From positions 161,501-225,500 of the forward strand of contig NZ_WTYF01000003.1 in the NCBI RefSeq assembly GCF_009827315.1: 64,000 bases of DNA. The letters are read 5' to 3'. Positions 1 through 64,000 of this stretch are shown piece by piece. How positions within the stretch are numbered: position 1 is the stretch's first letter; each line of letters starts with the position of its first letter. A program made the position numbers and the translations under genes. The notes under the pieces were generated by a model. That model worked only from the letters and a program-made list of their open reading frames with translations. It did not search any database and had not been told where the DNA came from. The stretch is from Qipengyuania gaetbuli (GTDB lineage Bacteria; Pseudomonadota; Alphaproteobacteria; Sphingomonadales; Sphingomonadaceae).

Positions 1-1032
1 ACCCTGCATCGCGACCGGAACGGCCTCGGTGCTCTTGCCGCGGGTCACGCGGACCATCGGACCACGGACGACCGGAGCCGACGGGGCCGAGTTGCGCGGC
101 GAAGTGTTAGAGAACGTACCATCGGCATTGTCCGAAGTGCGGCCACGCGAACCCTGCGGCGGCATCGTGGTGCGCTGGAAGCGCGAGACGTCACCTCCCG
201 TCACATAGGTGCCGCGGGCATCGTCCGGACGGCTCATGGCAGTGCGCAGGATGCGTTCTTCCTCTTCGGGCGTGGCATCGTCGGGGATGGTCACGTCGCC
301 CGAGGCGAGGGCACGTTCGAGTTCGCCTTCGCTGTCGGCGATGGCGCGCAGCGCGAGGCTGAGCGTGCCGATCGTCTGTGCGACGGCGACCTTCTCGGCA
401 ATGACCGGGGTCACTTCGAGCGTAACCGTGCGGAACGCCTTGACCTGAGTAACGCCATCGATGGTTTCCTGCGTGGTCGACTGGTCGGTCGCCAGCACGC
501 GAAGGTTACGAAGGATGGTTTCCGACGCTTTCAGCGCCATGCCGTCATTGCCGGTCACGGTCTGGGTGAGGACCATGTCGACGCGGTCGCCCGGGAAGAC
601 GAAGCCGGCAACGCCGCTTTTCGCATCGACCGGAACGGTGATGGCGCGCATGCCCGGAGTAAGGGCTGCAGCAAGGAAGCCGCGGTCGCCGGGGCTCACG
701 AGCGAACCCTGGGTCACCGGCTCGCCGGCCGTGATCGGATGACGCACGACGGTGCCGATCAGCTTGCTGATGTCGGCCTCGCCGTCGAGGAAGTAGGCAT
801 CCTGCACCAGCTCTTCCGGCCACAGCTGGTAGCCGATGGCGTCAGCAGTGATGATGGTGCCGGTAGGCAGGGCACGCTGCGCGACCAGGACCTTGGGTCC
901 GGCGGCTTCGACCTGCGCTGCGGCGTTGGCATCCGGAGCCGCGGCTCCTGCGAACATGCTGCGGGCAACAAGTGCCGTGCCGATCGCAACGACCAGCGCA
1001 CCAACCAGCAGAACCAGCTTCTTCCTATCCAT
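1..1032 (-). CDS. cpaB: Flp pilus assembly protein CpaB (RcpC), 3' end cut by window edge
   Basis: Reading leftward from the ATG at 1032, 344 codons run without a stop to base 1, so the C-terminus is outside the window. The protein starts MDRKKLVLLVGALVVAIG, a single N-terminal membrane anchor (about residues 5-27). A SAF-type segment follows (about 45-110, with VLVAQRALPTGTIITADAI), then the CpaB beta-rich region. CpaB is a periplasmic Tad/Flp pilus component thought to work with the CpaC secretin. It lies 91 bases downstream of cpaA on the same strand, the order known from alphaproteobacterial cpa operons. The Ser/Arg/Pro-rich tail near codons 270-330 looks disordered. Family assignment is confident; the missing end cannot be judged. 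Confidence 0.9.
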   Translation of the reverse strand, partial: MDRKKLVLLVGALVVAIGTALVARSMFAGAAAPDANAAAQVEAAGPKVLVAQRALPTGTIITADAIGYQLWPEELVQDAYFLDGEADISKLIGTVVRHPITAGEPVTQGSLVSPGDRGFLAAALTPGMRAITVPVDAKSGVAGFVFPGDRVDMVLTQTVTGNDGMALKASETILRNLRVLATDQSTTQETIDGVTQVKAFRTVTLEVTPVIAEKVAVAQTIGTLSLALRAIADSEGELERALASGDVTIPDDATPEEEERILRTAMSRPDDARGTYVTGGDVSRFQRTTMPPQGSRGRTSDNADGTFSNTSPRNSAPSAPVVRGPMVRVTRGKSTEAVPVAMQG

Positions 1033-1123
1033 GGCTTTTAAGCCCCCTCATAAGGCCCGCGTGAATCGATGGCGGGCTGCTATGGTTTCCGTCTCTACGA
1101 TCCGATTGGTTAAAATCGGGTTG

Positions 1124-1837
1124 TCAGCCCAAAGAGGCCCGAGAAAAGTCTGCAACGAGATCACCGCCCGCGACCCACAGGCCGGCGATTGCGATGGCGA
1201 GTCCGTAAGGAATGCGCGGCTGCTGGTCGTGCCGGCGGATGATCCGGATCGAGGCCAGCGTAACGAAGGAAAGAATGGCAACCGGCACCAGCGCGACCAG
1301 AATCGACGCGGCCCCGTTCGAGGCCAGCGGTTCCATGATCGCATCGGGCAAGGCCAGCTTGGGACCACCCAGGACGGCGCTGGCGAAATTCGCCGCGACC
1401 AGCGTGCAGGCTCCCAGCAGCAGCGTATCGCGGACAGGACGTCCGCCCACGACGCGCGAATGCGCAACGCCCCACATGCCCATGGCGAGTGTCAGCACCC
1501 AACCGGCCATCGCCATGATGATTACCAGCACCATGAAGTTGGTCGGCGGGAACCACAGCGCGAGCGCGGTCAGCAGCTTCACATCGCCGCCGCCCATCTG
1601 GCGGATGGCGAAGAACAGGCAGCAGACCGCGAAGGTCACGACTGCGATACCGAGCTGGATGGCAACGCCGGGCCACAGCGAAAGGCCGCTGGCCCACCAG
1701 AACAGCGGCGCGCCGGCGGCGATCGCCAGGTTCAGGCGATTGCCGATGGTGCGGCTCTTGAGATCGGTCACCGCTGCCCACAGCAGGCCGATTGCCAAGG
1801 CGGCAAGCAAAACGTAGGTGAAAATCTGGTCGTGCAT
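1124..1837 (-). CDS. cpaA: Prepilin peptidase CpaA (A24 family)
   Basis: A polytopic inner-membrane protein of 237 residues that would cleave the leader of Flp-type prepilins. The two aspartates of the A24 aspartyl proteases are visible: Asp25 in AAVTDLKSRTIGN and Asp85 in the GxGD motif MGGGDVKLLT. Five or six hydrophobic segments follow. The ATG at 1837 is preferred over an upstream in-frame start at 1906, because the extension is not hydrophobic and a GGGGG Shine-Dalgarno-like run lies 4 bases before 1837. That run is also the 3' arm of a small hairpin (1842-1864). cpaB follows on the same strand. Confidence 0.93.
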   Translation of the reverse strand: MHDQIFTYVLLAALAIGLLWAAVTDLKSRTIGNRLNLAIAAGAPLFWWASGLSLWPGVAIQLGIAVVTFAVCCLFFAIRQMGGGDVKLLTALALWFPPTNFMVLVIIMAMAGWVLTLAMGMWGVAHSRVVGGRPVRDTLLLGACTLVAANFASAVLGGPKLALPDAIMEPLASNGAASILVALVPVAILSFVTLASIRIIRRHDQQPRIPYGLAIAIAGLWVAGGDLVADFSRASLG

Positions 1838-1841
1838 CACG

Positions 1842-1864
1842 CCCCCGGAACTGATCTCAGGGGG
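1842..1864 (-). promoter_or_regulatory. Hairpin over the cpaA ribosome binding site
   Basis: CCCCC (1860-1864 read on minus) can pair with GGGGG (1846-1842) around a 13-base loop. The 3' arm is the only Shine-Dalgarno-like sequence before the cpaA ATG at 1837. The pairing is seen; an effect on translation is inference. Confidence 0.3.
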
Positions 1865-1899
1865 TGGTGCTACCGAAACATGCTTACCAAATAGTAACC

Positions 1900-2907
1900 A
1901 TGCCATCGACGCGCATGCCGGAGGACATCATTCCCGACGCCACCGAAAAAATCGCCCGGACAGCAATCGACCGCCGCGCTATCCCGGCCCATGCGAACGA
2001 GAGCGTTTGGACGGCCGCAGACGGTCACGCATTGCGCCGGATCGACTGGCCGGGTGCCCAGGGGTCGCCGCGCGGCTCGATCCTGTTCCTGCCGGGGCGC
2101 GGTGACTTCTACGAGAAATATCTTGAGACGCTGGAAGAATGGCACCGCGCCGGCTGGCGGGTGACCGCGGCCGACTGGCGCGGTCAGGCAGGCTCGGGCC
2201 GCTTGGGCGACGATGCGGTCACCGGCCACGTCGGCGACTTTTCCGACTGGGTCGACGATCTTGCGCACCTGTGGCGCGATTGGACGGCACAGACCCCGGG
2301 GCCGCATATCCTCGCCGCGCATTCCATGGGCGGGCATATCGTCATGCGCGCCCTCGTGGACGGTGCCGTATTGCCCGATGCGGTGGTCCTCTCCGCTCCC
2401 ATGCTCGGCATGAGCGGCCCGCCCTTGCCGCTGCCGCTGCTTCACGGCGTCGCCAAGGTCATGACCAAGGTCGGCGAACCGACAAGGCCTGCCTGGAAAT
2501 GGAGCGAGAAGCCCGGCGAAATCCCTGCACGCCGCCGCGACCTGCTCACCCATGACGGCGAGCGATATGCCGACGAACTCTGGTGGCGCGAGAAGCGTCC
2601 CGAACTGGTCATGGGTCCGGGCAGCTGGGGCTGGGTCGAGCGCGCTTATGCCTCGACCCGCGCGATCGAGGCTTCGGGCGCGATGGAGGGAATCGACGTG
2701 CCTGTGCTGATCGTCTCCACCGCGAACGACAAGCTGGTCAGCCACGCTGCGGCCAAGCGCGCAGCCGAGCGCCTGCCGCGCGGCGAGCTAGTCGAGTTCG
2801 GCTCCGAGGCCCATCACGAGATTTTCCGCGAGGTGCCGGCCGTGCGAAACCGCGCGCTCGATGCCGTTTCCGAGTTCCTTGACCGGGTGGCGCCCGCCGC
2901 ATCGTGA
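1900..2907 (+). CDS. Alpha/beta hydrolase (lysophospholipase / monoglyceride lipase-like)
   Basis: A 335-residue serine hydrolase. The nucleophile elbow is AHSMGGH with Ser142. A late acidic residue (ANDKLVS) and histidine (EAHHEIFRE) complete a plausible triad. The cap region and overall shape fit COG2267, lysophospholipase or monoacylglycerol lipase. There is no signal peptide, so it is probably cytoplasmic or membrane-associated. The start is uncertain: ATG at 1864, 1900 or 1915 are in frame and none has a strong ribosome site; 1900 is chosen by length. The stop TGA overlaps the GTG start of the next gene (GTGA), so the two are translationally coupled. The natural substrate cannot be read from sequence. 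Confidence 0.88.
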   Translation: MPSTRMPEDIIPDATEKIARTAIDRRAIPAHANESVWTAADGHALRRIDWPGAQGSPRGSILFLPGRGDFYEKYLETLEEWHRAGWRVTAADWRGQAGSGRLGDDAVTGHVGDFSDWVDDLAHLWRDWTAQTPGPHILAAHSMGGHIVMRALVDGAVLPDAVVLSAPMLGMSGPPLPLPLLHGVAKVMTKVGEPTRPAWKWSEKPGEIPARRRDLLTHDGERYADELWWREKRPELVMGPGSWGWVERAYASTRAIEASGAMEGIDVPVLIVSTANDKLVSHAAAKRAAERLPRGELVEFGSEAHHEIFREVPAVRNRALDAVSEFLDRVAPAAS

Positions 2908-4001
2908 CGACATACGATTTTGCCATTGTCGGAGCCGGTATCGCCGGAGCCAGCCTTGCCGCCGAACTAGCAGAGGCCGGTGCGAGCGTGCAGGTGCTCG
3001 AGGCGGAGGACCAGCCCGGTTACCACTCGACGGGCAGGTCCGCAGCCTTCTGGGAAGAATGCTACGGCGGTCCCGAGATCGTCCCGCTGACGATCGCATC
3101 GGGTGCGTACCTGCGGGAGCACGGATTCCTGACCCCGCGCGGTGCGCTTTACATCGGGCGGGAAAGCGACGCCGGTGAACTCGACGCCTTCATGTCCCGC
3201 TTCGCCGATAGCGGCGCGACGATCGAACGCATCGGCCGGGACGAGCTGGAAGGCCGTGTGCCCGGCCTGCGCGAGAGCTGGACCTCGGCCATCTGGGAAC
3301 CTGCCTGCGCCGACATCGACGTGGCAGGGCTCCACGCGCATTACCTCGGTCGCGCTCGCCAGCTTGGCGTAGCAATCGCGTGCCGCGCGCAGCTGGCTGC
3401 CGCTTCCCGCACCGACGGTGTGTGGACGCTGACGGATACAAAGGGCGAAACCTATCGCGCCGCCGTGCTGGTCAATGCTGCGGGCGCCTGGGCGGACGAA
3501 GTCGCGAAACTTGCCGGGGTGAAGCCCCTAGGCATCCAACCATATCGGCGCACCGTTGCACAATTGCGCACCGATCCGGCACCGGACGCGGACCTGCCGC
3601 TCGTGCTCGACATCGCGGGGAGCTTCTACTTCAAGCCGGAGACGGGCCGGGTGTGGCTCAGCCCGCATGACGAGGATCCGGTCGAGGCCTGCGATGCCGC
3701 GCCGGAGGAACTGGCAGTCGCCGAAGCGATCGACCGGTTCGAACAGGTCGTCGACTGGAAGGTGCGCGCGCTCGAGCGCAAGTGGGCGGGGCTCAGGAGC
3801 TTCGCGCCGGACCGGTTGCCGGTCTACGGCTTCGATCCGCAGGTCGAGGGATTTGCCTGGTTCGCGGGGCAGGGGGGCTTCGGCATCCAGACGTCACCGG
3901 CGGCGGCGCGGCTGGCAGCCCAGCTGCTGACGGGCGCCGCAAGCGATGAAATGACCCGCACAATTGATGCAACCCTCTATTCGCCGGCCCGCTTCCCCTA
4001 G
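2904..4001 (+). CDS. FAD-dependent oxidoreductase (DAO / DadA family)
   Basis: A 365-residue flavoprotein starting at GTG 2904, overlapping the preceding stop by 4 bases. An N-terminal Rossmann motif (FAIVGAGIAGASLAAEL, glycines 10, 12, 15) is followed by an acidic strand end (LEAE). The C-terminal segment WFAGQGGFGIQTSPAAARL is typical of D-amino-acid-oxidase-fold enzymes that oxidise amine substrates. No covalent-FAD motif was recognised. The substrate is unknown; sarcosine, glycine or a D-amino acid are possibilities. Coupling to the upstream hydrolase hints at one pathway but does not identify it. Confidence 0.88.
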   Translation: MTTYDFAIVGAGIAGASLAAELAEAGASVQVLEAEDQPGYHSTGRSAAFWEECYGGPEIVPLTIASGAYLREHGFLTPRGALYIGRESDAGELDAFMSRFADSGATIERIGRDELEGRVPGLRESWTSAIWEPACADIDVAGLHAHYLGRARQLGVAIACRAQLAAASRTDGVWTLTDTKGETYRAAVLVNAAGAWADEVAKLAGVKPLGIQPYRRTVAQLRTDPAPDADLPLVLDIAGSFYFKPETGRVWLSPHDEDPVEACDAAPEELAVAEAIDRFEQVVDWKVRALERKWAGLRSFAPDRLPVYGFDPQVEGFAWFAGQGGFGIQTSPAAARLAAQLLTGAASDEMTRTIDATLYSPARFP

Positions 4002-4061
4002 CCAAGCGCATATCATTTGTTAGGGTGTGGCATCCGAAGCCGCAAAAACGGGAGAAGATCG

Positions 4062-4238
4062 ATGGCTCACCATTTCAAGATCAAGAAGAACAAGGCCGGC
4101 GAGTTCGTCGCTTACTTCATGTACAATTCGGAAGCGATCTTCTGGACCGAGGGCTACAGCTCGAAGGCCAGCGCCAAGAACGCGATTGAATCGATCAAGA
4201 AGAACGGCCCGGGCGCCGAAACGGTCGACGAAAGCTGA
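4062..4238 (+). CDS. YegP-family small protein (DUF1508)
   Basis: A 58-residue protein with the DUF1508 pattern: a basic strand (FKIKKNKAGEFVAYFMYNS), a Tyr/Ser turn (EGYSSKASAKNAIESIKKN) and a short tail. A ribosome site GGAGAAG lies 4 bases before the ATG at 4062 and fixes the start; an upstream ATG at 4017 has none. The family is small and cytoplasmic, and its role is unknown. It stands alone, convergent with rnhA two bases away. Confidence 0.85.
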   Translation: MAHHFKIKKNKAGEFVAYFMYNSEAIFWTEGYSSKASAKNAIESIKKNGPGAETVDES

Positions 4239-4240
4239 CC

Positions 4241-4690
4241 CTATGATCCCTCGCCGGCCGCCGCCCTGTCGGCGGCTTGGTTGGCGAGGGCATCCACCCG
4301 TTCGTTTTCCGGGTGGCCCGAATGTCCGCGGACCCAGTACCATTCGACATGATGACGCGCCGTCACCTCGATGAGGTCGTGCCAAAGTTCGGCATTCATG
4401 ACGGGCTTCTTGCTGGCATTGACCCAGCCGCGCTTCTTCCAGCCGTGCACCCACTTGGTGATGCCGTCGATCAGGTACTTGCTGTCAGTATAGATATCGA
4501 CCTTGCAGGGCTCGATCAGGGCGGACAGGCCGCGGATCGCTGCGGTCATTTCCATCCGGTTGTTGGTGGTGTGAGGCTCGCCCCCCGACATTTCCTTTTC
4601 GTGGCGTCCCATACGCAGCAGCGCGGCCCAGCCTCCCGGGCCCGGGTTGCCCTTGCACGAACCGTCGGTGAAGAGTTCTACGTGTTTCAT
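4241..4690 (-). CDS. rnhA: Ribonuclease HI
   Basis: A 149-residue enzyme that cuts the RNA strand of RNA-DNA hybrids. The DEDD active site is complete: Asp9 in [11 protein letters not shown], Glu47 in NNRMEM, Asp69 in YTDSKY and Asp133 in NERVDAL. His123 of the flexible loop ([10 protein letters not shown]) is also present. Length is normal for RNase HI, and the basic handle ([10 protein letters not shown]) is there. It is the last gene of ispH-thrB-rnhA, starting 28 bases after thrB stops. Confidence 0.97.
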
Positions 4691-4718
4691 CGCCGCGCGC
4701 CCTAGCTGCCTGATGCGC

Positions 4719-5672
4719 TCAGGCGAAGACCCGCGCGCCGTTTTCGACGTAGAAATCCCACCGCCGCACGAAATCCATCGGATCCTTGCGCGTCACCAGC
4801 GCGTCGGCCGGGGTGTCGAGCCAGTCTTCGGCCCGGCTGGCAACGAAACGCAGGCAGGCCCCTTGCGCCAGCAGCGGCAGGGCCGCCCGTTCGGCATCGC
4901 CCAGCGGCCGGACATCGCAATAGCCTTCTACCAAGGCCTGTCCGATCGCCGGGTCGAACCGCTCGCCGCGCTTGTCGAAGCACCATGCAGCGTGAGTGAC
5001 GGCAAGGTCGTAGGCCATCGACCCGTTGCAGGCGAAATAGAAGTCGATCATCCCCGTCACCTGCTCCCCCAGCATCAGGACATTGTCCGGGAAAAGATCG
5101 GAATGGATGACCGATCGCGGCAAGTCATCCGGCCATGCAGCCACTACCTCGCGGCCCTTTTCGAGAGCGCGCGGAAGGTCGGCATCGATGGAGGCGAGCG
5201 CGCTGCTGCACCGCTCCAGAATTGCCAGAGTATTGCGGGGTGCGAGGCCGTCGGTCCGGTCGAGCGGGAATTCGCGCGCGGCGAGATGCACTTCGGCAAG
5301 GGCGGCGCCGACCGCGCGGGCCTGCGCCGGCGTCGGAGCATTGGGCGAAACGCCCGGCAGGAATTCGATCAGCGCAACAGCCTTGCCGTCGATCAGCCGG
5401 TAGATGCCGCCGCTGCGATCATGGATCGTTGCCGGCACCGGGCAATCGCGTTCGGCAAGGTGGTCGAGCAGGCCGAGGAAGAAGGGCAGGTCGCCCGTGT
5501 CGATCCGCCGCTCGTACATGGTCAGGATGAACCGGCCCTGCGTCGTCTCGACCAGCCAGTTCGAATTGGAGACGCCTTCCGCGATGCCCTTGGCGGACAC
5601 CAGCTGGCCGACATCGTATTCGGCGATCAGCCGGGCAAGCTCTTCCGCACCGAGATGGGTGTAGACCGCCAA
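4719..5672 (-). CDS. thrB: Homoserine kinase (APH-fold type)
   Basis: A 317-residue kinase of the choline-kinase-like homoserine kinase family used by many alphaproteobacteria and pseudomonads instead of the GHMP type. It phosphorylates L-homoserine in threonine synthesis. The Brenner motif HSDLFPDN (190-197) holds the catalytic Asp, and the metal-binding IDF (209-211) follows. The early segment [11 protein letters not shown] is the nucleotide loop. It starts 1 base after the ispH stop, so translation is probably coupled. ilvA, which uses threonine, lies elsewhere in the window at 15701. Confidence 0.95.
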
Positions 5673-5673
5673 G

Positions 5674-6651
5674 CTATTCGGTCAGCTGCCGGGGCAGCTT
5701 GAACACCATGTTTTCCTCGGCGGTGGTGATGATCTCTTCGCTCACCTGCCGCCAGTCGGACAGGCGGTCGACCACTTCGCGCACGAGCTTTTCCGGTGCG
5801 GAGGCGCCTGCCGTCAGGCCCAGTGTGGCGACGCCTTCGAGCCATTCGGGCTGAATATCCTCGGCCCGCTGGATGAGGCGGGAATCGGTGCCCATGCGCT
5901 CGGCAACCTCTACGAGGCGCAGCGAGTTCGACGAATTCGGCGCGCCGATTACGAGGACGAGATCGCAGCCGCCCGCGATTTCCTTCACTGCCGCCTGCCG
6001 GTTGCTGGTGGCGTAACAGATGTCTTCCGCCTTGGGCGCGACGATCTGCGGATAGCGGTCCTGAAGCGCCTCGATGATTTCGCGCGTGTCGTCGACCGAC
6101 AGCGTGGTCTGGCTGAGGAAGGAGAGGTCGTCATTCTGCGTGAAGGGCAGGTCGGCGACATCCTCGACCGTTTCGACCAAGGTGATCTGGCCTTCGGGGA
6201 CCTGCCCCATGGTGCCGATCACCTCGGGGTGGCCGGCATGGCCGATAAAGAGGATGTGCTGCCCCTTTTCGATCTGGCGTTCGGCCTGGCGGTGCACCTT
6301 GCTCACCAGCGGGCAGGTGGCATCGACATAAAGGAGCTTGCGCCGCTCGGCCTCGGCCGGGACCGATTTCGGCACGCCATGCGCGGAAAAGACGACCGGT
6401 GCATCGTCGGGCACCTCGTCCAGTTCCTCGACGAAAATCGCGCCCTTGGCCTTCAGGGAATCGACCACATAGCGGTTGTGGACGATTTCGTGCCGCACAT
6501 AGACTGGCGCACCATACTTTTGGAGCGCACGTTCCACGATCTCGATCGCACGGTCGACGCCGGCGCAGAAACCGCGGGGCGCTGCAATCAGCAGCTTCAG
6601 GGGCAGCCGGGGGTCGTTGCCCGCAGCGGTGGATGGAAAGGGGGCGTTCAT
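5674..6651 (-). CDS. ispH: 4-hydroxy-3-methylbut-2-enyl diphosphate reductase
   Basis: IspH (LytB) makes IPP and DMAPP in the last step of the MEP isoprenoid pathway, using an iron-sulfur cluster. The three cluster cysteines are Cys29 ([12 protein letters not shown]), Cys113 ([11 protein letters not shown]) and Cys212 ([10 protein letters not shown]), counted from the ATG at 6651. The substrate loop [11 protein letters not shown] is present. Length is 325 residues, normal. An in-frame start at 6675 would add eight residues, but 6651 fits the family better. It heads the ispH-thrB-rnhA unit and is divergent from the lipoprotein gene at 6745. Confidence 0.97.
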
Positions 6652-6744
6652 GCGCGCCCCTCTAGCGCTTTGCATCGCGCCAAGCTAGGGCACGCACGCC
6701 CCGGTCGGGTCTTTGAATACGAACTTACGAGGAATGCCGCAGAC

Positions 6745-7398
6745 ATGACCAATCGCTTTCGCCTCCTGACCGCACTTGGAATGGGTCTCGCACTGGCGGG
6801 ATGCAAGAGCGATGGTGAACTGGTCGTGTCCGGAAACGCGGTCGGCATTACCGCAGTGCGCACGGCCTGCCCCGCCGTCGGTATCCCCGATTACACCGGC
6901 GATATCACCGTGTTCCGCAACACGGGCACCAAGACGCAGGCCGATCTCGACGTGACGGCCGCGATCACCAACCTGACATCGACCTGCTCGGAAGACGTGG
7001 AGCGCGTCTATTCCGAAGCGAGCTTCGATGTGGTCGCCCGCCGCAGCGATGTGCGCGGCGCACGCACGGTCGAACTGCCCTATTTCTCCACCGTCCTGCG
7101 TGGTGGCAGCGCGGTCGTCACCAAGCGTGTCGGCACCGTGACGCTCAACTTTGCCGATGGCCAGGAGCGCGCCAGCGCGTCGGCCAAGGCGGGTGCTTTC
7201 GTGAACCGTGCCGATGCGACGCTTCCCGCCGACGTGCGCGAACGCATCACACGCAAGCGCGAGCCGGGCGATCCCGATGCCGCGCTCGATCCGCTGGCCG
7301 ATCCCGAAGTGCGTGCCGCCGTCCAGCGCGCGACCTTCGAACTGCTCGTCGGCTTCCAGCTGACCGAAGACCAGCTGCGCTACAACGTCACCCGTTGA
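6745..7398 (+). CDS. Predicted lipoprotein of unknown function
   Basis: A 217-residue protein with a lipoprotein signal: basic start (MTNRFR), hydrophobic core and LALAGC lipobox with Cys20. The mature part is beta-rich, with two further cysteines (RTACPAVG and TSTCSED) that could form a disulfide, and a basic/acidic C-terminal region (KREPGDPDA). I do not recognise a named domain. The start ATG at 6745 has a GAGG-like site about 12 bases upstream. It lies between divergent ispH and codirectional argS, and a short GC hairpin (7405-7418) follows its stop. Confidence 0.85.
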   Translation: MTNRFRLLTALGMGLALAGCKSDGELVVSGNAVGITAVRTACPAVGIPDYTGDITVFRNTGTKTQADLDVTAAITNLTSTCSEDVERVYSEASFDVVARRSDVRGARTVELPYFSTVLRGGSAVVTKRVGTVTLNFADGQERASASAKAGAFVNRADATLPADVRERITRKREPGDPDAALDPLADPEVRAAVQRATFELLVGFQLTEDQLRYNVTR

Positions 7399-7404
7399 CC
7401 GGGC

Positions 7405-7418
7405 GGGCGCAAGCGCCC
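7405..7418 (+). terminator. Short GC hairpin after the lipoprotein gene
   Basis: GGGCGC and GCGCCC pair across an AA loop just after the stop at 7398. There is no U tract, so it may be an RNA end-stabiliser or a weak terminator. Confidence 0.3.
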
Positions 7419-7461
7419 CTCGCATCTTGCCATTTCGCCCGATTCGTCTAGGCGCGCGGGC

Positions 7462-9201
7462 ATGGCTGACATGCAGACACTCCACGCCTCTTTCGCGGCG
7501 AAAATCGACGCTGTTCTCAATGCTCTCGAGATGGAAGGACAGCTTCCGTCCGGGACCGACCGATCGAACGTAACGGTGGAACCGCCGCGCGATCCCTCGC
7601 ATGGCGACCTTGCGACCAATGCCGCCATGGTGCTGGCCAAGCAGGCCAAGACCAATCCGCGCGCGCTTGCCGAACTGATCGTCGATCACCTCACGCGCGA
7701 ACCCGATATCGTCGAGGCCAGCATTGCCGGACCGGGCTTCATCAACCTGCGCCTTGCCGACACGGCGTGGCTGCGCGAACTCTCGGCGATTGCCGCCATG
7801 GGCGCAGACTATGGCCGGTCCGCGATGGGCGGCGGCCAGAAGGTCAATGTCGAATACGTGTCGGCCAACCCGACCGGCCCGATGCACATGGGCCATTGCC
7901 GCGGCGCGGTGGTGGGCGACGCGCTAGCGGGCCTGCTCGAATTTTCCGGTCACGAGGTGATCCGCGAATATTACGTCAATGATGCAGGCGGACAGGTAGA
8001 CGTGCTCGCCCGCTCGGCACACCTTCGCTACCGCGAGGCGCTTGGCGAAGACATCGGCGAAATCCCCGAAGGCCTCTACCCGGGCGAATATCTGAAGCCG
8101 GTCGGCAAGACCCTGGCTGCCGAATTCGGCGGCAAATACGCCGCCGCTCCGGAAGGGGAATGGCTGGTGCTGTTCCGCCAGAAGGCAGTCGCGGCGATGA
8201 TGGACATGATCCGCGCCGATCTCGCGCTGCTGGGCATCAATCACGATACCTTCGCCTCCGAGGCCGAATTGCAGGCCGCCGGAAAGCCCGAAGATGCCGA
8301 AAAGTGGCTGCGCGAACACGGCTTCGTCTATGACGGCGTGCTCGAAGCGCCCAAGGGCAAGGCCCCGCCCGAAGATTGGGAGCCGGTCGAACTGCCGCTG
8401 TTCCGCTCGACCCGGTTCGGTGACGACCAGGACCGCCCGATCAAGAAATCGAACGGGGCCTGGACCTATTTCGGGGCCGACCTCGCCTATCACCTGCAGA
8501 AGGCGGAAAAGGCCGACGCGCTGATCGATATCTGGGGCGCTGACCATGCCGGTACGGTCAAGCGGATCAAGGCGGCCGTCGCCGCGCTTTCCGAAGGGCA
8601 GGGCCAGCCGATCCCCTTCGACGTGAAGCTGGTGCAGATGGTCAACCTGATGCGGGACGGCGAACCGGTAAAGATGTCCAAGCGTTCGGGCACCTTCGTG
8701 ACGCTGGCCGACGTCGTCGAGGAAGTGGGCAAGGACGTGGTGCGTTTCACCATGCTGACCCGCAAGCCCGAAGCGCAGATGGAATTCGACTTCGCCAAGG
8801 TGGTCGAGGCCAGCAAGGACAACCCGGTCTTCTACCTCCAGTACGCCCATGCGCGTATCCGCTCGACCCTGCGCAAGGCCGGTGTCGAGCCGAGCGACGC
8901 GCATCTGGGTCGCCTCGGTGCGGACGAACTGGCGCTGGTGCGCGAAGCCGCGCAATTCCCGCGTATCGTCGAGGCCGCCGCGCGCGCCCGCGAACCTCAC
9001 CGCATCGCATTTTTCCTCGGCGATCTCGCCGCCGCCTTCCACAGCTACTGGAATGCGGGTAACGATGATCCGGCAAAGCGCATCATCCAGGAGGGGGATG
9101 CCGAATTGACCGGAGCGCGGCTGTTCGTCGCCTCCCAGATCGGGCAGGTAATCCGCAACGGCCTCGGCATTCTCGGGGTCGAGGCGGTCGAGGAGATGTA
9201 G
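7462..9201 (+). CDS. argS: Arginyl-tRNA synthetase
   Basis: A class I synthetase of 579 residues that charges tRNA-Arg. The N-terminal additional domain is followed by the HIGH-type motif [12 protein letters not shown] (134-145), the insertion and catalytic domains, a KMSKS-type loop VKMSKRSGT (about 403-411) and the C-terminal all-helical anticodon domain ([16 protein letters not shown]). Length is usual. The SPOR-domain gene starts 2 bases after the stop. Confidence 0.98.
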
Positions 9202-9203
9202 GA

Positions 9204-9902
9204 ATGGCCGCAGGCGGCTACGACCAGGGCGCAGACTGGGACGAGGGCGAAGATCTCGAGCTGATCGACAGCGACGAGCGCTTGCCGTGGCTGGAAGCCG
9301 ACGAGGAAGAGGGCGAGGAAGGTGGCTTTGCGACCTCGCGCATCGTCCTCATTGGCGTGCTTGCCGTCGTCCTGATCGGTGCGATCCTCGGCGGCGCCTG
9401 GTACTTTCTCGGCGGCGCGGCCAGCGAACCGCCTGCCGACGGCAGCCTGATCGCCGCTCCCGACGAGCCCTACAAATCGCGGCCCGAAAACCCGGGCGGC
9501 AAGACCTATGCCGGCACGGGCGACACCAGCTTTGCCGTGGGCGAAGGGCAGACCCGCGAAGGCCGCCTGGCCGACAAGCCCGGCAGCGCCGCCGCGCCGT
9601 CGCTCGCCACCACGCTCAATGCCGGGGACGAGCCTGCCGCCGCGCCTGCCCCGAAGCCGGAACCGCGTTCGGGCGTCGGCGTCCAGGTCGGCGCATTCCC
9701 GAGCCGCGAGGAAGCGGAAGCTGCCTGGGCTCGCCTCATCCGCCAGACCGAGGCGCTGAGCGGGGTAAGCCACCGCGTCGTCGAGGCGCAGGTCGATATC
9801 GGCAAGGTCTACCGCCTCCAGGCCGTCGCGGGTGATCGCGGTTCGGCCAACGCGCTGTGCGGCCGGCTGAAGTCCGACGGCCTGCCCTGTTTCGTGAAAT
9901 AG
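9204..9902 (+). CDS. SPOR domain membrane protein
   Basis: A 232-residue bitopic protein. It has an acidic cytoplasmic head (1-44), one transmembrane helix (about 46-69), a Pro/Ala-rich periplasmic linker and a C-terminal SPOR domain (about 154-232, beginning GVGVQVGAFPSREEAEAAW). SPOR domains bind glycan strands stripped of stem peptides, which concentrate at the septum, so a division or peptidoglycan role is likely. It lies 2 bases after argS and before nagZ. Confidence 0.9.
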   Translation: MAAGGYDQGADWDEGEDLELIDSDERLPWLEADEEEGEEGGFATSRIVLIGVLAVVLIGAILGGAWYFLGGAASEPPADGSLIAAPDEPYKSRPENPGGKTYAGTGDTSFAVGEGQTREGRLADKPGSAAAPSLATTLNAGDEPAAAPAPKPEPRSGVGVQVGAFPSREEAEAAWARLIRQTEALSGVSHRVVEAQVDIGKVYRLQAVAGDRGSANALCGRLKSDGLPCFVK

Positions 9903-9951
9903 CGCCCGGCCGGCCAAATAGGGCGCGCTTTCCACACCTCCCGTCGGCAAC

Positions 9952-9976
9952 CCGCTTGCCTGCAAGGGGCAAGCGG
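9952..9976 (+). terminator. 9-bp stem hairpin between the SPOR gene and nagZ
   Basis: CCGCTTGCC (9952-9960) and GGCAAGCGG (9968-9976) are perfect complements around a 7-base loop, 14 bases before the nagZ ATG. There is no T-run, so termination is uncertain; it may affect nagZ expression. Confidence 0.35.
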
Positions 9977-9990
9977 CGCAAATTCCTCGC

Positions 9991-11010
9991 ATGTTGCCCG
10001 TAATCTTCGGCATTTCCGGCCCCGAACTGACGGCCGAGGAACGCGCCTTTTTCAAGGACGCCGATCCGGCGGGCTACATCCTGTTCGCGCGCAATTGCGA
10101 AAACCGCGAGCAGATGCGGCGGCTGACCGACGATTTGCGGGCCATCCATGGCCGTGACCGCCTGATCGTCTCCATCGACCAGGAAGGCGGACGCGTTTCG
10201 CGCATGAAGCCCCCCGAATGGCCGAAATTCCCTGCCGGCGAGGCATTCGCGCGCCTGTTCGAAATCGCCCCGGCATCCGCGATCGAGGCCGCCCGCGTGA
10301 ATGCGGAAGCGATTGCCCGCGAACTCGCCCGAGTCGGTGTCAGCGTGGATTTCCATGCCCCCTTCGACGTGCGGCGACCCGAAACGGACAATGTCATCGG
10401 CGACCGGGCCTTGGGCAGCGACCCGATGCAGGTGGCAGCGCTCGGTCGCGCCGTGCTCGACGGGATGGGGCATGCAGGCGTGGTCGGCTGCCTCAAGCAC
10501 ATGCCGGGCCACGGCCGCGCCACGGTCGACAGCCACAAGGAACTGCCCCGCGTCGAAGCCAGCGAGGCGGAGCTCGAAGTCGATATCGAACCGTTCCGCT
10601 CGCTTGCCAGCCACCCCTTGGGCATGAGCGCGCATATCGTTTTCACTGCCTGGGATGCGCATCGCCCGGCAACGCTTTCGCCCGATGTGATCGGCAATGT
10701 CATTCGCGGGAAGATCGGCTTCGACGGCCTGCTCCTGTCCGACGATATCGACATGCAGGCGCTCGAAGGCACGATCCCCGAACGCTGCGAAAAGGCGCTG
10801 GCCGCCGGATGCGACATCGCCCTCAACTGCTGGGCGCGCATGGACGACCAGATCGCCATTGCGAACCGGATCGGCGCGATGGGCGATGCAGCGACCGCGC
10901 GCCTCGAACGCGTCCACGCGCTGATGGGCGATCCCATGGACGAGGTCGAGATCGGCCACCTCCTCGCCAAGCGCGATGCGCTGCTCGCGGTGGCGGAGCA
11001 TGCGGCATGA
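9991..11010 (+). CDS. nagZ: Beta-N-acetylhexosaminidase (GH3)
   Basis: A 339-residue cytoplasmic GH3 enzyme that removes N-acetylglucosamine from anhydro-muropeptides during peptidoglycan recycling. The signature KHMPGHGRATVDSH (about 170-183) carries the His/Asp loop typical of NagZ, and DQEGGRVSR sits in the early barrel. LLSDDIDMQAL contains the nucleophile Asp. Length is normal. Its last base pairs overlap the scpA start (ATGA), continuing the codirectional run toward tatC. Confidence 0.96.
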   Translation: MLPVIFGISGPELTAEERAFFKDADPAGYILFARNCENREQMRRLTDDLRAIHGRDRLIVSIDQEGGRVSRMKPPEWPKFPAGEAFARLFEIAPASAIEAARVNAEAIARELARVGVSVDFHAPFDVRRPETDNVIGDRALGSDPMQVAALGRAVLDGMGHAGVVGCLKHMPGHGRATVDSHKELPRVEASEAELEVDIEPFRSLASHPLGMSAHIVFTAWDAHRPATLSPDVIGNVIRGKIGFDGLLLSDDIDMQALEGTIPERCEKALAAGCDIALNCWARMDDQIAIANRIGAMGDAATARLERVHALMGDPMDEVEIGHLLAKRDALLAVAEHAA

Positions 11011-11807
11011 GCGACGGGCTGCTCTTCGGCGACGCGCCCGATCAGGCGGACGACTGGGACGGCATTGCCGCCGAAGCGCCGGTCGATGACGGCGCGCTCT
11101 ACCTCGAACTCGACGGGTGGGAAGGGCCGCTCGACCTGCTGCTGGACCTCGCACGGCGCCAGAAGGTCGACCTGCGCGAGATTTCGATCCTCGCGCTGGT
11201 CGAGCAATACCTCGACTACATCGACAAGGCCGAGGCGCTGAAGCTGGAACTGGCGGCGGACTATCTCGTGATGGCCGCCTGGCTTGCCTACCTCAAGTCC
11301 GCGATGCTGCTGCCCAAGGAAGAGCAGGAGGATCCGAGCCCGGAAGAACTGGCGCTCAGGCTCCAGCTGCGCCTCCAGCGGCTTGGCGCGATGCGCGATG
11401 CGGCAGCGCGCCTCATGGGCGGCGACCGTATCGGGCGCGACGTGTTCCTGCGCGGGGCACCCGAAGGCCTCGCCATTGTCCGCAAGACGCAGTGGCACTG
11501 CGACCAGTTCGCGCTGATCGAGGCCTACGGACGGGTCAAGGCGCGCACCGCGCCGGCCATCCACATGGTGCGCGAACGGCCCGTGATGACGCTCGACAGC
11601 GCGCTCGAACGCGTGTCGAACATGCTGGGCGTGACGCTGGAATGGATGGAAATCCGCGATTTTCTGCCGCCGCATGCCGAACCGCGCCTCAAGCGCTCGG
11701 CGCTCGCATCGAGCTTCGTAGCCGCGCTCGAACTCGCCCGGCTCGGCAAGGCCGAGCTTGCGCAGGAGGACATTTTCGGCCCGCTGCGCCTGAGGCGCGT
11801 GTCGTGA
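11007..11807 (+). CDS. scpA: Segregation and condensation protein A
   Basis: ScpA is the kleisin that bridges SMC heads in the bacterial condensin complex. The 266-residue product starts at ATG 11007, overlapping nagZ by 4 bases. The N-terminal LELDGWEGPLDLLLDLARRQ is the family hallmark, followed by DLREISILALVEQYLDYI. The C-terminal winged-helix part (LKRSALASSFVAALELA) contacts SMC. It overlaps scpB by 4 bases (GTGA). Confidence 0.95.
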   Translation: MSDGLLFGDAPDQADDWDGIAAEAPVDDGALYLELDGWEGPLDLLLDLARRQKVDLREISILALVEQYLDYIDKAEALKLELAADYLVMAAWLAYLKSAMLLPKEEQEDPSPEELALRLQLRLQRLGAMRDAAARLMGGDRIGRDVFLRGAPEGLAIVRKTQWHCDQFALIEAYGRVKARTAPAIHMVRERPVMTLDSALERVSNMLGVTLEWMEIRDFLPPHAEPRLKRSALASSFVAALELARLGKAELAQEDIFGPLRLRRVS

Positions 11808-12394
11808 CCGAACTGGAACGCGCGATCGAAGCGGCGCTGTTCGCGGCCGAGGAACCGATGAGCGTGGATGCGCTTGCCGGGTTCCTGGGCGATGCGGCGA
11901 CGTCGGACGTGCGCGATGCACTGGCAGTGCTGGCGGAAACCTATGCCGAACGCGGCGTCCACTTGGTCGAGCGCGGCAAGCGCTGGCATTTCGAGACCGC
12001 GCCCGACCTTGCCCATTTGCTGCGCAAGGAAAAGGAACAGGTCCGCCGCCTCAGCCGCGCCGCGACAGAAGTGCTGGCGATCATCGCCTATCACGAACCC
12101 GTAAGCCGCGCCGAAATCGAATCGATCCGCGGCGTCCAGACATCTGGCGGCACGCTGGACGTGCTGATGGAAGCGGGCTGGGTGAAGATCGCCGGGCGGC
12201 GGGAAGTGCCCGGGCGCCCCACGATCTACGCGACGACGCCCGAATTCCTCGACCATTTCGGCCTTTCCAGCCGCCGGGACCTGCCCGGAATCGCGGAATT
12301 GCGCGCTACCGGCCTGCTCGATCCGGTCGACGACGCGTTCGAGGAACTCACCGCGATGCCGGACGAGGAAGACGAGAGCGAAGACGCAAGCTGA
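11804..12394 (+). CDS. scpB: Segregation and condensation protein B
   Basis: A 196-residue partner of ScpA built from two winged-helix domains. LERAIEAALFAAEEPMS opens the first, and LSRAATEVLAIIAYHEPVSR with IRGVQTSGGTLDVLMEAGWV marks the second. The start is GTG 11804 inside the scpA end. The acidic tail (about the last 15 residues) is a common variable extension. Confidence 0.95.
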   Translation: MTELERAIEAALFAAEEPMSVDALAGFLGDAATSDVRDALAVLAETYAERGVHLVERGKRWHFETAPDLAHLLRKEKEQVRRLSRAATEVLAIIAYHEPVSRAEIESIRGVQTSGGTLDVLMEAGWVKIAGRREVPGRPTIYATTPEFLDHFGLSSRRDLPGIAELRATGLLDPVDDAFEELTAMPDEEDESEDAS

Positions 12395-12406
12395 CTGGCA
12401 TTGCGC

Positions 12407-12429
12407 CTGCCGAACGCCTATATCGGCAG
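12407..12429 (+). promoter_or_regulatory. Hairpin upstream of tatA
   Basis: CTGCCGA (12407-12413) and TCGGCAG (12423-12429) pair around a 9-base loop, in the 59-base scpB-tatA gap and 24 bases before the tatA ATG. Role unknown. Confidence 0.3.
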
Positions 12430-12453
12430 AAACCCACTTACAAAGGTAATCCC

Positions 12454-12684
12454 ATGTCGCTCGGCCCCTGGCAGCTCATCATTATCGCCATCGTCATCCT
12501 CGTCCTGTTCGGCCGCGGCCGCATTTCCGAGATGATGGGCGATTTCGGCAAGGGCATCAAAAGCTTCAAGCAGGGCATGAACGAAGACGACGCCAAGCCG
12601 ACCAAGCACCTCGAACACGAGGCGAAGCCCGCCAGCGAAGGGCTGACCGAAGACCAGGTCAAGTCGACGTCCGACACCAAGTAA
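12454..12684 (+). CDS. tatA: Twin-arginine translocase subunit TatA
   Basis: A 76-residue membrane protein forming the pore of the Tat pathway, which exports folded proteins. The short N-terminal helix (WQLIIIAIVILVLFGRGRI) leads to an amphipathic helix (MMGDFGKGIKSFKQGM), including the conserved FGKG. The tail is charged and disordered. The ATG has AAAGG upstream. First of tatABC. Confidence 0.96.
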   Translation: MSLGPWQLIIIAIVILVLFGRGRISEMMGDFGKGIKSFKQGMNEDDAKPTKHLEHEAKPASEGLTEDQVKSTSDTK

Positions 12685-12707
12685 TCCGCTAGAGGGCGGA
12701 GGCACGC

Positions 12708-13154
12708 ATGTTCGATATCGGCGCCAGCGAACTGCTGGTGATTGTCATCGTGGCGATCCTCGTGATCGGCCCGAAGGACATGCCGCGTGCCATGCGTAGC
12801 GCCGGACGCTGGATCGGCAAGCTGCGCCGCATGTCCACCCATTTCCGCGCCGGCATCGACGAGATGGTCCGGCAGGCGGAAATCGAGGACATGGAAAAGC
12901 AGTGGGCCGACCGCAACAAGGAAATCATGGCCAAGTATCCGACCGGCAACGAGCCGGAAGGCGGCGCGCCCGATAGCGAAATGACGCCCATGGCTCCTGC
13001 GGCGGACCCGGCGGATGCCGACGCTGCGGCAGAGGCGGCAATCAAGCGGGCCGCGCCGAAGAAAGCGCCGGAACATGGCGGCCCCGCCGAGGCGGAGCCG
13101 GGCCTGCCGCTTGGTGACGTACCGCCCCCTCCGCCGGCCAAGGGCGAGAGCTGA
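12708..13154 (+). CDS. tatB: Twin-arginine translocase subunit TatB
   Basis: A 148-residue receptor subunit of Tat. MFDIGASELLVIVIVAILVI is the membrane helix with the conserved Glu8, and GPKDMPRAMRSAGRWIGK is the hinge and amphipathic helix. The Pro/Ala-rich C-terminus is variable in the family. It lies between tatA (23 bases) and tatC (1 base). Confidence 0.95.
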   Translation: MFDIGASELLVIVIVAILVIGPKDMPRAMRSAGRWIGKLRRMSTHFRAGIDEMVRQAEIEDMEKQWADRNKEIMAKYPTGNEPEGGAPDSEMTPMAPAADPADADAAAEAAIKRAAPKKAPEHGGPAEAEPGLPLGDVPPPPPAKGES

Positions 13155-13155
13155 C

Positions 13156-13959
13156 ATGGCCTTCGAGATCAAGGACATCGACGAAAGCCAGGCGCCGCTG
13201 CTCGACCACCTGATGGAACTGCGCACGCGGCTGGTCCGCTGCGTCGCCGCGCTGGTGGTGGCGTTCGGCGCGTGCCTCTATTTCGCGGACGACATCCTCG
13301 GCTTCCTGATCCAGCCGCTCAAATCGTCCTTTCCCGACGGCAAGGGGCAGCTGATCTTTACCAAGCTTTACGAGGTGTTCTTCGTCGAGCTGAAAGTGGC
13401 GCTGTTCGCAGGCTTCTGCATCGCGTTTCCCTATATCGCGAACCAGCTCTGGGCGTTCATCGCGCCGGGGCTCTATGCGCGCGAGAAGAAGGCATTTCTG
13501 CCCTTCCTGATCGCGACGCCGTTCCTGTTCACCTGCGGCGCGGCGCTGGCCTATTACGTCGTGATGCCGACCGCTTTCGAGTGGTTCCTCGGCTTCGAGG
13601 GCACGGCAGGCGGGCTCGAAATCAATGCCCTGCCGACAGCCAACGAATATCTCGGCCTCGTGATGCAGTTCATCCTCGCCTTCGGGATGAGCTTCCTGCT
13701 CCCCGTCCTTCTGCTGCTGCTGCATCGCGCAGGCATCGTGACGCGCGAACAGCTGGTCAATGCACGGCGCTATGTCATCGTGCTGGTCGTGATCGTGGCA
13801 GCGATCATCACGCCGCCCGACCCGGGTTCGCAGCTGTTGCTCGCCATCCCGCTGCTGCTGTTGTTCGAAGGCTCGCTCGTGCTGATGCGCATCTTCGACA
13901 AGCGCGACGCGAAGGAAAAGGCGGCGGAAGAACCCGCCGCCGATCAGTCCGCGTCGTAG
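13156..13959 (+). CDS. tatC: Twin-arginine translocase subunit TatC
   Basis: A 267-residue six-helix protein that binds twin-arginine signal peptides. The N-terminal APLLDHLMELRTRLVRC is the conserved cytosolic recognition region. The loop FYVELK-type FFVELKVALFAGFCIAFPY and AALITPPDPGSQ-type IITPPDPGSQLLLAIPLL are family marks. Its 3' end overlaps the convergent amidohydrolase by 16 bases. Confidence 0.97.
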   Translation: MAFEIKDIDESQAPLLDHLMELRTRLVRCVAALVVAFGACLYFADDILGFLIQPLKSSFPDGKGQLIFTKLYEVFFVELKVALFAGFCIAFPYIANQLWAFIAPGLYAREKKAFLPFLIATPFLFTCGAALAYYVVMPTAFEWFLGFEGTAGGLEINALPTANEYLGLVMQFILAFGMSFLLPVLLLLLHRAGIVTREQLVNARRYVIVLVVIVAAIITPPDPGSQLLLAIPLLLLFEGSLVLMRIFDKRDAKEKAAEEPAADQSAS

Positions 13960-15593
13960 ACCTTCCGGCCGCCGACCCAGGTTTCCAGCACCTTGGTCGC
14001 GCGGATTTCTTCCGGCGTCGCCATCAGCGGGTCGCGGTCGACCAGGATGAAGTCGGCCCTCTCGCCCGGCAGCAGCCTGCCGAAGCGGCCTTCCGCAAAG
14101 CCAGCATAGGCCGCGTCCGAGGTGAACCCGGCAAGAGCTTCCTCGCGATTGACGCGTTCCTTCGGCAGCCAGCCGCCGAAGGGCTGGCCGTTCGCATCCA
14201 TGCGCGTGATCGCGGCTGCATAGCCGGCAAAGACGTCCGACGGTTCCACCGGCGCGTCCGAGCCGAAGGCCAGCTTGCCGCCCAGTTGCAGCACGGTGTT
14301 CCAGGCATAGGCGCCTTCGAGGCGGTCCATGCCCAGCCGCGCCTCGGCCATCAGGCGATCGGACGTCTGGTGGAGCGGCTGCATCGAGGCGATGATGCCG
14401 TTTTCCGCGATCTTCGGCAGGTCGACCGGATCGATGATCTGCGCGTGTTCGATCCGCCAGCGGCGATCGCCGTCGAAGCTTTCCGCGATCTCGTTCACCG
14501 CGTTCAGCACTTCCGCATTGGCAGCCGTGCCGATGGCGTGGACTGCCGGCTGGAAGCCGCCCTGTGCGGCGCGCACGAGGATGTTGCGAAGCTGCGCTGG
14601 GGTCTGCAGCGGGAGGCCGTAATTGCCCGGATCGTCGGCATAGGGGCGCTTGAGCCATGCCCCGCGGCTGCCCAGCGCGCCGTCGAGATAGAGCTTCACG
14701 CCGTTCATGCGCAGCTTGTCGTCGTAGAGCCAGGGCGAGGGGCCCGATCCGCCGATCAGCACCATCTGTTCGGGCCCCGAGGCGTAGGACATGATGCGCA
14801 GGTTCAGCGCACCCATGTCGCCGGCGCGGCGGAAGGCCTGCCAGTCCTCGATCGTGGTGCCCATGTCGGCGACCGCCGTGATTCCGTAGCGGTGGAAGAC
14901 TTTCTGCGCCTCGGCGAGCGCGAGGTCGCGCTCGTTGGCACGCGGTGCCGGGATGGCCTTGCGCATGAGTTCCTCGGCAGCATCGACGAAGACGCCGCTG
15001 GGCTGTTTCGAGCCGGGCAGGGTTTCGATCCTGCCGCCTGCAGGAGACTTGCTCTGCGCGGTGATCCCTGCGGCCTGCATGGCGAGGCTGTTGGCCCAGC
15101 CGGCATGGCCGTCGACGCGCTCGAGATAAACCGGGCGATCGGCCACGGCGCTGTCGAGTTCGGCAGCGGTCGGGAAGCGGCCTAGGCCCCATTTTTCCTG
15201 GTTCCAGCCGCGCCCGAGGATCCACGGACGGGCTTCGTTTTCGGCAGCAAAGGTGCGGATCTTGTCGAGCGCTTCCTCAAGCGAATTCGTTTCGGACAGG
15301 TCCAGCGTCAGCGCGCCGAAGCCGACGCCCATCACGTGGACGTGCGCATCGATCATGCCGGGCAGCATGACGCGGCCCTTGCCATCCTCGCGGTAGTCGG
15401 TGCGCGGGCGGTCCTCGCCCCGGCCGATAACCTTCGCCACCTTGCCATCGTCATCGATCACCAGCGCCTCGAACCGCTTCACCTTGCCGTCGGCATCCAT
15501 GGTGATGCCGGTCACGTTGTCGACGAGCACGTCGGCCTGTGCGGGCACGGCGACGGTGGTGGCGAGCAGGGCGGCAACAAGTGTCTTCTTCAT
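13944..15593 (-). CDS. Secreted amidohydrolase (YtcJ-like)
   Basis: A 549-residue metal-dependent hydrolase of the amidohydrolase superfamily, YtcJ-like group. A signal peptide (MKKTLVAALLATTVAVPAQA) fixes the start at 15593 rather than an in-frame ATG at 15707. The HxH metal motif is DAHVHVMG (His84, His86). The later carboxylated-Lys region, HAIGTAANAEV, RIEHAQIIDP and GSDAPVEPSD give the remaining metal ligands. It probably acts in the periplasm, and the substrate is unknown. It is convergent with tatC and divergent from ilvA; the neighbours do not suggest a pathway. Confidence 0.9.
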   Translation of the reverse strand: MKKTLVAALLATTVAVPAQADVLVDNVTGITMDADGKVKRFEALVIDDDGKVAKVIGRGEDRPRTDYREDGKGRVMLPGMIDAHVHVMGVGFGALTLDLSETNSLEEALDKIRTFAAENEARPWILGRGWNQEKWGLGRFPTAAELDSAVADRPVYLERVDGHAGWANSLAMQAAGITAQSKSPAGGRIETLPGSKQPSGVFVDAAEELMRKAIPAPRANERDLALAEAQKVFHRYGITAVADMGTTIEDWQAFRRAGDMGALNLRIMSYASGPEQMVLIGGSGPSPWLYDDKLRMNGVKLYLDGALGSRGAWLKRPYADDPGNYGLPLQTPAQLRNILVRAAQGGFQPAVHAIGTAANAEVLNAVNEIAESFDGDRRWRIEHAQIIDPVDLPKIAENGIIASMQPLHQTSDRLMAEARLGMDRLEGAYAWNTVLQLGGKLAFGSDAPVEPSDVFAGYAAAITRMDANGQPFGGWLPKERVNREEALAGFTSDAAYAGFAEGRFGRLLPGERADFILVDRDPLMATPEEIRATKVLETWVGGRKVYDAD

Positions 15594-15700
15594 CAGGCTT
15601 TCCCAATCCGTGTTCGGGGCCTGCGATAAGGCAAAGCTTGGCACGGGCAAACCCTTTCGCTCATTGCGCCGCCAAGGAGGGGTCCGTAGTTTCCCCGGCG

Positions 15701-16954
15701 ATGACACAGGCCAATCCCCTGCCGACCGGAGAGAAGGCGACCGATCTCCTGACCCTCGACGATGTGAGGGCTGCTGCTGCGCGTATCGAAGGCGCAGTGG
15801 TCAAGACCTCGTTGATGCACTCCATCACCCTGTCGGAGATTACCGGGGCGGACATCTGGCTTAAGTTCGAGAACCACCAGTTCACGGCCGCCTACAAGGA
15901 ACGCGGCGCGCTGAATGCCTTGCTCCACCTGTCGGAAGAACAGCGCCGCCGCGGCGTTATCGCGGCGTCTGCAGGCAACCACTCGCAGGGCCTGTCCTAT
16001 CACGGGCGCAGGCTGGGCGTTCCCGTGACTATCGTGATGCCCTCGACCACGCCCAGCGTGAAAGTGATGCAGACCGAAAGCGTCGGCGGGAAGGTCGAGC
16101 TGTTCGGCGAGACCTTCGACGAGGCCTATGCCCATGCGCGCGAGCTGGAGCGGGAACGCGGCCTCACCTTCGTCCACCCCTTCGACGACCCCAATGTCGC
16201 GGCAGGGCAGGGCACGGTCGCGCTCGAGATGCTGGAGGCAAAGGACGATTTCGACTGCCTCGTCGTGCCGATCGGCGGCGGCGGCCTGATGAGCGGCATG
16301 GCGACGGTCGCCAAGGCGCTGCGCCCCGATATAGAGATGGTCGGCGTGCAGGCCCAGCTGTTCCCCTCGATGTATTCCGCCGTGACCGGCGAGGAATTGC
16401 CGTGCGGCGGCGACACGCTGGCGGAGGGCATAGCGGTCAAGCAGCCCGGTGCCTTTACCAGCCAGGTCATCCGCGAACTGGTCGACGAGGTCCTGCTGGT
16501 CGGCGAACCCAAGCTGGAACACGCCGTGTCGCTGCTTCTCCAGATCGAGAAGACCGTCGTCGAAGGTGCTGGCGCTGCGGGTCTAGCCGCCGTCCTGTCC
16601 TATCCCGAACGCTTTGCCGGCAAGACCGTCGGCCTTGTGCTGTGCGGCGGCAATATCGACACCCGCCTGCTCGCCAACGTGCTGCTGCGCGACCTTGCCC
16701 GCAGCGGGCGGCTGGCGCGCCTCAGGATCACGCTGCAGGACCGCCCCGGCGCGCTCTACAAGGTGATGCGCGAGTTCAACGACCACAACGTCAACATCAT
16801 CGAGATCTACCACCAGCGCATTTTCACCGCGCTTCCCGCCAAGGGCCTGATCACCGAGATCGAGTGCGAGGCGCGCGACGGCAGCCAGATCGACCGCCTG
16901 GTCAAGGCGCTGGAAGCCAAGGGCTATTCGGTCGAACTGGCCGAGCTGGAATAG
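15701..16954 (+). CDS. ilvA: Threonine ammonia-lyase
   Basis: A 417-residue PLP enzyme converting threonine to 2-oxobutanoate, the entry to isoleucine synthesis. The PLP lysine is Lys66 in [12 protein letters not shown], and the phosphate-binding loop is [12 protein letters not shown] single C-terminal ACT domain (about 340-417, [15 protein letters not shown]) suggests allosteric control. Length matches the single-ACT form common in alphaproteobacteria. ATG 15701 is the first reasonable start; GGAGG at 15676-15680 is about 20 bases upstream, too far for an ideal ribosome site. Confidence 0.95.
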
Positions 16955-16966
16955 GGCGACCGGCGG

Positions 16967-16980
16967 GGCCGGAAACGGCC
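16967..16980 (+). terminator. GNRA-loop hairpin after ilvA
   Basis: GGCCG, GAAA loop and CGGCC form a perfect 5-bp stem capped by a stable GNRA tetraloop, 13 bases after the ilvA stop. No U tract follows, so termination is uncertain. Confidence 0.35.
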
Positions 16981-16998
16981 TTGGGTCCACTTTCGTGG

Positions 16999-17013
16999 TT
17001 AAGGCACTTTTAA
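16999..17013 (+). promoter_or_regulatory. CtrA-type box upstream of bpt-tamA-tamB
   Basis: TTAA, seven bases (GGCACTT), TTAA matches the full CtrA consensus TTAA-N7-TTAA. It also sits in a GGTTAA/TTAACC inverted repeat. It is 75 bases before the bpt start. CtrA control is inference from the motif. Confidence 0.5.
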
Positions 17014-17087
17014 CCCGGGCACCACTCGGGCATAAAGGAGTCGTTAAACATATAAGTCGCCCGCAACGCAGAGGATGTCATCAACCC

Positions 17088-17930
17088 GTGACGGCCCCGA
17101 TCCGCTTCCCCCGCTTCTTCGTGACGAGCCCTGCGCCGTGCCCGTATCTGCCGGGCAAGAGCGAGCGAAAGGTGTTCACGGAACTGCGCGGGCAGAGCGC
17201 GGACGAACTCAACGAAGCGCTCGGGCGAATCGGGTTCCGGCGCAGCCAGACGGTCGCCTACCGGCCCTCCTGCCTCGACTGCCAGGCCTGCGTCTCGGTC
17301 CGCGTCGTCGCCAACGAATTCAAGCCTTCCGGCAGCCAGAAGCGCACGCTGAAGGCGAACAGCGATATCGAAGTCGCCGAATGCCGCCCCTGGGCGACCG
17401 ACGAACAGTACGAATTGCTGCGCAAGTATCTCGCTCATCGCCACCCCGGCGGCGGCATGGCAGAGATGGACGAATCCGACTTTGCGGATATGGTGGAACA
17501 CACTCCGGTATCCAGCTATGTCGTTGAATATCGGGAGCCGGGAGTTGGGTCGCAGCCGGGACGGTTGATCGGCGCCTGTCTCACGGACGTGCAGGGCGAC
17601 GGGCTGTCGATGATCTACAGCTTCTACGACCCTGATATTGAGGATCGTGCCGGGCTTGGAAATTTCATCATCCTCGACCACATCCGCCGGGCAGCCGCGC
17701 AGGGCCTGCCCTACGTCTACCTCGGCTATTGGGTCGAAGGGTCGGAGCGGATGCAGTACAAGGTGCGTTACCGCCCGCTCGAACGGCTTACCCGCGGAGG
17801 ATGGGAACGCATGCCCGAAGACGAGCAGAAGCGCCTCATCACCGCAGCAACCCGGCCGCGCGTCGCTCGCACCGTCGAGCCCCTGCCGGCCAAGGACGGA
17901 AGCCAGCGCGAATACAAGCTGGCCGACTGA
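17088..17930 (+). CDS. bpt: Aspartate/glutamate leucyltransferase (Bpt) or Ate-type aminoacyl-tRNA-protein transferase
   Basis: A 280-residue enzyme that adds an amino acid from tRNA to protein N-termini in the N-degron pathway. The N-terminal [16 protein letters not shown] and the cysteine cluster [13 protein letters not shown] are conserved in the R-transferase family. The C-terminal acyltransferase part has [10 protein letters not shown] and [20 protein letters not shown] 17088 is chosen because it begins right before the family N-terminus; an in-frame ATG at 16995 would add an unlikely basic extension. It is the first gene after the CtrA-type site and leads directly into tamA. Confidence 0.93.
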
Positions 17931-17934
17931 ACCG

Positions 17935-20061
17935 ATACGCGCATTCCTGAAAAGCTGTGTTGCCGCGCTCGCGCTAGCGTCGGTGCCTGCGGCTACGCAG
18001 GACCAGCAGGCGCCTGAACGGCTAGAGGACCTGATCCCCGACAGCGCTCTCGACAATCCCGAGGAGTGGGCAGCGCAGGGCACGGTTGAAGACACCGAGA
18101 CCACCGGCGACGTCGTTCCCGAACCCGAAACGCCGATCGACGCTCCTCCCGGGTTCGATCTTGCATGGCCGGACGAACTGGAAATCGACGGTTTCGAGCC
18201 GCTCGAACCGGAAGAGGACATTCAGTTTGCCGATCTCGACACCGGCGCCCCGCAGGTCGAGTTCGAGAATGCCGAGACGGAGCAACTCGCCGACAATCTG
18301 ATCCTCGGTTTCCCTCAGGCCGAACCACCCTTTACCGAGCGTGGCGGCTTCGTCGCCCGTTACGAGGCACTATCGACCATCGAGGAACTCGGTTCCGACG
18401 ATGCCAATGTCGCGCAGATCGCCGCCCGTGCGCGCGAGGACGAGGAACTGCTCAACAACCTCCTGCGGGTCTATGGCTATTACAATGGCGAGATCCTCCG
18501 CACGATCGGAGCGCTGGAACCGGGCGAGGGCGAGGCCGAAGGCAGGCCGGTCGTGCGCTTCGATGTCATTCCGGGCGTGCGCTATCGCTACGGCACCATC
18601 GACCTCGGCAATCTGAGGAGCGCGCCCGACTACAACGCACTGCGCGATGTCTTCAACATCCTGCCCGGCGATTACCTCCAGAGCGACACGATCATCCAGG
18701 AACAGTTCGACCTCGACCGGGCCCTGGGCGAGAGCGGATATGCCTTCGCCAGGATCGAGGAACCCGAACTGCTGATCGATCACGACCGGCAGGAAGGCGA
18801 CCTGACCCTGCCGGTGGAGCCGGGCGGTAAGTACGTGTTCGGCGAGGTCACCAGCAACGATCCCGAGTTCCTGTCCAGCCGTCACCTTGCCAGCATCGCG
18901 CGCTTCGAACCGGGCGATACCTACCAGCGCAGCCTGTCGATGGACCTGCGGCGCGCGGTGACCGCGACCGGCCTCGTGTCCTCCGTAGCGATTACGCCGC
19001 GCGAGATTACCGCGCCGCAAGGCGACGAGCCGGGCGTGGTGGCGATGGATGTCGAAATGACCCGCGCCAAGCTGCGCACCATTGCGGGCGCCATCGGCTA
19101 CGGTTCGGAAGAAGGCTTCCGCGTCCAGGCAAGCTGGGAGCACCGCAACCTTTTCCCGCCCGAAGGTTCGCTCAAGGTACGCGGCGTGGCGGGTACGCTC
19201 GAACAATTGGCGGGCGTGACGTTCCGGAAGAACAATTTTGGCGGAAGAGATCAGGTGCTGACTCTCGATGCCTATGTGTCGAACCTCGACACGGCGGCGT
19301 ACGACGCTCGGACTGTCGCAATAACGGGCACGTACGAACGGCTTTCCACGCTACTGTTCCAGAAACCCTTGGCTTGGGCACTAGGTGCCGAAATTCTGGC
19401 GACGGATGAACGCAATCGCGTCATTGGTGGCATCGAGCGGCCGCGTCGCACCTATTTCGTGGGATCAGTTTTCGGTCGCGCCACGATTGATACGACAGAT
19501 TCGCTTCTCGATCCGACAAAGGGTTTCCGGGTCACCGGCTTTCTGGCACCAGAAACCTCACGGACAGGTGGTGAACAATATTACTACCTGCGCAACCAAG
19601 TCGACGGATCCCATTACCAGTCGATTGGCATGGATATGGTCGTGGCGGGGCGGGTCCGTTTCGCCAGCATTCAGGGTGCACCGTTGTTCGCCATCCCACC
19701 TTCGCGGCGCCTCTATGCAGGCGGGGGTGGTTCGGTACGCGGTTACGGGTACCAGAAGATCGGTCCGGTCAATGACTTGCTCGAGCCGGTCGGTGGACGC
19801 AGCCTCGTCGAAGCTTCGGTTGAAGCGCGCATAGGAACGGGTTTCTTCGACGGGGCAGTTTCAATCGTACCCTTCTTCGATCTCGGCGCCGTTTCCATCG
19901 AATCGACGCCTGATTTTCGCTTTGTAAAATACGGTGCAGGCGTTGGCCTCAGGTATGACACGGGCTTCGGTCCGCTGCGCCTTGATGTCGGTGTTCCCCT
20001 CAACCCAGACGAAGACGATTCACCTGTCGCGGTTTACGTTTCGCTGGGGCAGGCGTTCTGA
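17935..20061 (+). CDS. tamA: Outer-membrane assembly protein TamA (BamA/TamA family), start codon unusual
   Basis: Omp85-family protein: signal peptide, a long acidic Pro/Glu-rich stretch (about residues 20-125), POTRA domains (LLNNLLRVYGYYNGEIL, VRYRYGTIDLGNL), then a C-terminal 16-strand barrel ending in Phe (VYVSLGQAF). It would insert autotransporters and help envelope assembly with TamB, whose gene overlaps by 1 base. The signal peptide (RAFLKSCVAALALASVPAAT) has no ATG, GTG or TTG in front of it. ATA at 17935, 4 bases after the bpt stop, gives the best leader (MRAFLK...). CTG 17947 is possible. GTG 17983 is canonical but removes the leader. The coding frame is certain; the exact start is not. 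Confidence 0.88.
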   Translation: MRAFLKSCVAALALASVPAATQDQQAPERLEDLIPDSALDNPEEWAAQGTVEDTETTGDVVPEPETPIDAPPGFDLAWPDELEIDGFEPLEPEEDIQFADLDTGAPQVEFENAETEQLADNLILGFPQAEPPFTERGGFVARYEALSTIEELGSDDANVAQIAARAREDEELLNNLLRVYGYYNGEILRTIGALEPGEGEAEGRPVVRFDVIPGVRYRYGTIDLGNLRSAPDYNALRDVFNILPGDYLQSDTIIQEQFDLDRALGESGYAFARIEEPELLIDHDRQEGDLTLPVEPGGKYVFGEVTSNDPEFLSSRHLASIARFEPGDTYQRSLSMDLRRAVTATGLVSSVAITPREITAPQGDEPGVVAMDVEMTRAKLRTIAGAIGYGSEEGFRVQASWEHRNLFPPEGSLKVRGVAGTLEQLAGVTFRKNNFGGRDQVLTLDAYVSNLDTAAYDARTVAITGTYERLSTLLFQKPLAWALGAEILATDERNRVIGGIERPRRTYFVGSVFGRATIDTTDSLLDPTKGFRVTGFLAPETSRTGGEQYYYLRNQVDGSHYQSIGMDMVVAGRVRFASIQGAPLFAIPPSRRLYAGGGGSVRGYGYQKIGPVNDLLEPVGGRSLVEASVEARIGTGFFDGAVSIVPFFDLGAVSIESTPDFRFVKYGAGVGLRYDTGFGPLRLDVGVPLNPDEDDSPVAVYVSLGQAF

Positions 20062-23000
20062 TGGAAGAGGCCGCCGTGTCCACCGAGGTGCCGAAGCGCC
20101 GGTCCATTGCTGGACGCATCGCCAAATGGTCGCTGGGCTTACTGGGCGGGGCGGTGCTGCTGGTCGTGGGCGCGCTCCTGCTTCTCAACACTCCCATCGG
20201 GGAGCGTTTCCTTGCCGACCGGATCGCGCGCCACGTCTTTCCCAATGGCCTCAACATCGCCATCGGCCGGATCGACGGGAACATCTACGGCAATGCCGTG
20301 CTGCACGATGTGCGCGTGTCCGATCCCCAAGGCGTCTTCCTGACAATCCCGCGCGCGGAGATCGACTGGAACCCGCGCGGCTGGCTGCGCAACCGGCTCG
20401 ATATCGACAGCTTCATCGCCCGCCGCGGAAACCTGTCGCGCATACCGGAATTCCTGCCGAGCGAGGACGACGGGCCGGTACTTCCAGGATTCGACATCGC
20501 GGTCGACCGGTTCGAAATCGACAATCTCACGCTTGCGCCGGGTATCGCAGGCGACGTTTCGCAACGTGTGGATCTTGCTGCCGAAGTCCAGGTCCATGAC
20601 CGGCTCCTGTTCGTCGACGGCGATGCGAAGCTTGGCGCGGATGATTCACTGGCCTTGTTGTTGCACGCAGAGCCGGACGGGGACGATTTCGACCTGTCCG
20701 CCGATATCAGCGCAAGCGAGGGCGGGGCGATTGCCGGCATTCTGGGTGTCGAGGGCCCTTACGAGGCGCGCCTGCGCGGCGATGGCACCTGGTCTGCATG
20801 GAAGGGCGGCCTGCTGGTCCGCAGCGGGGAGGAGCGAATTGCCGCGCTTCGCATTACCAATCGCGAAGGCGTGTTCGGAGTTCTCGGCAAATTCGACGCG
20901 ACCGACTTCGTCGACGGCCTGCCCGAACGCGCGCTCGGCAATGACACGGCGATCAAGGCAAGGCTGACGATCGACGACCGGAAATTCGACGGGCGAACGA
21001 TACTCGTCGGGCGGGGTATCCTGCTCGATGGCGACGGCCTGCTCGATCTCGCCGAAAACCGTGTCGAGGACTACCGGCTCGGCGCAAGTCTGCGCGACCC
21101 GGCGCTGTTCGACGACGGCCTGCGCCTCAATGGCACGACAGCGACGGCAACGCTGAACGGTGCTTTCGACCAGCTCGACATCGTCCACGAACTCAGGATC
21201 GGCGAACTCGTCTCGGGTGAGACACGGGTCGCATCTCTGAGGCAGCAGGGCACGGCCCGATACGACGGCAAGACCTGGACTGTCCCGCTGGCAGTCACCG
21301 CAGGCCGGGTTTCGACCGGCAATGCGCTGGTCGATCCGCGGCTGGTGGACGGCGTCCTGCGCGGTCAGCTGGCGCTGTCAGGTAACCGGCTGGTTGCCGA
21401 TGACCTGAGCGTCGCCTTCCGCGGCCTCGCTGCCAATCTTGCCTTGCGCGGCGATCTGGATGCCGGGCGCTACCAGTTGCGCGGTCCCGTGCGGGCGGAC
21501 GGGCTGGTGCTCGACAATGTCGGGCGGGCAGGCGGTACCGCCATGGCCGACTTCGAGCTCTATCCCGGCGGGTGGAAGCTCGGCGCGGACCTCGATGCGC
21601 GCGTCTCGCCGGTGACCAATGCAACGCTCGCCAATCTGGCGGGATCGGCGATCCGAGTGCGTGGCGGCATTGCGACCGGCAGCGGGGCGGCGCTCGATTT
21701 CAACCGCGTGCGGGTCAGTGCCGAAAAGCTGCAGATGGCGCTCGACGGGTCGGTCTCGGGCGGGGCGACACAGCTGGCAGGGTCCGGCACGCATACCGAA
21801 TACGGCGACTTCACCGTCGAAGCGCGCATCGCGGACGACGGCCCCACCGCGCAGCTGGTCTTTGCAAGGCCTTTCACCGGGCTCGAGAACGTACGCGTAG
21901 CCATCGCTCCGAGCGAGAACGGATTTGCCATCGACACGCAGGGCGATTCCGTGCTCGGTCCGTTCGACGGGATCCTGGCGCTGTTCGCTCCGGCAAATGG
22001 TCCGACGCGTATCGACGTCGAACGGCTCACGGTTTCCGAGACCTCGGTAAGCGGCGGCCTGACGCTGGTCGATGGCCGCGTCGACGGGACGCTCGCGCTT
22101 ACGCGGGGCGGACTGGAAGGCACGATAGCGCTCGCTCCGCAGGGTGGCCGGCAGGGGCTCGTCATCGACCTGACCGCTCGCGACGCCAGCTTCGGCGGGG
22201 ATACCTCGCTGACCATCGCGCGCGCCGACATCGACGTCGAGGGCCTGCTGGGTGAAGGCAATTCCAGCTTCTCGGGCACGGCGAATGCGCAAGGGGTGCA
22301 GTACGGCAGGCTCTTCATTGCGCGGCTCGCGGCCCAGGGGAAGGTCGAGAACGGGGTTGGCAGCGTCGATGCCCGCATCACCGGCCAGCGGGGGGTCCGT
22401 TTCGCGCTCGATCTCAAGGGACGCTTCCAGCCGGAGCGCATCGCTGTCGCCGCGCAGGGCGAGTTTGCCGGACGGGCCATCTACATGCCGCGCCGGGCCT
22501 ACCTCACCAAGATGGAGGATGGCGGGTGGAGGCTGTCGCCGACGCAGTTGTCCTATGGCGATGGCGGCATGGTCGCATCGGGCGAGTTTGGTGGCGGCAA
22601 TCTTGCGCTCGACGTGAAGCTGGCGCGCATGCCGCTGTCGCTCGGCGATGTCGCTCTGTCGGACCTCGGCCTTGGCGGCACGATTTCCGGTGTGGTCGAG
22701 TACCGCAGCCCCGCAGGCGGCCTGCCCACCGGCTCGGCGCGCGTGAAGGTCGATGACCTCACGCGTTCGGGCCTCGTCCTGTCGTCGAAGCCAATGGACC
22801 TGTCGCTCGTGGCGCGGCTGGAAACCAACAGCTTCGAAGCGCGCGCCGTCATGGAAAGCGACGAAATTCGGCGCGGGCGCGTGCAGGCCTATATCACGGG
22901 CCTGCCGCCAGAGGGCGATTTGACCCGGCGCCTCAGGGCAGGCCGGCTCGATGGCCAGCTACGCTTCCAGGGTGCTGCGGAAAGCCTCTGGCGGCTGGCG

Positions 23001-24257
23001 GCTGTCGAGGCGTTCGATCTCACCGGCCCTGTATCGATCGCGGCCAATGCCAGCGGCTCGCTTGCCGAACCAAGGGTGCGGGGAACCGTAGCCAGCGATG
23101 ACCTGCGGGTCCGCAGCGCCCTGTCCGGCACGGATATCGACGATGTGAGTGTGCGCGGCTCCTTTGCAGGTTCGCGCCTTCGCCTCACACGGTTTGCCGG
23201 AACGACCGTCAATGGTGGCAAGGTTTCGGGAAGCGGGATCGTCGATCTCGCAGGGCTTGGCGAGCGCGTCGAAGGGCGGTTTGTCGAGATCCGCGGGCCA
23301 ACACTCGACTTGCGAGCTGCCGCCAGCAACGCCCGACTGGTCGATGCGAACGGTCTATCGGCGACAGTCACGGGACCGTTGCGCATCATCTCCAACGGGC
23401 TTGGCGGCACGATCGCAGGTCGACTGCGCGTGGACCGGGCCAGCTGGCGCCTCGGAACTGCGGCGGATGACCTGCGCCTGCCGCGGATCAGCACGCGCGA
23501 GATCAACCTGCCTGCGGACAGGCGCCGCCGGGCGGCTTCCGCGCGTCCGTGGCGTTACCTGATCGATGCCAAGGCCGAGAGCCGGATCGATGTCGACGGC
23601 ATGGGTCTCGACAGCGAGTGGCGCGGCGACATCATCCTGCGCGGAACCACCGACGATCCCCGCATCGGCGGCACTGCCGAGGTCGTGCGCGGCGATTACA
23701 CCTTTGCAGGCACGCGCTTCGAACTGACCCGCGGCGAGATCGATTTCGACGAGAACGTACCCATCAACCCGCGCCTCGATATCCGGGCGGAGACGGAGGC
23801 CGGCGATACCAACGTCATCGTCACGATCACCGGCAATGCCGTGCAGCCCGAAATCACCTTTGCTTCCGACCCGTCGCTGCCGGAAGAGGAGATCCTTGCC
23901 CGCCTGCTGTTCGGCGGTTCGATCACCACGCTGTCCGCCACCGACGCCCTCCAGCTCGGCGCGGCTGTCGCCAGCCTTCGCGGCGGCGGAGGCATGGACC
24001 CGATCAACCAGCTGCGTTCTGCCATCGGCCTCGACCGCCTGCGCATCGTCAGCGCCGATCCGGCGCTTGGGCGAGGCACGGGCATTGCGCTCGGCAAGAA
24101 CATCGGCCGGCGCTTCTACGTCGAGATCATCACCGATGGTAAGGGTTACAGCGCCACCCAGGTCGAGTTCCGTGTCACGAGCTGGGTGTCGCTGCTGGCG
24201 AGTGTCTCGACCATCGGACGCGAGAGCGTCGTGGCCGAGATCAGTCGCGATTACTGA
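20061..24257 (+). CDS. tamB: Translocation and assembly module protein TamB
   Basis: A 1398-residue protein anchored by one N-terminal helix (about residues 14-45, LLGGAVLLVVGALLLLN). A very long beta-taco region of repeated short strands follows. The conserved C-terminal DUF490 domain has GGTAEVVRGDYTFAGTRFEL, LPEEEILARLLFG and a tail ending RVTSWVSLLAS. TamB spans the periplasm and works with TamA in envelope assembly; related AsmA-like proteins move lipids. ATG 20061 overlaps the tamA stop (TGATG). The 3' end overlaps the convergent FAS1 gene by 7 bases. Confidence 0.95.
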   Translation: MEEAAVSTEVPKRRSIAGRIAKWSLGLLGGAVLLVVGALLLLNTPIGERFLADRIARHVFPNGLNIAIGRIDGNIYGNAVLHDVRVSDPQGVFLTIPRAEIDWNPRGWLRNRLDIDSFIARRGNLSRIPEFLPSEDDGPVLPGFDIAVDRFEIDNLTLAPGIAGDVSQRVDLAAEVQVHDRLLFVDGDAKLGADDSLALLLHAEPDGDDFDLSADISASEGGAIAGILGVEGPYEARLRGDGTWSAWKGGLLVRSGEERIAALRITNREGVFGVLGKFDATDFVDGLPERALGNDTAIKARLTIDDRKFDGRTILVGRGILLDGDGLLDLAENRVEDYRLGASLRDPALFDDGLRLNGTTATATLNGAFDQLDIVHELRIGELVSGETRVASLRQQGTARYDGKTWTVPLAVTAGRVSTGNALVDPRLVDGVLRGQLALSGNRLVADDLSVAFRGLAANLALRGDLDAGRYQLRGPVRADGLVLDNVGRAGGTAMADFELYPGGWKLGADLDARVSPVTNATLANLAGSAIRVRGGIATGSGAALDFNRVRVSAEKLQMALDGSVSGGATQLAGSGTHTEYGDFTVEARIADDGPTAQLVFARPFTGLENVRVAIAPSENGFAIDTQGDSVLGPFDGILALFAPANGPTRIDVERLTVSETSVSGGLTLVDGRVDGTLALTRGGLEGTIALAPQGGRQGLVIDLTARDASFGGDTSLTIARADIDVEGLLGEGNSSFSGTANAQGVQYGRLFIARLAAQGKVENGVGSVDARITGQRGVRFALDLKGRFQPERIAVAAQGEFAGRAIYMPRRAYLTKMEDGGWRLSPTQLSYGDGGMVASGEFGGGNLALDVKLARMPLSLGDVALSDLGLGGTISGVVEYRSPAGGLPTGSARVKVDDLTRSGLVLSSKPMDLSLVARLETNSFEARAVMESDEIRRGRVQAYITGLPPEGDLTRRLRAGRLDGQLRFQGAAESLWRLAAVEAFDLTGPVSIAANASGSLAEPRVRGTVASDDLRVRSALSGTDIDDVSVRGSFAGSRLRLTRFAGTTVNGGKVSGSGIVDLAGLGERVEGRFVEIRGPTLDLRAAASNARLVDANGLSATVTGPLRIISNGLGGTIAGRLRVDRASWRLGTAADDLRLPRISTREINLPADRRRRAASARPWRYLIDAKAESRIDVDGMGLDSEWRGDIILRGTTDDPRIGGTAEVVRGDYTFAGTRFELTRGEIDFDENVPINPRLDIRAETEAGDTNVIVTITGNAVQPEITFASDPSLPEEEILARLLFGGSITTLSATDALQLGAAVASLRGGGGMDPINQLRSAIGLDRLRIVSADPALGRGTGIALGKNIGRRFYVEIITDGKGYSATQVEFRVTSWVSLLASVSTIGRESVVAEISRDY

Positions 24258-24814
24258 GGCTGGAGGACAGCCCCGATCGGAATAACGACGCCGTTCGATG
24301 CGGCGACCGCCTTGCCCGAGAACTGCGCGCTTGCGCCGTCCTCGCGCGTGACAGTGATCGTTTCACCATCCTTGGTGAAGGTCACATCGCCTCCGCCGAG
24401 CGTGGTCATGGTCACCGCGCCATCCTTGGCATCGATCGCCTTGGAAATGTCTTCGGGCTGCAGATAGCCCGGCAGGATGTGATTGCGCAGCACGCCGACG
24501 AGGATCGGCTTCTGCTCTTCGGTCATAAGCGCCTGTCCGGCCTCACCGAGAGCCGCGAAGGCCTCGTCGCTCGGGGCAAGCAGCGTGTAGCTGCCCACAC
24601 CGTCGAACACGGTGTTGAGATCGGCAGTCACGATCGCCGAATTTACGGTCGACAGTTCGGGCAGCTTGCCGAGGGCGGCTGCCAGCGTTTCCGTCTCGTC
24701 GATCTGCGTCGACCCGTCGGCGGCATCGGTTTCCGCGCCGCTGCCGCAGGCGGAGAGGGCGACCAGTCCCACGATTGCGAAGGCGTGGACGAAGGGCTTG
24801 TTCTTTGTCAGCAT
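24251..24814 (-). CDS. Fasciclin (FAS1) domain lipoprotein
   Basis: A 187-residue lipoprotein. The leader ends in LVALSAC (lipobox, Cys23), and a low-complexity linker leads to one FAS1 domain. Family H1 and H2 motifs are visible as YTLLAPSDEAFAAL and LRNHILPGYLQ, with VVIPIGAVL near the end. FAS1 domains mediate adhesion or matrix contacts; in alphaproteobacteria the role is often unknown. It starts 13 bases after the stop of the Asn-Gly-repeat gene on the same strand, so the two may be cotranscribed. Confidence 0.92.
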   Translation of the reverse strand: MLTKNKPFVHAFAIVGLVALSACGSGAETDAADGSTQIDETETLAAALGKLPELSTVNSAIVTADLNTVFDGVGSYTLLAPSDEAFAALGEAGQALMTEEQKPILVGVLRNHILPGYLQPEDISKAIDAKDGAVTMTTLGGGDVTFTKDGETITVTREDGASAQFSGKAVAASNGVVIPIGAVLQPQ

Positions 24815-24827
24815 TGCTCGCGTCTCC

Positions 24828-25838
24828 TCAGATCAGCAGGTCGATGGCGGCAGCCACGAGCTGCGTTTCCGGGTCGATGCGGTACACATACCCGTCCGAA
24901 TAGCGGTAATAGGCATCCGGCGTGTCGTAGTACCGGTCGCGATAGGGCGCAGGGACGTTGTAGACGTCGTAGCCGCGCGGCATCGGCTGGCCGACGGCGA
25001 ACTCGTCGCCGGTGATCAGCGCCGCGATCGACATGATCGCCGCATCTTCGGGATCGACCCGGTAGATCACATTGTCGGCATAGCGATAGCGGTCCGGTCC
25101 ACCGAGGCCGTAATAGTCGACGTAATAGTCGGGCACCTGGTAGCTGGTGTAGCCGACCGGCCAGAGGTTGCCGACGCCCAGCGCGCCGCCGAGCAGCGGG
25201 ATCCAGCCCGAAATGCCGTCATTGCCGTAACGCACCAGATAACCGTCGCGGTAGTAATAGTCGCCGCGGCCGTAGCTGGTGAGACCGAACAGGCTCGGGC
25301 GATAGTCCACACCGAACAGGCTGCGGCGATAATCGTCCTTGAGCTGGCCCGGCGGGTTGCAGCCGTTGCGCTTCTTGGCGAGGCCCGGAGGACAGCCGTC
25401 GATCAGGCCGCGCTCGCGGTCGCCGGCCAGCCAGAAGCCGCCGCCGTCGTAGCGCACGTTCACGCCCCGCGCATCGCGTCCGCGGTCGTCGTAGCGCACA
25501 CGCACATCGTTGCGGTCGTTTCCGTTGCCGTTTCCATTGCCGCGACGTTCGACGACACGGTCATTCCCGTTGCCGTTCCCGTTACCGCGGTTGGCATTGC
25601 CGGCCTGTGCGGGACGGCGGTCATTGCCGCGTTCCGCCTTGGCGTTGCCGTTCCCGTTACCGCGCGCTTCCATGCGCTGCGGACCGCGATCGGCCTTGGC
25701 ATTGCCATTACCCTTGGCCTGGGCAGCGGCAGGCTTGTCGCCGCCATTGCCCTTGCCGTTTCCATTACCGTTTCCTTGTGCCGCGGCCCCGCTCGCTGCA
25801 AGGGCGAGCGCGGCGGCACCTGCTAGTAGAACTCGCAT
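24828..25838 (-). CDS. Secreted protein with Asn-Gly repeats and triplicated Tyr-rich module
   Basis: A 336-residue exported protein with signal peptide MRVLLAGAAALALAASGAAAQ. Residues 22-109 hold at least six runs of Asn-Gly repeats mixed with Lys/Arg. The C-terminal third has three related Tyr-rich modules (about 190-220, 235-275, 295-336), each with a Y-x-x-G/N-Y-x-x-Y-R pattern; the last two end in VDPEDAAIMSIAALI and IDPETQLVAAAIDLLI. A CPPGLAKKRNGCNPPG segment may hold a disulfide. I know no function; similar genes are sometimes labelled RcnB-like, which I cannot support here. Confidence 0.85.
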   Translation of the reverse strand: MRVLLAGAAALALAASGAAAQGNGNGNGKGNGGDKPAAAQAKGNGNAKADRGPQRMEARGNGNGNAKAERGNDRRPAQAGNANRGNGNGNGNDRVVERRGNGNGNGNDRNDVRVRYDDRGRDARGVNVRYDGGGFWLAGDRERGLIDGCPPGLAKKRNGCNPPGQLKDDYRRSLFGVDYRPSLFGLTSYGRGDYYYRDGYLVRYGNDGISGWIPLLGGALGVGNLWPVGYTSYQVPDYYVDYYGLGGPDRYRYADNVIYRVDPEDAAIMSIAALITGDEFAVGQPMPRGYDVYNVPAPYRDRYYDTPDAYYRYSDGYVYRIDPETQLVAAAIDLLI

Positions 25839-25924
25839 TTGTTAACTCCTTTGCCTCGGGTAACGGACCTTGTCCGATTCGGGTTCCGATTAAGCTGCTG
25901 GCAAGGTTGGTAAACCGTCTCGCC

Positions 25925-26521
25925 TCATGAACGGTATAGCCGCGCTTCCTCGTTGCGCCGCCGCACCAGGCCCTTGAGCACGCGGCCGCCTGCGTATTTC
26001 CACCTCGCGAACTCGTTGGCCGCATCCCCATGCCGGCCGGCGCGGTGCAAGCGGGTCAGACTGGCGCGGCGGATGGCGCCGGTGTTGTAGTGGAAGCTGA
26101 CGAGCGCATCGAACTGCGCCTGCGTGGTCGGAACATCGCCGATGGCCTCGCGCACGTCGGCGGCATGGCGCTGCAGGTCGGCCTCGAGCCGCGCATCGCA
26201 TTCCTCGCGGGTCCAGACGGTGGCGGGGCCGATGTCCGGGCCCGTCGCGCCCCAGCCGATGGTCCAAGGTGCTGCCCCGGTGCCCGGATCGGGATAGGCT
26301 TCGACCAGCCCGTCGGGCCGCAGCCGCGCGCATCCCTCGAACCGCTTCACCAGTTGGATACCCGCTGGCGAGACACCACAGGATGGAACGGATGGAACAC
26401 GGTCCTGGGGAAGAATTCCTCCCGCCTCGTCGAGCACGCGGTCGAGCGCCTCTACCTCGCTCTGGCGAAAGCCCCTGCCGAGCAGGCGGCGGACGTGGTC
26501 GAAGATGGTCTTGCGGTTCAT
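25925..26521 (-). CDS. Lysozyme / endolysin (GH24)
   Basis: A 198-residue muramidase. The GH24 active site is visible: catalytic Glu in LVKRFEGCARL and the DPGTGAAPWTIGWG loop carrying the Asp and Thr of the E-D-T triad. The helical C-terminal lobe has FDALVSFHYNTGAIRRASL. A basic N-terminal extension of about 75 residues has no clear signal peptide. ATG 26521 (MNRKTIFDHVRR) is chosen over an upstream start at 26608. No holin, spanin or phage gene is near, so it is either a lone phage remnant or a domesticated enzyme. Confidence 0.9.
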   Translation of the reverse strand: MNRKTIFDHVRRLLGRGFRQSEVEALDRVLDEAGGILPQDRVPSVPSCGVSPAGIQLVKRFEGCARLRPDGLVEAYPDPGTGAAPWTIGWGATGPDIGPATVWTREECDARLEADLQRHAADVREAIGDVPTTQAQFDALVSFHYNTGAIRRASLTRLHRAGRHGDAANEFARWKYAGGRVLKGLVRRRNEEARLYRS

Positions 26522-26616
26522 GGATCGGCACCTCGGATGAAAATTTGAGGCGCGGGAATTAGGCGCGGACAGGGCGCGTAGGAAAACCAAAACGCATGGC
26601 CACTGCAATCCGACGC

Positions 26617-26650
26617 AAAAGGGCGCCCAGATCGCTCCGGACGCCCTTTT
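26617..26650 (-). terminator. Intrinsic terminator of glnA (bidirectional)
   Basis: AAAAGGGCG (26617-26625) and CGCCCTTTT (26642-26650) are perfect 9-bp complements around a 16-base loop. Read on the minus strand the 3' arm ends in TTTT, about 76 bases beyond the glnA stop. The structure works on both strands. Confidence 0.75.
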
Positions 26651-26656
26651 ATTGTT

Positions 26657-26717
26657 GCCCTACCGCTTCGCTGCTTGAGGGCGTCTTGTCCGCCCTACTG
26701 CTTCGCTGCTTGAGGGC
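26657..26717. repeat. Two copies of a 26-bp palindromic unit after glnA
   Basis: Copies at 26657-26682 and 26692-26717 differ at one base. Each begins GCCCTAC and ends TGAGGGC, so each can fold with a GCCCT/AGGGC stem around a GCTTCGCTGC core. They lie between the glnA stop and its terminator, with a 35-base period. Confidence 0.8.
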
Positions 26718-26725
26718 TGCAGTGC

Positions 26726-28135
26726 TTACGCGCTGTAGTACATGTCGAATTCGGCCGGGCAGGGCGTCGTTTCGACACGCAGGACTTCTTCCCACTTCAG
26801 TTCGGCATAGGCCTCGATCTGGTCCTTGGTGAAGACATCGCCCTTGAGCAGGAACTCGTGGTCGGCTTCGAGCGATTCCAGCGCCTCGCGGAGCGAACCG
26901 CACACGGTCGGCACGTCGGCCAGTTCGGCCGGCGGCAGGTCGTAGAGGTTCTTGTCCATGGCTTCGCCCGGGTGGATCTTGTTCTGGATCCCGTCGAGGC
27001 CGGCCATCAGCAGCGCGGCATAGGCGAGGTAGGGGTTGGCCATCGCGTCGGGGAAGCGGAATTCGACGCGCTTCGCCTTGTCGCCCGTGCCATAGGGAAT
27101 GCGGCACGATGCCGAACGGTTACGGGCCGAATAGGCCAGCAGCACCGGCGCTTCGAAGCCCGGTACCAGGCGCTTGTAGCTGTTGGTGGTCGGGTTGGTG
27201 AAGGCGTTGAGGGCCTTGGCGTGCTTGATCACGCCGCCGATGAAATAGAGGCAGTTTTCCGACAGGCCGCCGTACTGGTTGCCGGCGAAGGTCGGCTTGC
27301 CGTTGTCCCAGATCGACATGTGGGTGTGCATGCCGCTGCCGTTATCCGCCTTGATCGGCTTGGGCATGAAGGTCGCGGTCTTGCCGTAGATGTGGGCGAC
27401 CTGGTGCACGACATACTTGTAGATCTGCATGTTGTCGGCGGTTTCGACCAGCGTGCCGAAGGTGAGGCCGAGTTCGTGCTGCGCGGCGGCCACCTCGTGG
27501 TGGTGCTTGTCGCAGTTGAGGCCCATTTCGATCATGGTCGAGACCATCTCGCCGCGGATGTCGACGGCGCTGTCGACCGGGGCCACGGGGAAGTAGCCGC
27601 CCTTGGCACGCGGACGGTGGGCGAGGTTGCCGCTCTCGTATTCCTTGCCGGTGTTGGTCGGCAGTTCGATGTCGTCGATAGCGTAGCCCGATCCGGCATA
27701 GCCGTCTTCGAAGCGGACATCGTCGAACATGAAGAATTCGGCTTCGGGGCCGACGTAGATGGTGTCGCCGATGCCGGTCGACTTGAGGAAGGCTTCGGCG
27801 CGCTTGGCGGTGGTGCGCGGGTCACGGGCATACCATTCGCCGGTCGAGGGTTCGACGATGTCGCAGAAGATGATCATCATCGGCTCGGCGCTGAACGGGT
27901 CGATGTAGACGCGCTCGAGGTCGGGCTTCAGGATCATGTCGGATTCGTTGATGACCTTCCAGCCGGCGATCGACGAACCGTCGAACATCAGGCCGTCTTC
28001 GAACTCGTCCTCGCCCAGGATCTTGGCGACCATGGTCAGGTGCTGCCACTTGCCCTTGGGATCGGTGAAGCGCAGGTCGACCCACTCGATACCTTCGTCC
28101 TTGATGCGCTTGAGGACGTCCTTAGCACTAGCCAT
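26726..28135 (-). CDS. glnA: Glutamine synthetase type I
   Basis: A 469-residue dodecameric enzyme making glutamine from glutamate, ammonia and [14 protein letters not shown] lies in the N-terminal region, [10 protein letters not shown] carries active-site acids, and [11 protein letters not shown] is the ATP/glutamate loop. The adenylylation tyrosine is Tyr398 in [11 protein letters not shown], so GlnE-type control is expected. ATG 28135 follows ACGGAGG, a strong ribosome site. It is cotranscribed with glnB 59 bases upstream and followed by two palindromic repeats and a terminator. Confidence 0.98.
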
Positions 28136-28168
28136 TTTATTGCCTCCGTCTGGGGTAGTTCGTGTTGC

Positions 28169-28187
28169 GCCCGGCGGATTGCCGGGC
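28169..28187 (-). terminator. Hairpin between glnB and glnA
   Basis: GCCCGGC and GCCGGGC form a perfect 7-bp stem with a 5-base loop in the 59-base gap, just after the glnB stop. No U tract; it could attenuate or protect mRNA and set the glnB:glnA ratio. Confidence 0.4.
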
Positions 28188-28194
28188 AGGTAGC

Positions 28195-28771
<577 letters not shown>

Positions 28772-28774
28772 AGG

Positions 28775-29701
28775 CTAAAGCTGCAGGCCGGCGGTTTCGG
28801 GAAGGCCGCACAAGAGGTTGAGGTTCTGAACCGCGGCCCCGCTCGCTCCCTTGCCGAGATTGTCGAGCCGCGCGACCAGCCGCGCGTTCCAGCCGCCTTC
28901 ATTGCCGAACACCGCAAGCTCGATCCCGTCCCACGGCGCGGCATCCTGTTCCAGCAGCAGTTCGCCCGGTACGCCCTCATCACGAACGGTCACGACCTTG
29001 GATCCGGCATAGAATGCCCGCAGCGCATCGCGCAGGGTATCGGCACTCGGGTCGTTCGCCATCGCGCCGAGATGCAGCGGGACTTCCACGATCATGCCGC
29101 GATAGGCAGGGACCACGGCAGGGGCGAAGATCACGGGATGTTCGAGCCCGGCATGGCGCTTCATTTCAGGCAAATGCTTGTGCGCCATGTCGTAGCCATA
29201 GGCGCGGAAAGCGGGCGCGCCTCCGGCCTCGAAGCGTTCGATCAGCGCCTTGCCGCCGCCCGAATATCCGCTGACGGCATTTACCGTATAGGGCCAGTCG
29301 GCGGGCAGCAGGCCCTCGCGCACCAGCGGCGCGACAAGGGCGAGGAAGCCCGTGGGGTAGCAGCCCGGATTGCTGATCCGGCGAGCGTCGGCCACGCGGT
29401 CGGCGCCGACCAGCTCGGGGAAGCCGTAGCACCAGCCCTCGGCCGTGCGATGTGCGGACGAGGCGTCGATCACCCGCGTGCCGCTGGCCGGATCGATCAG
29501 CGCGACCGCTTCGCGCGCGGCATCGTCGGGCAGGCAGAGGATGGCGACATCAGTCTCGTTCAGCGCCTCGCGGCGGGCGGAGGCGTCCTTGCGGCGTTCG
29601 TCGTCGAGAGTGATCAGCGCGAATTCGCTGCGGCCTTCCAGCCGTGCGGCAATTTCGAGGCCGGTGGTCCCGGCCGCGCCGTCGATGAAGACCTTATGCA
29701 C
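28775..29701 (-). CDS. argC: N-acetyl-gamma-glutamyl-phosphate reductase (type 2, short form)
   Basis: A 308-residue NADPH enzyme of arginine synthesis. The N-terminal FIDGAAGTTGLEIAARL binds the cofactor, and catalytic Cys114 is in RISNPGCYPTG. AYGYDMAHKHLPEMKRH supplies the active-site His. Length fits the type 2 (short) ArgC. The start is GTG 29701, overlapping the end of the SH3 gene by 8 bases, so the two are probably coupled. A 17-bp palindrome lies 3 bases after its stop. Confidence 0.95.
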   Translation of the reverse strand: MHKVFIDGAAGTTGLEIAARLEGRSEFALITLDDERRKDASARREALNETDVAILCLPDDAAREAVALIDPASGTRVIDASSAHRTAEGWCYGFPELVGADRVADARRISNPGCYPTGFLALVAPLVREGLLPADWPYTVNAVSGYSGGGKALIERFEAGGAPAFRAYGYDMAHKHLPEMKRHAGLEHPVIFAPAVVPAYRGMIVEVPLHLGAMANDPSADTLRDALRAFYAGSKVVTVRDEGVPGELLLEQDAAPWDGIELAVFGNEGGWNARLVARLDNLGKGASGAAVQNLNLLCGLPETAGLQL

Positions 29702-30062
29702 CGCTTTCGGCAGCCAGCGCGCCGATGTGGACGTAGCCGCTCGGCCCGTCCGGTCCGACGGCGATCCATGCCCAGTTGCCTGCGATGTCGAGCAGTTCCA
29801 CCTCGCTGCCGGCGGGCAGCGTTGCGCCATTGTCGGCATCGTCGCGCATGCCAACCTTCAGGACGACGTCGGCATCGCCGATCCGGCGTTTCACGGGAAC
29901 GACATAATGTGCGGCCAGATAGCGTCCGGCGAGCGCGATATGCGCCAGGTCTCCGCGCAGCGGCAGCGTCCCGGGCGCGGGCCGGGTGACCGGACCTTTC
30001 AGTCCGACGATGCCTTCGGGCAGGGAATAGCTGGTATGCTCGCTCACGAAACCGGATGTCAT
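29694..30062 (-). CDS. SH3-domain protein, possible truncated NlpC/P60 peptidase
   Basis: A 122-residue protein without a signal peptide. The N-terminal part (about 25-60, LPLRGDLAHIALAGRYLAAH) and the SH3 segment (about 65-115, VELLDIAGNWAWIAVGPDG and SGYVHIGAL) resemble the SH3 head of NlpC/P60 hydrolases. No NlpC/P60 catalytic Cys-His region follows, because argC begins at once. The product is either a stand-alone SH3 protein or the remnant of a peptidase. It lies 62 bases after the M17 peptidase gene on the same strand. Confidence 0.75.
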   Translation of the reverse strand: MTSGFVSEHTSYSLPEGIVGLKGPVTRPAPGTLPLRGDLAHIALAGRYLAAHYVVPVKRRIGDADVVLKVGMRDDADNGATLPAGSEVELLDIAGNWAWIAVGPDGPSGYVHIGALAAESGA

Positions 30063-30124
30063 GCTATTGGATACAAGCCCGCGCGCTTAGCCGCGCTTGG
30101 ACATTCCCGCAAGACGGCTGCCCC

Positions 30125-31513
<1,389 letters not shown>

Positions 31514-31556
31514 GAAGTTCACCCCGTACTAATCTGATCTCGGGCATGGAAATGAG

Positions 31557-32387
31557 ATGCGTAGAAGCCTGTTCCTGATTTCGCTCGCCCTGTCGAGTGC
31601 CGCCTGCTCGCAATCTCCAGCCGAGAACGCGGCGGACGAACCAGCTCCTGCCGCGACTGCGGACGCGGCGGCGGATGCCGGGGCTCCGGCCGCCGACACC
31701 GCGAAGGCGGTGGACTTCGAGGACGACGACAAGGAGGGCGAGGCGGTACGCGAGTTCGCCTATAAATGGCCGTCTGCGGTGTCTGCTACCCCTGCGCTCG
31801 CCAAGCGCCTGACTGCCGAGCGCGAGAAGGCGCTGGCCGAGCAGAAGGCGGAGTGGGCCGAAGCGCTGCAAACATCGCCCGAAGGCTGCATTTCCTGCGT
31901 CAACCGCGGTTACGAGGTTGAATGGAAGGTCGTCGCCGACATACCCGGCTGGCTCAGCCTGTCGCAGGACCTCTACGTTTTCACCGGCGGGGCGCACGGA
32001 AATTACGGCCGCAGCTCGATGGTGTGGAACCGCGCAACGGGCGAGGGAGTGGACGGCATCGCGCTGTTCAAGTCGCCCGTTACGCTGGAGAATGCGCTGG
32101 GCCGCAAGTTGTGCGACGCGCTCGACCGCCAGCGCGAGCGCAAGCGCGGCATGAAGGTGGACAGGGCAGCCGGGGGCATCTTCGACGATTGCCCGGGCCT
32201 CGACGAGGCGAGCGTCTTCGTCGGCTCTTCCGACGGTGAGCATTTCGACCGGATCGGCATCTATTTCGGCCCCTATGTCGCCGGATCCTATGCCGAGGGA
32301 GCCTACGAACTGAATTTCCCTGTCACAGCCTCTGTCCTCGACGCCGTGAAGCCCGAATTCGCCGAAGCGTTTCGCGTCGCGCGCTGA
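31557..32387 (+). CDS. Lipoprotein with DUF3298/DUF4163-like domain
   Basis: A 276-residue protein. The leader MRRSLFLISLALSSAAC ends in a lipobox (SAAC, Cys17). An Ala/Asp-rich linker follows (about 25-60). The rest resembles RsiV-type DUF3298 proteins: VEWKVVADIPGWLSLSQDLYVFTGGAHGN, split here only for reading, carries the YxxTGGAH pattern. A CISC pair (about residue 105) may be a disulfide. The role is unknown; DUF3298 proteins are periplasmic and some bind lysozyme. It is followed 40 bases later by map. Confidence 0.82.
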   Translation: MRRSLFLISLALSSAACSQSPAENAADEPAPAATADAAADAGAPAADTAKAVDFEDDDKEGEAVREFAYKWPSAVSATPALAKRLTAEREKALAEQKAEWAEALQTSPEGCISCVNRGYEVEWKVVADIPGWLSLSQDLYVFTGGAHGNYGRSSMVWNRATGEGVDGIALFKSPVTLENALGRKLCDALDRQRERKRGMKVDRAAGGIFDDCPGLDEASVFVGSSDGEHFDRIGIYFGPYVAGSYAEGAYELNFPVTASVLDAVKPEFAEAFRVAR

Positions 32388-32427
32388 TCCCCTCGCAATT
32401 TCGCGCCGGCATCGCTATGTGGCGGCC

Positions 32428-33258
32428 ATGACCGAATACCAGGTGATCGACAGCGAACAGACCGTCTACCGCGACGGGACCATCAAGCTCCACGGGCCCG
32501 AAGGCTTCGAAGGCATGCGCAAGGCCGGACGGCTGGCTGCGCAGATCCTCGACGAGCTGACCGATTTCGTGAAGCCGGGCGTGACCACGGGGGAGATCGA
32601 CGATCTCGTGCGGACCATGACGCTGGATGGCGGCGCGGTACCAGCGACCATGGGCTATCGCGGCTATGCGCACAGCTGCTGCACCTCGATCAACCACGTG
32701 ATCTGCCACGGTATCCCGGGCGACAAGGCGCTCAAGGACGGGGACATCATCAATATCGACGTGACCCCGCTGCTCGACGGCTGGCACGGCGATACCAGCC
32801 GGATGTACCTCGTCGGCGACGTTCCCCTGAAGGCCAGGCGGCTGGTCGACGTGACCTACGAATGCCTCATGCTCGGCATCGAGGCGGCCTCGCAGCCCGG
32901 CGCGCGCCTCGGCGATATCGGCGCGGTGATCGAGGCGCATGCGCGCCAGAACCGTTACGGCGTGGTGCAGGAATTCTGCGGCCACGGTCTTGGTCGCCTG
33001 TTCCACGACGCACCCGAAGTGATCCACACCGGCCGCAAGGGCACCGGCCCGCTGCTGAAGCCGGGGATGTTTTTCACCATCGAACCGATGATCAACCTTG
33101 GCCGACCGCACGCCAAGATGCTGAGCGACGGCTGGACCGCCGTGACGCGCGACAAGTCGCTTTCGGCGCAGTTCGAACATTCGATCGGCATCACCGAGAA
33201 CGGCGTGGAAATCTTCACCGAAAGCCCCAAGGGCCTCCACAAGCCGCCTTACGCTTAA
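32428..33258 (+). CDS. map: Methionine aminopeptidase type I
   Basis: A 276-residue enzyme removing the initiator Met from nascent proteins. Metal ligands are in NIDVTPLLDGWHGDTSRMY (two Asp), CGHGLGRLFHDAPEV (His), FFTIEPMINL (Glu) and the late EHSIGITENGVEIFT (Glu). The start ATG 32428 is preferred over in-frame GTG 32419. Length is slightly above the usual 250-265, from an N-terminal extension of about 20 residues. Confidence 0.97.
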   Translation: MTEYQVIDSEQTVYRDGTIKLHGPEGFEGMRKAGRLAAQILDELTDFVKPGVTTGEIDDLVRTMTLDGGAVPATMGYRGYAHSCCTSINHVICHGIPGDKALKDGDIINIDVTPLLDGWHGDTSRMYLVGDVPLKARRLVDVTYECLMLGIEAASQPGARLGDIGAVIEAHARQNRYGVVQEFCGHGLGRLFHDAPEVIHTGRKGTGPLLKPGMFFTIEPMINLGRPHAKMLSDGWTAVTRDKSLSAQFEHSIGITENGVEIFTESPKGLHKPPYA

Positions 33259-33277
33259 GCGCCCTCAGTCGCCGGGC

Positions 33278-33350
33278 GCAGTGCGTCCGCACTGCTTGGC
33301 TACCTCGCAAAGGCTCGGGCGGGCGGTCGCCCTTGCGACACTGCGTGTCG
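33278..33350. repeat. Three successive perfect hairpins between map and ccmB
   Basis: Stems are GCAGTGCG/CGCACTGC (33278-33295), GGGCG/CGCCC (33321-33332) and CGACAC/GTGTCG (33336-33350). They fill the 101-base gap between two convergent genes. They may form a bidirectional terminator or a REP-like element. Confidence 0.55.
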
Positions 33351-33359
33351 TAGGTCCCG

Positions 33360-34019
33360 TCAGCTTTCCCGTGCAGCCCGGATCGCCGCGCCTGCGGCAA
33401 TCGGGGCGAGGGCGCACAGGCCGAGGCTGATTGCCGCGGTCAGCAGCAGGCCGCTGGGGTCCGGGCGGGCAAGGCTGCCGGCTCCGAAAATCAGGATCGG
33501 CACGGCGAGCGGGATCACCATAAGTCCGGCAAGGGCTGCGCCTCCTCGCAGGCTGGCAGTCAGCGCCGCGACGGCAAGACCTACGGCGGCAAGCCCCGGC
33601 GTGCCTGCCAGCAGTCCGAGAAGGACCGTTCGCGTCGTCTCGCCCGACAGTCCGAGCAGGGCGGCAGCGGGCAGGGTCGCCACCAGCAACAGCGGCGCAA
33701 AGGCGAGCCAGTGCGCGATGAGGCGCGAGGCCATGGCCCATTCCTCGCTCACACCGCGCAGGGCCAGCTGGTCGAACACCCCAGCCTCCAGATCGCCCGA
33801 TACCAGCTTTTCGAGCGGCAGGATCGCCGCCAGCAGCGCCGCCACCCAGATCACGCCGCCCCCGGTCCGGCCCAGCAATTGCGCATCGGGCCCGACCGCG
33901 AAGGGGTAGAGCATGGCGACGGCAAGAAAGAACAGCAGCGGCAAGACGCCCGCGCCGCCGCGTCCGCCGGGCAGGAGAAGGCCGAGATCGCGGCGCAGCA
34001 GGGTCGCAAAACCGTTCAT
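33360..34019 (-). CDS. ccmB: Heme exporter membrane protein CcmB
   Basis: A 219-residue inner-membrane protein with about six helices, permease partner of CcmA in cytochrome c maturation. FATLLRRDLGLLL at the start, ILPLEKLVSGDLEAGVFDQLAL and RLIAHWLAFAPLLLVATLPA are family segments. It starts at ATG 34019, overlapping ccmA by 4 bases. ccmC and the other ccm genes are not in the window. Confidence 0.93.
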   Translation of the reverse strand: MNGFATLLRRDLGLLLPGGRGGAGVLPLLFFLAVAMLYPFAVGPDAQLLGRTGGGVIWVAALLAAILPLEKLVSGDLEAGVFDQLALRGVSEEWAMASRLIAHWLAFAPLLLVATLPAAALLGLSGETTRTVLLGLLAGTPGLAAVGLAVAALTASLRGGAALAGLMVIPLAVPILIFGAGSLARPDPSGLLLTAAISLGLCALAPIAAGAAIRAARES

Positions 34020-34597
34020 GCCGAGAACCTCGCCAGATCGATCTTCTGCGGATCGGGAAGTGCCATCGGCTGGTGCGAGGCGACGACCGCGATGCCGCCG
34101 CGCCCGCAATGCAGCGCCACCAGTGCCTCCACGCTCTTCATCGCCTGCGTGTCGAGCCCGTTCAGCGGCTCGTCCAGCAGCCAGATCGGGCAGTTGCGAT
34201 TTAGCAGGCGGGCGAGCGCGGCGCGTTTCTTCTGGCCGGTGGACAGGTAGCGCACGGGCACGTCCAGCAGCGGGTCCAGCTGCAGCACCTCGAATGCGCG
34301 TCCCGCATCGCGGCACCCGTCGAGGCTTTCCCAGAAAGCGAGCGCCTGGCCCAGCGGCAGGTTCGCATCGAGCGCCAGCCGTTCGTCGACAAGACCCATG
34401 GCGCCTTCGCTTTCGACCTGTCCGGCAAACGGGCGTAGCAGGCCCGCAAGGATGCGGATGAGGCTCGACTTGCCGATGCCATTGGCGCCCGCGAGCTGCA
34501 ATGCGGCGCCCGGTTCGCAGGAAAAGGACAGCCCACGGAAAAGCAGCCGCTCGCCGCGGCGGCAGGCGAGGTCCATTGCTGCGAGGCGCGCTTGCAT
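34016..34597 (-). CDS. ccmA: Heme exporter ATP-binding protein CcmA
   Basis: A short ABC ATPase of 193 residues (family about 200) that drives release of CcmE-bound heme. Walker A is AGANGIGKSSL, the signature is LSTGQKKRAALARL, Walker B is IWLLDEPLNGLD, and the switch His lies in VVASHQPM. The start is ATG 34597, divergent from the pterin dehydratase gene 54 bases away. ccmA and ccmB overlap by ATGA. Confidence 0.93.
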   Translation of the reverse strand: MQARLAAMDLACRRGERLLFRGLSFSCEPGAALQLAGANGIGKSSLIRILAGLLRPFAGQVESEGAMGLVDERLALDANLPLGQALAFWESLDGCRDAGRAFEVLQLDPLLDVPVRYLSTGQKKRAALARLLNRNCPIWLLDEPLNGLDTQAMKSVEALVALHCGRGGIAVVASHQPMALPDPQKIDLARFSA

Positions 34598-34651
34598 GGG
34601 CGCGAGCGATAGGCAAAAGCGCCCGCAGCGACAAGCAGGAGAGATTCGCAA

Positions 34652-34945
34652 ATGGCCGCCGTCGAACAACTGACCGAGGAAGAGCGCACCACCTGGCTGC
34701 GTGCGTTGCCCAAGTGGTCGCTGGCTCGCGACGGCGCTGCGATCGAGCGCAAGTTCGAATTTGCTGACTTCGCTGAGGCGTTTTCCTTCATGACGCGCGT
34801 CGCCATCATGGCGGAAAAGCGCGATCACCATCCCGAATGGTTCAACGTCTACAACCGCGTCGAAATCACCCTGACCACGCATGACGCGGGCGGGCTGTCC
34901 CTGCGCGACGTTAACATGGCCAAGAAGATCGACGCGCTGGTCTAG
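34652..34945 (+). CDS. phhB: Pterin-4a-carbinolamine dehydratase
   Basis: A 97-residue enzyme that regenerates dihydrobiopterin from the carbinolamine. The active-site motif is [18 protein letters not shown], with the paired His and the Trp. [17 protein letters not shown] is the helical part. No phenylalanine hydroxylase gene is nearby, so its role here could be general pterin handling. It overlaps the convergent esterase by 4 bases. Confidence 0.94.
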
Positions 34946-35985
34946 TCGCCCAGCGTCCCTTCCCGCGGGGCAGGGCCGAGTTCCAGCAGCAGGCAGCGGT
35001 AATAGAGCGCCTCGCGCCCGCGTTCTGCGGTGCCCGGCGTCATCGCGCGGCTGTTGTCGCGCGTGCATTCGCGCTCGAGCAGGGCTTTTTCCTCTGCCGT
35101 GCGCTCGGTAATCGCCGGCCCGCCGATCAGCGGGCTGCCGCGATATTCGCGGCTGGGCGTGCCGTAGAGCGTGCGGAAGGCATCGAGCGCCATCGGGTGG
35201 AAGAGCGTGCCGTGCGTCTCGCTCTCGCCTGCGTCCACGAAGGTCCAGCGCAGGCTCTCGGGCGCATCGCTGCGCAGTGCCGCGACCAGCCGTTCGGTCC
35301 CTTCGCGGTGCCAGTCGCCCTCGTTCGCGGTGGTGAGGTAGAGCCTGCGCTTACCCGCCGGATGACGCGCGAAATAGCCCGCTGCCTCGCGTCCGTATTT
35401 CATCGCCTCCCACCATAGCGAGGGGGAGATCGCGATGTAGTCGTCGAACAGTTCGGGGTCTTCGAGCAGCGTCTCGACCACGAACAGCGCGGCAAGCGAT
35501 TCCCCGATGATCGCATCGTGACCGTCGGTGCGGAAATTCGCCTCGACCAGCGGTTTCAGCTCCTCGCGCAGGAAGCGGCGGTACGCGGGCGAACCGCCGG
35601 GCGTCGCGTTGAGGAACCGTTCGTAAGGGCGCGGGTCGGCCACGGGCGGGGCCAGTTCGTGCCGCCGGTTCACGCTCTGGATGCCGACGAGGATGAACGG
35701 CTCGAACGAATAATTCATCTCGCGGCTCTGGGCGATGCCGGCGATATGCGCGAAATCCTGGTCCGGTCCGCCGTCGAGCAGGTAGACGACCGGGAACCGC
35801 CGTTCGGGTTCGGCCTCGTATTCCACCGGCAGGCGCAAGGTCACCTTGCGGCTCTCGCCTTCGAGGATTTCGGTTGCGACCGTGTAGGTCTGGCCGAGCA
35901 CGTAAGGCTCTGCCTGCGGAAGCTGCGCGGCACCGGGCACGGCGAGGGCGAGTGCCGCAAGCGGCAGCAGGTGGCGAATTCTCAC
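34942..35985 (-). CDS. Secreted alpha/beta-hydrolase, esterase D-like
   Basis: A 347-residue exported hydrolase: signal peptide [20 protein letters not shown], then an esterase D/IroE-type fold. The nucleophile elbow is [10 protein letters not shown] (GxSxA-type variant), and [16 protein letters not shown] supplies the His region. [19 protein letters not shown] is the oxyanion strand. The start is GTG 35985. The substrate could be a siderophore or acyl ester, but no siderophore genes are near. It is the last gene of a minus-strand run after the SDR and glycosylase genes. Confidence 0.88.
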
Positions 35986-35995
35986 AAGCGGCTCC

Positions 35996-36802
35996 CTACT
36001 GGCCGAGCGGCCTCAGGCTGGAGCGGGTCTGCTTGCGCACCCTACCGGGCATCCAGCGCGCCCCGAAGGCGAGGCTGCGTGCGGTCTTGCCCACCAGAGT
36101 GTGAAGCCGGTCGCCATGCACCGCGGCCCAGGCCGCTTCCGCGACATCGGTAACCGGCGTGATTTCCAGCCCCGCGTCCTTCACGCGCTGGCGGATCGCC
36201 TCGTTGCTCTGCGCATTGGGCGCGTGCTCCAGCAGCGGCGTGTCGATGAAACTGGGGCAGAGCGAGCGCACGAGGATGCCATCATCCGCCCATTCGCCGT
36301 CGAGGCTTTCGGTGATGCCCTTCACGCCGAACTTGGTCGCTGTGTAGACGCTCGCTCCGGGCGTGCCGTAAATGCCCGCAGCGCTCGCGGTGTTGAGCAG
36401 GCAGGAGCCCGGCGCGGTCTTCTTGAGGTGGGGGTAGGCCGCCTGCGCACCGAACAGCACGCCCTTGAGGTTGATGTCGAGACAGCGCTCGATTTCCTCG
36501 GTGCTGTTCTCGATCAGTGCACCGCCCAGCGGGATGCCGGCATTGTTGGCGAGCACGTCGATGCGCCCGCCTGCCGCGGTGGAGAAGCCGTCCAGCGCCG
36601 TGTCCCATGCCGCGCGGTCGCGCACGTCGAACTTGTGCGTGTAGGTGAAGCCGTTTTCGATCAGCTGCAGCGTCTCGTCCATGCCGCGCTGGTCGATATC
36701 GCCGAGGCCGACGAACCAGCCTTCCGAGGCAAATTTGAGCGCGATGGCGCGGCCGATACCCGATCCGCCGCCGGTGATGAAAATGGCCTTACGCTGGCTC
36801 AT
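35996..36802 (-). CDS. Short-chain dehydrogenase/reductase
   Basis: A 268-residue classical SDR. The cofactor motif is TGGGSGIG (residues about 10-17), then NNAG, an active-site Ser region (LNTASAAGIYG) and YTATKFG, the YxxxK catalytic pair. Asp after the second strand (GDIDQRG) favours NAD over NADP. The substrate is unknown. ATG 36802 (MSQRKAIFIT) fits the family; an upstream start at 36832 is not needed. It starts 26 bases after the glycosylase stop. Confidence 0.92.
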   Translation of the reverse strand: MSQRKAIFITGGGSGIGRAIALKFASEGWFVGLGDIDQRGMDETLQLIENGFTYTHKFDVRDRAAWDTALDGFSTAAGGRIDVLANNAGIPLGGALIENSTEEIERCLDINLKGVLFGAQAAYPHLKKTAPGSCLLNTASAAGIYGTPGASVYTATKFGVKGITESLDGEWADDGILVRSLCPSFIDTPLLEHAPNAQSNEAIRQRVKDAGLEITPVTDVAEAAWAAVHGDRLHTLVGKTARSLAFGARWMPGRVRKQTRSSLRPLGQ

Positions 36803-36828
36803 CGAATATCTCTCCCCTTGTGCGTCCC

Positions 36829-37446
36829 TCACAGCGCCGCGTTGTTATAGGTGTGCCAGGTGAAGATGGCCATCGCCCCGCGATAGGGCTTCCACCGATC
36901 ACCCAGCGTGCGGGTTTCCTTCTCGCCAGGCCGGGCAGGCAGGTCGAGCAGGCGCCCCACCGCTTCCTGCACGGCAAGGTCGCCCGCCGGCCAGATATCC
37001 TGCCGCCCTTCGGCAAACAGCAGGTAGATTTCCGCCGACCAGCGCCCGATCCCCTTGATGCGGGTAAGCTCGGCGATGGCTTCCTCGTCGTCTTCCGGCA
37101 GGCTGTCGAACTCCAGCTCGCCGCTTGCCACCAGTTCGCACAGGGACCGGGCATAGCCCTGTTTCTGGCGCGAGAGGCCGCAGGCGCGCAGCGTGTCGAA
37201 ATCGCGGGCGAGCAGTTCGTGGGCGTGCATGTCCTCGCCCAGTTCGGCCTCCAGCTTGTTCCAGACCGAGGCGGCAGCGGCCACGCTGACCTGCTGGCCG
37301 ACGATGGTGCGCAGCAGGGTGCGATAGCCGGTCGGGCGGATGCGTTCCTCGGGATAGCCGCAGCGCTCCAGCGCGCCGGCCACCACCTTGTCCTGCGCGG
37401 CAACGGCATCGAGATGCTCGCGCAATTGCGAATTGGTCAGGCCCAC
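36829..37446 (-). CDS. DNA-3-methyladenine glycosylase (AlkA / HhH-GPD family)
   Basis: A 205-residue base-excision glycosylase. RTIVGQQVSVAAAASVWNKL opens the HhH-GPD fold, the helix-hairpin-helix is RIKGIGRWSAEIYLL and the catalytic Asp is in WPAGDLAVQEA. It removes alkylated purines. GTG 37446 has GGGAG 7 bases upstream and is preferred over GTG 37464. It lacks the N-terminal domain of E. coli AlkA, as in the short form common in alphaproteobacteria. It is divergent from the ferredoxin gene. Confidence 0.9.
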   Translation of the reverse strand: MGLTNSQLREHLDAVAAQDKVVAGALERCGYPEERIRPTGYRTLLRTIVGQQVSVAAAASVWNKLEAELGEDMHAHELLARDFDTLRACGLSRQKQGYARSLCELVASGELEFDSLPEDDEEAIAELTRIKGIGRWSAEIYLLFAEGRQDIWPAGDLAVQEAVGRLLDLPARPGEKETRTLGDRWKPYRGAMAIFTWHTYNNAAL

Positions 37447-37527
37447 CTTGCGCTCCCGCGTCACTTTGAATAGCAGCACGCGGCATAGGGCCCGCGAGGC
37501 GGGCGAGGCAACAAGGATACGCAATCG

Positions 37528-37845
37528 ATGCCCAGGCTGATCGTCACCACCCGCGAAGGCGAGACGAGCGAGATCGAGGTCGAGGACGGCCTCACCGTAA
37601 TGGAAGCGATCCGCGACAACGGCTTCGACGAGCTGCTGGCGCTGTGCGGTGGCTGCTGTTCGTGTGCGACCTGCCACATCCATGTCGACCCGGCCTTTGC
37701 CGACAAGCTCCCCAAGATGAGCGAGGACGAGGACGATTTGCTCGAATCGACCGACCACCGCACCGAAACCTCGCGCCTGTCGTGCCAGATCCCCTTCACC
37801 GGCGATCTCGACGGGATGAAGGTTACTATCGCCCCTGAAGATTGA
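37528..37845 (+). CDS. Adrenodoxin-type [2Fe-2S] ferredoxin
   Basis: A 105-residue electron carrier. The cluster ligands follow C-x5-C-x2-C ([11 protein letters not shown]) with the fourth Cys in [27 protein letters not shown] is typical of putidaredoxin/adrenodoxin-type proteins that serve P450s or Fe-S biogenesis. No P450 gene is in the window, so the partner is unknown. The extra Cys (GGCC) within the loop is unusual. Confidence 0.94.
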
Positions 37846-37855
37846 TGTTGTTTGC

Positions 37856-37880
37856 GAGGTAGGTGCCGCGCGCCTACCTC
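37856..37880 (+). terminator. 8-bp hairpin between the ferredoxin gene and cysK
   Basis: GAGGTAGG (37856-37863) and CCTACCTC (37873-37880) pair perfectly around a 9-base loop. It ends 7 bases before the cysK ATG and covers the only GAGG-type ribosome site there. It could end ferredoxin transcripts or limit cysK translation. Confidence 0.45.
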
Positions 37881-37887
37881 AGCCAAC

Positions 37888-38904
37888 ATGACTTCAATTC
37901 CCATTCGCGAGCGAACGCTCGACCTGATCGGCAACACGCCGCTCGTCCGCCTCGAAGGGCCGAGCGCGGAAGCCGGCTGCGACATCTACGGCAAGTGCGA
38001 ATTCGCCAATCCCGGCGCCTCGGTTAAGGACCGCGCCGCGCTCTACATCATCCGCGATGCAGAAGCGCGGGGCGAACTGAAGCCCGGCGGCACCGTGGTC
38101 GAAGGCACGGCCGGCAACACCGGTATCGGCATTGCGCTGGTCGCCAATGCGCTGGGCTATCGCACGATCATCGTGATGCCCGACAACCAGTCGAAGGAAA
38201 AGATGCAGACCCTGCGCGCGCTCGGCGCGGAGCTGGTCCTCGTCCCGCCGACCAAATACGCCGACCCCAACCATTTCCAGCACGTCTCGCGCCGCATGGC
38301 GGACGAGATCGAGGGCGCCATCTGGGCGGGCCAGTTCGACAATACCGCCAACCGCAAGGCGCATATCGAAGGCACGGCGAAGGAAATCTGGGACCAGACG
38401 GGCGGCCGGATCGACGGCTTCACCTGTGCAGCGGGCACCGGCGGCACGATTGCCGGCGTCGGCATGGGCCTTAAGGAACTGGACGAGAATGTCGTCATCG
38501 CCCTGACCGACCCGCACGGCGCGGCGCTGTACAATTACTACGCCAATGGCGAACTCAAGGCCGAAGGGTCTTCGGTTGCCGAAGGCATCGGCCAGGGCCG
38601 CATCACCGGCAATCTCGAAGGCGCGCCGATCGACACGCAGTTTCGCGTTTCCGACGAGGAAGGCTTGAAGTGGGTCGCTCGCCTGCTGCGCGAGGAAGGC
38701 CTGTGTCTCGGCCTGTCGAGCGGCATCAATGTCGGCGGCGCGGTCGAACTGGGCAAGCGGCTGGTGGCCGAAGGCCGCGAAAACCCGCGCGTGGTCACCA
38801 TCCTGTGCGACACGGGCTTCCGCTATCTCTCGACGCTCTACAATGCAGAGTGGCTGGAGGCGAAGGGCCTGCCGGTGTTCGACTGGCTCGAAGGCACCGA
38901 TTGA
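37888..38904 (+). CDS. cysK: Cysteine synthase A
   Basis: A 338-residue PLP enzyme making cysteine from O-acetylserine and sulfide. The PLP lysine is Lys47 in NPGASVKDRAALY. TAGNTGIGIALV is the substrate loop and AAGTGGTIAGVG the phosphate loop. The C-terminal DTGFRYLSTLYN is typical of CysK. Length is about 20 residues over the usual, with a somewhat different middle part. The ATG has no clear ribosome site of its own; the candidate lies in the hairpin just upstream. Confidence 0.95.
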   Translation: MTSIPIRERTLDLIGNTPLVRLEGPSAEAGCDIYGKCEFANPGASVKDRAALYIIRDAEARGELKPGGTVVEGTAGNTGIGIALVANALGYRTIIVMPDNQSKEKMQTLRALGAELVLVPPTKYADPNHFQHVSRRMADEIEGAIWAGQFDNTANRKAHIEGTAKEIWDQTGGRIDGFTCAAGTGGTIAGVGMGLKELDENVVIALTDPHGAALYNYYANGELKAEGSSVAEGIGQGRITGNLEGAPIDTQFRVSDEEGLKWVARLLREEGLCLGLSSGINVGGAVELGKRLVAEGRENPRVVTILCDTGFRYLSTLYNAEWLEAKGLPVFDWLEGTD

Positions 38905-38936
38905 CCTCGCGCCCCAAGCAGCGCAGAATCTCCCGA

Positions 38937-39302
38937 ATGCCGCGCTATTTCGATCTGTCGACCAGCAAGCCCGAGCCGGGCGAGCTTCCCGAGGTTCCGC
39001 TCGGGGGCACCCGTGCGCAGGCCATTCATCGCATGCAGATCGGCGTGGCCGGTGTGGTCCTGATGGTCCTGCTCGTCGGACTTGCGAGCCTCGTCCAGGA
39101 ACGCACCCGCGAAGTCGATGCCGCTGCCGTGCCGGAAGCTGCCTCCACGACCGAGCCGAGCGCCGGCCCGACGCAGGCCGACCCGCTGGTGGAAGCGGGC
39201 GTGGTCCCCGATCTTCCCGCCGGACCCAGCCCGACCGCATCGCAAAGTCCGGCCCCCGTGCCCGAACAGGGTGTCGGCAATGCCGCGCCTGCGGGCGAAT
39301 AA
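38937..39302 (+). CDS. Small single-pass membrane protein of unknown function
   Basis: A 121-residue protein: a soluble N-terminus (MPRYFDLSTSKPEPGELPEV), one membrane helix (about 32-52, IGVAGVVLMVLLVGLASLV), then a low-complexity Ala/Pro/Glu tail. A TTG at 38901 is also in frame. I know no family. It overlaps the next gene by 23 bases and precedes the dcw cluster. Confidence 0.7.
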   Translation: MPRYFDLSTSKPEPGELPEVPLGGTRAQAIHRMQIGVAGVVLMVLLVGLASLVQERTREVDAAAVPEAASTTEPSAGPTQADPLVEAGVVPDLPAGPSPTASQSPAPVPEQGVGNAAPAGE

Positions 39303-40035
39303 CCTCCTAGCTCCGCTTGCCGCCCTCCTGCTCGCCGCGTGCGGGGCGGATGGCGGCGCGGCGGACGAGGCTGCCGCCGAAGGACCGCGCGAGCGGCTGG
39401 GCCTGTTCACCACACTGCCGATCTACTGGAACGAGCAGCAGGACATTGCCGCCATGCTCGAACCTGAAGCGCAGGAGCCTTCCTGGGTTCGTGCCGCGCT
39501 GGAAGAACGTCACGAGCTGGTGCCGCTCGACACGCTGGAAGTCGGTGGCATCTCCGGCCTCGACACGCTTCTCATCGCACAGCCGCGCGCCTTGTCGGCC
39601 GCCGAGAACGTCGCGCTCGACGACTGGGTGCGCGGAGGGGGCAGGGCGCTGGTGCTGGCCGATCCCTTCCTGACCCAGCATTCCGATTTCGCGCTGGGCG
39701 ATCCGCGCCGGCCCTTCGATGTCGTGCTGATCTCGCCCATCCTCGCACGCTGGGGCCTCGCGCTCGAATTCGACGATGCGCAGGGCGAGGAAGAGCGCGT
39801 CGTCACGGTCGGCGATGTGGCGGTGCCTGTCCGGCTGGCCGGTCGCTTTGTTGCGGCGGAAAGCGGTGAAGATGCCGAATGCGCCATCGCGGGCGAAGGC
39901 CTGCTGGCCGATTGCAGCGTGGGCGAGGGGCGCGTGCTGCTGCTGGCGGATGCCGCCATCCTCGACACCGAAAGCGACGACGAAAACCGCCGTGCCGCAG
40001 TCGAGTCGCTGCTGGCGCGACTCCGGAAGCGTTAG
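39280..40035 (+). CDS. Lipoprotein with GldG/DUF4350-like domain
   Basis: A 251-residue protein. The leader ends in ALLLAACGAD (lipobox). The rest resembles the periplasmic domain of GldG-type ABC-associated proteins (PF09822/DUF4350): ERLGLFTTLPIYWNEQ, then a segment with VRGGGRALVLADPFLTQHSDF and RVLLLADAAILDTES. No ABC ATPase or permease is near. It overlaps the preceding small membrane protein, so they form a pair just before the dcw promoter. Function unknown. Confidence 0.8.
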   Translation: MPRLRANNLLAPLAALLLAACGADGGAADEAAAEGPRERLGLFTTLPIYWNEQQDIAAMLEPEAQEPSWVRAALEERHELVPLDTLEVGGISGLDTLLIAQPRALSAAENVALDDWVRGGGRALVLADPFLTQHSDFALGDPRRPFDVVLISPILARWGLALEFDDAQGEEERVVTVGDVAVPVRLAGRFVAAESGEDAECAIAGEGLLADCSVGEGRVLLLADAAILDTESDDENRRAAVESLLARLRKR

Positions 40036-40039
40036 GGTA

Positions 40040-40076
40040 CGGGAAAACCCGGGAGGGATGCCGGGAATTTGCGGGA
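40040..40076 (+). repeat. Four phased CGGGA repeats, forward
   Basis: CGGGA occurs at 40040, 40050, 40062 and 40072 (spacing 10, 12, 10), just after the stop at 40035. Resembles MraZ operator geometry (TGGGN with 5-base spacers in E. coli). Confidence 0.6.
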
Positions 40077-40112
40077 CCGCACCCGATTCTCCGCGGAATT
40101 CCGTGACTTGGC

Positions 40113-40127
40113 TTAAGGATGTGGTAA
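40113..40127 (+). promoter_or_regulatory. CtrA-like site in the dcw promoter region
   Basis: TTAA, seven bases (GGATGTG), GTAA: 7 of 8 matches to TTAA-N7-TTAA. It overlaps the -10-like TAAGAT. Confidence 0.35.
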
Positions 40128-40185
40128 GATTGCCCACAAGCTTTTTCGGTAAAAACACATTATAAATCAGTATATTGCTGGTTTA

Positions 40186-40230
40186 TCCCGTAATTTCCCG
40201 CAATTTTCCCTTCCATCCCCGCGTCTCCCG
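40186..40230 (-). repeat. Five phased CGGGA-type repeats, reverse
   Basis: On the plus strand TCCC(G/T/C) starts at 40186, 40196, 40207, 40216 and 40226 (spacing 10, 11, 9, 10); three are TCCCG. Read on the minus strand these are CGGGA, CGGGA, AGGGA, GGGGA, CGGGA. They lie just downstream of TATATT (40171-40176). Confidence 0.65.
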
Positions 40231-40371
40231 CGATAAATCTACCTGACATCGGACAGCCAGTGTCTTTGCGCGCTCGATCAATGGGTTGGGCGAGCCGGTC
40301 GAGCCTTGCTCGCCCGGGACGGGGGAGGTGTGTCCGGGCAATGTGTCGAACACGAGCCGGGGACGGGGCAG

Positions 40372-40857
40372 GTGCAATTCGGAGGGTACAGCGGACAAGC
40401 CTATTCGCCTGCGGGCGACAAGGGCCGCTTTGTGCTTCCGCCGGTCTTCCGCAAGGCGCTCAAGGAATCCAGTGACGGCCGCGTGCTGTGCCTCATGAAG
40501 CACAACAAGTGGGACTGCCTCGTCGGCTTCGGCCTGTCGCGCAAGGAAGAGCTCAACGACCAGCTCGACCGCGAGGAAGAAATGGCCGTGCGCCTCGGCA
40601 GGGATTTCGACCGCGACACCCGCGCCAGCCAGCTGTTCGGCTTTATCGAGATGCCCTTCGACGACAGCGGCCGCTTCGTGATGCCGGAGCACCTGCGTGC
40701 GCTCGGCAAGATCGAGGACGGTCTCTATTTCCAGGGCGGCGGCCGCTTCTTCACTCTGTGGAACCCTGCCGAACTGGCCAAGATGGACGATGAATGGGCG
40801 GGCGCGAAGGCGGCCTGCGAAAGCTTCCTCGCCGAAGCGAAGGCGAAGGGCAAATGA
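40372..40857 (+). CDS. mraZ: Transcriptional regulator MraZ
   Basis: A 161-residue AbrB-fold regulator, first gene of the dcw cluster. It has two copies of the MraZ domain: [16 protein letters not shown] near the start and [18 protein letters not shown] in the second half, each with the DxxGR(x)xLP-type core. In E. coli MraZ represses its own promoter. GTG 40372 ([15 protein letters not shown]) has GGGGCAG upstream. The stop overlaps the rsmH start (ATGA). Confidence 0.95.
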
Positions 40858-41792
40858 GCGCCGCGCCCCATATCCCCGTCCTCCTCGACGAAGTGATCGA
40901 GGCTCTCGACCCGCAGCCGGGCGACGTCGTCATCGACGCGACCTTCGGTGCGGGCGGCTATACGCGCGCGCTGCTGGAGCGCGGCGCGACGGTCCATGCC
41001 TTCGACCGGGATCCCGACGCAATTGCTGCGGGTCGCACCTGGCGCGAGACGGGGGAAAACCCGCCGCGCCTTATTCTCCATCCGCATCGTTTCTCCGAAA
41101 TGCTCGACGTCATGACGTCGACCGGGGTGGCGCGAGTCGATGGCGTGGTGATGGATATCGGTGTGTCTTCAATGCAGCTTGACCAGGCGGAGCGCGGCTT
41201 CGCCTTTTCCGCGGACGGTCCGCTCGACATGCGCATGAGCCAGGACGGTGAAAGCGCGGCAGATTTTCTCAATACTGCCGACGAAGCGGCGATTGCCGAC
41301 GTCATCTATCGCTATGGCGAGGAACGCCAGTCGCGCCGCGTGGCCCGCGCCATCGTCGCCGCGCGCCCGCTGGAGACGACCGGCGAACTGGCGCGCGTGG
41401 TGCGCAGCGCCCTGGGGCACAAGCCCCATGACAAGAAGGACCCAGCCACCCGCACTTTCCAGGCCATCAGGATTCACGTGAACGGCGAGCTCGACGAACT
41501 GTCCCAGGGGCTGTCCGCCGCCGAACACCTGCTGCGCGAAGGGGGCCGCCTTGCGGTGGTCAGCTTCCACAGCCTCGAAGACCGGATCGTCAAGCGCTTC
41601 CTGCGCGAGGCATCCTCAACCCCAAGCGCCTCGCGTCACGTCCCACAGGCGGCGCAGCGCGATCCGGTCTTCATCAAGGTTTCCAAGGCAATCAAGCCGA
41701 CCGATGCCGAGATCGAGCGCAACCCGCGCGCCCGCTCCTCGGTCCTGCGCCATGCCACGCGCACGGCCACAGAAGCGAGGGAGGCGGCATGA
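40854..41792 (+). CDS. rsmH: 16S rRNA (cytosine-1402-N4)-methyltransferase
   Basis: A 312-residue SAM enzyme (MraW). [13 protein letters not shown] opens it, [17 protein letters not shown] is the SAM loop and [18 protein letters not shown] carries the conserved motif. The C-terminal [16 protein letters not shown] is family-typical. It overlaps mraZ and ftsL by 4 bases each. Confidence 0.97.
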
Positions 41793-42304
41793 TGGCCCGG
41801 TCTTCCCGCCTGCACCAGATCGGCTGGCTCCTCTCGCTCGGCGCCTGCCTTGCAGTGCTCCTCGCGCTCACCTTCAAAGTGAACGCGGTGAAGAGCGACG
41901 TGCGCCTTGTCGAACGCCAGATCATCGCTGCCGAACGCGCCAAGCTGATGCTCGAAACCGAGTTCCAGACCCGCGCCAGCCAGCAGCAGCTCGCCGCCTG
42001 GAACCAGGTCGAGTTCGGATATTCCGCCCCCCGGGCCGACCAGTATGTCGAGCAGGAACGCCAGCTCGCCGCGCTCGGCTCGCCGCGCGGGATGGATGCC
42101 CCGGAGCCCATTCGTGTCGCCATGCTCCGCCCTGTCAGCCAGGGTGAAGACGAAGAGAGCCTCTTCGGGGACTGGCTCGGCGAGGAGGAACAACCTCCCG
42201 CCGACGCCCGGCGTGACGTCGCAAACGGCCTCGCCACCACGCTTGCCCAGCGCCTGTCGCAGCCGGGCAATGCCACGCTTGCCGCTGCCGAGGTGGCTCG
42301 GTGA
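41789..42304 (+). CDS. ftsL: Cell division protein FtsL
   Basis: A 171-residue bitopic protein in the FtsL position. One membrane helix (about 11-30, [19 protein letters not shown]) is followed by a coiled-coil-like region ([20 protein letters not shown]). Sequence is weakly conserved in this family, so position and topology carry much of the call. The C-terminal Asp/Glu-rich tail is longer than in E. coli FtsL. With FtsB and FtsQ it would link FtsW-FtsI to the ring. Confidence 0.85.
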
Positions 42305-44049
42305 ACGCTTTTTCCGCCATCCATGGCGGGCCCGGCGCGGTTAGCATGGCGGTTGCAAGCGGGCGGGTGCAGCTCGTCACGCTGCGCCAGCGCTCGCTCG
42401 ACCTCGCGCGCTGGCGCGTGCTGTGGATCGCGCTCGCTTTCGCGCTGGCCGCAATGGTCGCGCTGATGCGCATTTCCTATCTCGGCATGAACGGCGAGGG
42501 CGCCCGCGCTACCTCGCTGGCCGATGCCCTGCTGCCCCCGCGCGGCGAGATCACCGACCGCAACGGCGTGCCGCTGGCGCGCGCTTTCCCGGCCTATGCC
42601 CTGTGGTTCAATCCCAAGGCGCTGGGCGAGGACGGCGATCCGCTGGTGCGTTCGCCGCGCGAAGTGGCGCGCAAGCTGGTCGCCATCTTCCCCGATCTCG
42701 ACGAGAACAAGCTGACCGCGCATCTCGCGTCGGGCAAGCAGGGCTACCTGCGCCGCCGCCTGCTGCCGGAAGAAGCCAACCGTGTGCAGGAAATCGGCGA
42801 GCTCGCGCTCGAAGTACCGATGGAGCAGGACCGCCACTATCCGCAGGGAGCGATGGGCGCGCACGTGCTCGGCTATGTCGCTGCCGACGGCACGGGCCGC
42901 GTCGGGATGGAGCAGGTCCTGAACGACCATCTCAGCAATCCCGCTACCCGCGGCACGCCGGTCGCGCTGTCGATCGACGTGCGCGTGCAGGGCGCGCTGG
43001 AGGATGAACTGCGCCGCGGCATGAAGCTGACGCAGGCGCAGGGCGGTGCGGGCATCGTGCTCGACGTCGATACGGGCGAAGTGCTCGCGCTGGCCTCGCT
43101 TCCCGAATTCGACCCCAACAAGATCGACGAACGCGGCCAGGCGCTGATGTTCAACCGCGTGACCAACCAGGTCTACGAACTGGGTTCGACCTTCAAGCCG
43201 CTGACTGTGGCGGCCGCGATCGATTCCGGCACGATCCGGGACCTCGGCAAGCGCTACGACGCATCGCCCGTGAAGGTCGGCCGCTTCACCATCAAGGACA
43301 GCCACGCGATGGGCCCGACGCTCAACGCGGTGGAAACGCTGATCCACTCGTCCAACACCACCACTGCTCGTATCGCCGACGACATGGGGCCGGAACGCCT
43401 GCGCCAGTACATGATCGACATGGGCATGAACGAGCGTCCGCACATCGAACTGCCGGCCAAGGGCTTCCCGCTCTGGCCGCGCGGCGACTGGGCGCGCCTG
43501 ACCAACATGACCGTTGGTTTCGGCCACGGTATCGCCGTGACCCCGCTGCACCTCGCCAGCGCCTATGCCGCCATGGTCAACGGCGGTGTCTGGCGTCCCG
43601 CTACACTGAAGAAGCTGGGCGCGGGCGAAGCACCCAAGGGTCGCCGCGTGTTCAAGGCTTCCACCTCCAGCCGGATGCGCCAGATGATGCGCGCCATTGC
43701 CGTCTACGGTACCGGCCGCAATGCCGACGCACCGGGTTACCGTGTGGGCGGCAAGACCGGCTCTGCCGAAAAGCCCGGCGGTTCGGCCGGCTATCGCAAG
43801 ACCGCGCTGGTTTCGACCTTCGCCGCGGCCTTCCCGATGGACCGTCCGCGCTACGTCATTATCGCCATGCTCGACGAGCCCAAGGGCACCGTCGCCTCCA
43901 GTTTCCAGCGGACTGCCGCATGGAATGCAGCGCCCATCGTGGGCCGGCTCGTCCCGCGCATCGGGCCGTTGATCGGCGTGCGCCCCGACGATACGCGCGA
44001 CATCGACATCTCGGCAATCAAGCCGCTGATCCCGGAGGCGCAGGAGTGA
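42301..44049 (+). CDS. ftsI: Septal peptidoglycan transpeptidase (PBP3)
   Basis: A 582-residue class B penicillin-binding protein. A basic N-terminus and one helix (about 40-58) are followed by the dimerisation domain (PPRGEITDRNGVPLARAF) and the transpeptidase. The active-site serine is Ser296 in GSTFKPL. SSN lies in HSSNTTTARIAD, and KTGSA with Lys485 in VGGKTGSAEKPG. Start is GTG 42301. It overlaps ftsL and murE by 4 bases. Confidence 0.97.
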   Translation: MNAFSAIHGGPGAVSMAVASGRVQLVTLRQRSLDLARWRVLWIALAFALAAMVALMRISYLGMNGEGARATSLADALLPPRGEITDRNGVPLARAFPAYALWFNPKALGEDGDPLVRSPREVARKLVAIFPDLDENKLTAHLASGKQGYLRRRLLPEEANRVQEIGELALEVPMEQDRHYPQGAMGAHVLGYVAADGTGRVGMEQVLNDHLSNPATRGTPVALSIDVRVQGALEDELRRGMKLTQAQGGAGIVLDVDTGEVLALASLPEFDPNKIDERGQALMFNRVTNQVYELGSTFKPLTVAAAIDSGTIRDLGKRYDASPVKVGRFTIKDSHAMGPTLNAVETLIHSSNTTTARIADDMGPERLRQYMIDMGMNERPHIELPAKGFPLWPRGDWARLTNMTVGFGHGIAVTPLHLASAYAAMVNGGVWRPATLKKLGAGEAPKGRRVFKASTSSRMRQMMRAIAVYGTGRNADAPGYRVGGKTGSAEKPGGSAGYRKTALVSTFAAAFPMDRPRYVIIAMLDEPKGTVASSFQRTAAWNAAPIVGRLVPRIGPLIGVRPDDTRDIDISAIKPLIPEAQE

Positions 44050-45518
44050 AGCTTTCAAGGCTGTGTGAAAAGGCTGGCATGGCGTGTCCCGAAGGGGGCG
44101 ATGCCAGCGTCACGGGCTTTGCGATCGACAATCGCAAGGTCGCGCCCGGCACGGTCTTCGGCGCGTTCCGCGGCAGCGTTTCCAATGGCGAGGATTACAT
44201 CCCTGCCGCCATCGAGGCAGGCGCAATCGCAGTCGTCGCACGGCCCGAAGCAAAGGTAGACGGCGCACTCCACATCGCGGCCGACGAACCGCGCAAGGCC
44301 TTCGCCCTGCTGGCGGCACAGTTCTTCACCCCCGTGCCCGACCATATCGTCGCGGTCACCGGCACCAACGGCAAGACCTCCACCGTCGAAATGACGCGCC
44401 AGATCTGGCGTATGGCGGGCGAGCGCGCGGCCAGCATCGGTACGCTGGGTGTTACCACCCCGGACGAGAGCGTTTCCACCGGCCTTACCACGCCCGACAT
44501 CGTCACTTTCCTGTCGAACATGAGCGGCCTTGCGCGCGAAGGCGTAACGCATGTCGCCTACGAAGCGTCGAGCCACGGCCTGTGGCAATCGCGCAACGAG
44601 GGGGTGCCGGTCGAAGCGGCTGCCTTCACCAATTTCAGCCGCGACCATCTCGACTACCACAAAGACATGGAAGACTATTTCGCGGCCAAGATGCGCCTCT
44701 TCGACGAGGTGGCATCGGACGGCGCGACTGCGGTGGTCTGGCTCGACGGCAGCGATTGGAATGCGCGCGTGGTCGAACACGCAAGGGCGCGCGGTCTTTC
44801 GGTCATGACGGTCGGCGAAACGGGCGATGACATCCGCCTCGTCAAGCGCGAGCCGACGCAGCTCGGCCAGTCGCTGACGGTCGAGCACGCCGGGGCGCAG
44901 CGGACCATCAACCTGCCCCTGATCGGTGCCTACCAGATCTCGAACGCGCTTGTCGCTGCAGGCCTTGCGCTTGCGACCGGTATCGATGCCGGCCGCGTCT
45001 GGGACGGCGTTGCCCGCCTGCAGCCCGTGCGCGGGCGGCTGGAACGCGCGGTCATCGCGCCCTCGGGTGCGCCGGTCTATATCGACTATGCCCATACGCC
45101 CGACGCGATCAAGGCGGCCATCGCCGCGCTCCGTCCGCATGTCACGGGCCGTCTCATCACGGTCTTCGGTGCCGGCGGCGACCGCGACCACGGCAAGCGC
45201 GCGCCGATGGGCGAGGCCGCTGCCAAGGCGAGCGATGTGGTTATCGTCACCGACGACAATCCGCGCGGGGAAGACCCTGCGGATATCCGCCGCGCCGTGC
45301 TTGAAGGCGCGAAGGGCGCCCGCGAGATAGCAGGCCGCCGCGACGCCATCTGCGCCGCCATCGGCGAGGCCGGTCCCGACGACATCGTGCTCGTCGCGGG
45401 CAAGGGACACGAACTGGGTCAGATCATCGGATCGGGAGAGAACATGAAGGTGCTGCCCTTCGACGATGTGGAAGTCGCGCGCGAATGCGCTGCCGCACTC
45501 GCCAGAGGTGACGCATGA
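44046..45518 (+). CDS. murE: UDP-N-acetylmuramoyl-tripeptide synthetase (meso-DAP-adding)
   Basis: A 490-residue ATP-dependent ligase. The P-loop is VTGTNGKTSTVEM; ASSHGL and FTNFSRDHLDYH are central motifs. DNPRGEDP is the DNPR motif of meso-diaminopimelate-adding enzymes, so the third residue is DAP. Start is GTG 44046 in the ftsI stop (GTGA). Confidence 0.97.
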   Translation: MKLSRLCEKAGMACPEGGDASVTGFAIDNRKVAPGTVFGAFRGSVSNGEDYIPAAIEAGAIAVVARPEAKVDGALHIAADEPRKAFALLAAQFFTPVPDHIVAVTGTNGKTSTVEMTRQIWRMAGERAASIGTLGVTTPDESVSTGLTTPDIVTFLSNMSGLAREGVTHVAYEASSHGLWQSRNEGVPVEAAAFTNFSRDHLDYHKDMEDYFAAKMRLFDEVASDGATAVVWLDGSDWNARVVEHARARGLSVMTVGETGDDIRLVKREPTQLGQSLTVEHAGAQRTINLPLIGAYQISNALVAAGLALATGIDAGRVWDGVARLQPVRGRLERAVIAPSGAPVYIDYAHTPDAIKAAIAALRPHVTGRLITVFGAGGDRDHGKRAPMGEAAAKASDVVIVTDDNPRGEDPADIRRAVLEGAKGAREIAGRRDAICAAIGEAGPDDIVLVAGKGHELGQIIGSGENMKVLPFDDVEVARECAAALARGDA

Positions 45519-46981
45519 GCGCTGCCATATTGCGCCATCCGGCTTTCATCGACTGGCATGCCGACCCGCGCGACCGCTTGCCGCTGACGCTGTGGGATGC
45601 CCGCGCCATCGCCGAGGCGACGGGCGGTACGGCCAGCTGCGATTTCCAGGTCGCGGGTGTCGAAATGGACAGCCGCGACGTGGTGCACGGCGATCTCTTC
45701 GTCGCGCTGAAGGGCGAGGCGATGGACGGCCACCGCTTCCTCGACAAGGCCTTCGCCAACGGCGCGGTCGCCGCGCTGGTGGACCGCCCGGTCGAATATC
45801 CGCACATCCTGGTCGAAGACACGACCGAGGCGTTGAAAGCGCTGGCCCGCGCAGCCCGCGAACGCACGCAGGCGCGTATCATCGGTGTCACCGGATCGGT
45901 CGGGAAGACGGGCGTCAAGGAAGCCATCTTCGCCGCGCTCGAACGCGCCAGCCGCGGGGCCGCGCACCGTTCGACCCGCAGCTACAACAACCATGTCGGC
46001 GTGCCGCTCAGCCTTGCGCGCATGGGTGCCCGCAGCCGTTTCGGCGTGTTCGAGATGGGCATGAACCATGCCGGCGAGATCGAGGGCCTGACCACGCAGG
46101 TCCGCCCGCATGTCGCGGTCATCACCACGATTGCGCCCGCCCATATCGAGAATTTGGGTTCGATGGAGGCCATCGCCGACGCCAAGGCGGAAATCTTTGC
46201 CGGGCTGGAGGCTGGCGGCACCGCGGTCATCCCCGCCGACACGCCCCACTACGAGCAGCTGCGCGCCGCTGCAGAGCGTCACGGCGCGAAGATCGTCAGC
46301 TTCGGCAAGGCGCGCCATGCAGACATGCGCCTGCTCGATGCCATTCCCAGCGCCAATGGCGGTAGCCTCGTCACTTGCGAATTCGATACCGGCCGCCTGT
46401 GCTACACCGTGGCCGAGCCGGGCGAACACTGGATCATCAACTCGCTCGCCGTGATGGCTGCCGTGCGGGCAGCGGGCGGCGACATGGCCGCAGCCGGCCT
46501 CGCGCTTGCCGAGATGGGCGGCCTCAAGGGCCGCGGTGCGCGCCACGGGATCGACGCGCCGGGGGGCAAGGCGCTGCTGATCGACGAAAGCTACAACGCC
46601 AACCCCGCCAGCATGCGCGCCACGCTTGCGCAGCTGGGCGCAACGCCGTCCACTCGCCGCATCGCGGTACTGGGCGCGATGAAGGAGCTTGGCGACTTCG
46701 GCCCGCAATTCCACGCCGACCTCGCGCAGCACGTGATTGCCGCCGACATCGACTATGCGGTGCTGGTGGGCGACGAGATGCGCGCGCTGGCCCGCGAACT
46801 GGGGAAACCGGTACTGAACTCGCTTGGCAAGCCGCTCGAGTGGGAGCATTGCCAGACCGCCGACGAGGCGATGGAGCTGCTCGAGGATTTCGGCATCGTG
46901 TCGGGCGACGCAGTGCTGGTGAAAGGCTCCAATTCGGTCGGTCTCGGCCGGCTCGTGGACCGTTTCACTCGCCCTGAATAG
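45515..46981 (+). CDS. murF: UDP-N-acetylmuramoyl-tripeptide-D-alanyl-D-alanine ligase
   Basis: A 488-residue Mur ligase adding D-Ala-D-Ala. The nucleotide loop is [26 protein letters not shown] follows, and [15 protein letters not shown] is the family motif. [15 protein letters not shown] is the C-terminal signature. It overlaps murE by 4 bases and precedes mraY by 17. Confidence 0.97.
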
Positions 46982-46998
46982 GAGGCCCGCGCGGCCCG

Positions 46999-48069
46999 AT
47001 GCTTTACCTCCTTGCCGAGTACCTGAATTTCGAAGGCCTGTTCAACCTGGTCCGCTACCAGACGGCGCGCGCGGGCGCGACGCTGCTGACCGCGCTGCTG
47101 ATCGGCCTCGTCATCGGTCCGCGCTTCATCGACATGCTGCGCGTGCGCCAGGGCAAGGGCCAGCCGATCCGCGAAGACGGGCCGCAGACCCACCTCGCCA
47201 AGCGCGGCACGCCGACCATGGGCGGCCTGATGATCCTCGTCAGCTTGTTCATTTCCATGCTGCTGTGGATGGACCTGTCGAACCCCTTCATCTGGGCCTG
47301 CCTTGCCGTGACCGGCGGTTTCGGCCTGATCGGTTTCCTCGACGATTACGACAAGGTGTCCAAGGCCAGCCACAAGGGCGTGTCGGGCCGCACCCGCCTG
47401 TTGTTCGAATTCATCGTGGCAGGCGCAGCCAGCTGGATCATCGTCAGCCAGATCAACACCTTCCTTTACGTGCCGTTCGTCAATGATTTCGGCATCGAGC
47501 TGGGCTGGTTCTATTTCGTCTTCGCCGCCTTCGTTATCGTGGGCGCGGGCAATGCGGTGAACCTGACCGACGGGCTGGACGGGCTGGCAACCATGCCGGT
47601 GATCATCGCGGCAGGCACCTTCGCCATCATCGCCTATCTCGTCGGCCGCGTGGACTATTCCGCCTATCTCGGCATCCCGCACGTGCCGGGCGCTGGCGAA
47701 ATGGCCGTGTTCTGCGCCGCGATCATGGGCGCGGGGCTCGCCTTCCTGTGGTTCAACGCGCCGCCGGCTGCGGTCTTCATGGGTGACACGGGCAGCCTTG
47801 CCCTTGGCGGCGCGCTGGGCGCGATTGCCGTGGCAACGCATCACGAGGTTGTCCTCGCCATCGTCGGCGGGCTGTTCGTGTTCGAGGCATTGAGCGTCAT
47901 CATCCAGGTCTTCTGGTTCAAACGCACGGGCAAGCGGGTCTTCCGCATGGCCCCAATCCACCACCATTTCGAGCAGCTCGGTTGGTCCGAGAGCAAGGTC
48001 GTGATCCGGTTCTGGATCGTCGCCATCGTGCTCGCACTCCTGGGGCTCGCGACGCTCAAGCTACGATGA
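46999..48069 (+). CDS. mraY: Phospho-N-acetylmuramoyl-pentapeptide transferase
   Basis: A 356-residue inner-membrane enzyme with about ten helices, making lipid I. Conserved cytoplasmic motifs are [27 protein letters not shown] (the Asp pair), [13 protein letters not shown] and [11 protein letters not shown] (the His loop). The stop overlaps the murD ATG. Confidence 0.98.
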
Positions 48070-49385
48070 TCACCTCGCTTGCCTGGAAGGACAAGAGATA
48101 CGCGGTGCTCGGCCTCGCGCGGTCCGGGCGGGCGACGGTGCGGGCGCTGCTTGCGAGTGGGGCTGAAGTGCTTGCCTGGGACGACAATCCCGAGGCCTGC
48201 AAAGCGGTGCGCGACGAGCATAGCGACTTGATGGACGACCGGCTGTTCATCGACGACTTCACCGATTGGACAATGTTCGAATTCGACGCGCTGGTGCTGT
48301 CGCCCGGCGTCCCGCTCAACACGCACCCGCTTGCCGCTGCTGCGCGCGAGCAGGACATTCCGATCATCGGCGATATCGAGCTTTTCGCGCAAGCGCGGGC
48401 GGATCTGCCGCCGCACAGGGTCGTCGGCATCACCGGCACCAACGGCAAGTCGACCACCACCGCGCTGGTCCACCACATCCTTCAAACCGCAGGCGTGCCG
48501 ACCACCATGGGCGGCAATATCGGCCTCCCGATCCTGGAGCAGGAGCCGCTGCCCAAGGGCGGTGTCTATGTGCTGGAGCTCTCGAGTTACCAGATCGACC
48601 TGACCTATTCCCTCGATTGCGATGTGGCTGTGCTGCTCAACGTGACGCCTGACCATCTCGACCGGTACGACGGGTTCGAGGCCTATCGCGCATCGAAGCT
48701 GCGCCTGTTCGCCATGCAGTCGGAAGGGCATACCGGCGTCGATGCCAGCTGCGATCCGGAAATTGCCGAAGCGATCAGGCAGATCGACGGGCCCGGAGAA
48801 GTGACCACGCTTGCGACAGGGGCGAAAGACAGCGCGTTTCTCGACCTCGATGGCGCCCTCTCGCTGCAGGGTCCGCACAATGCGCAGAACGCCTATGCGG
48901 CCTGGGCTGTCGCTTTCGACCTCGGTGTCGACCGACCGACAGTGAATGCTGCGCTCGCCAATTTCCGCGGCCTTGCCCATCGCATGGAGCGCGTCGCTGA
49001 AATCTCCGGCGTCGCCTATGTCAACGACAGCAAGGGCACCAACACTGCTGCCTCCGCACCCGCTCTCGCAGCGTTCGACAACATCCACTGGATCCTCGGA
49101 GGGCTCGCCAAGGAACCCGGGCTGGGCGAGTGCGAGGCCGAACTGGGCCACGTGAAAGCCGCCTACACCATCGGCAAGGCGGGTCCCGACTTTGCAGCAC
49201 TCCTCGAAGGCCGCGTTCCGGTGGAGCAGTGCGAAACGCTCGACCGCGCGGTGAGCGCTGCCGCCGCGAAGGTAGAGGCGGGCGACACCGTCCTGCTCTC
49301 GCCGGCCTGCGCCAGCTTCGACCAGTACCGTGACTTCGAAGCGCGCGGCGACCATTTCCGCGAATTGGTGGAGGGCCTGAAATGA
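48066..49385 (+). CDS. murD: UDP-N-acetylmuramoylalanine-D-glutamate ligase
   Basis: A 439-residue Mur ligase adding D-Glu. The N-terminal UDP-binding part has [16 protein letters not shown], the P-loop is [14 protein letters not shown], and [11 protein letters not shown] and [12 protein letters not shown] are family motifs. The C-terminal domain has [12 protein letters not shown] [11 protein letters not shown] and [20 protein letters not shown]. Confidence 0.97.
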
Positions 49386-50650
49386 GCACCATGCAGCCCT
49401 TCGTCCCCGGCGCGAAACGCAAGCCTGCGCATATGCCCGCGGGCAAGCTCTCCCGCTGGAGCGAACTGAAGATCTGGTGGCGCGAGATCGACCGCGCGCT
49501 GCTCGGCCTCGTGCTGCTGATGATGACGCTCGGCACGATTGCGGTTGCTGCGGCAAGTCCTGCGAGTGCGGACCGCCTGTCGACCTCGGCGACCTCGCTC
49601 GATCCGCTCTACTTCTTCTACCGCCACCTCGCTTGGCAGGCGATCGCGCTGGCGGTGCTGCTGGGCGTATCCATGCTCAGCCGCGAGAACGCGCGGCGCC
49701 TTGCCCTGTTGCTGGGCGCCGCCATGCTGGCGCTGCTGTTCGTCGTCCCCTTTATCGGGGTGGAGATCAACGGTGCGCGGCGCTGGATATGGCTCGGCAT
49801 GCAGTTCCAGCCGTCCGAATTCCTGAAGCCCGCCTTCGCCGTGGGGATGGCGTGGATACTTGCCTGGCGGATGCGCGATCCGAACCTGCCGGTGCTCGGC
49901 ATATCCACGGCGCTCACGGGTCTCATCTTCTGCCTGCTGATGCTGCAGCCGAATTTCGGCGAGGCGATCCTGTTTGCCGGGATGTGGCTGGTGATGATCC
50001 TGGTCGCGGGCATTCCGGTAAAGCGCCTCGGCGGCGTCATCGGCGGCGGCATCGTCGGCATCACCGCGACCTATTTCCTCTACGACAACGCGCGCCACCG
50101 CATCGATGCCTTCTTCGGCGGAGGTACGGCGTACGACCAGGTCGATCTTGCCAGCCGCACGCTGCTGGCAGGCGGGTGGACCGGCGCCGGATACGGCCTC
50201 GGCATTCGCAAGATGAGCCTGCCTGAAGCGCATACCGACTACATCTTCTCGGTCATCGGCGAGGAATTCGGCCTGATCGCCTGCGCGGTGATCGTCCTGC
50301 TCTATCTCGGCATGGTCATTCGCGTGCTGATGCGCCTGATCGACGAGGACGATTTGTTCGCGCTGCTGGCGGGCACCGGCCTTGCCGCGCTGCTGGGCGG
50401 GCAGGCCTTCATCAACATCCTCGTCAACCTGCAGCTCTTCCCGTCGAAGGGCATGACGCTGCCGCTCATCAGCTATGGCGGTTCGTCCACCATCGCCGTG
50501 TGTTTCGGCATCGGCCTGCTGATCGCGATTACGCGGCGTAATCCGTTCCTGAAAAGGTCGACCCGGGGGCTTGGCGACCTGCTCGGTTTAGGGCAGGCGG
50601 AACCGATGGATACCAAACAGGTGCGTGTGACGCGCGATATCTACCAATGA
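49382..50650 (+). CDS. ftsW: Septal peptidoglycan glycosyltransferase (SEDS)
   Basis: A 422-residue SEDS membrane protein with about ten helices. Family marks are GARRWIWLGMQFQPSEFLK and the C-terminal VNLQLFPSKGMTLPLISYGG. It polymerises lipid II with FtsI at the septum. The unusually long N-terminal cytosolic part (about 35 residues) is basic. It overlaps murD and murG by 4 bases. Confidence 0.96.
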   Translation: MSTMQPFVPGAKRKPAHMPAGKLSRWSELKIWWREIDRALLGLVLLMMTLGTIAVAAASPASADRLSTSATSLDPLYFFYRHLAWQAIALAVLLGVSMLSRENARRLALLLGAAMLALLFVVPFIGVEINGARRWIWLGMQFQPSEFLKPAFAVGMAWILAWRMRDPNLPVLGISTALTGLIFCLLMLQPNFGEAILFAGMWLVMILVAGIPVKRLGGVIGGGIVGITATYFLYDNARHRIDAFFGGGTAYDQVDLASRTLLAGGWTGAGYGLGIRKMSLPEAHTDYIFSVIGEEFGLIACAVIVLLYLGMVIRVLMRLIDEDDLFALLAGTGLAALLGGQAFINILVNLQLFPSKGMTLPLISYGGSSTIAVCFGIGLLIAITRRNPFLKRSTRGLGDLLGLGQAEPMDTKQVRVTRDIYQ

Positions 50651-51843
50651 GTGCTTCCAACCGACATTACGTGCTTGCTGCCGGCGGGACCGGCGGCCAC
50701 CTGCTGCCCGCTTTCGCCCTTGCTGCCGAACTCGACCGGCGCGGTCATCACGTCGCGCTGATCACCGACGAGCGCGGGGCGGAAATTCCCGGCAAGCCCG
50801 ATTTCATGCCCGCCCATGTCCTGCCCGCGGGCCGGTTCGGCAAGAACCCGCTGCACTGGCTGAAGGGCGCGCGCGCCGTTGCGCAGGGTCGCAGCATGGC
50901 GCTGCGCCTCTACGACAGCTTCCAGCCGAGCGCGGTGGTCGGTTTCGGCGGCTATCCCTCGCTTCCCGCCATCCTCGCCTCGACTTCGGCGGGCATCCCC
51001 ACCGTGGTGCACGAACAGAATGCCGTGCTGGGCCGCGTGAACCGCCTGCTGTCGGGCCGGGTGGACGCCATCGCCACGGCCTATCCCGACGTGCAGCGTC
51101 TCAAGCCCAAGCACGAGGGCAAGGTCCACCTCGTCGGCAATCCGGTGCGCGCAGGCGTCCTGTCACTGCGTGACGAACCGTTTCCCGCATTCGGCGAAGA
51201 TGGCCTGCTGCGGGTCCTGGTCACCGGCGGCAGCCAAGGCGCACGCGTGCTGTCCGAAATCGTGCCCGACGGGCTGGCGATGCTGCCCCCTGCCATCCGT
51301 GACCGGCTGCAGGTCACCCAGCAGTGCCGCGCCGAAGACCTCGACAACGTGCGCGAACGCTATCGCAGCCATGGCATTCCCGCCGAACTCGCCACCTATT
51401 TCGAGGATATGGCGAGCCGCCTTGCCGATGCGCACCTCTTCATCGGCCGCGCGGGGGCCTCGACCATTGCCGAACTGACCGCCGTGGGCCGGCCCGCGAT
51501 CCTCGTCCCGCTGCCCATCGCGACCGACGACCACCAGGCCGCCAACACGCGCGAGATGGTGAAGGCCGGCGGCGCGCGCATGATCCGGCAGGAGCGGTTC
51601 GAGGCGAAGGAACTCGCCAAGCAGATCCGCGTGCTGGCTGACGATCCCAAGGGCCTCGCCAATGCCGCCCATGCGGCGTGGAACTGTGGCAGGCCCAAGG
51701 CGGTGGAAGACCTCGCCGATCTCGTCGAAAGCTTCGGCGGGGCGGACATGATGGACGTCATCCGCGTCGGCGGAAACAATGCCCGCGGGGCGTCGCAGGG
51801 TATCCCCGCGGGGCAGGGCGCGAACCGGGAGATGGCCGAATGA
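50647..51843 (+). CDS. murG: Undecaprenyldiphospho-muramoylpentapeptide N-acetylglucosaminyltransferase
   Basis: A 398-residue GT28 enzyme making lipid [18 protein letters not shown] is the first glycine loop, [14 protein letters not shown] and [12 protein letters not shown] the acceptor region, [11 protein letters not shown] the second loop, and [19 protein letters not shown] the UDP-GlcNAc site. About 30 extra residues at the C-terminus ([14 protein letters not shown]...) exceed the usual length of about 360. Confidence 0.97.
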
Positions 51844-53261
51844 AGGGCGTACCAACCGACATCGGCACCATCCATTTCGTCGGCATCGGCGGCATCGGCA
51901 TGTCGGGCATCGCGGAAGTGATGAACAACCTCGGCTACACGGTGCAAGGCTCCGACATCAACGAAAGCCCGGTGGTCGAACGGCTGCGCGAACAGGGCAT
52001 TGCGGTAAAGATCGGGCACCAGCCCGAAAACGTCGAGGGCGCGGCCGTGGTAGTCACCTCGACCGCCGTGCGCCGGACCAATCCCGAAGTCGCCCATGCG
52101 CTGGAAAACCGCATCCCCGTGGTGCGCCGCGCCGAAATGCTCGCCGAACTCATGCGCCTCAAGTCGACAATCGCGGTCGCGGGCACGCACGGCAAGACGA
52201 CCACGACCAGCATGATCGCGGCCCTGCTCGATGCGGGCAATATCGATCCCACCGTCATCAATGGCGGCATCATCGAACAGTACGGCTCCAACGCACGCCT
52301 CGGCGACAGCGACTGGATGGTGGTCGAGGCGGACGAGAGCGACGGCAGTTTCCTGCGGCTCGACGGGACGATCGCCGTCGTCACCAATATCGATCCCGAG
52401 CATCTCGACCATTACGGCGATTTCGACGGGGTGAAGGACGCTTTCGTGGAGTTCATCCACAACGTGCCCTTCTACGGCGCTGCGGTGATGTGCATCGACC
52501 ATCCGGAAGTGCAGGCCGTGACTGCCAAGGTCCGCGACCGCCGCGTGATCACCTACGGCTTCAGCCTGCAGGCCGACATCTGCGGCGTCAACGTGCAGCC
52601 GCACGAAGGCGGCAACCGCTTCGACGTCATCGTCCGCCAGCGCGGCGAGGAAGACCGCCGGATCGAGAACGTGGCCCTGCCGATGCCGGGCCGCCACAAC
52701 GTTCAGAACGCGCTCGCCGCGATTGCGGTGGCCATCGAGATGGGCTGCCCCGACGATGTGATTTGCAACGGCTTTTCCAGCTTCGGCGGCGTGCGCCGGC
52801 GTTTCACCAAGGTTGGCGAAGTCGCCACGCGCGACGGCAAGGCGACCGTCATCGACGATTACGGTCATCACCCGGTCGAAATCCGAGCCGTGCTGGGCGC
52901 TGCGCGCGAGGCGACGGGCAACCGCGTGATCGCGGTGATGCAGCCGCATCGCTACACCCGCCTGCGCGACCTGATGGACGACTTCCAGAGCGCCTTCAAC
53001 GAGGCCGACCTCGTCTACATCACCCCAGTCTATGCCGCGGGCGAAGACCCGATCCCCGGCGTCGATGCCGAAGCGCTTGCCGCCGGTATCAAGTCGCGGG
53101 GCCACCGTTCGGTCGCCACCGTGACCGACCGTGATGATCTCGCCCGGCAACTTGCCGGAGAGGTGCAGCAGGGCGATCTCGTCGTCTGCCTCGGCGCCGG
53201 CGACATCACGAAATGGGCCGCCGGACTTGCGGACGCGATCGCCAAGGAGCGCGGCGCGTGA
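51840..53261 (+). CDS. murC: UDP-N-acetylmuramate-L-alanine ligase
   Basis: A 473-residue Mur ligase adding L-Ala. The N-terminal [18 protein letters not shown]-loop [13 protein letters not shown], and [11 protein letters not shown] are canonical. [14 protein letters not shown] and [13 protein letters not shown] mark the C-terminal domain. The ATG sits in the murG stop; the murC stop shares a base with the murB start. Confidence 0.98.
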
Positions 53262-54223
53262 TGGAGCAGCCCGACGACGTCTTCAACTGGGACAACGGCA
53301 TGGCGCCCGACTGCGAGGTCGAGGGCGGTGTCGCTACGCCCGTGTCGACGGAAGGGCTGCGCGGCAAGCTGACGCCGGACGCTCCGCTCGCAAAGCTGGT
53401 GTGGTTCAAGACCGGCGGCAATGCCGACTGGATGTTCGAACCCGAAGACCTCGACGACTTGCGCCTGTTCCTCGAACGGCTGGAAGGCGAGCTTCCGGTG
53501 ATGGCGCTCGGCCTCGGATCCAACATGATCGTGCGCGATGGCGGTGTGCCGGGCGTGGTGATCAAGCTGGGCAAGCCCTTCGCCAAGGTTTCGGTCGACG
53601 GGCAGGTCGTGACTTGCGGCGGCGGCGCGCACGGCATCCTTGTCGCCAGCGCGGCGCGCGATGCGGGCGTTGCGGGCCTCGAATTCATGCGCGGAATTCC
53701 CGGCACCGTGGGCGGCTTCGTGCGCATGAACGGCGGTGCCTACGGGCGCGAGGTGTCGGACTGCCTGATCGACTGCCAGGTAATCCTGCCCGACGGCGCG
53801 CTGGTGACGCTGCCGGCGGCGGACCTGCAATATACCTATCGCCATTCCGCCCTGCCCGACGGGGCGGTCGTGGTGTCGGCGCGGTTCGAGGGCACGCCGG
53901 GCGATCCGGAAGCCATCGGCGCGGAAATGGACCGCATCGCCGATGCGCGCGAGGCCAGCCAGCCGCTGCGCACCAAGACCGGCGGATCCACTTTCAAGAA
54001 CCCGCCCGGGATGAAGGCATGGGAACTGGTCGACAAGGCCGGTTGCCGCGGCCTCACCATGGGCGGCGCGCAGGTGAGCGAGAAGCACACGAACTTCCTC
54101 ATCAACACCGGCACGGCCACCAGCGCCGATATCGAAGGTCTGGGCGAGGAAGTGCGCCGGCGCGTCTACGAAAACTCGGGCGTCATGCTCGAATGGGAAA
54201 TTCAGCGGGTTGGAAGGCCCTGA
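53261..54223 (+). CDS. murB: UDP-N-acetylenolpyruvoylglucosamine reductase
   Basis: A 320-residue FAD enzyme making UDP-MurNAc. WFKTGGNADWMFEPED opens the FAD domain, LGLGSNMIVRDGG and MRGIPGTVGGFVRMNGGAYG are flavin loops, and GSTFKNPPG holds the catalytic Ser. SEKHTNFLINTG is near the end. Start is ATG 53261; GTG 53258 is directly before it. Confidence 0.97.
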   Translation: MEQPDDVFNWDNGMAPDCEVEGGVATPVSTEGLRGKLTPDAPLAKLVWFKTGGNADWMFEPEDLDDLRLFLERLEGELPVMALGLGSNMIVRDGGVPGVVIKLGKPFAKVSVDGQVVTCGGGAHGILVASAARDAGVAGLEFMRGIPGTVGGFVRMNGGAYGREVSDCLIDCQVILPDGALVTLPAADLQYTYRHSALPDGAVVVSARFEGTPGDPEAIGAEMDRIADAREASQPLRTKTGGSTFKNPPGMKAWELVDKAGCRGLTMGGAQVSEKHTNFLINTGTATSADIEGLGEEVRRRVYENSGVMLEWEIQRVGRP

Positions 54224-54227
54224 TACG

Positions 54228-55193
54228 ATGAGCATTCTTGACGCCAAGATCCACGTCGCCGTCCTGATGGGCGGCTGGGCCAACGAACGGCCCGTTTCGC
54301 TGATGTCGGGCGAAGGCGTCGCCAAGGCGTTGGAAGCGCGTGGCCACAAGGTCACGCGCATCGACATGGACCGCCAGGTCGCCGCCCGCATTGCCGAGGC
54401 CGCTCCCGATGTCGTGTTCAACGCGCTTCACGGCGTTCCGGGCGAAGATGGCACGGTGCAGGGCATGCTCGACCTGATGGGCGTGACCTATACGCATTCG
54501 GGCCTCGTCACCTCGGTCATCGCGATCGACAAGCAGCTGACCAAGCAGGCGCTGGTGCCGCATGGCATTCCCATGCCCGGCGGCCGCATCGTGAAAAGCG
54601 CAGAGCTGTTCGAGCGCGATCCGCTGCCGCGCCCCTACGTGCTCAAGCCTGTCAACGAAGGCAGCTCGGTCGGCGTCGCGATCGTCACCGACGAGGGCAA
54701 TTACGGCAATCCGATTGCGCGCGATGCCAAGGGGCCGTGGCAGGAATTCAGGGAACTGCTCGCCGAACCATACATCAAGGGGCGCGAGATGACGTCGGCC
54801 GTGGTCGATTTCGAGGATGGTCCGCGCGCGCTTGCGGTCACCGAACTCAAGCCCAAGAGCGGCTTCTACGATTTCGATGCGAAATATACCGACGGCATGA
54901 CCGACCACGTCTGCCCGGCCGACATTCCCGACAATATCCGCGACCTGTGCCTCGAAATCGCGCTCAAGGCGCACAGGGTGCTGGGCTGCAAGGGCACCAG
55001 CCGCACGGACTTCCGCTGGGACGAGGAACAGGGCGAGGACGGGCTCTTCGTGCTCGAGACCAATACCCAGCCTGGCATGACTCCGCTCAGCCTCGTGCCT
55101 GAACAGGCGCGCCACATCGGCATGGACTATGGCGAACTGGTTGAAACCATCATCGCCGCAGCCCTGCGCGAGAAGGGGCGGCGCGATGGCTAA
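54228..55193 (+). CDS. ddl: D-alanine-D-alanine ligase
   Basis: A 321-residue ATP-grasp enzyme. VAVLMGGWANERPVSLMSG holds the N-terminal Glu and Ser, VFNALHGVPGEDGTVQG is the first signature, KPVNEGSSVGVAIV the ATP loop, and ETNTQPGMTPLSLVPEQA the second signature. Start ATG 54228, 4 bases after murB. It overlaps ftsQ by 8 bases. Confidence 0.97.
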   Translation: MSILDAKIHVAVLMGGWANERPVSLMSGEGVAKALEARGHKVTRIDMDRQVAARIAEAAPDVVFNALHGVPGEDGTVQGMLDLMGVTYTHSGLVTSVIAIDKQLTKQALVPHGIPMPGGRIVKSAELFERDPLPRPYVLKPVNEGSSVGVAIVTDEGNYGNPIARDAKGPWQEFRELLAEPYIKGREMTSAVVDFEDGPRALAVTELKPKSGFYDFDAKYTDGMTDHVCPADIPDNIRDLCLEIALKAHRVLGCKGTSRTDFRWDEEQGEDGLFVLETNTQPGMTPLSLVPEQARHIGMDYGELVETIIAAALREKGRRDG

Positions 55194-56082
55194 GGTCACC
55201 CGCAAGCCCACCGGCGTCAGGCGCTCGGCTGCGGCGCGCAGCCGCAACCAGAAGGCGCGGGCGGCCAAGCGGCATACCAGCGGGATGCTCGACAAGGTGA
55301 TGGCGGCGCTGCCTTTCACCGAAGAGCAGTGGAACAAGTTCTTCCTCTTCCTGATCGTCGCAGCAGGGCTGGGCATCGCATGGACGGTGGCAAGCTTTGC
55401 CGGCGTTCCCGAACTCGCGCGTGCCGAGCTGGCGAAGTCCGCCAGCCGTGCAGGTTACGAGGTACGCACAGTGCGCGTCACCGGCGTCGACCGGATGAGC
55501 GAACAGCTCGTCTACCAGAAGGTGCTGGGCGAAACCGACCGGCCGATGCCGCTGGTCGAGCTGGAGGAAATCCGCGAGCGCTTGCTCGAATTGCCGTGGG
55601 TCAAGGATGCACGCGTCTCGCGCCAACTGCCCGATACGCTGCGCATCGATATCGTCGAGCGCGAGCCGCATGCCGTGCTGGCGAAGCCCGACCGGCTGAT
55701 GCTGGTCGATGACGAGGGGCACGAGCTCGAACCCGTGTCGGCCGATGCTGCCAAGGGCAAGCTGCTGATTTCCGGTCCGGGCGCGCAGAAGCAGGTCGCC
55801 GACCTCGGCCGCCTGCTCGATGCAGCGCCGGCGCTGAAGCCGCAGATCGTTGCCGCCGAATGGGTCGGCAATCGCCGCTGGAACCTCACCTTCCGCACCG
55901 GCCAGATGCTGGCGCTTCCCGAAGGCGAGATGGGGCCGGCGGCGCTGGTCAAGTTCGCCGAGATGGACGGGCGCAACCGGCTTATCGGGGGGCAGGCGGT
56001 CGCCATCGACATGCGCGTCCCCGACCGCGCCTACCTGCGGTGCAAGGACGGCCCATGTCCGCGCGGGATGAGCGCGCAGTAA
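55186..56082 (+). CDS. ftsQ: Cell division protein FtsQ
   Basis: A 298-residue bitopic protein. A strongly basic N-terminus (VRRSAAARSRNQKARAAK) precedes one helix (about 60-82), the POTRA domain (VRTVRVTGVDRMSEQLVYQ) and the FtsQ domain (LPWVKDARVSRQLPDTLRI). It recruits FtsL/FtsB. ATG 55186 lies within the ddl end. It overlaps ftsA by 1 base (TAATG). Confidence 0.94.
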   Translation: MAKVTRKPTGVRRSAAARSRNQKARAAKRHTSGMLDKVMAALPFTEEQWNKFFLFLIVAAGLGIAWTVASFAGVPELARAELAKSASRAGYEVRTVRVTGVDRMSEQLVYQKVLGETDRPMPLVELEEIRERLLELPWVKDARVSRQLPDTLRIDIVEREPHAVLAKPDRLMLVDDEGHELEPVSADAAKGKLLISGPGAQKQVADLGRLLDAAPALKPQIVAAEWVGNRRWNLTFRTGQMLALPEGEMGPAALVKFAEMDGRNRLIGGQAVAIDMRVPDRAYLRCKDGPCPRGMSAQ

Positions 56083-57374
56083 TGGCCACGCAGCTTCCTC
56101 TGCCGCGCGTCACCCGCGTGTTCGGTGCAGTGAACATCGGTTCCTTCCGCGTCTCGGCCATGATCATGGGCCAGGCCGAAGACGGCGAAATGGTTGTGCT
56201 CGGCTCGTCCCACCGCAAGAGCGAGGGCATCAAGCGCGGCTATGTCACCGACATGCGCCTTGCGACGCACGCCATCCGCAACGCCGTCGAAAAAGCGGAA
56301 GCGAACGCCAACACCTCGGTGTCGAGTGTTTGGATCGGCTGTGCGGGCGCTGGCCTGTCGAGCAAGATCGCCAGCGTCGAAATCGCCATCGGCGGGCGCC
56401 GCATCGACGAGGACGACCTCGAACACCTGCTCTATGCCGCGCGCGACCATATCCAGCCCGACGGGCGCATGGTTCTGCACGCGCAGCCAGCCCACTACAC
56501 GCTCGACGGGGCGCACGGCATTGCCAATCCCACCGGCCTTCATGCGGAATCGCTGGGCGTGGATATCCATGTTACGCTGGCCGAGGGCGCGCCGGTCAGG
56601 AACCTCATCGAAGCGGTGCAGAGCGCGCATCTCGATGTCGAAGGCGTGGTCGCCAGCCCGCTTGCCGCGGCCTATGCCTGCCTGTCCGCCGAAGAGCGCG
56701 AGCTCGGCGTGGCGCTGGTCGAAATCGGCGCGCAGGTTACCAATGTCTCGGTCCATGCCGGCGGGATGCTGCTGGGCCTGCGCTCGATCCCGGTCGGCTC
56801 CAACGACATCACCGATGCCATCGCCTCTTCTCTGGGTATCCGGCGCAGCCAGGCAGAGCGCCTCAAATGCGTTTCGGGATCGGCCATCGCGACGCCGAGC
56901 GACCACCGCGAGATGATCCCGGTGAACGCGCCGGACGAGGAACCCAGCGGCCAGCCTGCGCGCGGCGCGGACGAACACAACCGCATCCCGCGCGCCGAAC
57001 TCGTGTCGGTCGTCACCGACCGGCTGGGCGCGATGACCTCCGAAATCGCCAAGGGCCTGAAAGCCATGGGCTTTTCTGGCAGCAGCGGCGGACAGGTCGT
57101 CCTGACGGGCGGCGGGGCGGAACTGCACGGCATTGCCGAATTCATGCAGGGTGCGCTCGGCCTGCCAGTGCGGACCGGCAAGCCGCCGGCCCTGCGCGGC
57201 CTGCCCGAAGCCCATGCGACACCCGGCTTCGCGACGCTGGCGGGCCTGTGCCTTTATGCCTCGGAAGACCCGGTCGACATCCGGTCCATCGGCCCCAGCT
57301 ACCAGCCCTCGCGGCGCTATTCCGGTCTCGGCTTGCTCAACCGCGTGGTCCAGGCGGTGAAGGAGTACTTCTGA
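56082..57374 (+). CDS. ftsA: Cell division protein FtsA
   Basis: A 430-residue actin-like ATPase that anchors FtsZ. VFGAVNIGSFRVSAMI is phosphate 1, SHRKSEGIKRGYVTDM is the family segment, and LVEIGAQVTNVSVHAGG and VVLTGGGAELHGIAEFM are later nucleotide loops. The last residues (LLNRVVQAVKEYF) form the membrane-targeting amphipathic helix. Start ATG 56082 follows the ftsQ stop; ATG 56055 in frame is less likely. Confidence 0.97.
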   Translation: MATQLPLPRVTRVFGAVNIGSFRVSAMIMGQAEDGEMVVLGSSHRKSEGIKRGYVTDMRLATHAIRNAVEKAEANANTSVSSVWIGCAGAGLSSKIASVEIAIGGRRIDEDDLEHLLYAARDHIQPDGRMVLHAQPAHYTLDGAHGIANPTGLHAESLGVDIHVTLAEGAPVRNLIEAVQSAHLDVEGVVASPLAAAYACLSAEERELGVALVEIGAQVTNVSVHAGGMLLGLRSIPVGSNDITDAIASSLGIRRSQAERLKCVSGSAIATPSDHREMIPVNAPDEEPSGQPARGADEHNRIPRAELVSVVTDRLGAMTSEIAKGLKAMGFSGSSGGQVVLTGGGAELHGIAEFMQGALGLPVRTGKPPALRGLPEAHATPGFATLAGLCLYASEDPVDIRSIGPSYQPSRRYSGLGLLNRVVQAVKEYF

Positions 57375-57410
57375 TGGTTGAACACCGAGGTAACACGCGC
57401 TTTAGGCCTT

Positions 57411-57419
57411 GTGGATAAG
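57411..57419 (-). promoter_or_regulatory. Perfect DnaA box in the ftsA-ftsZ gap
   Basis: TGTGGATAA on plus is TTATCCACA on minus, the exact DnaA consensus. It is flanked by GCCTT/AAGGC arms. It lies 89 bases before the ftsZ ATG. Confidence 0.6.
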
Positions 57420-57426
57420 GCTATTT

Positions 57427-57461
57427 ACCTTTGGCGCGGCGATTCGCTTTCTGCCAAAGGT
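57427..57461. promoter_or_regulatory. 9-bp inverted repeat with GANTC site upstream of ftsZ
   Basis: ACCTTTGGC (57427-57435) and GCCAAAGGT (57453-57461) pair perfectly. The 17-base loop holds GATTC (57441-57445), a CcrM-type GANTC site. It lies 47 bases before the ftsZ ATG and could be a terminator for the ftsA transcript or an operator. Confidence 0.5.
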
Positions 57462-57507
57462 GTGACATAACCGTTTTCAGTCGACTTTTTACTTCGAGGA
57501 AAGCTCA

Positions 57508-59196
57508 ATGAGCATCAATATCGGCCCCGCTTCCAGCGACGATTTGCGTCCCAAGATCATGGTGATCGGCGTCGGTGGCGCCGGCGGCAATGCGATCGCG
57601 AACATGATGGCGGCCGAGATCGAGGGCGTGGAATTCATCGTGGCCAATACCGATGCGCAGGCACTGTCCAGCTCGTCGGCCGAAAAGCGCATCCAGCTCG
57701 GTCCCGACATCACCGGCGGCCTCGGCGCAGGCGCCCGTCCCGAAGTGGGCAAGGCTGCGGCCGAAGAAACGGTCGAGGACATCGAAGACGCGCTCGACGG
57801 CTGCAACATGGTCTTCATCGCGGCCGGCATGGGCGGCGGCACCGGCACCGGTGCAGCGCCCGTCATCGCAGAAGCCGCACGCCGCAAGGGCGTGCTGACC
57901 GTCGGCGTCGTGACCAAGCCGTTCCTGTTCGAAGGCACCCGCCGCATGCGCGCTGCGGAAGCCGGTATCGAGGAACTGCAGAAGCACGTCGACACGCTGA
58001 TCGTCATTCCGAACCAGAACCTGTTCCTGGTCGCGAAGGCGGAAACCACCTTCAAGGAAGCCTTCATGCTCGCCGACGAGGTGCTGCAGCAGGGCGTGCG
58101 TTCGATCACCGATCTCATGGTCATGCCGGGCCTCATCAACCTCGACTTCGCCGACGTGCGTTCGGTGATGAGCGAAATGGGCAAGGCCATGATGGGCACC
58201 GGCGAGGGCGAGGGCGAGAACCGCGCGCTCGAGGCCGCCGAACTGGCGATTGCCAACCCGCTGCTCGACGGCGTGTCCATGGCCGGCGCCAAGGGCGTGA
58301 TCATCTCGATCATCGGCGGCGAGGACATGAAGCTGCTCGAAGTCGACGAGGCCGCGAACCACATCCGCGAGCTGGTCGACGAAGACGCCAACATTATCTG
58401 GGGTAGCGCATTCAACCCCGACCTACAGGGCAAGATCCGCGTCTCGGTCGTTGCCACCGGCATAGAACAGAGCGGTTCGGCTGCTGCAGCGCCGACGCGC
58501 AGTTTCTCCATGTCGGAATCGCGTGCGCCGCAGCGCCCGGTGCTCGACCTGCCGAGCGAGAGCGTGACCGACGACGAACCTTTCGAACTGAGCGAAGGCC
58601 TCTCGGCCGAGCCGGAAGAAGACGTGCTCGACACCATGGCCGAAGACGAGGGCATCTCCTCGCTCGGGCTGTCGTCCGCCAGCGCCGACGATTTCGGTGA
58701 CGAGGACGAGGAAGACGACGATGTCGACGGCATCGTCGATCCGCTCGCCGGCCTGCGCAACGAAGAGACCGAGCGCTTCGACAACTATGACGAGGACGAC
58801 CTGCCTTCGCCTGCCGACGACACCGGCTTCGGTGACGGCTGGACCGACGATGGCGACGGCGCTGCCGGTTCGCCGCTCGACCTGTCCGACCCGCTCGACG
58901 GCGATGCCGGCCAGGACGAACTGCAGCTCGGCGCGGACCAGTATGCCGATGGGCAGAGCCCGCTCGCCAGCAAGCCCGGCCGCAAGCAGGCGATCCTTGG
59001 CGGCGGCGCAGGTGGCGGTGACGCCGGCGGCAATGCGCCGGCTTCGCAGGGCAGCACGCTGTTCGAACGCATGGCGAACCTGTCGCGCGGCTCGTCCCAG
59101 TCCGAAAGCGACGACGATGACGATGGCGACGAGGACGAGGGCAGCAGCGGCTCGCTCAACATCCCGCGCTTCCTTGGACGCCAGAACAACCAGTAA
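57508..59196 (+). CDS. ftsZ: Cell division protein FtsZ
   Basis: A 562-residue tubulin homologue forming the Z ring. The GTPase domain spans about 1-320: [15 protein letters not shown], the tubulin signature [18 protein letters not shown] and [20 protein letters not shown] very long acidic linker (about 320-545) is rich in Asp/Glu. The C-terminal peptide [13 protein letters not shown] binds FtsA. Length is well above E. coli FtsZ (383), from the linker. The ribosome site is GAGGAAAG, 5 bases upstream. It is separated from ftsA by 133 bases with its own regulatory signals. Confidence 0.98.
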
Positions 59197-59240
59197 GGTT
59201 TTCGAACCCCGCTGCGCCCCGGGCGCGGCAAGGGCAGGCC

Positions 59241-60884
59241 ATGTATCGACCGATGAAAAACAGCAGATGGCGCGGCGCGGCCCTGGTCGCGCTCGCCATC
59301 GCCGCGACCCCGCTTGCAGCGCAGGAAGTGGTCCAGCCGCTCCCGCCGGAAGGTTCTGACGACCTCAATTCGGCATTGCAGCGGCTGGCGCGCAATTCGG
59401 GCGACGTCGCAGCCCTGCTCGACGCTGGTGAAGCGGCGCTCAAGCTTGGCGACATTCCCGCAGCCATCGGTTTCTTCGGCCGTGCCCAGGACATCGCGCC
59501 GGCCAACTCGCGCATCACGCTGGGCCTTGCGCGCGCCTATACCTATTCCCGCCGTCCGGTTGAGGCGTTGCAGCTTTTCGCCGAGGCAGAGCGGGCAGGG
59601 GTGGCACCGGCGCTGATGGCCGCCGACCGCGGGCTTGCCTTCGACCTCGTCGGCGATGCGGCGAGTGCGCAGGCGCTGTACCGGCTGGCGCTGTCGCAGG
59701 GCGAGAATTCCGATATCCGGCGCAATCTTGCGCTCAGCCAGGCAATTTCCGGCGACAAGGCCGGGTTCGAGGCGACGCTGCTGCCGTTGCTGCAGCAGGG
59801 CGACAATGCCGCGTTCCGCACCCGCGCGTTCGGCCTTGCCGTGCTGGGCGAGGTCGAGGCTGCGGTGAAGATCGCGCGCGACATGATGCCCACGCCCATG
59901 GCTTCGCGCGTGGAACCTTACCTGCGCTACATGCCGCAGTTGACGCCCGCGCAGCAGGCCGCGGCCGGGACGCTTGGCGTATTCCCGCGCACGGCAGCGA
60001 TCGGGCGCGACGATCCGGCGATCGCCGGTTTCGACAGCTCTGCAGTGCGCGGCGCGGATGCAGGCCTCGCCCCGCAAGGCCCGCCGATGGGTTCGCAGCT
60101 CGAGCGCACCCGCGCGCAGCAGCAGGCACAGGCCCCAAGGCCGACACCGGCGCCGACGCCTGCCCCATCGCCCGAACCGCGCCGCGCCGCACCGCAGGTG
60201 GCGAGCACGATCCCGGCCTTCGAGCGCTCGGTCACGAGCCGTCCGCGCGTCGAACCCGTGGTGCAGCGACCTGCGCCGCCGCCGCCACCTCCTCCGGCGC
60301 CTGCTCCCGCGCCGACGCCCGCGCCTGCACCCACACCGCAGATTGCGTCGACCGTCAGCGAGCCGGTAGTCGTTGCGCGCGGAGAGCTTCCGGCCATGAC
60401 ACCCGTGTCGCAGGCCGCGCCTCCTCCGGCGCCTCCGCCAGCACCGCCGCCTCCCGCGCCTGCACCGGCCGAGCCGGAGCCGAGCGTCGCGGATGCTTTC
60501 GCCGATTTCGACCTTGTGCAAACCAGTGCCACGCCGCGCGCCGGTGCGGTGGATATCACCCGCATCAAGGCCCCGCGCGAAGTGGAAGCACCGCCTCCGC
60601 CGCCCCCGCCGAAGCATCCTGCCCGCCATTGGGTACAGGTCGCGACCGGCAAGGATCTGAAGGCGCTGGGCTTCGATTGGCGCCGGATTTCGCGCAAGGC
60701 GGATGGCGCGCTCGGCAAGAAGGGCCCGTTCACCACGCCGTGGGGTGAAGCGAACCGCCTGCTGGCCGGGCCTTACGAATCGCGCGATGCCGCGCGTGCC
60801 ATGGTGACCCGCCTGAAAGAGCTGGAAATCGACAGTTTCCCGTTCTCCAGCGACGAGGGCCAGGAGATTGCACCGCTCGATTGA
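59241..60884 (+). CDS. Exported TPR and SPOR-domain protein
   Basis: A 547-residue secreted protein: signal peptide (about residues 1-28, ending PLAAQ), TPR-like helices (about 40-230, VAALLDAGEAALKLGDIPAA), a long Pro/Ala-rich linker (about 270-455) with proline runs, and a C-terminal SPOR-type domain (about 460-547, HWVQVATGKDLKALGFDW and RLLAGPYESRDAARAMV). It lies 44 bases after ftsZ, so a septal role is likely. ATG 59241 or 59253 may be the start. Confidence 0.9.
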   Translation: MYRPMKNSRWRGAALVALAIAATPLAAQEVVQPLPPEGSDDLNSALQRLARNSGDVAALLDAGEAALKLGDIPAAIGFFGRAQDIAPANSRITLGLARAYTYSRRPVEALQLFAEAERAGVAPALMAADRGLAFDLVGDAASAQALYRLALSQGENSDIRRNLALSQAISGDKAGFEATLLPLLQQGDNAAFRTRAFGLAVLGEVEAAVKIARDMMPTPMASRVEPYLRYMPQLTPAQQAAAGTLGVFPRTAAIGRDDPAIAGFDSSAVRGADAGLAPQGPPMGSQLERTRAQQQAQAPRPTPAPTPAPSPEPRRAAPQVASTIPAFERSVTSRPRVEPVVQRPAPPPPPPPAPAPAPTPAPAPTPQIASTVSEPVVVARGELPAMTPVSQAAPPPAPPPAPPPPAPAPAEPEPSVADAFADFDLVQTSATPRAGAVDITRIKAPREVEAPPPPPPPKHPARHWVQVATGKDLKALGFDWRRISRKADGALGKKGPFTTPWGEANRLLAGPYESRDAARAMVTRLKELEIDSFPFSSDEGQEIAPLD

Positions 60885-60911
60885 GCGGACCTCGCCTATC
60901 CGTATCCGGCA

Positions 60912-60936
60912 GCTTGTGCACAGGGTTTGCACAAGC
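60912..60936 (+). terminator. 9-bp hairpin after the TPR/SPOR gene
   Basis: GCTTGTGCA (60912-60920) and TGCACAAGC (60928-60936) pair perfectly around 7 bases, 27 bases after the stop. No U tract follows. The arm TTGTGCACA is a 7/9 DnaA-box match, probably chance. Confidence 0.4.
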
Positions 60937-61032
60937 CGCTTGCGTTCTCCCCAGCACCCTCGCGCAGGCCGATTGCCAAGCCGCCACGCCGTTCTGCAAA
61001 AGGCCTCCCATGAGAGCCACGGGATCGCCAGA

Positions 61033-61536
61033 ATGAGAACCTCGGAAAGCCGGTTCGAGGCCGAAGAGGACGCCGCTCCACTCGACATGCTGATGGCCCT
61101 GTTCGAGGCCCGCGGCTGGGCCTGCGGGTCGTCGGGCGAGGAAATGAGCGGCGAGGTGCCGGGCAGCTGGACCAGTTACCAGCTGCGCGGGATATGGCGC
61201 CCTGAGGACCTGGTCCTGCAACTGCTGTGCCTGCCGGAAATCCGCATCCCGGATGAAAAGCGGGCGGTTGCGCAGGAGCTGGTGACGCTGGTCAACGAGC
61301 AGATGTGGCTCGGCCATTTCGACATCTGGTCGAACGGCGGCGTGCTGCTCTATCGCAACGGCACCATCCTCGGCGACGAAGGGCTGCTTAGCCTGTCGCA
61401 GGCGCAGTCGCTGGTCGAAATCGCGGTCGAGGAATGCGACCGCTTCTACCCGGCGTTCCAATTCGTGCTGTGGGGCGACAAGACCCCGCGCGAGGCGCTG
61501 AAGGCGGCCATGGTGGATGCGGCCGGAGAAGCCTGA
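61033..61536 (+). CDS. YbjN-domain protein
   Basis: A 167-residue cytoplasmic protein with the YbjN fold (type III secretion chaperone-like): LDMLMALFEARGWAC, EMSGEVPGSWTSYQLRGIW, QELVTLVNEQMWLGHFDIW and GVLLYRNGTIL. The family is widespread and functionally unresolved. ATG 61033 gives the conserved length. It is followed by a Bax-inhibitor-1 gene with its own promoter. Confidence 0.9.
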   Translation: MRTSESRFEAEEDAAPLDMLMALFEARGWACGSSGEEMSGEVPGSWTSYQLRGIWRPEDLVLQLLCLPEIRIPDEKRAVAQELVTLVNEQMWLGHFDIWSNGGVLLYRNGTILGDEGLLSLSQAQSLVEIAVEECDRFYPAFQFVLWGDKTPREALKAAMVDAAGEA

Positions 61537-61588
61537 CCGCAGGGCCCAAATGGTTGATTTGCGTTAGCCAAGGGCATTCCGGTTTCGC

Positions 61589-61617
61589 TTGAAATCGACC
61601 GGAGAAACACCGATATT
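61589..61617 (+). promoter_or_regulatory. Sigma-70-type promoter candidate for the Bax-inhibitor-1 gene
   Basis: TTGAAA (61589-61594), 17-base spacer, GATATT (61612-61617), 52 bases before the ATG at 61669. Confidence 0.45.
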
Positions 61618-61668
61618 CGTGTCCGGAGCGCCGCACTATTGTGTGAGGCGCGCAGAGGAGTTTTGACA

Positions 61669-62451
61669 ATGTCCGACTGGAACGACACCGACCGTAGGAC
61701 GGGCGCAACGTCCGTACCGCGCGCGGGCGACGCCGTATCCCGCCAGACCACTTTCGATGCTGGCCTGCGCCAGCACATGCTGTCGATCTACAACATGATG
61801 GCATCGGGCGTGCTGCTGACCGGCATCGTCGCGCTGCTGTTCGTCAACACCGCGCTGTTCGAAGCGGCCTACCGGGTCGTGCCGACCGCGGCAGGCAACG
61901 CCATCCAGCCGACCATGCTGGGCTGGATCATCTCGCTTGCGCCACTGGCCTTCATCCTCGTCCTCAGCTTCGGCGGGGTGGCGCGGTTCAGCAAGACCAC
62001 GCTGCAGGCCATGTTCTGGTCCTTCGCGGTGCTGTTCGGCATGTCGATGTCGACGATTTTCGCCACTTACACCGGTGAATCGATCGCTTCGGCCTTCTTC
62101 GCCTCGGCTGCTGCCTTCGCGGGCCTCAGCCTGTTCGGCTACACCACGCAGAAGAACCTGTCCGGTTGGGGCAGCTTCCTGCTGATGGGCCTGATCGGCA
62201 TCATCGTGGCAATGCTGCTGAACGCGTTCTTCTTCCAGTCGGGCGCCATGGGCCTGGTGATCAACATTCTCGGCGTGCTGATCTTCGCCGGTTTCACCGC
62301 CTACGACACCCAGCGCCTGAAGAATGAATACAGCTATGTCCGCGGTACCGAATATGCGGGCAAGGCCGTCGTGATGGGCGCTCTCAGCCTCTATCTCGAC
62401 TTCATCAACCTGTTCATGTTCCTGCTGCAGTTCCTGGGCAACCGCGAGTAA
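61669..62451 (+). CDS. Bax inhibitor-1/YccA family membrane protein
   Basis: A 260-residue inner-membrane protein with seven hydrophobic helices, in the BI-1 family (calcium-leak/stress-related channels and FtsH-associated YccA). The soluble N-terminus (about 1-35) is followed by HMLSIYNMMASGVLLTG, and TAYDTQRLKNEYSYV and the last helices AGKAVVMGALSLYLDFINLF carry the family core. The ribosome site AGAGGAG is 8-9 bases upstream. A strong terminator follows the stop. Confidence 0.94.
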   Translation: MSDWNDTDRRTGATSVPRAGDAVSRQTTFDAGLRQHMLSIYNMMASGVLLTGIVALLFVNTALFEAAYRVVPTAAGNAIQPTMLGWIISLAPLAFILVLSFGGVARFSKTTLQAMFWSFAVLFGMSMSTIFATYTGESIASAFFASAAAFAGLSLFGYTTQKNLSGWGSFLLMGLIGIIVAMLLNAFFFQSGAMGLVINILGVLIFAGFTAYDTQRLKNEYSYVRGTEYAGKAVVMGALSLYLDFINLFMFLLQFLGNRE

Positions 62452-62488
62452 TTCGCTCCGCCCGTCGCAGCAGCGACTCTCTTCATCG

Positions 62489-62525
62489 TGCCCGGGGCGT
62501 AACTTGCGCCCCGGGCATTTTCTTT
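62489..62525 (+). terminator. Intrinsic terminator of the Bax-inhibitor-1 gene
   Basis: TGCCCGGGGCG (62489-62499) and CGCCCCGGGCA (62507-62517) form a perfect 11-bp stem with a 7-base loop, followed by TTTTCTTT. Confidence 0.9.
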
Positions 62526-62623
62526 GGCCCTGCTTGCGGCTAGGTTTCGGCCACGCTTCATCGCCGGTCAATGCAGGCAGGCGCATGTTGGGGTCGCACA
62601 TGCTTGAGGAGGGTCAGCGCGCC

Positions 62624-63568
62624 GTGAGCCGCCGTTCGAACATCACAATCCGCTTCACCGCCGTCGCCGGCGGTCTGCTAGCTCTTGCCGCCTGTGCCAC
62701 TCCGCCGCCGCCGCCCCCGCCGCCTCCGCCGCCTCCGCCGCCTCCGCCGGTGGTGGTCCCGCCGCGTCCGGTCCCGCCGATGGGCGCGACGACCGGCATG
62801 ACGATCCCGCTGGTGGCGAATGGCGTTCGCCAGACCGTCAATGCCAACCTCACACCGTCGCAGACGACCTGGAACCTGCGTTCGGCGCTGAACGTGGCTG
62901 CGCTCAATTGCCCCGAGCCGATGCGCACCTCGATCGTCGACAATTACGGGGCATTCCTGAAGCGCAATGCGCGCCAGCTATCCGCCACCAACCGCGCCCT
63001 GCAGAGCGAATTCCGCCAGAAGTACGGCGCGACTTATCGCGACGTGCAGGATTCCTACATGACGCAGGTCTACAACTATTTTGCTCTGCCGCCGGCGTTG
63101 AAGAACTTCTGCGACGTGTCCTATTCCGTCAGCCAGGAAGTGCTGCTGGCAGAGCCGAACACGCTCGACAGCTTTGCGGCGGTCGCGCTGCCGCGGATCG
63201 AGTCGGTGTTCAACGATTTCTACCGCGCATACGAGCAGTACCGCGTCGATCTGGCGGCCTGGGATTCGCGTTACGGCCCGCCGTCGGTGACCACCACGGT
63301 GCAGGGCTACACCAACCCGCTCGACCCGAGGGTCAATGTCGCACCGGGCCAGACGCTGGTGAACTCCATGCCGGCTACCGCGCCGCGTAGCGCCACGGCT
63401 TCGACGCAGGCACCCCCCGCTTCCGCGCAGCAACCGGTCGTGGTCGCCACGCAGAACCCCGCGACGGGCGAAACCACCACGGCACTGCCGACGCAGGGAC
63501 CGATCTTCCAGTCGGGCGAAGTCGTGCAGGGCCAGGTCGGTCAGGTCGATACGCCGGACCCGCGATAA
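62624..63568 (+). CDS. Lipoprotein with a 16-proline run, unknown function
   Basis: A 314-residue protein. GTG 62624 has GAGGAGGG about 10 bases upstream, better than the upstream ATGs. The leader ends in LLALAAC (lipobox, Cys24) and is followed at once by 16 consecutive prolines (62702-62749), then VVVPPRPVPPMG. The folded part (about 60-220) has two cysteines (ALNCPEP and KNFCDVS) and helix-rich segments. The last 90 residues are Pro/Ala/Thr/Gln-rich. I recognise no family. Confidence 0.82.
   Translation: MSRRSNITIRFTAVAGGLLALAACATPPPPPPPPPPPPPPPPVVVPPRPVPPMGATTGMTIPLVANGVRQTVNANLTPSQTTWNLRSALNVAALNCPEPMRTSIVDNYGAFLKRNARQLSATNRALQSEFRQKYGATYRDVQDSYMTQVYNYFALPPALKNFCDVSYSVSQEVLLAEPNTLDSFAAVALPRIESVFNDFYRAYEQYRVDLAAWDSRYGPPSVTTTVQGYTNPLDPRVNVAPGQTLVNSMPATAPRSATASTQAPPASAQQPVVVATQNPATGETTTALPTQGPIFQSGEVVQGQVGQVDTPDPR
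62702..62749 (+). repeat. CCG/CCT trinucleotide tract coding for proline
   Basis: Sixteen CCN codons, mainly CCG with CCT every third codon in the second half. Such tracts can change length by slippage in whole codons. Confidence 0.7.
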
Positions 63569-63574
63569 GCGTCG

Positions 63575-64000
63575 TCAGACCGGCGAATAGTCGGGAAAAT
63601 TGCGCGCGCAGGCGGCCAGCATCGCGCGGGTCGCCTCCACATCCGCCACATCCAGCCCTTGGGGTGCGGCCTGCATCTTCTCGCGCGGGGGGAAGGTGCC
63701 ATAGCCTGCAAACAGCGCATGCCAGCTCATCGCGGCATAGGCCGGTTCCTGCCCGTAAATGGCAGCGTTCGCCTCGGTAATGGGCTGGTGCGTGAACCAT
63801 GCCGTCATCATCGATTTGAGATTGTCGGACAGCGCCTGATTGGCGGCATTTTCCCGCCAGTAATCCGTGTCGCTGCGCTGGTTCACCCGGTAGTGGGCGA
63901 CGATGTAGTCGCGGATTCCGTCGTAGCGGGCAGCGATACGCTGGTTGAACTCGTCACGGTGCCGGTCGGTAAAGCCGCCGCTTTCATAGGCGCTGGCGAA
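63575..64000 (-). CDS. Tryptophan halogenase-family flavoprotein, 5' part outside window
   Basis: Only the C-terminal 141 residues are present; the frame is open from base 64000 to the TGA at 63575-63577. The segment has RYDGIRDYIVAHYRVNQR, then DTDYWRENAANQALSD, matching the C-terminal helical part of FADH2-dependent tryptophan-halogenase-type proteins, with AMSWHALFAGYGTFPP near the end. In this group many members act on unknown substrates. The active-site Lys and FAD motifs lie outside the window. Confidence 0.78.
   Translation of the reverse strand, partial: FASAYESGGFTDRHRDEFNQRIAARYDGIRDYIVAHYRVNQRSDTDYWRENAANQALSDNLKSMMTAWFTHQPITEANAAIYGQEPAYAAMSWHALFAGYGTFPPREKMQAAPQGLDVADVEATRAMLAACARNFPDYSPV

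Follow-up and report, generated by a model that had tools for sequence, protein, structure and literature searches.

The stretch of DNA analysed here (the window; 64,000 nucleotides of Qipengyuania gaetbuli contig NZ_WTYF01000003.1) carries two arrays of short GGG-containing boxes before mraZ, facing in opposite directions, and raises the question of why two should be present and whether MraZ could hold both of them at once. The arrays lie within a 336-bp gap (40036-40371) between an upstream gene (39232-40035; ABC_transp_aux) and the GTG start of mraZ at 40372; that gene is on the same strand as mraZ, so the gap serves no divergent gene. The mraZ product adjoining the arrays scores above the Pfam MraZ cut-off, its start codon having been picked by eye. 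Beyond rsmH, a small frame without a Pfam match at the place of ftsL is followed by a penicillin-binding transpeptidase at the place of ftsI. The coordinates of all features are collected in Table 1.

Table 1. Features of the mraZ upstream region and adjoining genes (window coordinates)
Feature	Position	Strand	Details
Distal array, four CGGGA boxes	40040..40076	+	starts 40040, 40050, 40062, 40072; spacings 10, 12, 10
IHF-like site	40151..40177	+	A-tract 40151-40155; AATCAG-TATA-TTG 40165-40177; one mismatch to WATCAANNNNTTR
Proximal array, five TCCC boxes	40186..40229	-	starts 40186, 40196, 40207, 40216, 40226; overlaps predicted -35 and spacer
Predicted -35 TTCCAT	40211..40216	+	inside proximal array; register of TTGAC in other Alphaproteobacteria
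Predicted -10 GATAAATC	40232..40239	+	directly after proximal array; TAAATC starts 17 bp after -35 hexamer
Structured 5' leader RNA	40242..40351	+	three helices; closing helix CGGACA 40250-40255 with TGTCCG 40331-40336
mraZ	40372..40857	+	GTG start; Pfam MraZ 24.7 bits (cut-off 23); presumed repressor of own operator
rsmH (mraW)	40854..41792	+	next dcw cluster gene; PF01795, E 1.5e-90

Two arrays of MraZ-like boxes

The distal array consists of two pairs of boxes 22 bp apart, a layout shared with three other loci (L035, L036, and L045). The proximal boxes, read on the minus strand from 40230 downward, are CGGGA, GGGGA, AGGGA, CGGGA, and CGGGA. An earlier note on this DNA, made from the sequence alone, had in its heading described both arrays as CGGGA repeats; the coordinates of all nine boxes are confirmed, and the description holds for the four distal boxes, all of which are CGGGA, but not throughout the proximal five, which include GGGGA and AGGGA. 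Both arrays are far beyond chance. When 40036-40371 was shuffled 5000 times with dinucleotides preserved, four GGGA chained at 9-12 bp arose once and five chained TCCC never (the longest TCCC chain had three), and the two arrays are the sole chains of at least three phased GGGA or TCCC within the 64-kb window.

The likeness to MraZ sites of E. coli, proposed in the same note, is borne out: mraZ of E. coli K-12 is preceded by GTGGGAAATTGTGGGGCAAAGTGGGA, and both arrays resemble MraZ boxes. As in E. coli Pmra, whose MraZ boxes were reportedly described by Eraso et al. 2014, GGG-core boxes at 10 bp stand directly before mraZ, with rsmH next. E. coli K-12 differs in having three TGGG boxes on the plus strand, after a TAAACT that we read by eye as the -10, whereas the window has five minus-strand boxes over the predicted -35 and spacer and, separated from them by about 110 bp, a second, inverted array upstream. 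An MraZ-box operator is characterized by at least three GGG-core boxes spaced 10 bp apart just before mraZ, next to a gene that encodes MraZ; both features are present here, and we consider it very probable that the proximal array is such an operator. The distal array is also likely to be bound by MraZ.

MraZ acts as a repressor in E. coli and M. genitalium (PMC8475190). For Burkholderia, a further study describes MraZ as an octameric ring and reports four repeats of 7 nt separated by 3-nt spacers (PMC7761207). In B. cenocepacia, these four repeats of 10-bp period, comparable to the boxes described here, lie in a fragment bound in EMSA, and the other of two overlapping probes (BS1) is unbound; unlike the boxes of the present locus, they make up a single array that covers the transcription start, downstream of the -10 (PMC7761207).

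The proximal array overlaps the predicted promoter

The two arrays had been thought to flank the promoter. Instead, the predicted -35 falls inside the proximal array and the predicted -10 directly after it, and what lies between the arrays is the IHF-like site. The layout is promoter-like and recurs: TTCCAT occupies the -35 place in 21 of 51 family genera, with variants in the others, and G.TA occupies the -10 place in 43 of 51. In other Alphaproteobacteria, reverse TCCCA or CCCA boxes likewise stand at 10 bp before mraZ, and of 27 loci at the level of order or class that have three or more boxes, 14 have TTGAC within the array, followed in every case (14/14; shuffled fraction 0.004) by N17-19-TA, the boxes being interleaved with TTGAC-N17-TA; the remaining 13 are without TTGAC. 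A sigma-70 scan gave no match in 40000-40420, and the proposed promoter is thus also unseen by the scan. Since the proximal array covers the predicted -35 and spacer, MraZ bound there would naturally be expected to occlude RNA polymerase at this part of the mraZ promoter.

A main promoter between the arrays was considered and rejected, as no conserved -35 precedes the AT-rich TAAAWCA element, the sigma-70 scan is empty there too, and the conserved TT...TA at +25/+48 fits instead the TTGAC-N17-TA layout of other Alphaproteobacteria. A minor promoter may be located there. For the AT-rich element, CtrA-, GcrA-, and UP-type readings were also considered.

The position of the distal array, which starts a few bases past the stop of the upstream gene (40035) with its boxes facing the opposite way, brings up another assignment, namely that it separately controls read-through from that gene or an antisense promoter, bound by MraZ or by another protein. 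We regard this as improbable: no mirrored -10 is seen by eye at the matching place in the window, the distal boxes resemble the proximal ones, and a phased distance to the proximal array (see below) would not be expected.

Conservation of the arrays across genomes

From 125 mraZ upstream regions collected in the family, 116 were kept (one was too short, and eight near-duplicates were dropped). Across these loci, a GGGA-GGGA spacing of 10 occurs 104 times (about 3 expected) and a TCCC-TCCC spacing of 10 occurs 152 times (about 2 expected). The spacings of TCCC are mainly 9-11, 20/21, and 30, and those of GGGA mainly 10, 22, and 32, with 22 occurring 48 times and 20 more rarely (12 times). The two spectra thus indicate that the arrays differ in layout, the proximal boxes recurring every ~10 bp and the distal boxes forming 10-bp pairs repeated each 22 bp. 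At least two phased TCCC are present in 104 of the 116 loci, three in 73, four in 59, and five in 17. In addition, similar bases, approximately WWTYRC, are preferred at the six inner positions in the distal pairs and in the first proximal pair when the latter is reverse-complemented. This comparison of mraZ upstream regions is the check that the earlier note had suggested, and it finds the repeats conserved, in keeping with the proposal.

Where the N-terminus of MraZ is of GQ type, 29 of 38 genus entries have a distal pair within 60-260 bp (GQ sought in the first 12 residues; entry L125 doubtful) versus 5 of 32 other entries, a difference that is not independent evidence because the clades are related, and in which genera enter once per MraZ type, so that a few stand in both rows, and loci without an anchored array are scored as having no pair. 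The 9 of 38 GQ-type entries without a distal pair in range imply that the distal array is dispensable.

Beyond the family, 57 of 60 fetched order- and class-level loci were read, the other three having given no start motif. Reverse boxes at 10 bp are common at class level (37 TCCC and 54 CCCA spacings of 10 in 28 loci). Here the likeness to the window ends: forward pairs at 10 bp are rare both in the class (one GGGA, downstream of the array, and no TGGG in the 28 loci) and in the order (two GGGA and five TGGG in 29 loci). The proximal array therefore has the look of an ordinary MraZ operator, and the inverted distal pair that of a clade feature. We note that three loci from another family of the order (L150, L156, and L157) have, by eye, additional CCCA or TGGG boxes in phased arrays, facing one way or the other, well upstream of the promoter array; distal arrays of the MraZ type may thus have had more than one origin.

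Six family genomes gave no MraZ match in the initial single-sequence search. In three of them (two of g89 and one of g86), the frame that precedes rsmH looks, by eye, like a divergent MraZ, and the TCCC or CCCA boxes form chains of two at most; in g89 (L127 and L128), there is no clear TCCC array, and the boxes may, by eye, read CCAC/CCCA. The other three (L129, L130, and L131) belong to one genus, g21, which is compact (2.1 Mb) and AT-rich, and have at the mraZ place before rsmH an unrecognisable frame without a Pfam match and no chain of phased TCCC or CCCA. That the phased array is absent where MraZ is unrecognised is only suggestive, the three g21 genomes counting as a single event.

As an alternative, the promoter could be controlled by G-quadruplexes formed in the G-rich arrays, as reported in S. 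aureus, where a G-quadruplex motif is located in a G-rich stretch downstream of the mraZ promoter; conserved motifs of this kind occur at the mraZ genes of several bacteria (PMC11796246). In the window, the distal array has five GGG runs with loops of 1-7 nt (by eye) and so fits the canonical motif. However, among the 74 loci with a distal pair, the canonical G3N1-7 motif is found in 9 distal and 24 proximal arrays, which falls short of conservation, and quadruplexes would leave unexplained why an A follows GGG, why the box spacing is fixed at 10 bp, and why the two arrays are phased at 11 bp. We consider this explanation highly improbable.

A wider MraZ regulon was also considered and rejected. 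The Q. gaetbuli genome has 16 matches to GGGAN5CGGGA, three of them at this locus, and the other 13, which equal the control count, have no second pair within ~1.5 kb; coding and intergenic places are not separable among these matches, since open frames also cover those at mraZ.

A different kind of element accompanies mraZ in part of the loci. Repeats of the form GAAC-N7-GAAC or GTTC-N7-GTTC, which we take to be the LexA-box form of Alphaproteobacteria, are located upstream of mraZ in 15 of the 57 loci read at order and class level (0.7 expected), including L149, L150, L152, L156, L157, L178, L180, and L182, and in 15 of 125 loci of the family (1.8 expected); other spacer lengths give 0-3. 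They hint that the division cluster may be under SOS control. In gut metagenomes, a LexA site at an mraZ homologue was bound by B. subtilis LexA in EMSA (PMC3998124).

The separation of the arrays is helically phased

The distance from the distal to the proximal array varies between loci, mostly from 80 to 200 bp, and does so in steps of ~11 bp, the nearest distal pair lying near 101, 112, 123, 133, 145, 155, or 167 bp from the first TCCC. A Rayleigh scan with one strict locus per genus (24 genera) gives a best period of 10.85 bp (R 0.743, p 2e-4), the 53 strict loci give 11.05 bp (R 0.791), 72 loci give 10.95 bp (R 0.740), and 33 genera without the strict filter give R 0.70; none of 5000 uniform draws reached the observed R in any of these scans, whose range and strict filter were set after inspection of the array layouts. 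When the 22 distinct distances are counted once each, p is 0.0014. Measured to the mraZ start as a control, the same 53 pairs are unphased (R 0.09 at 11 bp; best R 0.20). Among 72 tetramers, phasing is strongest for GGGA. With a position-weight anchor, which excludes 20 of the 116 loci as having no array above 12 bits, a pair is present in 74 of 96 loci, with R 0.787.

Hold-out loci, which are other species of genera already sampled, were assessed with preset period and phase. Array and pair are present in 21 of 34 (V-test, p 1.7e-5), in 19 of 32 loci after removal of two near-duplicates of training loci (R 0.693, p 1.4e-5), and in 13 loci at one per genus (R 0.819, p 2.3e-5). Among 27 loci of the window's own genus, 24 give R 0.945, which is not counted as support as 18 of the 27 nearly duplicate loci of the earlier scans; for the nine that do not, R is 0.965 (p 4.8e-5), but these are close relatives.

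The locus thus has two marks of a looping pair, remote sites of like box sequence and a separation constrained to whole helical turns, although the absolute helix face of the arrays depends on the twist in vivo. The looping repressors of gal, lac, and ara act through two remote operators with whole-turn spacing and a bending-protein site, and like elements are found here; the present locus differs in having box arrays and a ring-forming AbrB-like protein, and in that looping is proposed from sequence. Because a phased separation is what a bridging protein would impose, it supports a bridge, and on balance we favour a loop between the two arrays.

The same periodicity could arise if whole box units were duplicated or deleted, with only the proximal array serving as the usual MraZ operator and the distal boxes raising the local amount of repressor, or binding more rings on the same face, without any loop. 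The 22-bp recurrence of distal pairs described above fits such a history, as does one locus with pairs at -167, -145, and -123. The spacer also contains lone GGGA boxes at nearly the same phase (R 0.60), and part of the phasing could therefore stem from gain or loss of whole box units and not from looping; however, with 30 such boxes in 46 loci, the spacer is mostly non-box sequence. Equal-length spacers of relatives align only with several gaps (L004 versus L002, 69% identity over 120 bp each), so that free insertions and deletions should have erased the phase. Box-unit turnover would, moreover, have to yield the registers -133/-155 and -101/-112, which require phase-keeping changes in the spacer or array, and it sits poorly with the unphased distances to the mraZ start. 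We judge this explanation rather unlikely, though the strongest of the alternatives to a loop between the arrays.

A fixed IHF-like site adjoins the proximal array

When 36 genera are aligned on the first TCCC, the main conserved block in the 60 bp upstream has two parts, one A-rich (-34 to -31) and the other reading WATCAR-N4-TTR (-21 to -9); in the window, the IHF-like core starts 21 bp before the first TCCC. This core was compared with WATCAANNNNTTR, which we take to be the IHF consensus. Up to two mismatches to the consensus at exactly -21 are found in 61 of 96 loci (~0.5 expected from local shuffles), the next best offset having 11 loci and the median offset being 0; the other 35 loci exceed two mismatches at -21. 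The Q. gaetbuli genome has genes for both subunits, IHF-alpha and IHF-beta each scoring over the cut-off, beta narrowly. Counted per locus, the site is present in 54 of 74 loci with a distal pair versus 7 of 22 without; counted per genus, the association is not significant (17/33 versus 5/18, p 0.14). The site adjoins the proximal array instead of marking the loop centre, so that the distal boxes would not come to lie over the proximal ones in a simple symmetric hairpin. Bound at this site, IHF would be expected to bend the DNA and thereby aid a loop.

A structured leader RNA of mraZ

Downstream of the predicted -10, the sequence folds into a closing helix and two hairpins. The alignment (A1) comprises 34 of 51 one-per-genus leaders, 17 having been dropped after inspection as their closing helix was not plain; 82.1% of its cells pair, compared with 38-46% in slid controls. 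Both sides changed in 75 cells, versus 26.8 in shuffles (0/500 as high), and 15 pairs have two-sided change, versus 11.1 in shuffles (9/500 as high). Taken by itself, the leader of the window has a minimum free energy that does not differ significantly from control (z -0.67), and the case for the leader thus rests on covariation; RNAalifold alone recovered one of the three helices.

A covariance model finds 25 of 34 hold-out loci on the correct strand and 7 of the 17 dropped leaders at E up to 0.01, with L225 and L233 also matching on the other strand. It has no match up to E 0.1 in L127-L132 and none in the 60 order- and class-level loci. Its sole match in the window is the leader itself (69.2 bits, E 1.2e-12; the window sequence is part of the model). 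Rfam has no match for the leader, either over the whole window at the gathering cut-off or in six loci at E up to 1. The leader, which recurs at many loci of Sphingomonadaceae, is a new structured RNA of mraZ, and we would guess at a role in attenuation or in control of mraZ translation. A long mraZ leader occurs in another alphaproteobacterium, Rhodobacter sphaeroides, where UpsM is 268 nt long with a strong terminator (PMC5089854); the leader here is ~125 nt by the predicted start and has three helices, and no terminator-like site was found in it in the window.

A proposed operator bridged by MraZ

Our literature search, which covered few subscription papers, found none that deals with looping by MraZ, with an IHF site at this gene, or with an mraZ leader in sphingomonads. 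To our knowledge, the purpose of the MraZ ring, with its surplus of DNA-binding heads over a single box array, is unsettled. A ring-shaped oligomer would have more such heads than the proximal array fills, and the distal array, with its two inverted pairs of like box, lies upstream at constant helical phase; the spare heads of the ring, or a second ring, could hold the distal boxes and so close a loop. From the sequence, we infer MraZ binding to both arrays, IHF binding, loop formation, and repression as the outcome. Taken as a whole, the reading that we prefer, with moderate confidence, is an autoregulatory MraZ operator before the division and cell-wall (dcw) cluster in which rings would bridge both arrays, probably aided by IHF. 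Bridging by MraZ, first raised in the earlier note, thus gains from box likeness, conservation, and helical phasing, but such a bridge would not close around the promoter, as that note had pictured.

More tentatively, though quite conceivably, MraZ in this clade may be a looping repressor whose ring spans two inverted, phased arrays with IHF bending the DNA between them, so that the division genes would answer to both proteins, the leader adding a second layer of control. If this is true, a very widespread regulator of the division cluster would join the looping repressors and be tied to IHF. A natural two-array operator with whole-turn spacing over many genera would allow a direct and cheap test of whether a ring bridges distant sites, for which the natural spacing series (mostly 80 to 200 bp, in 11-bp steps) is a ready-made experiment.
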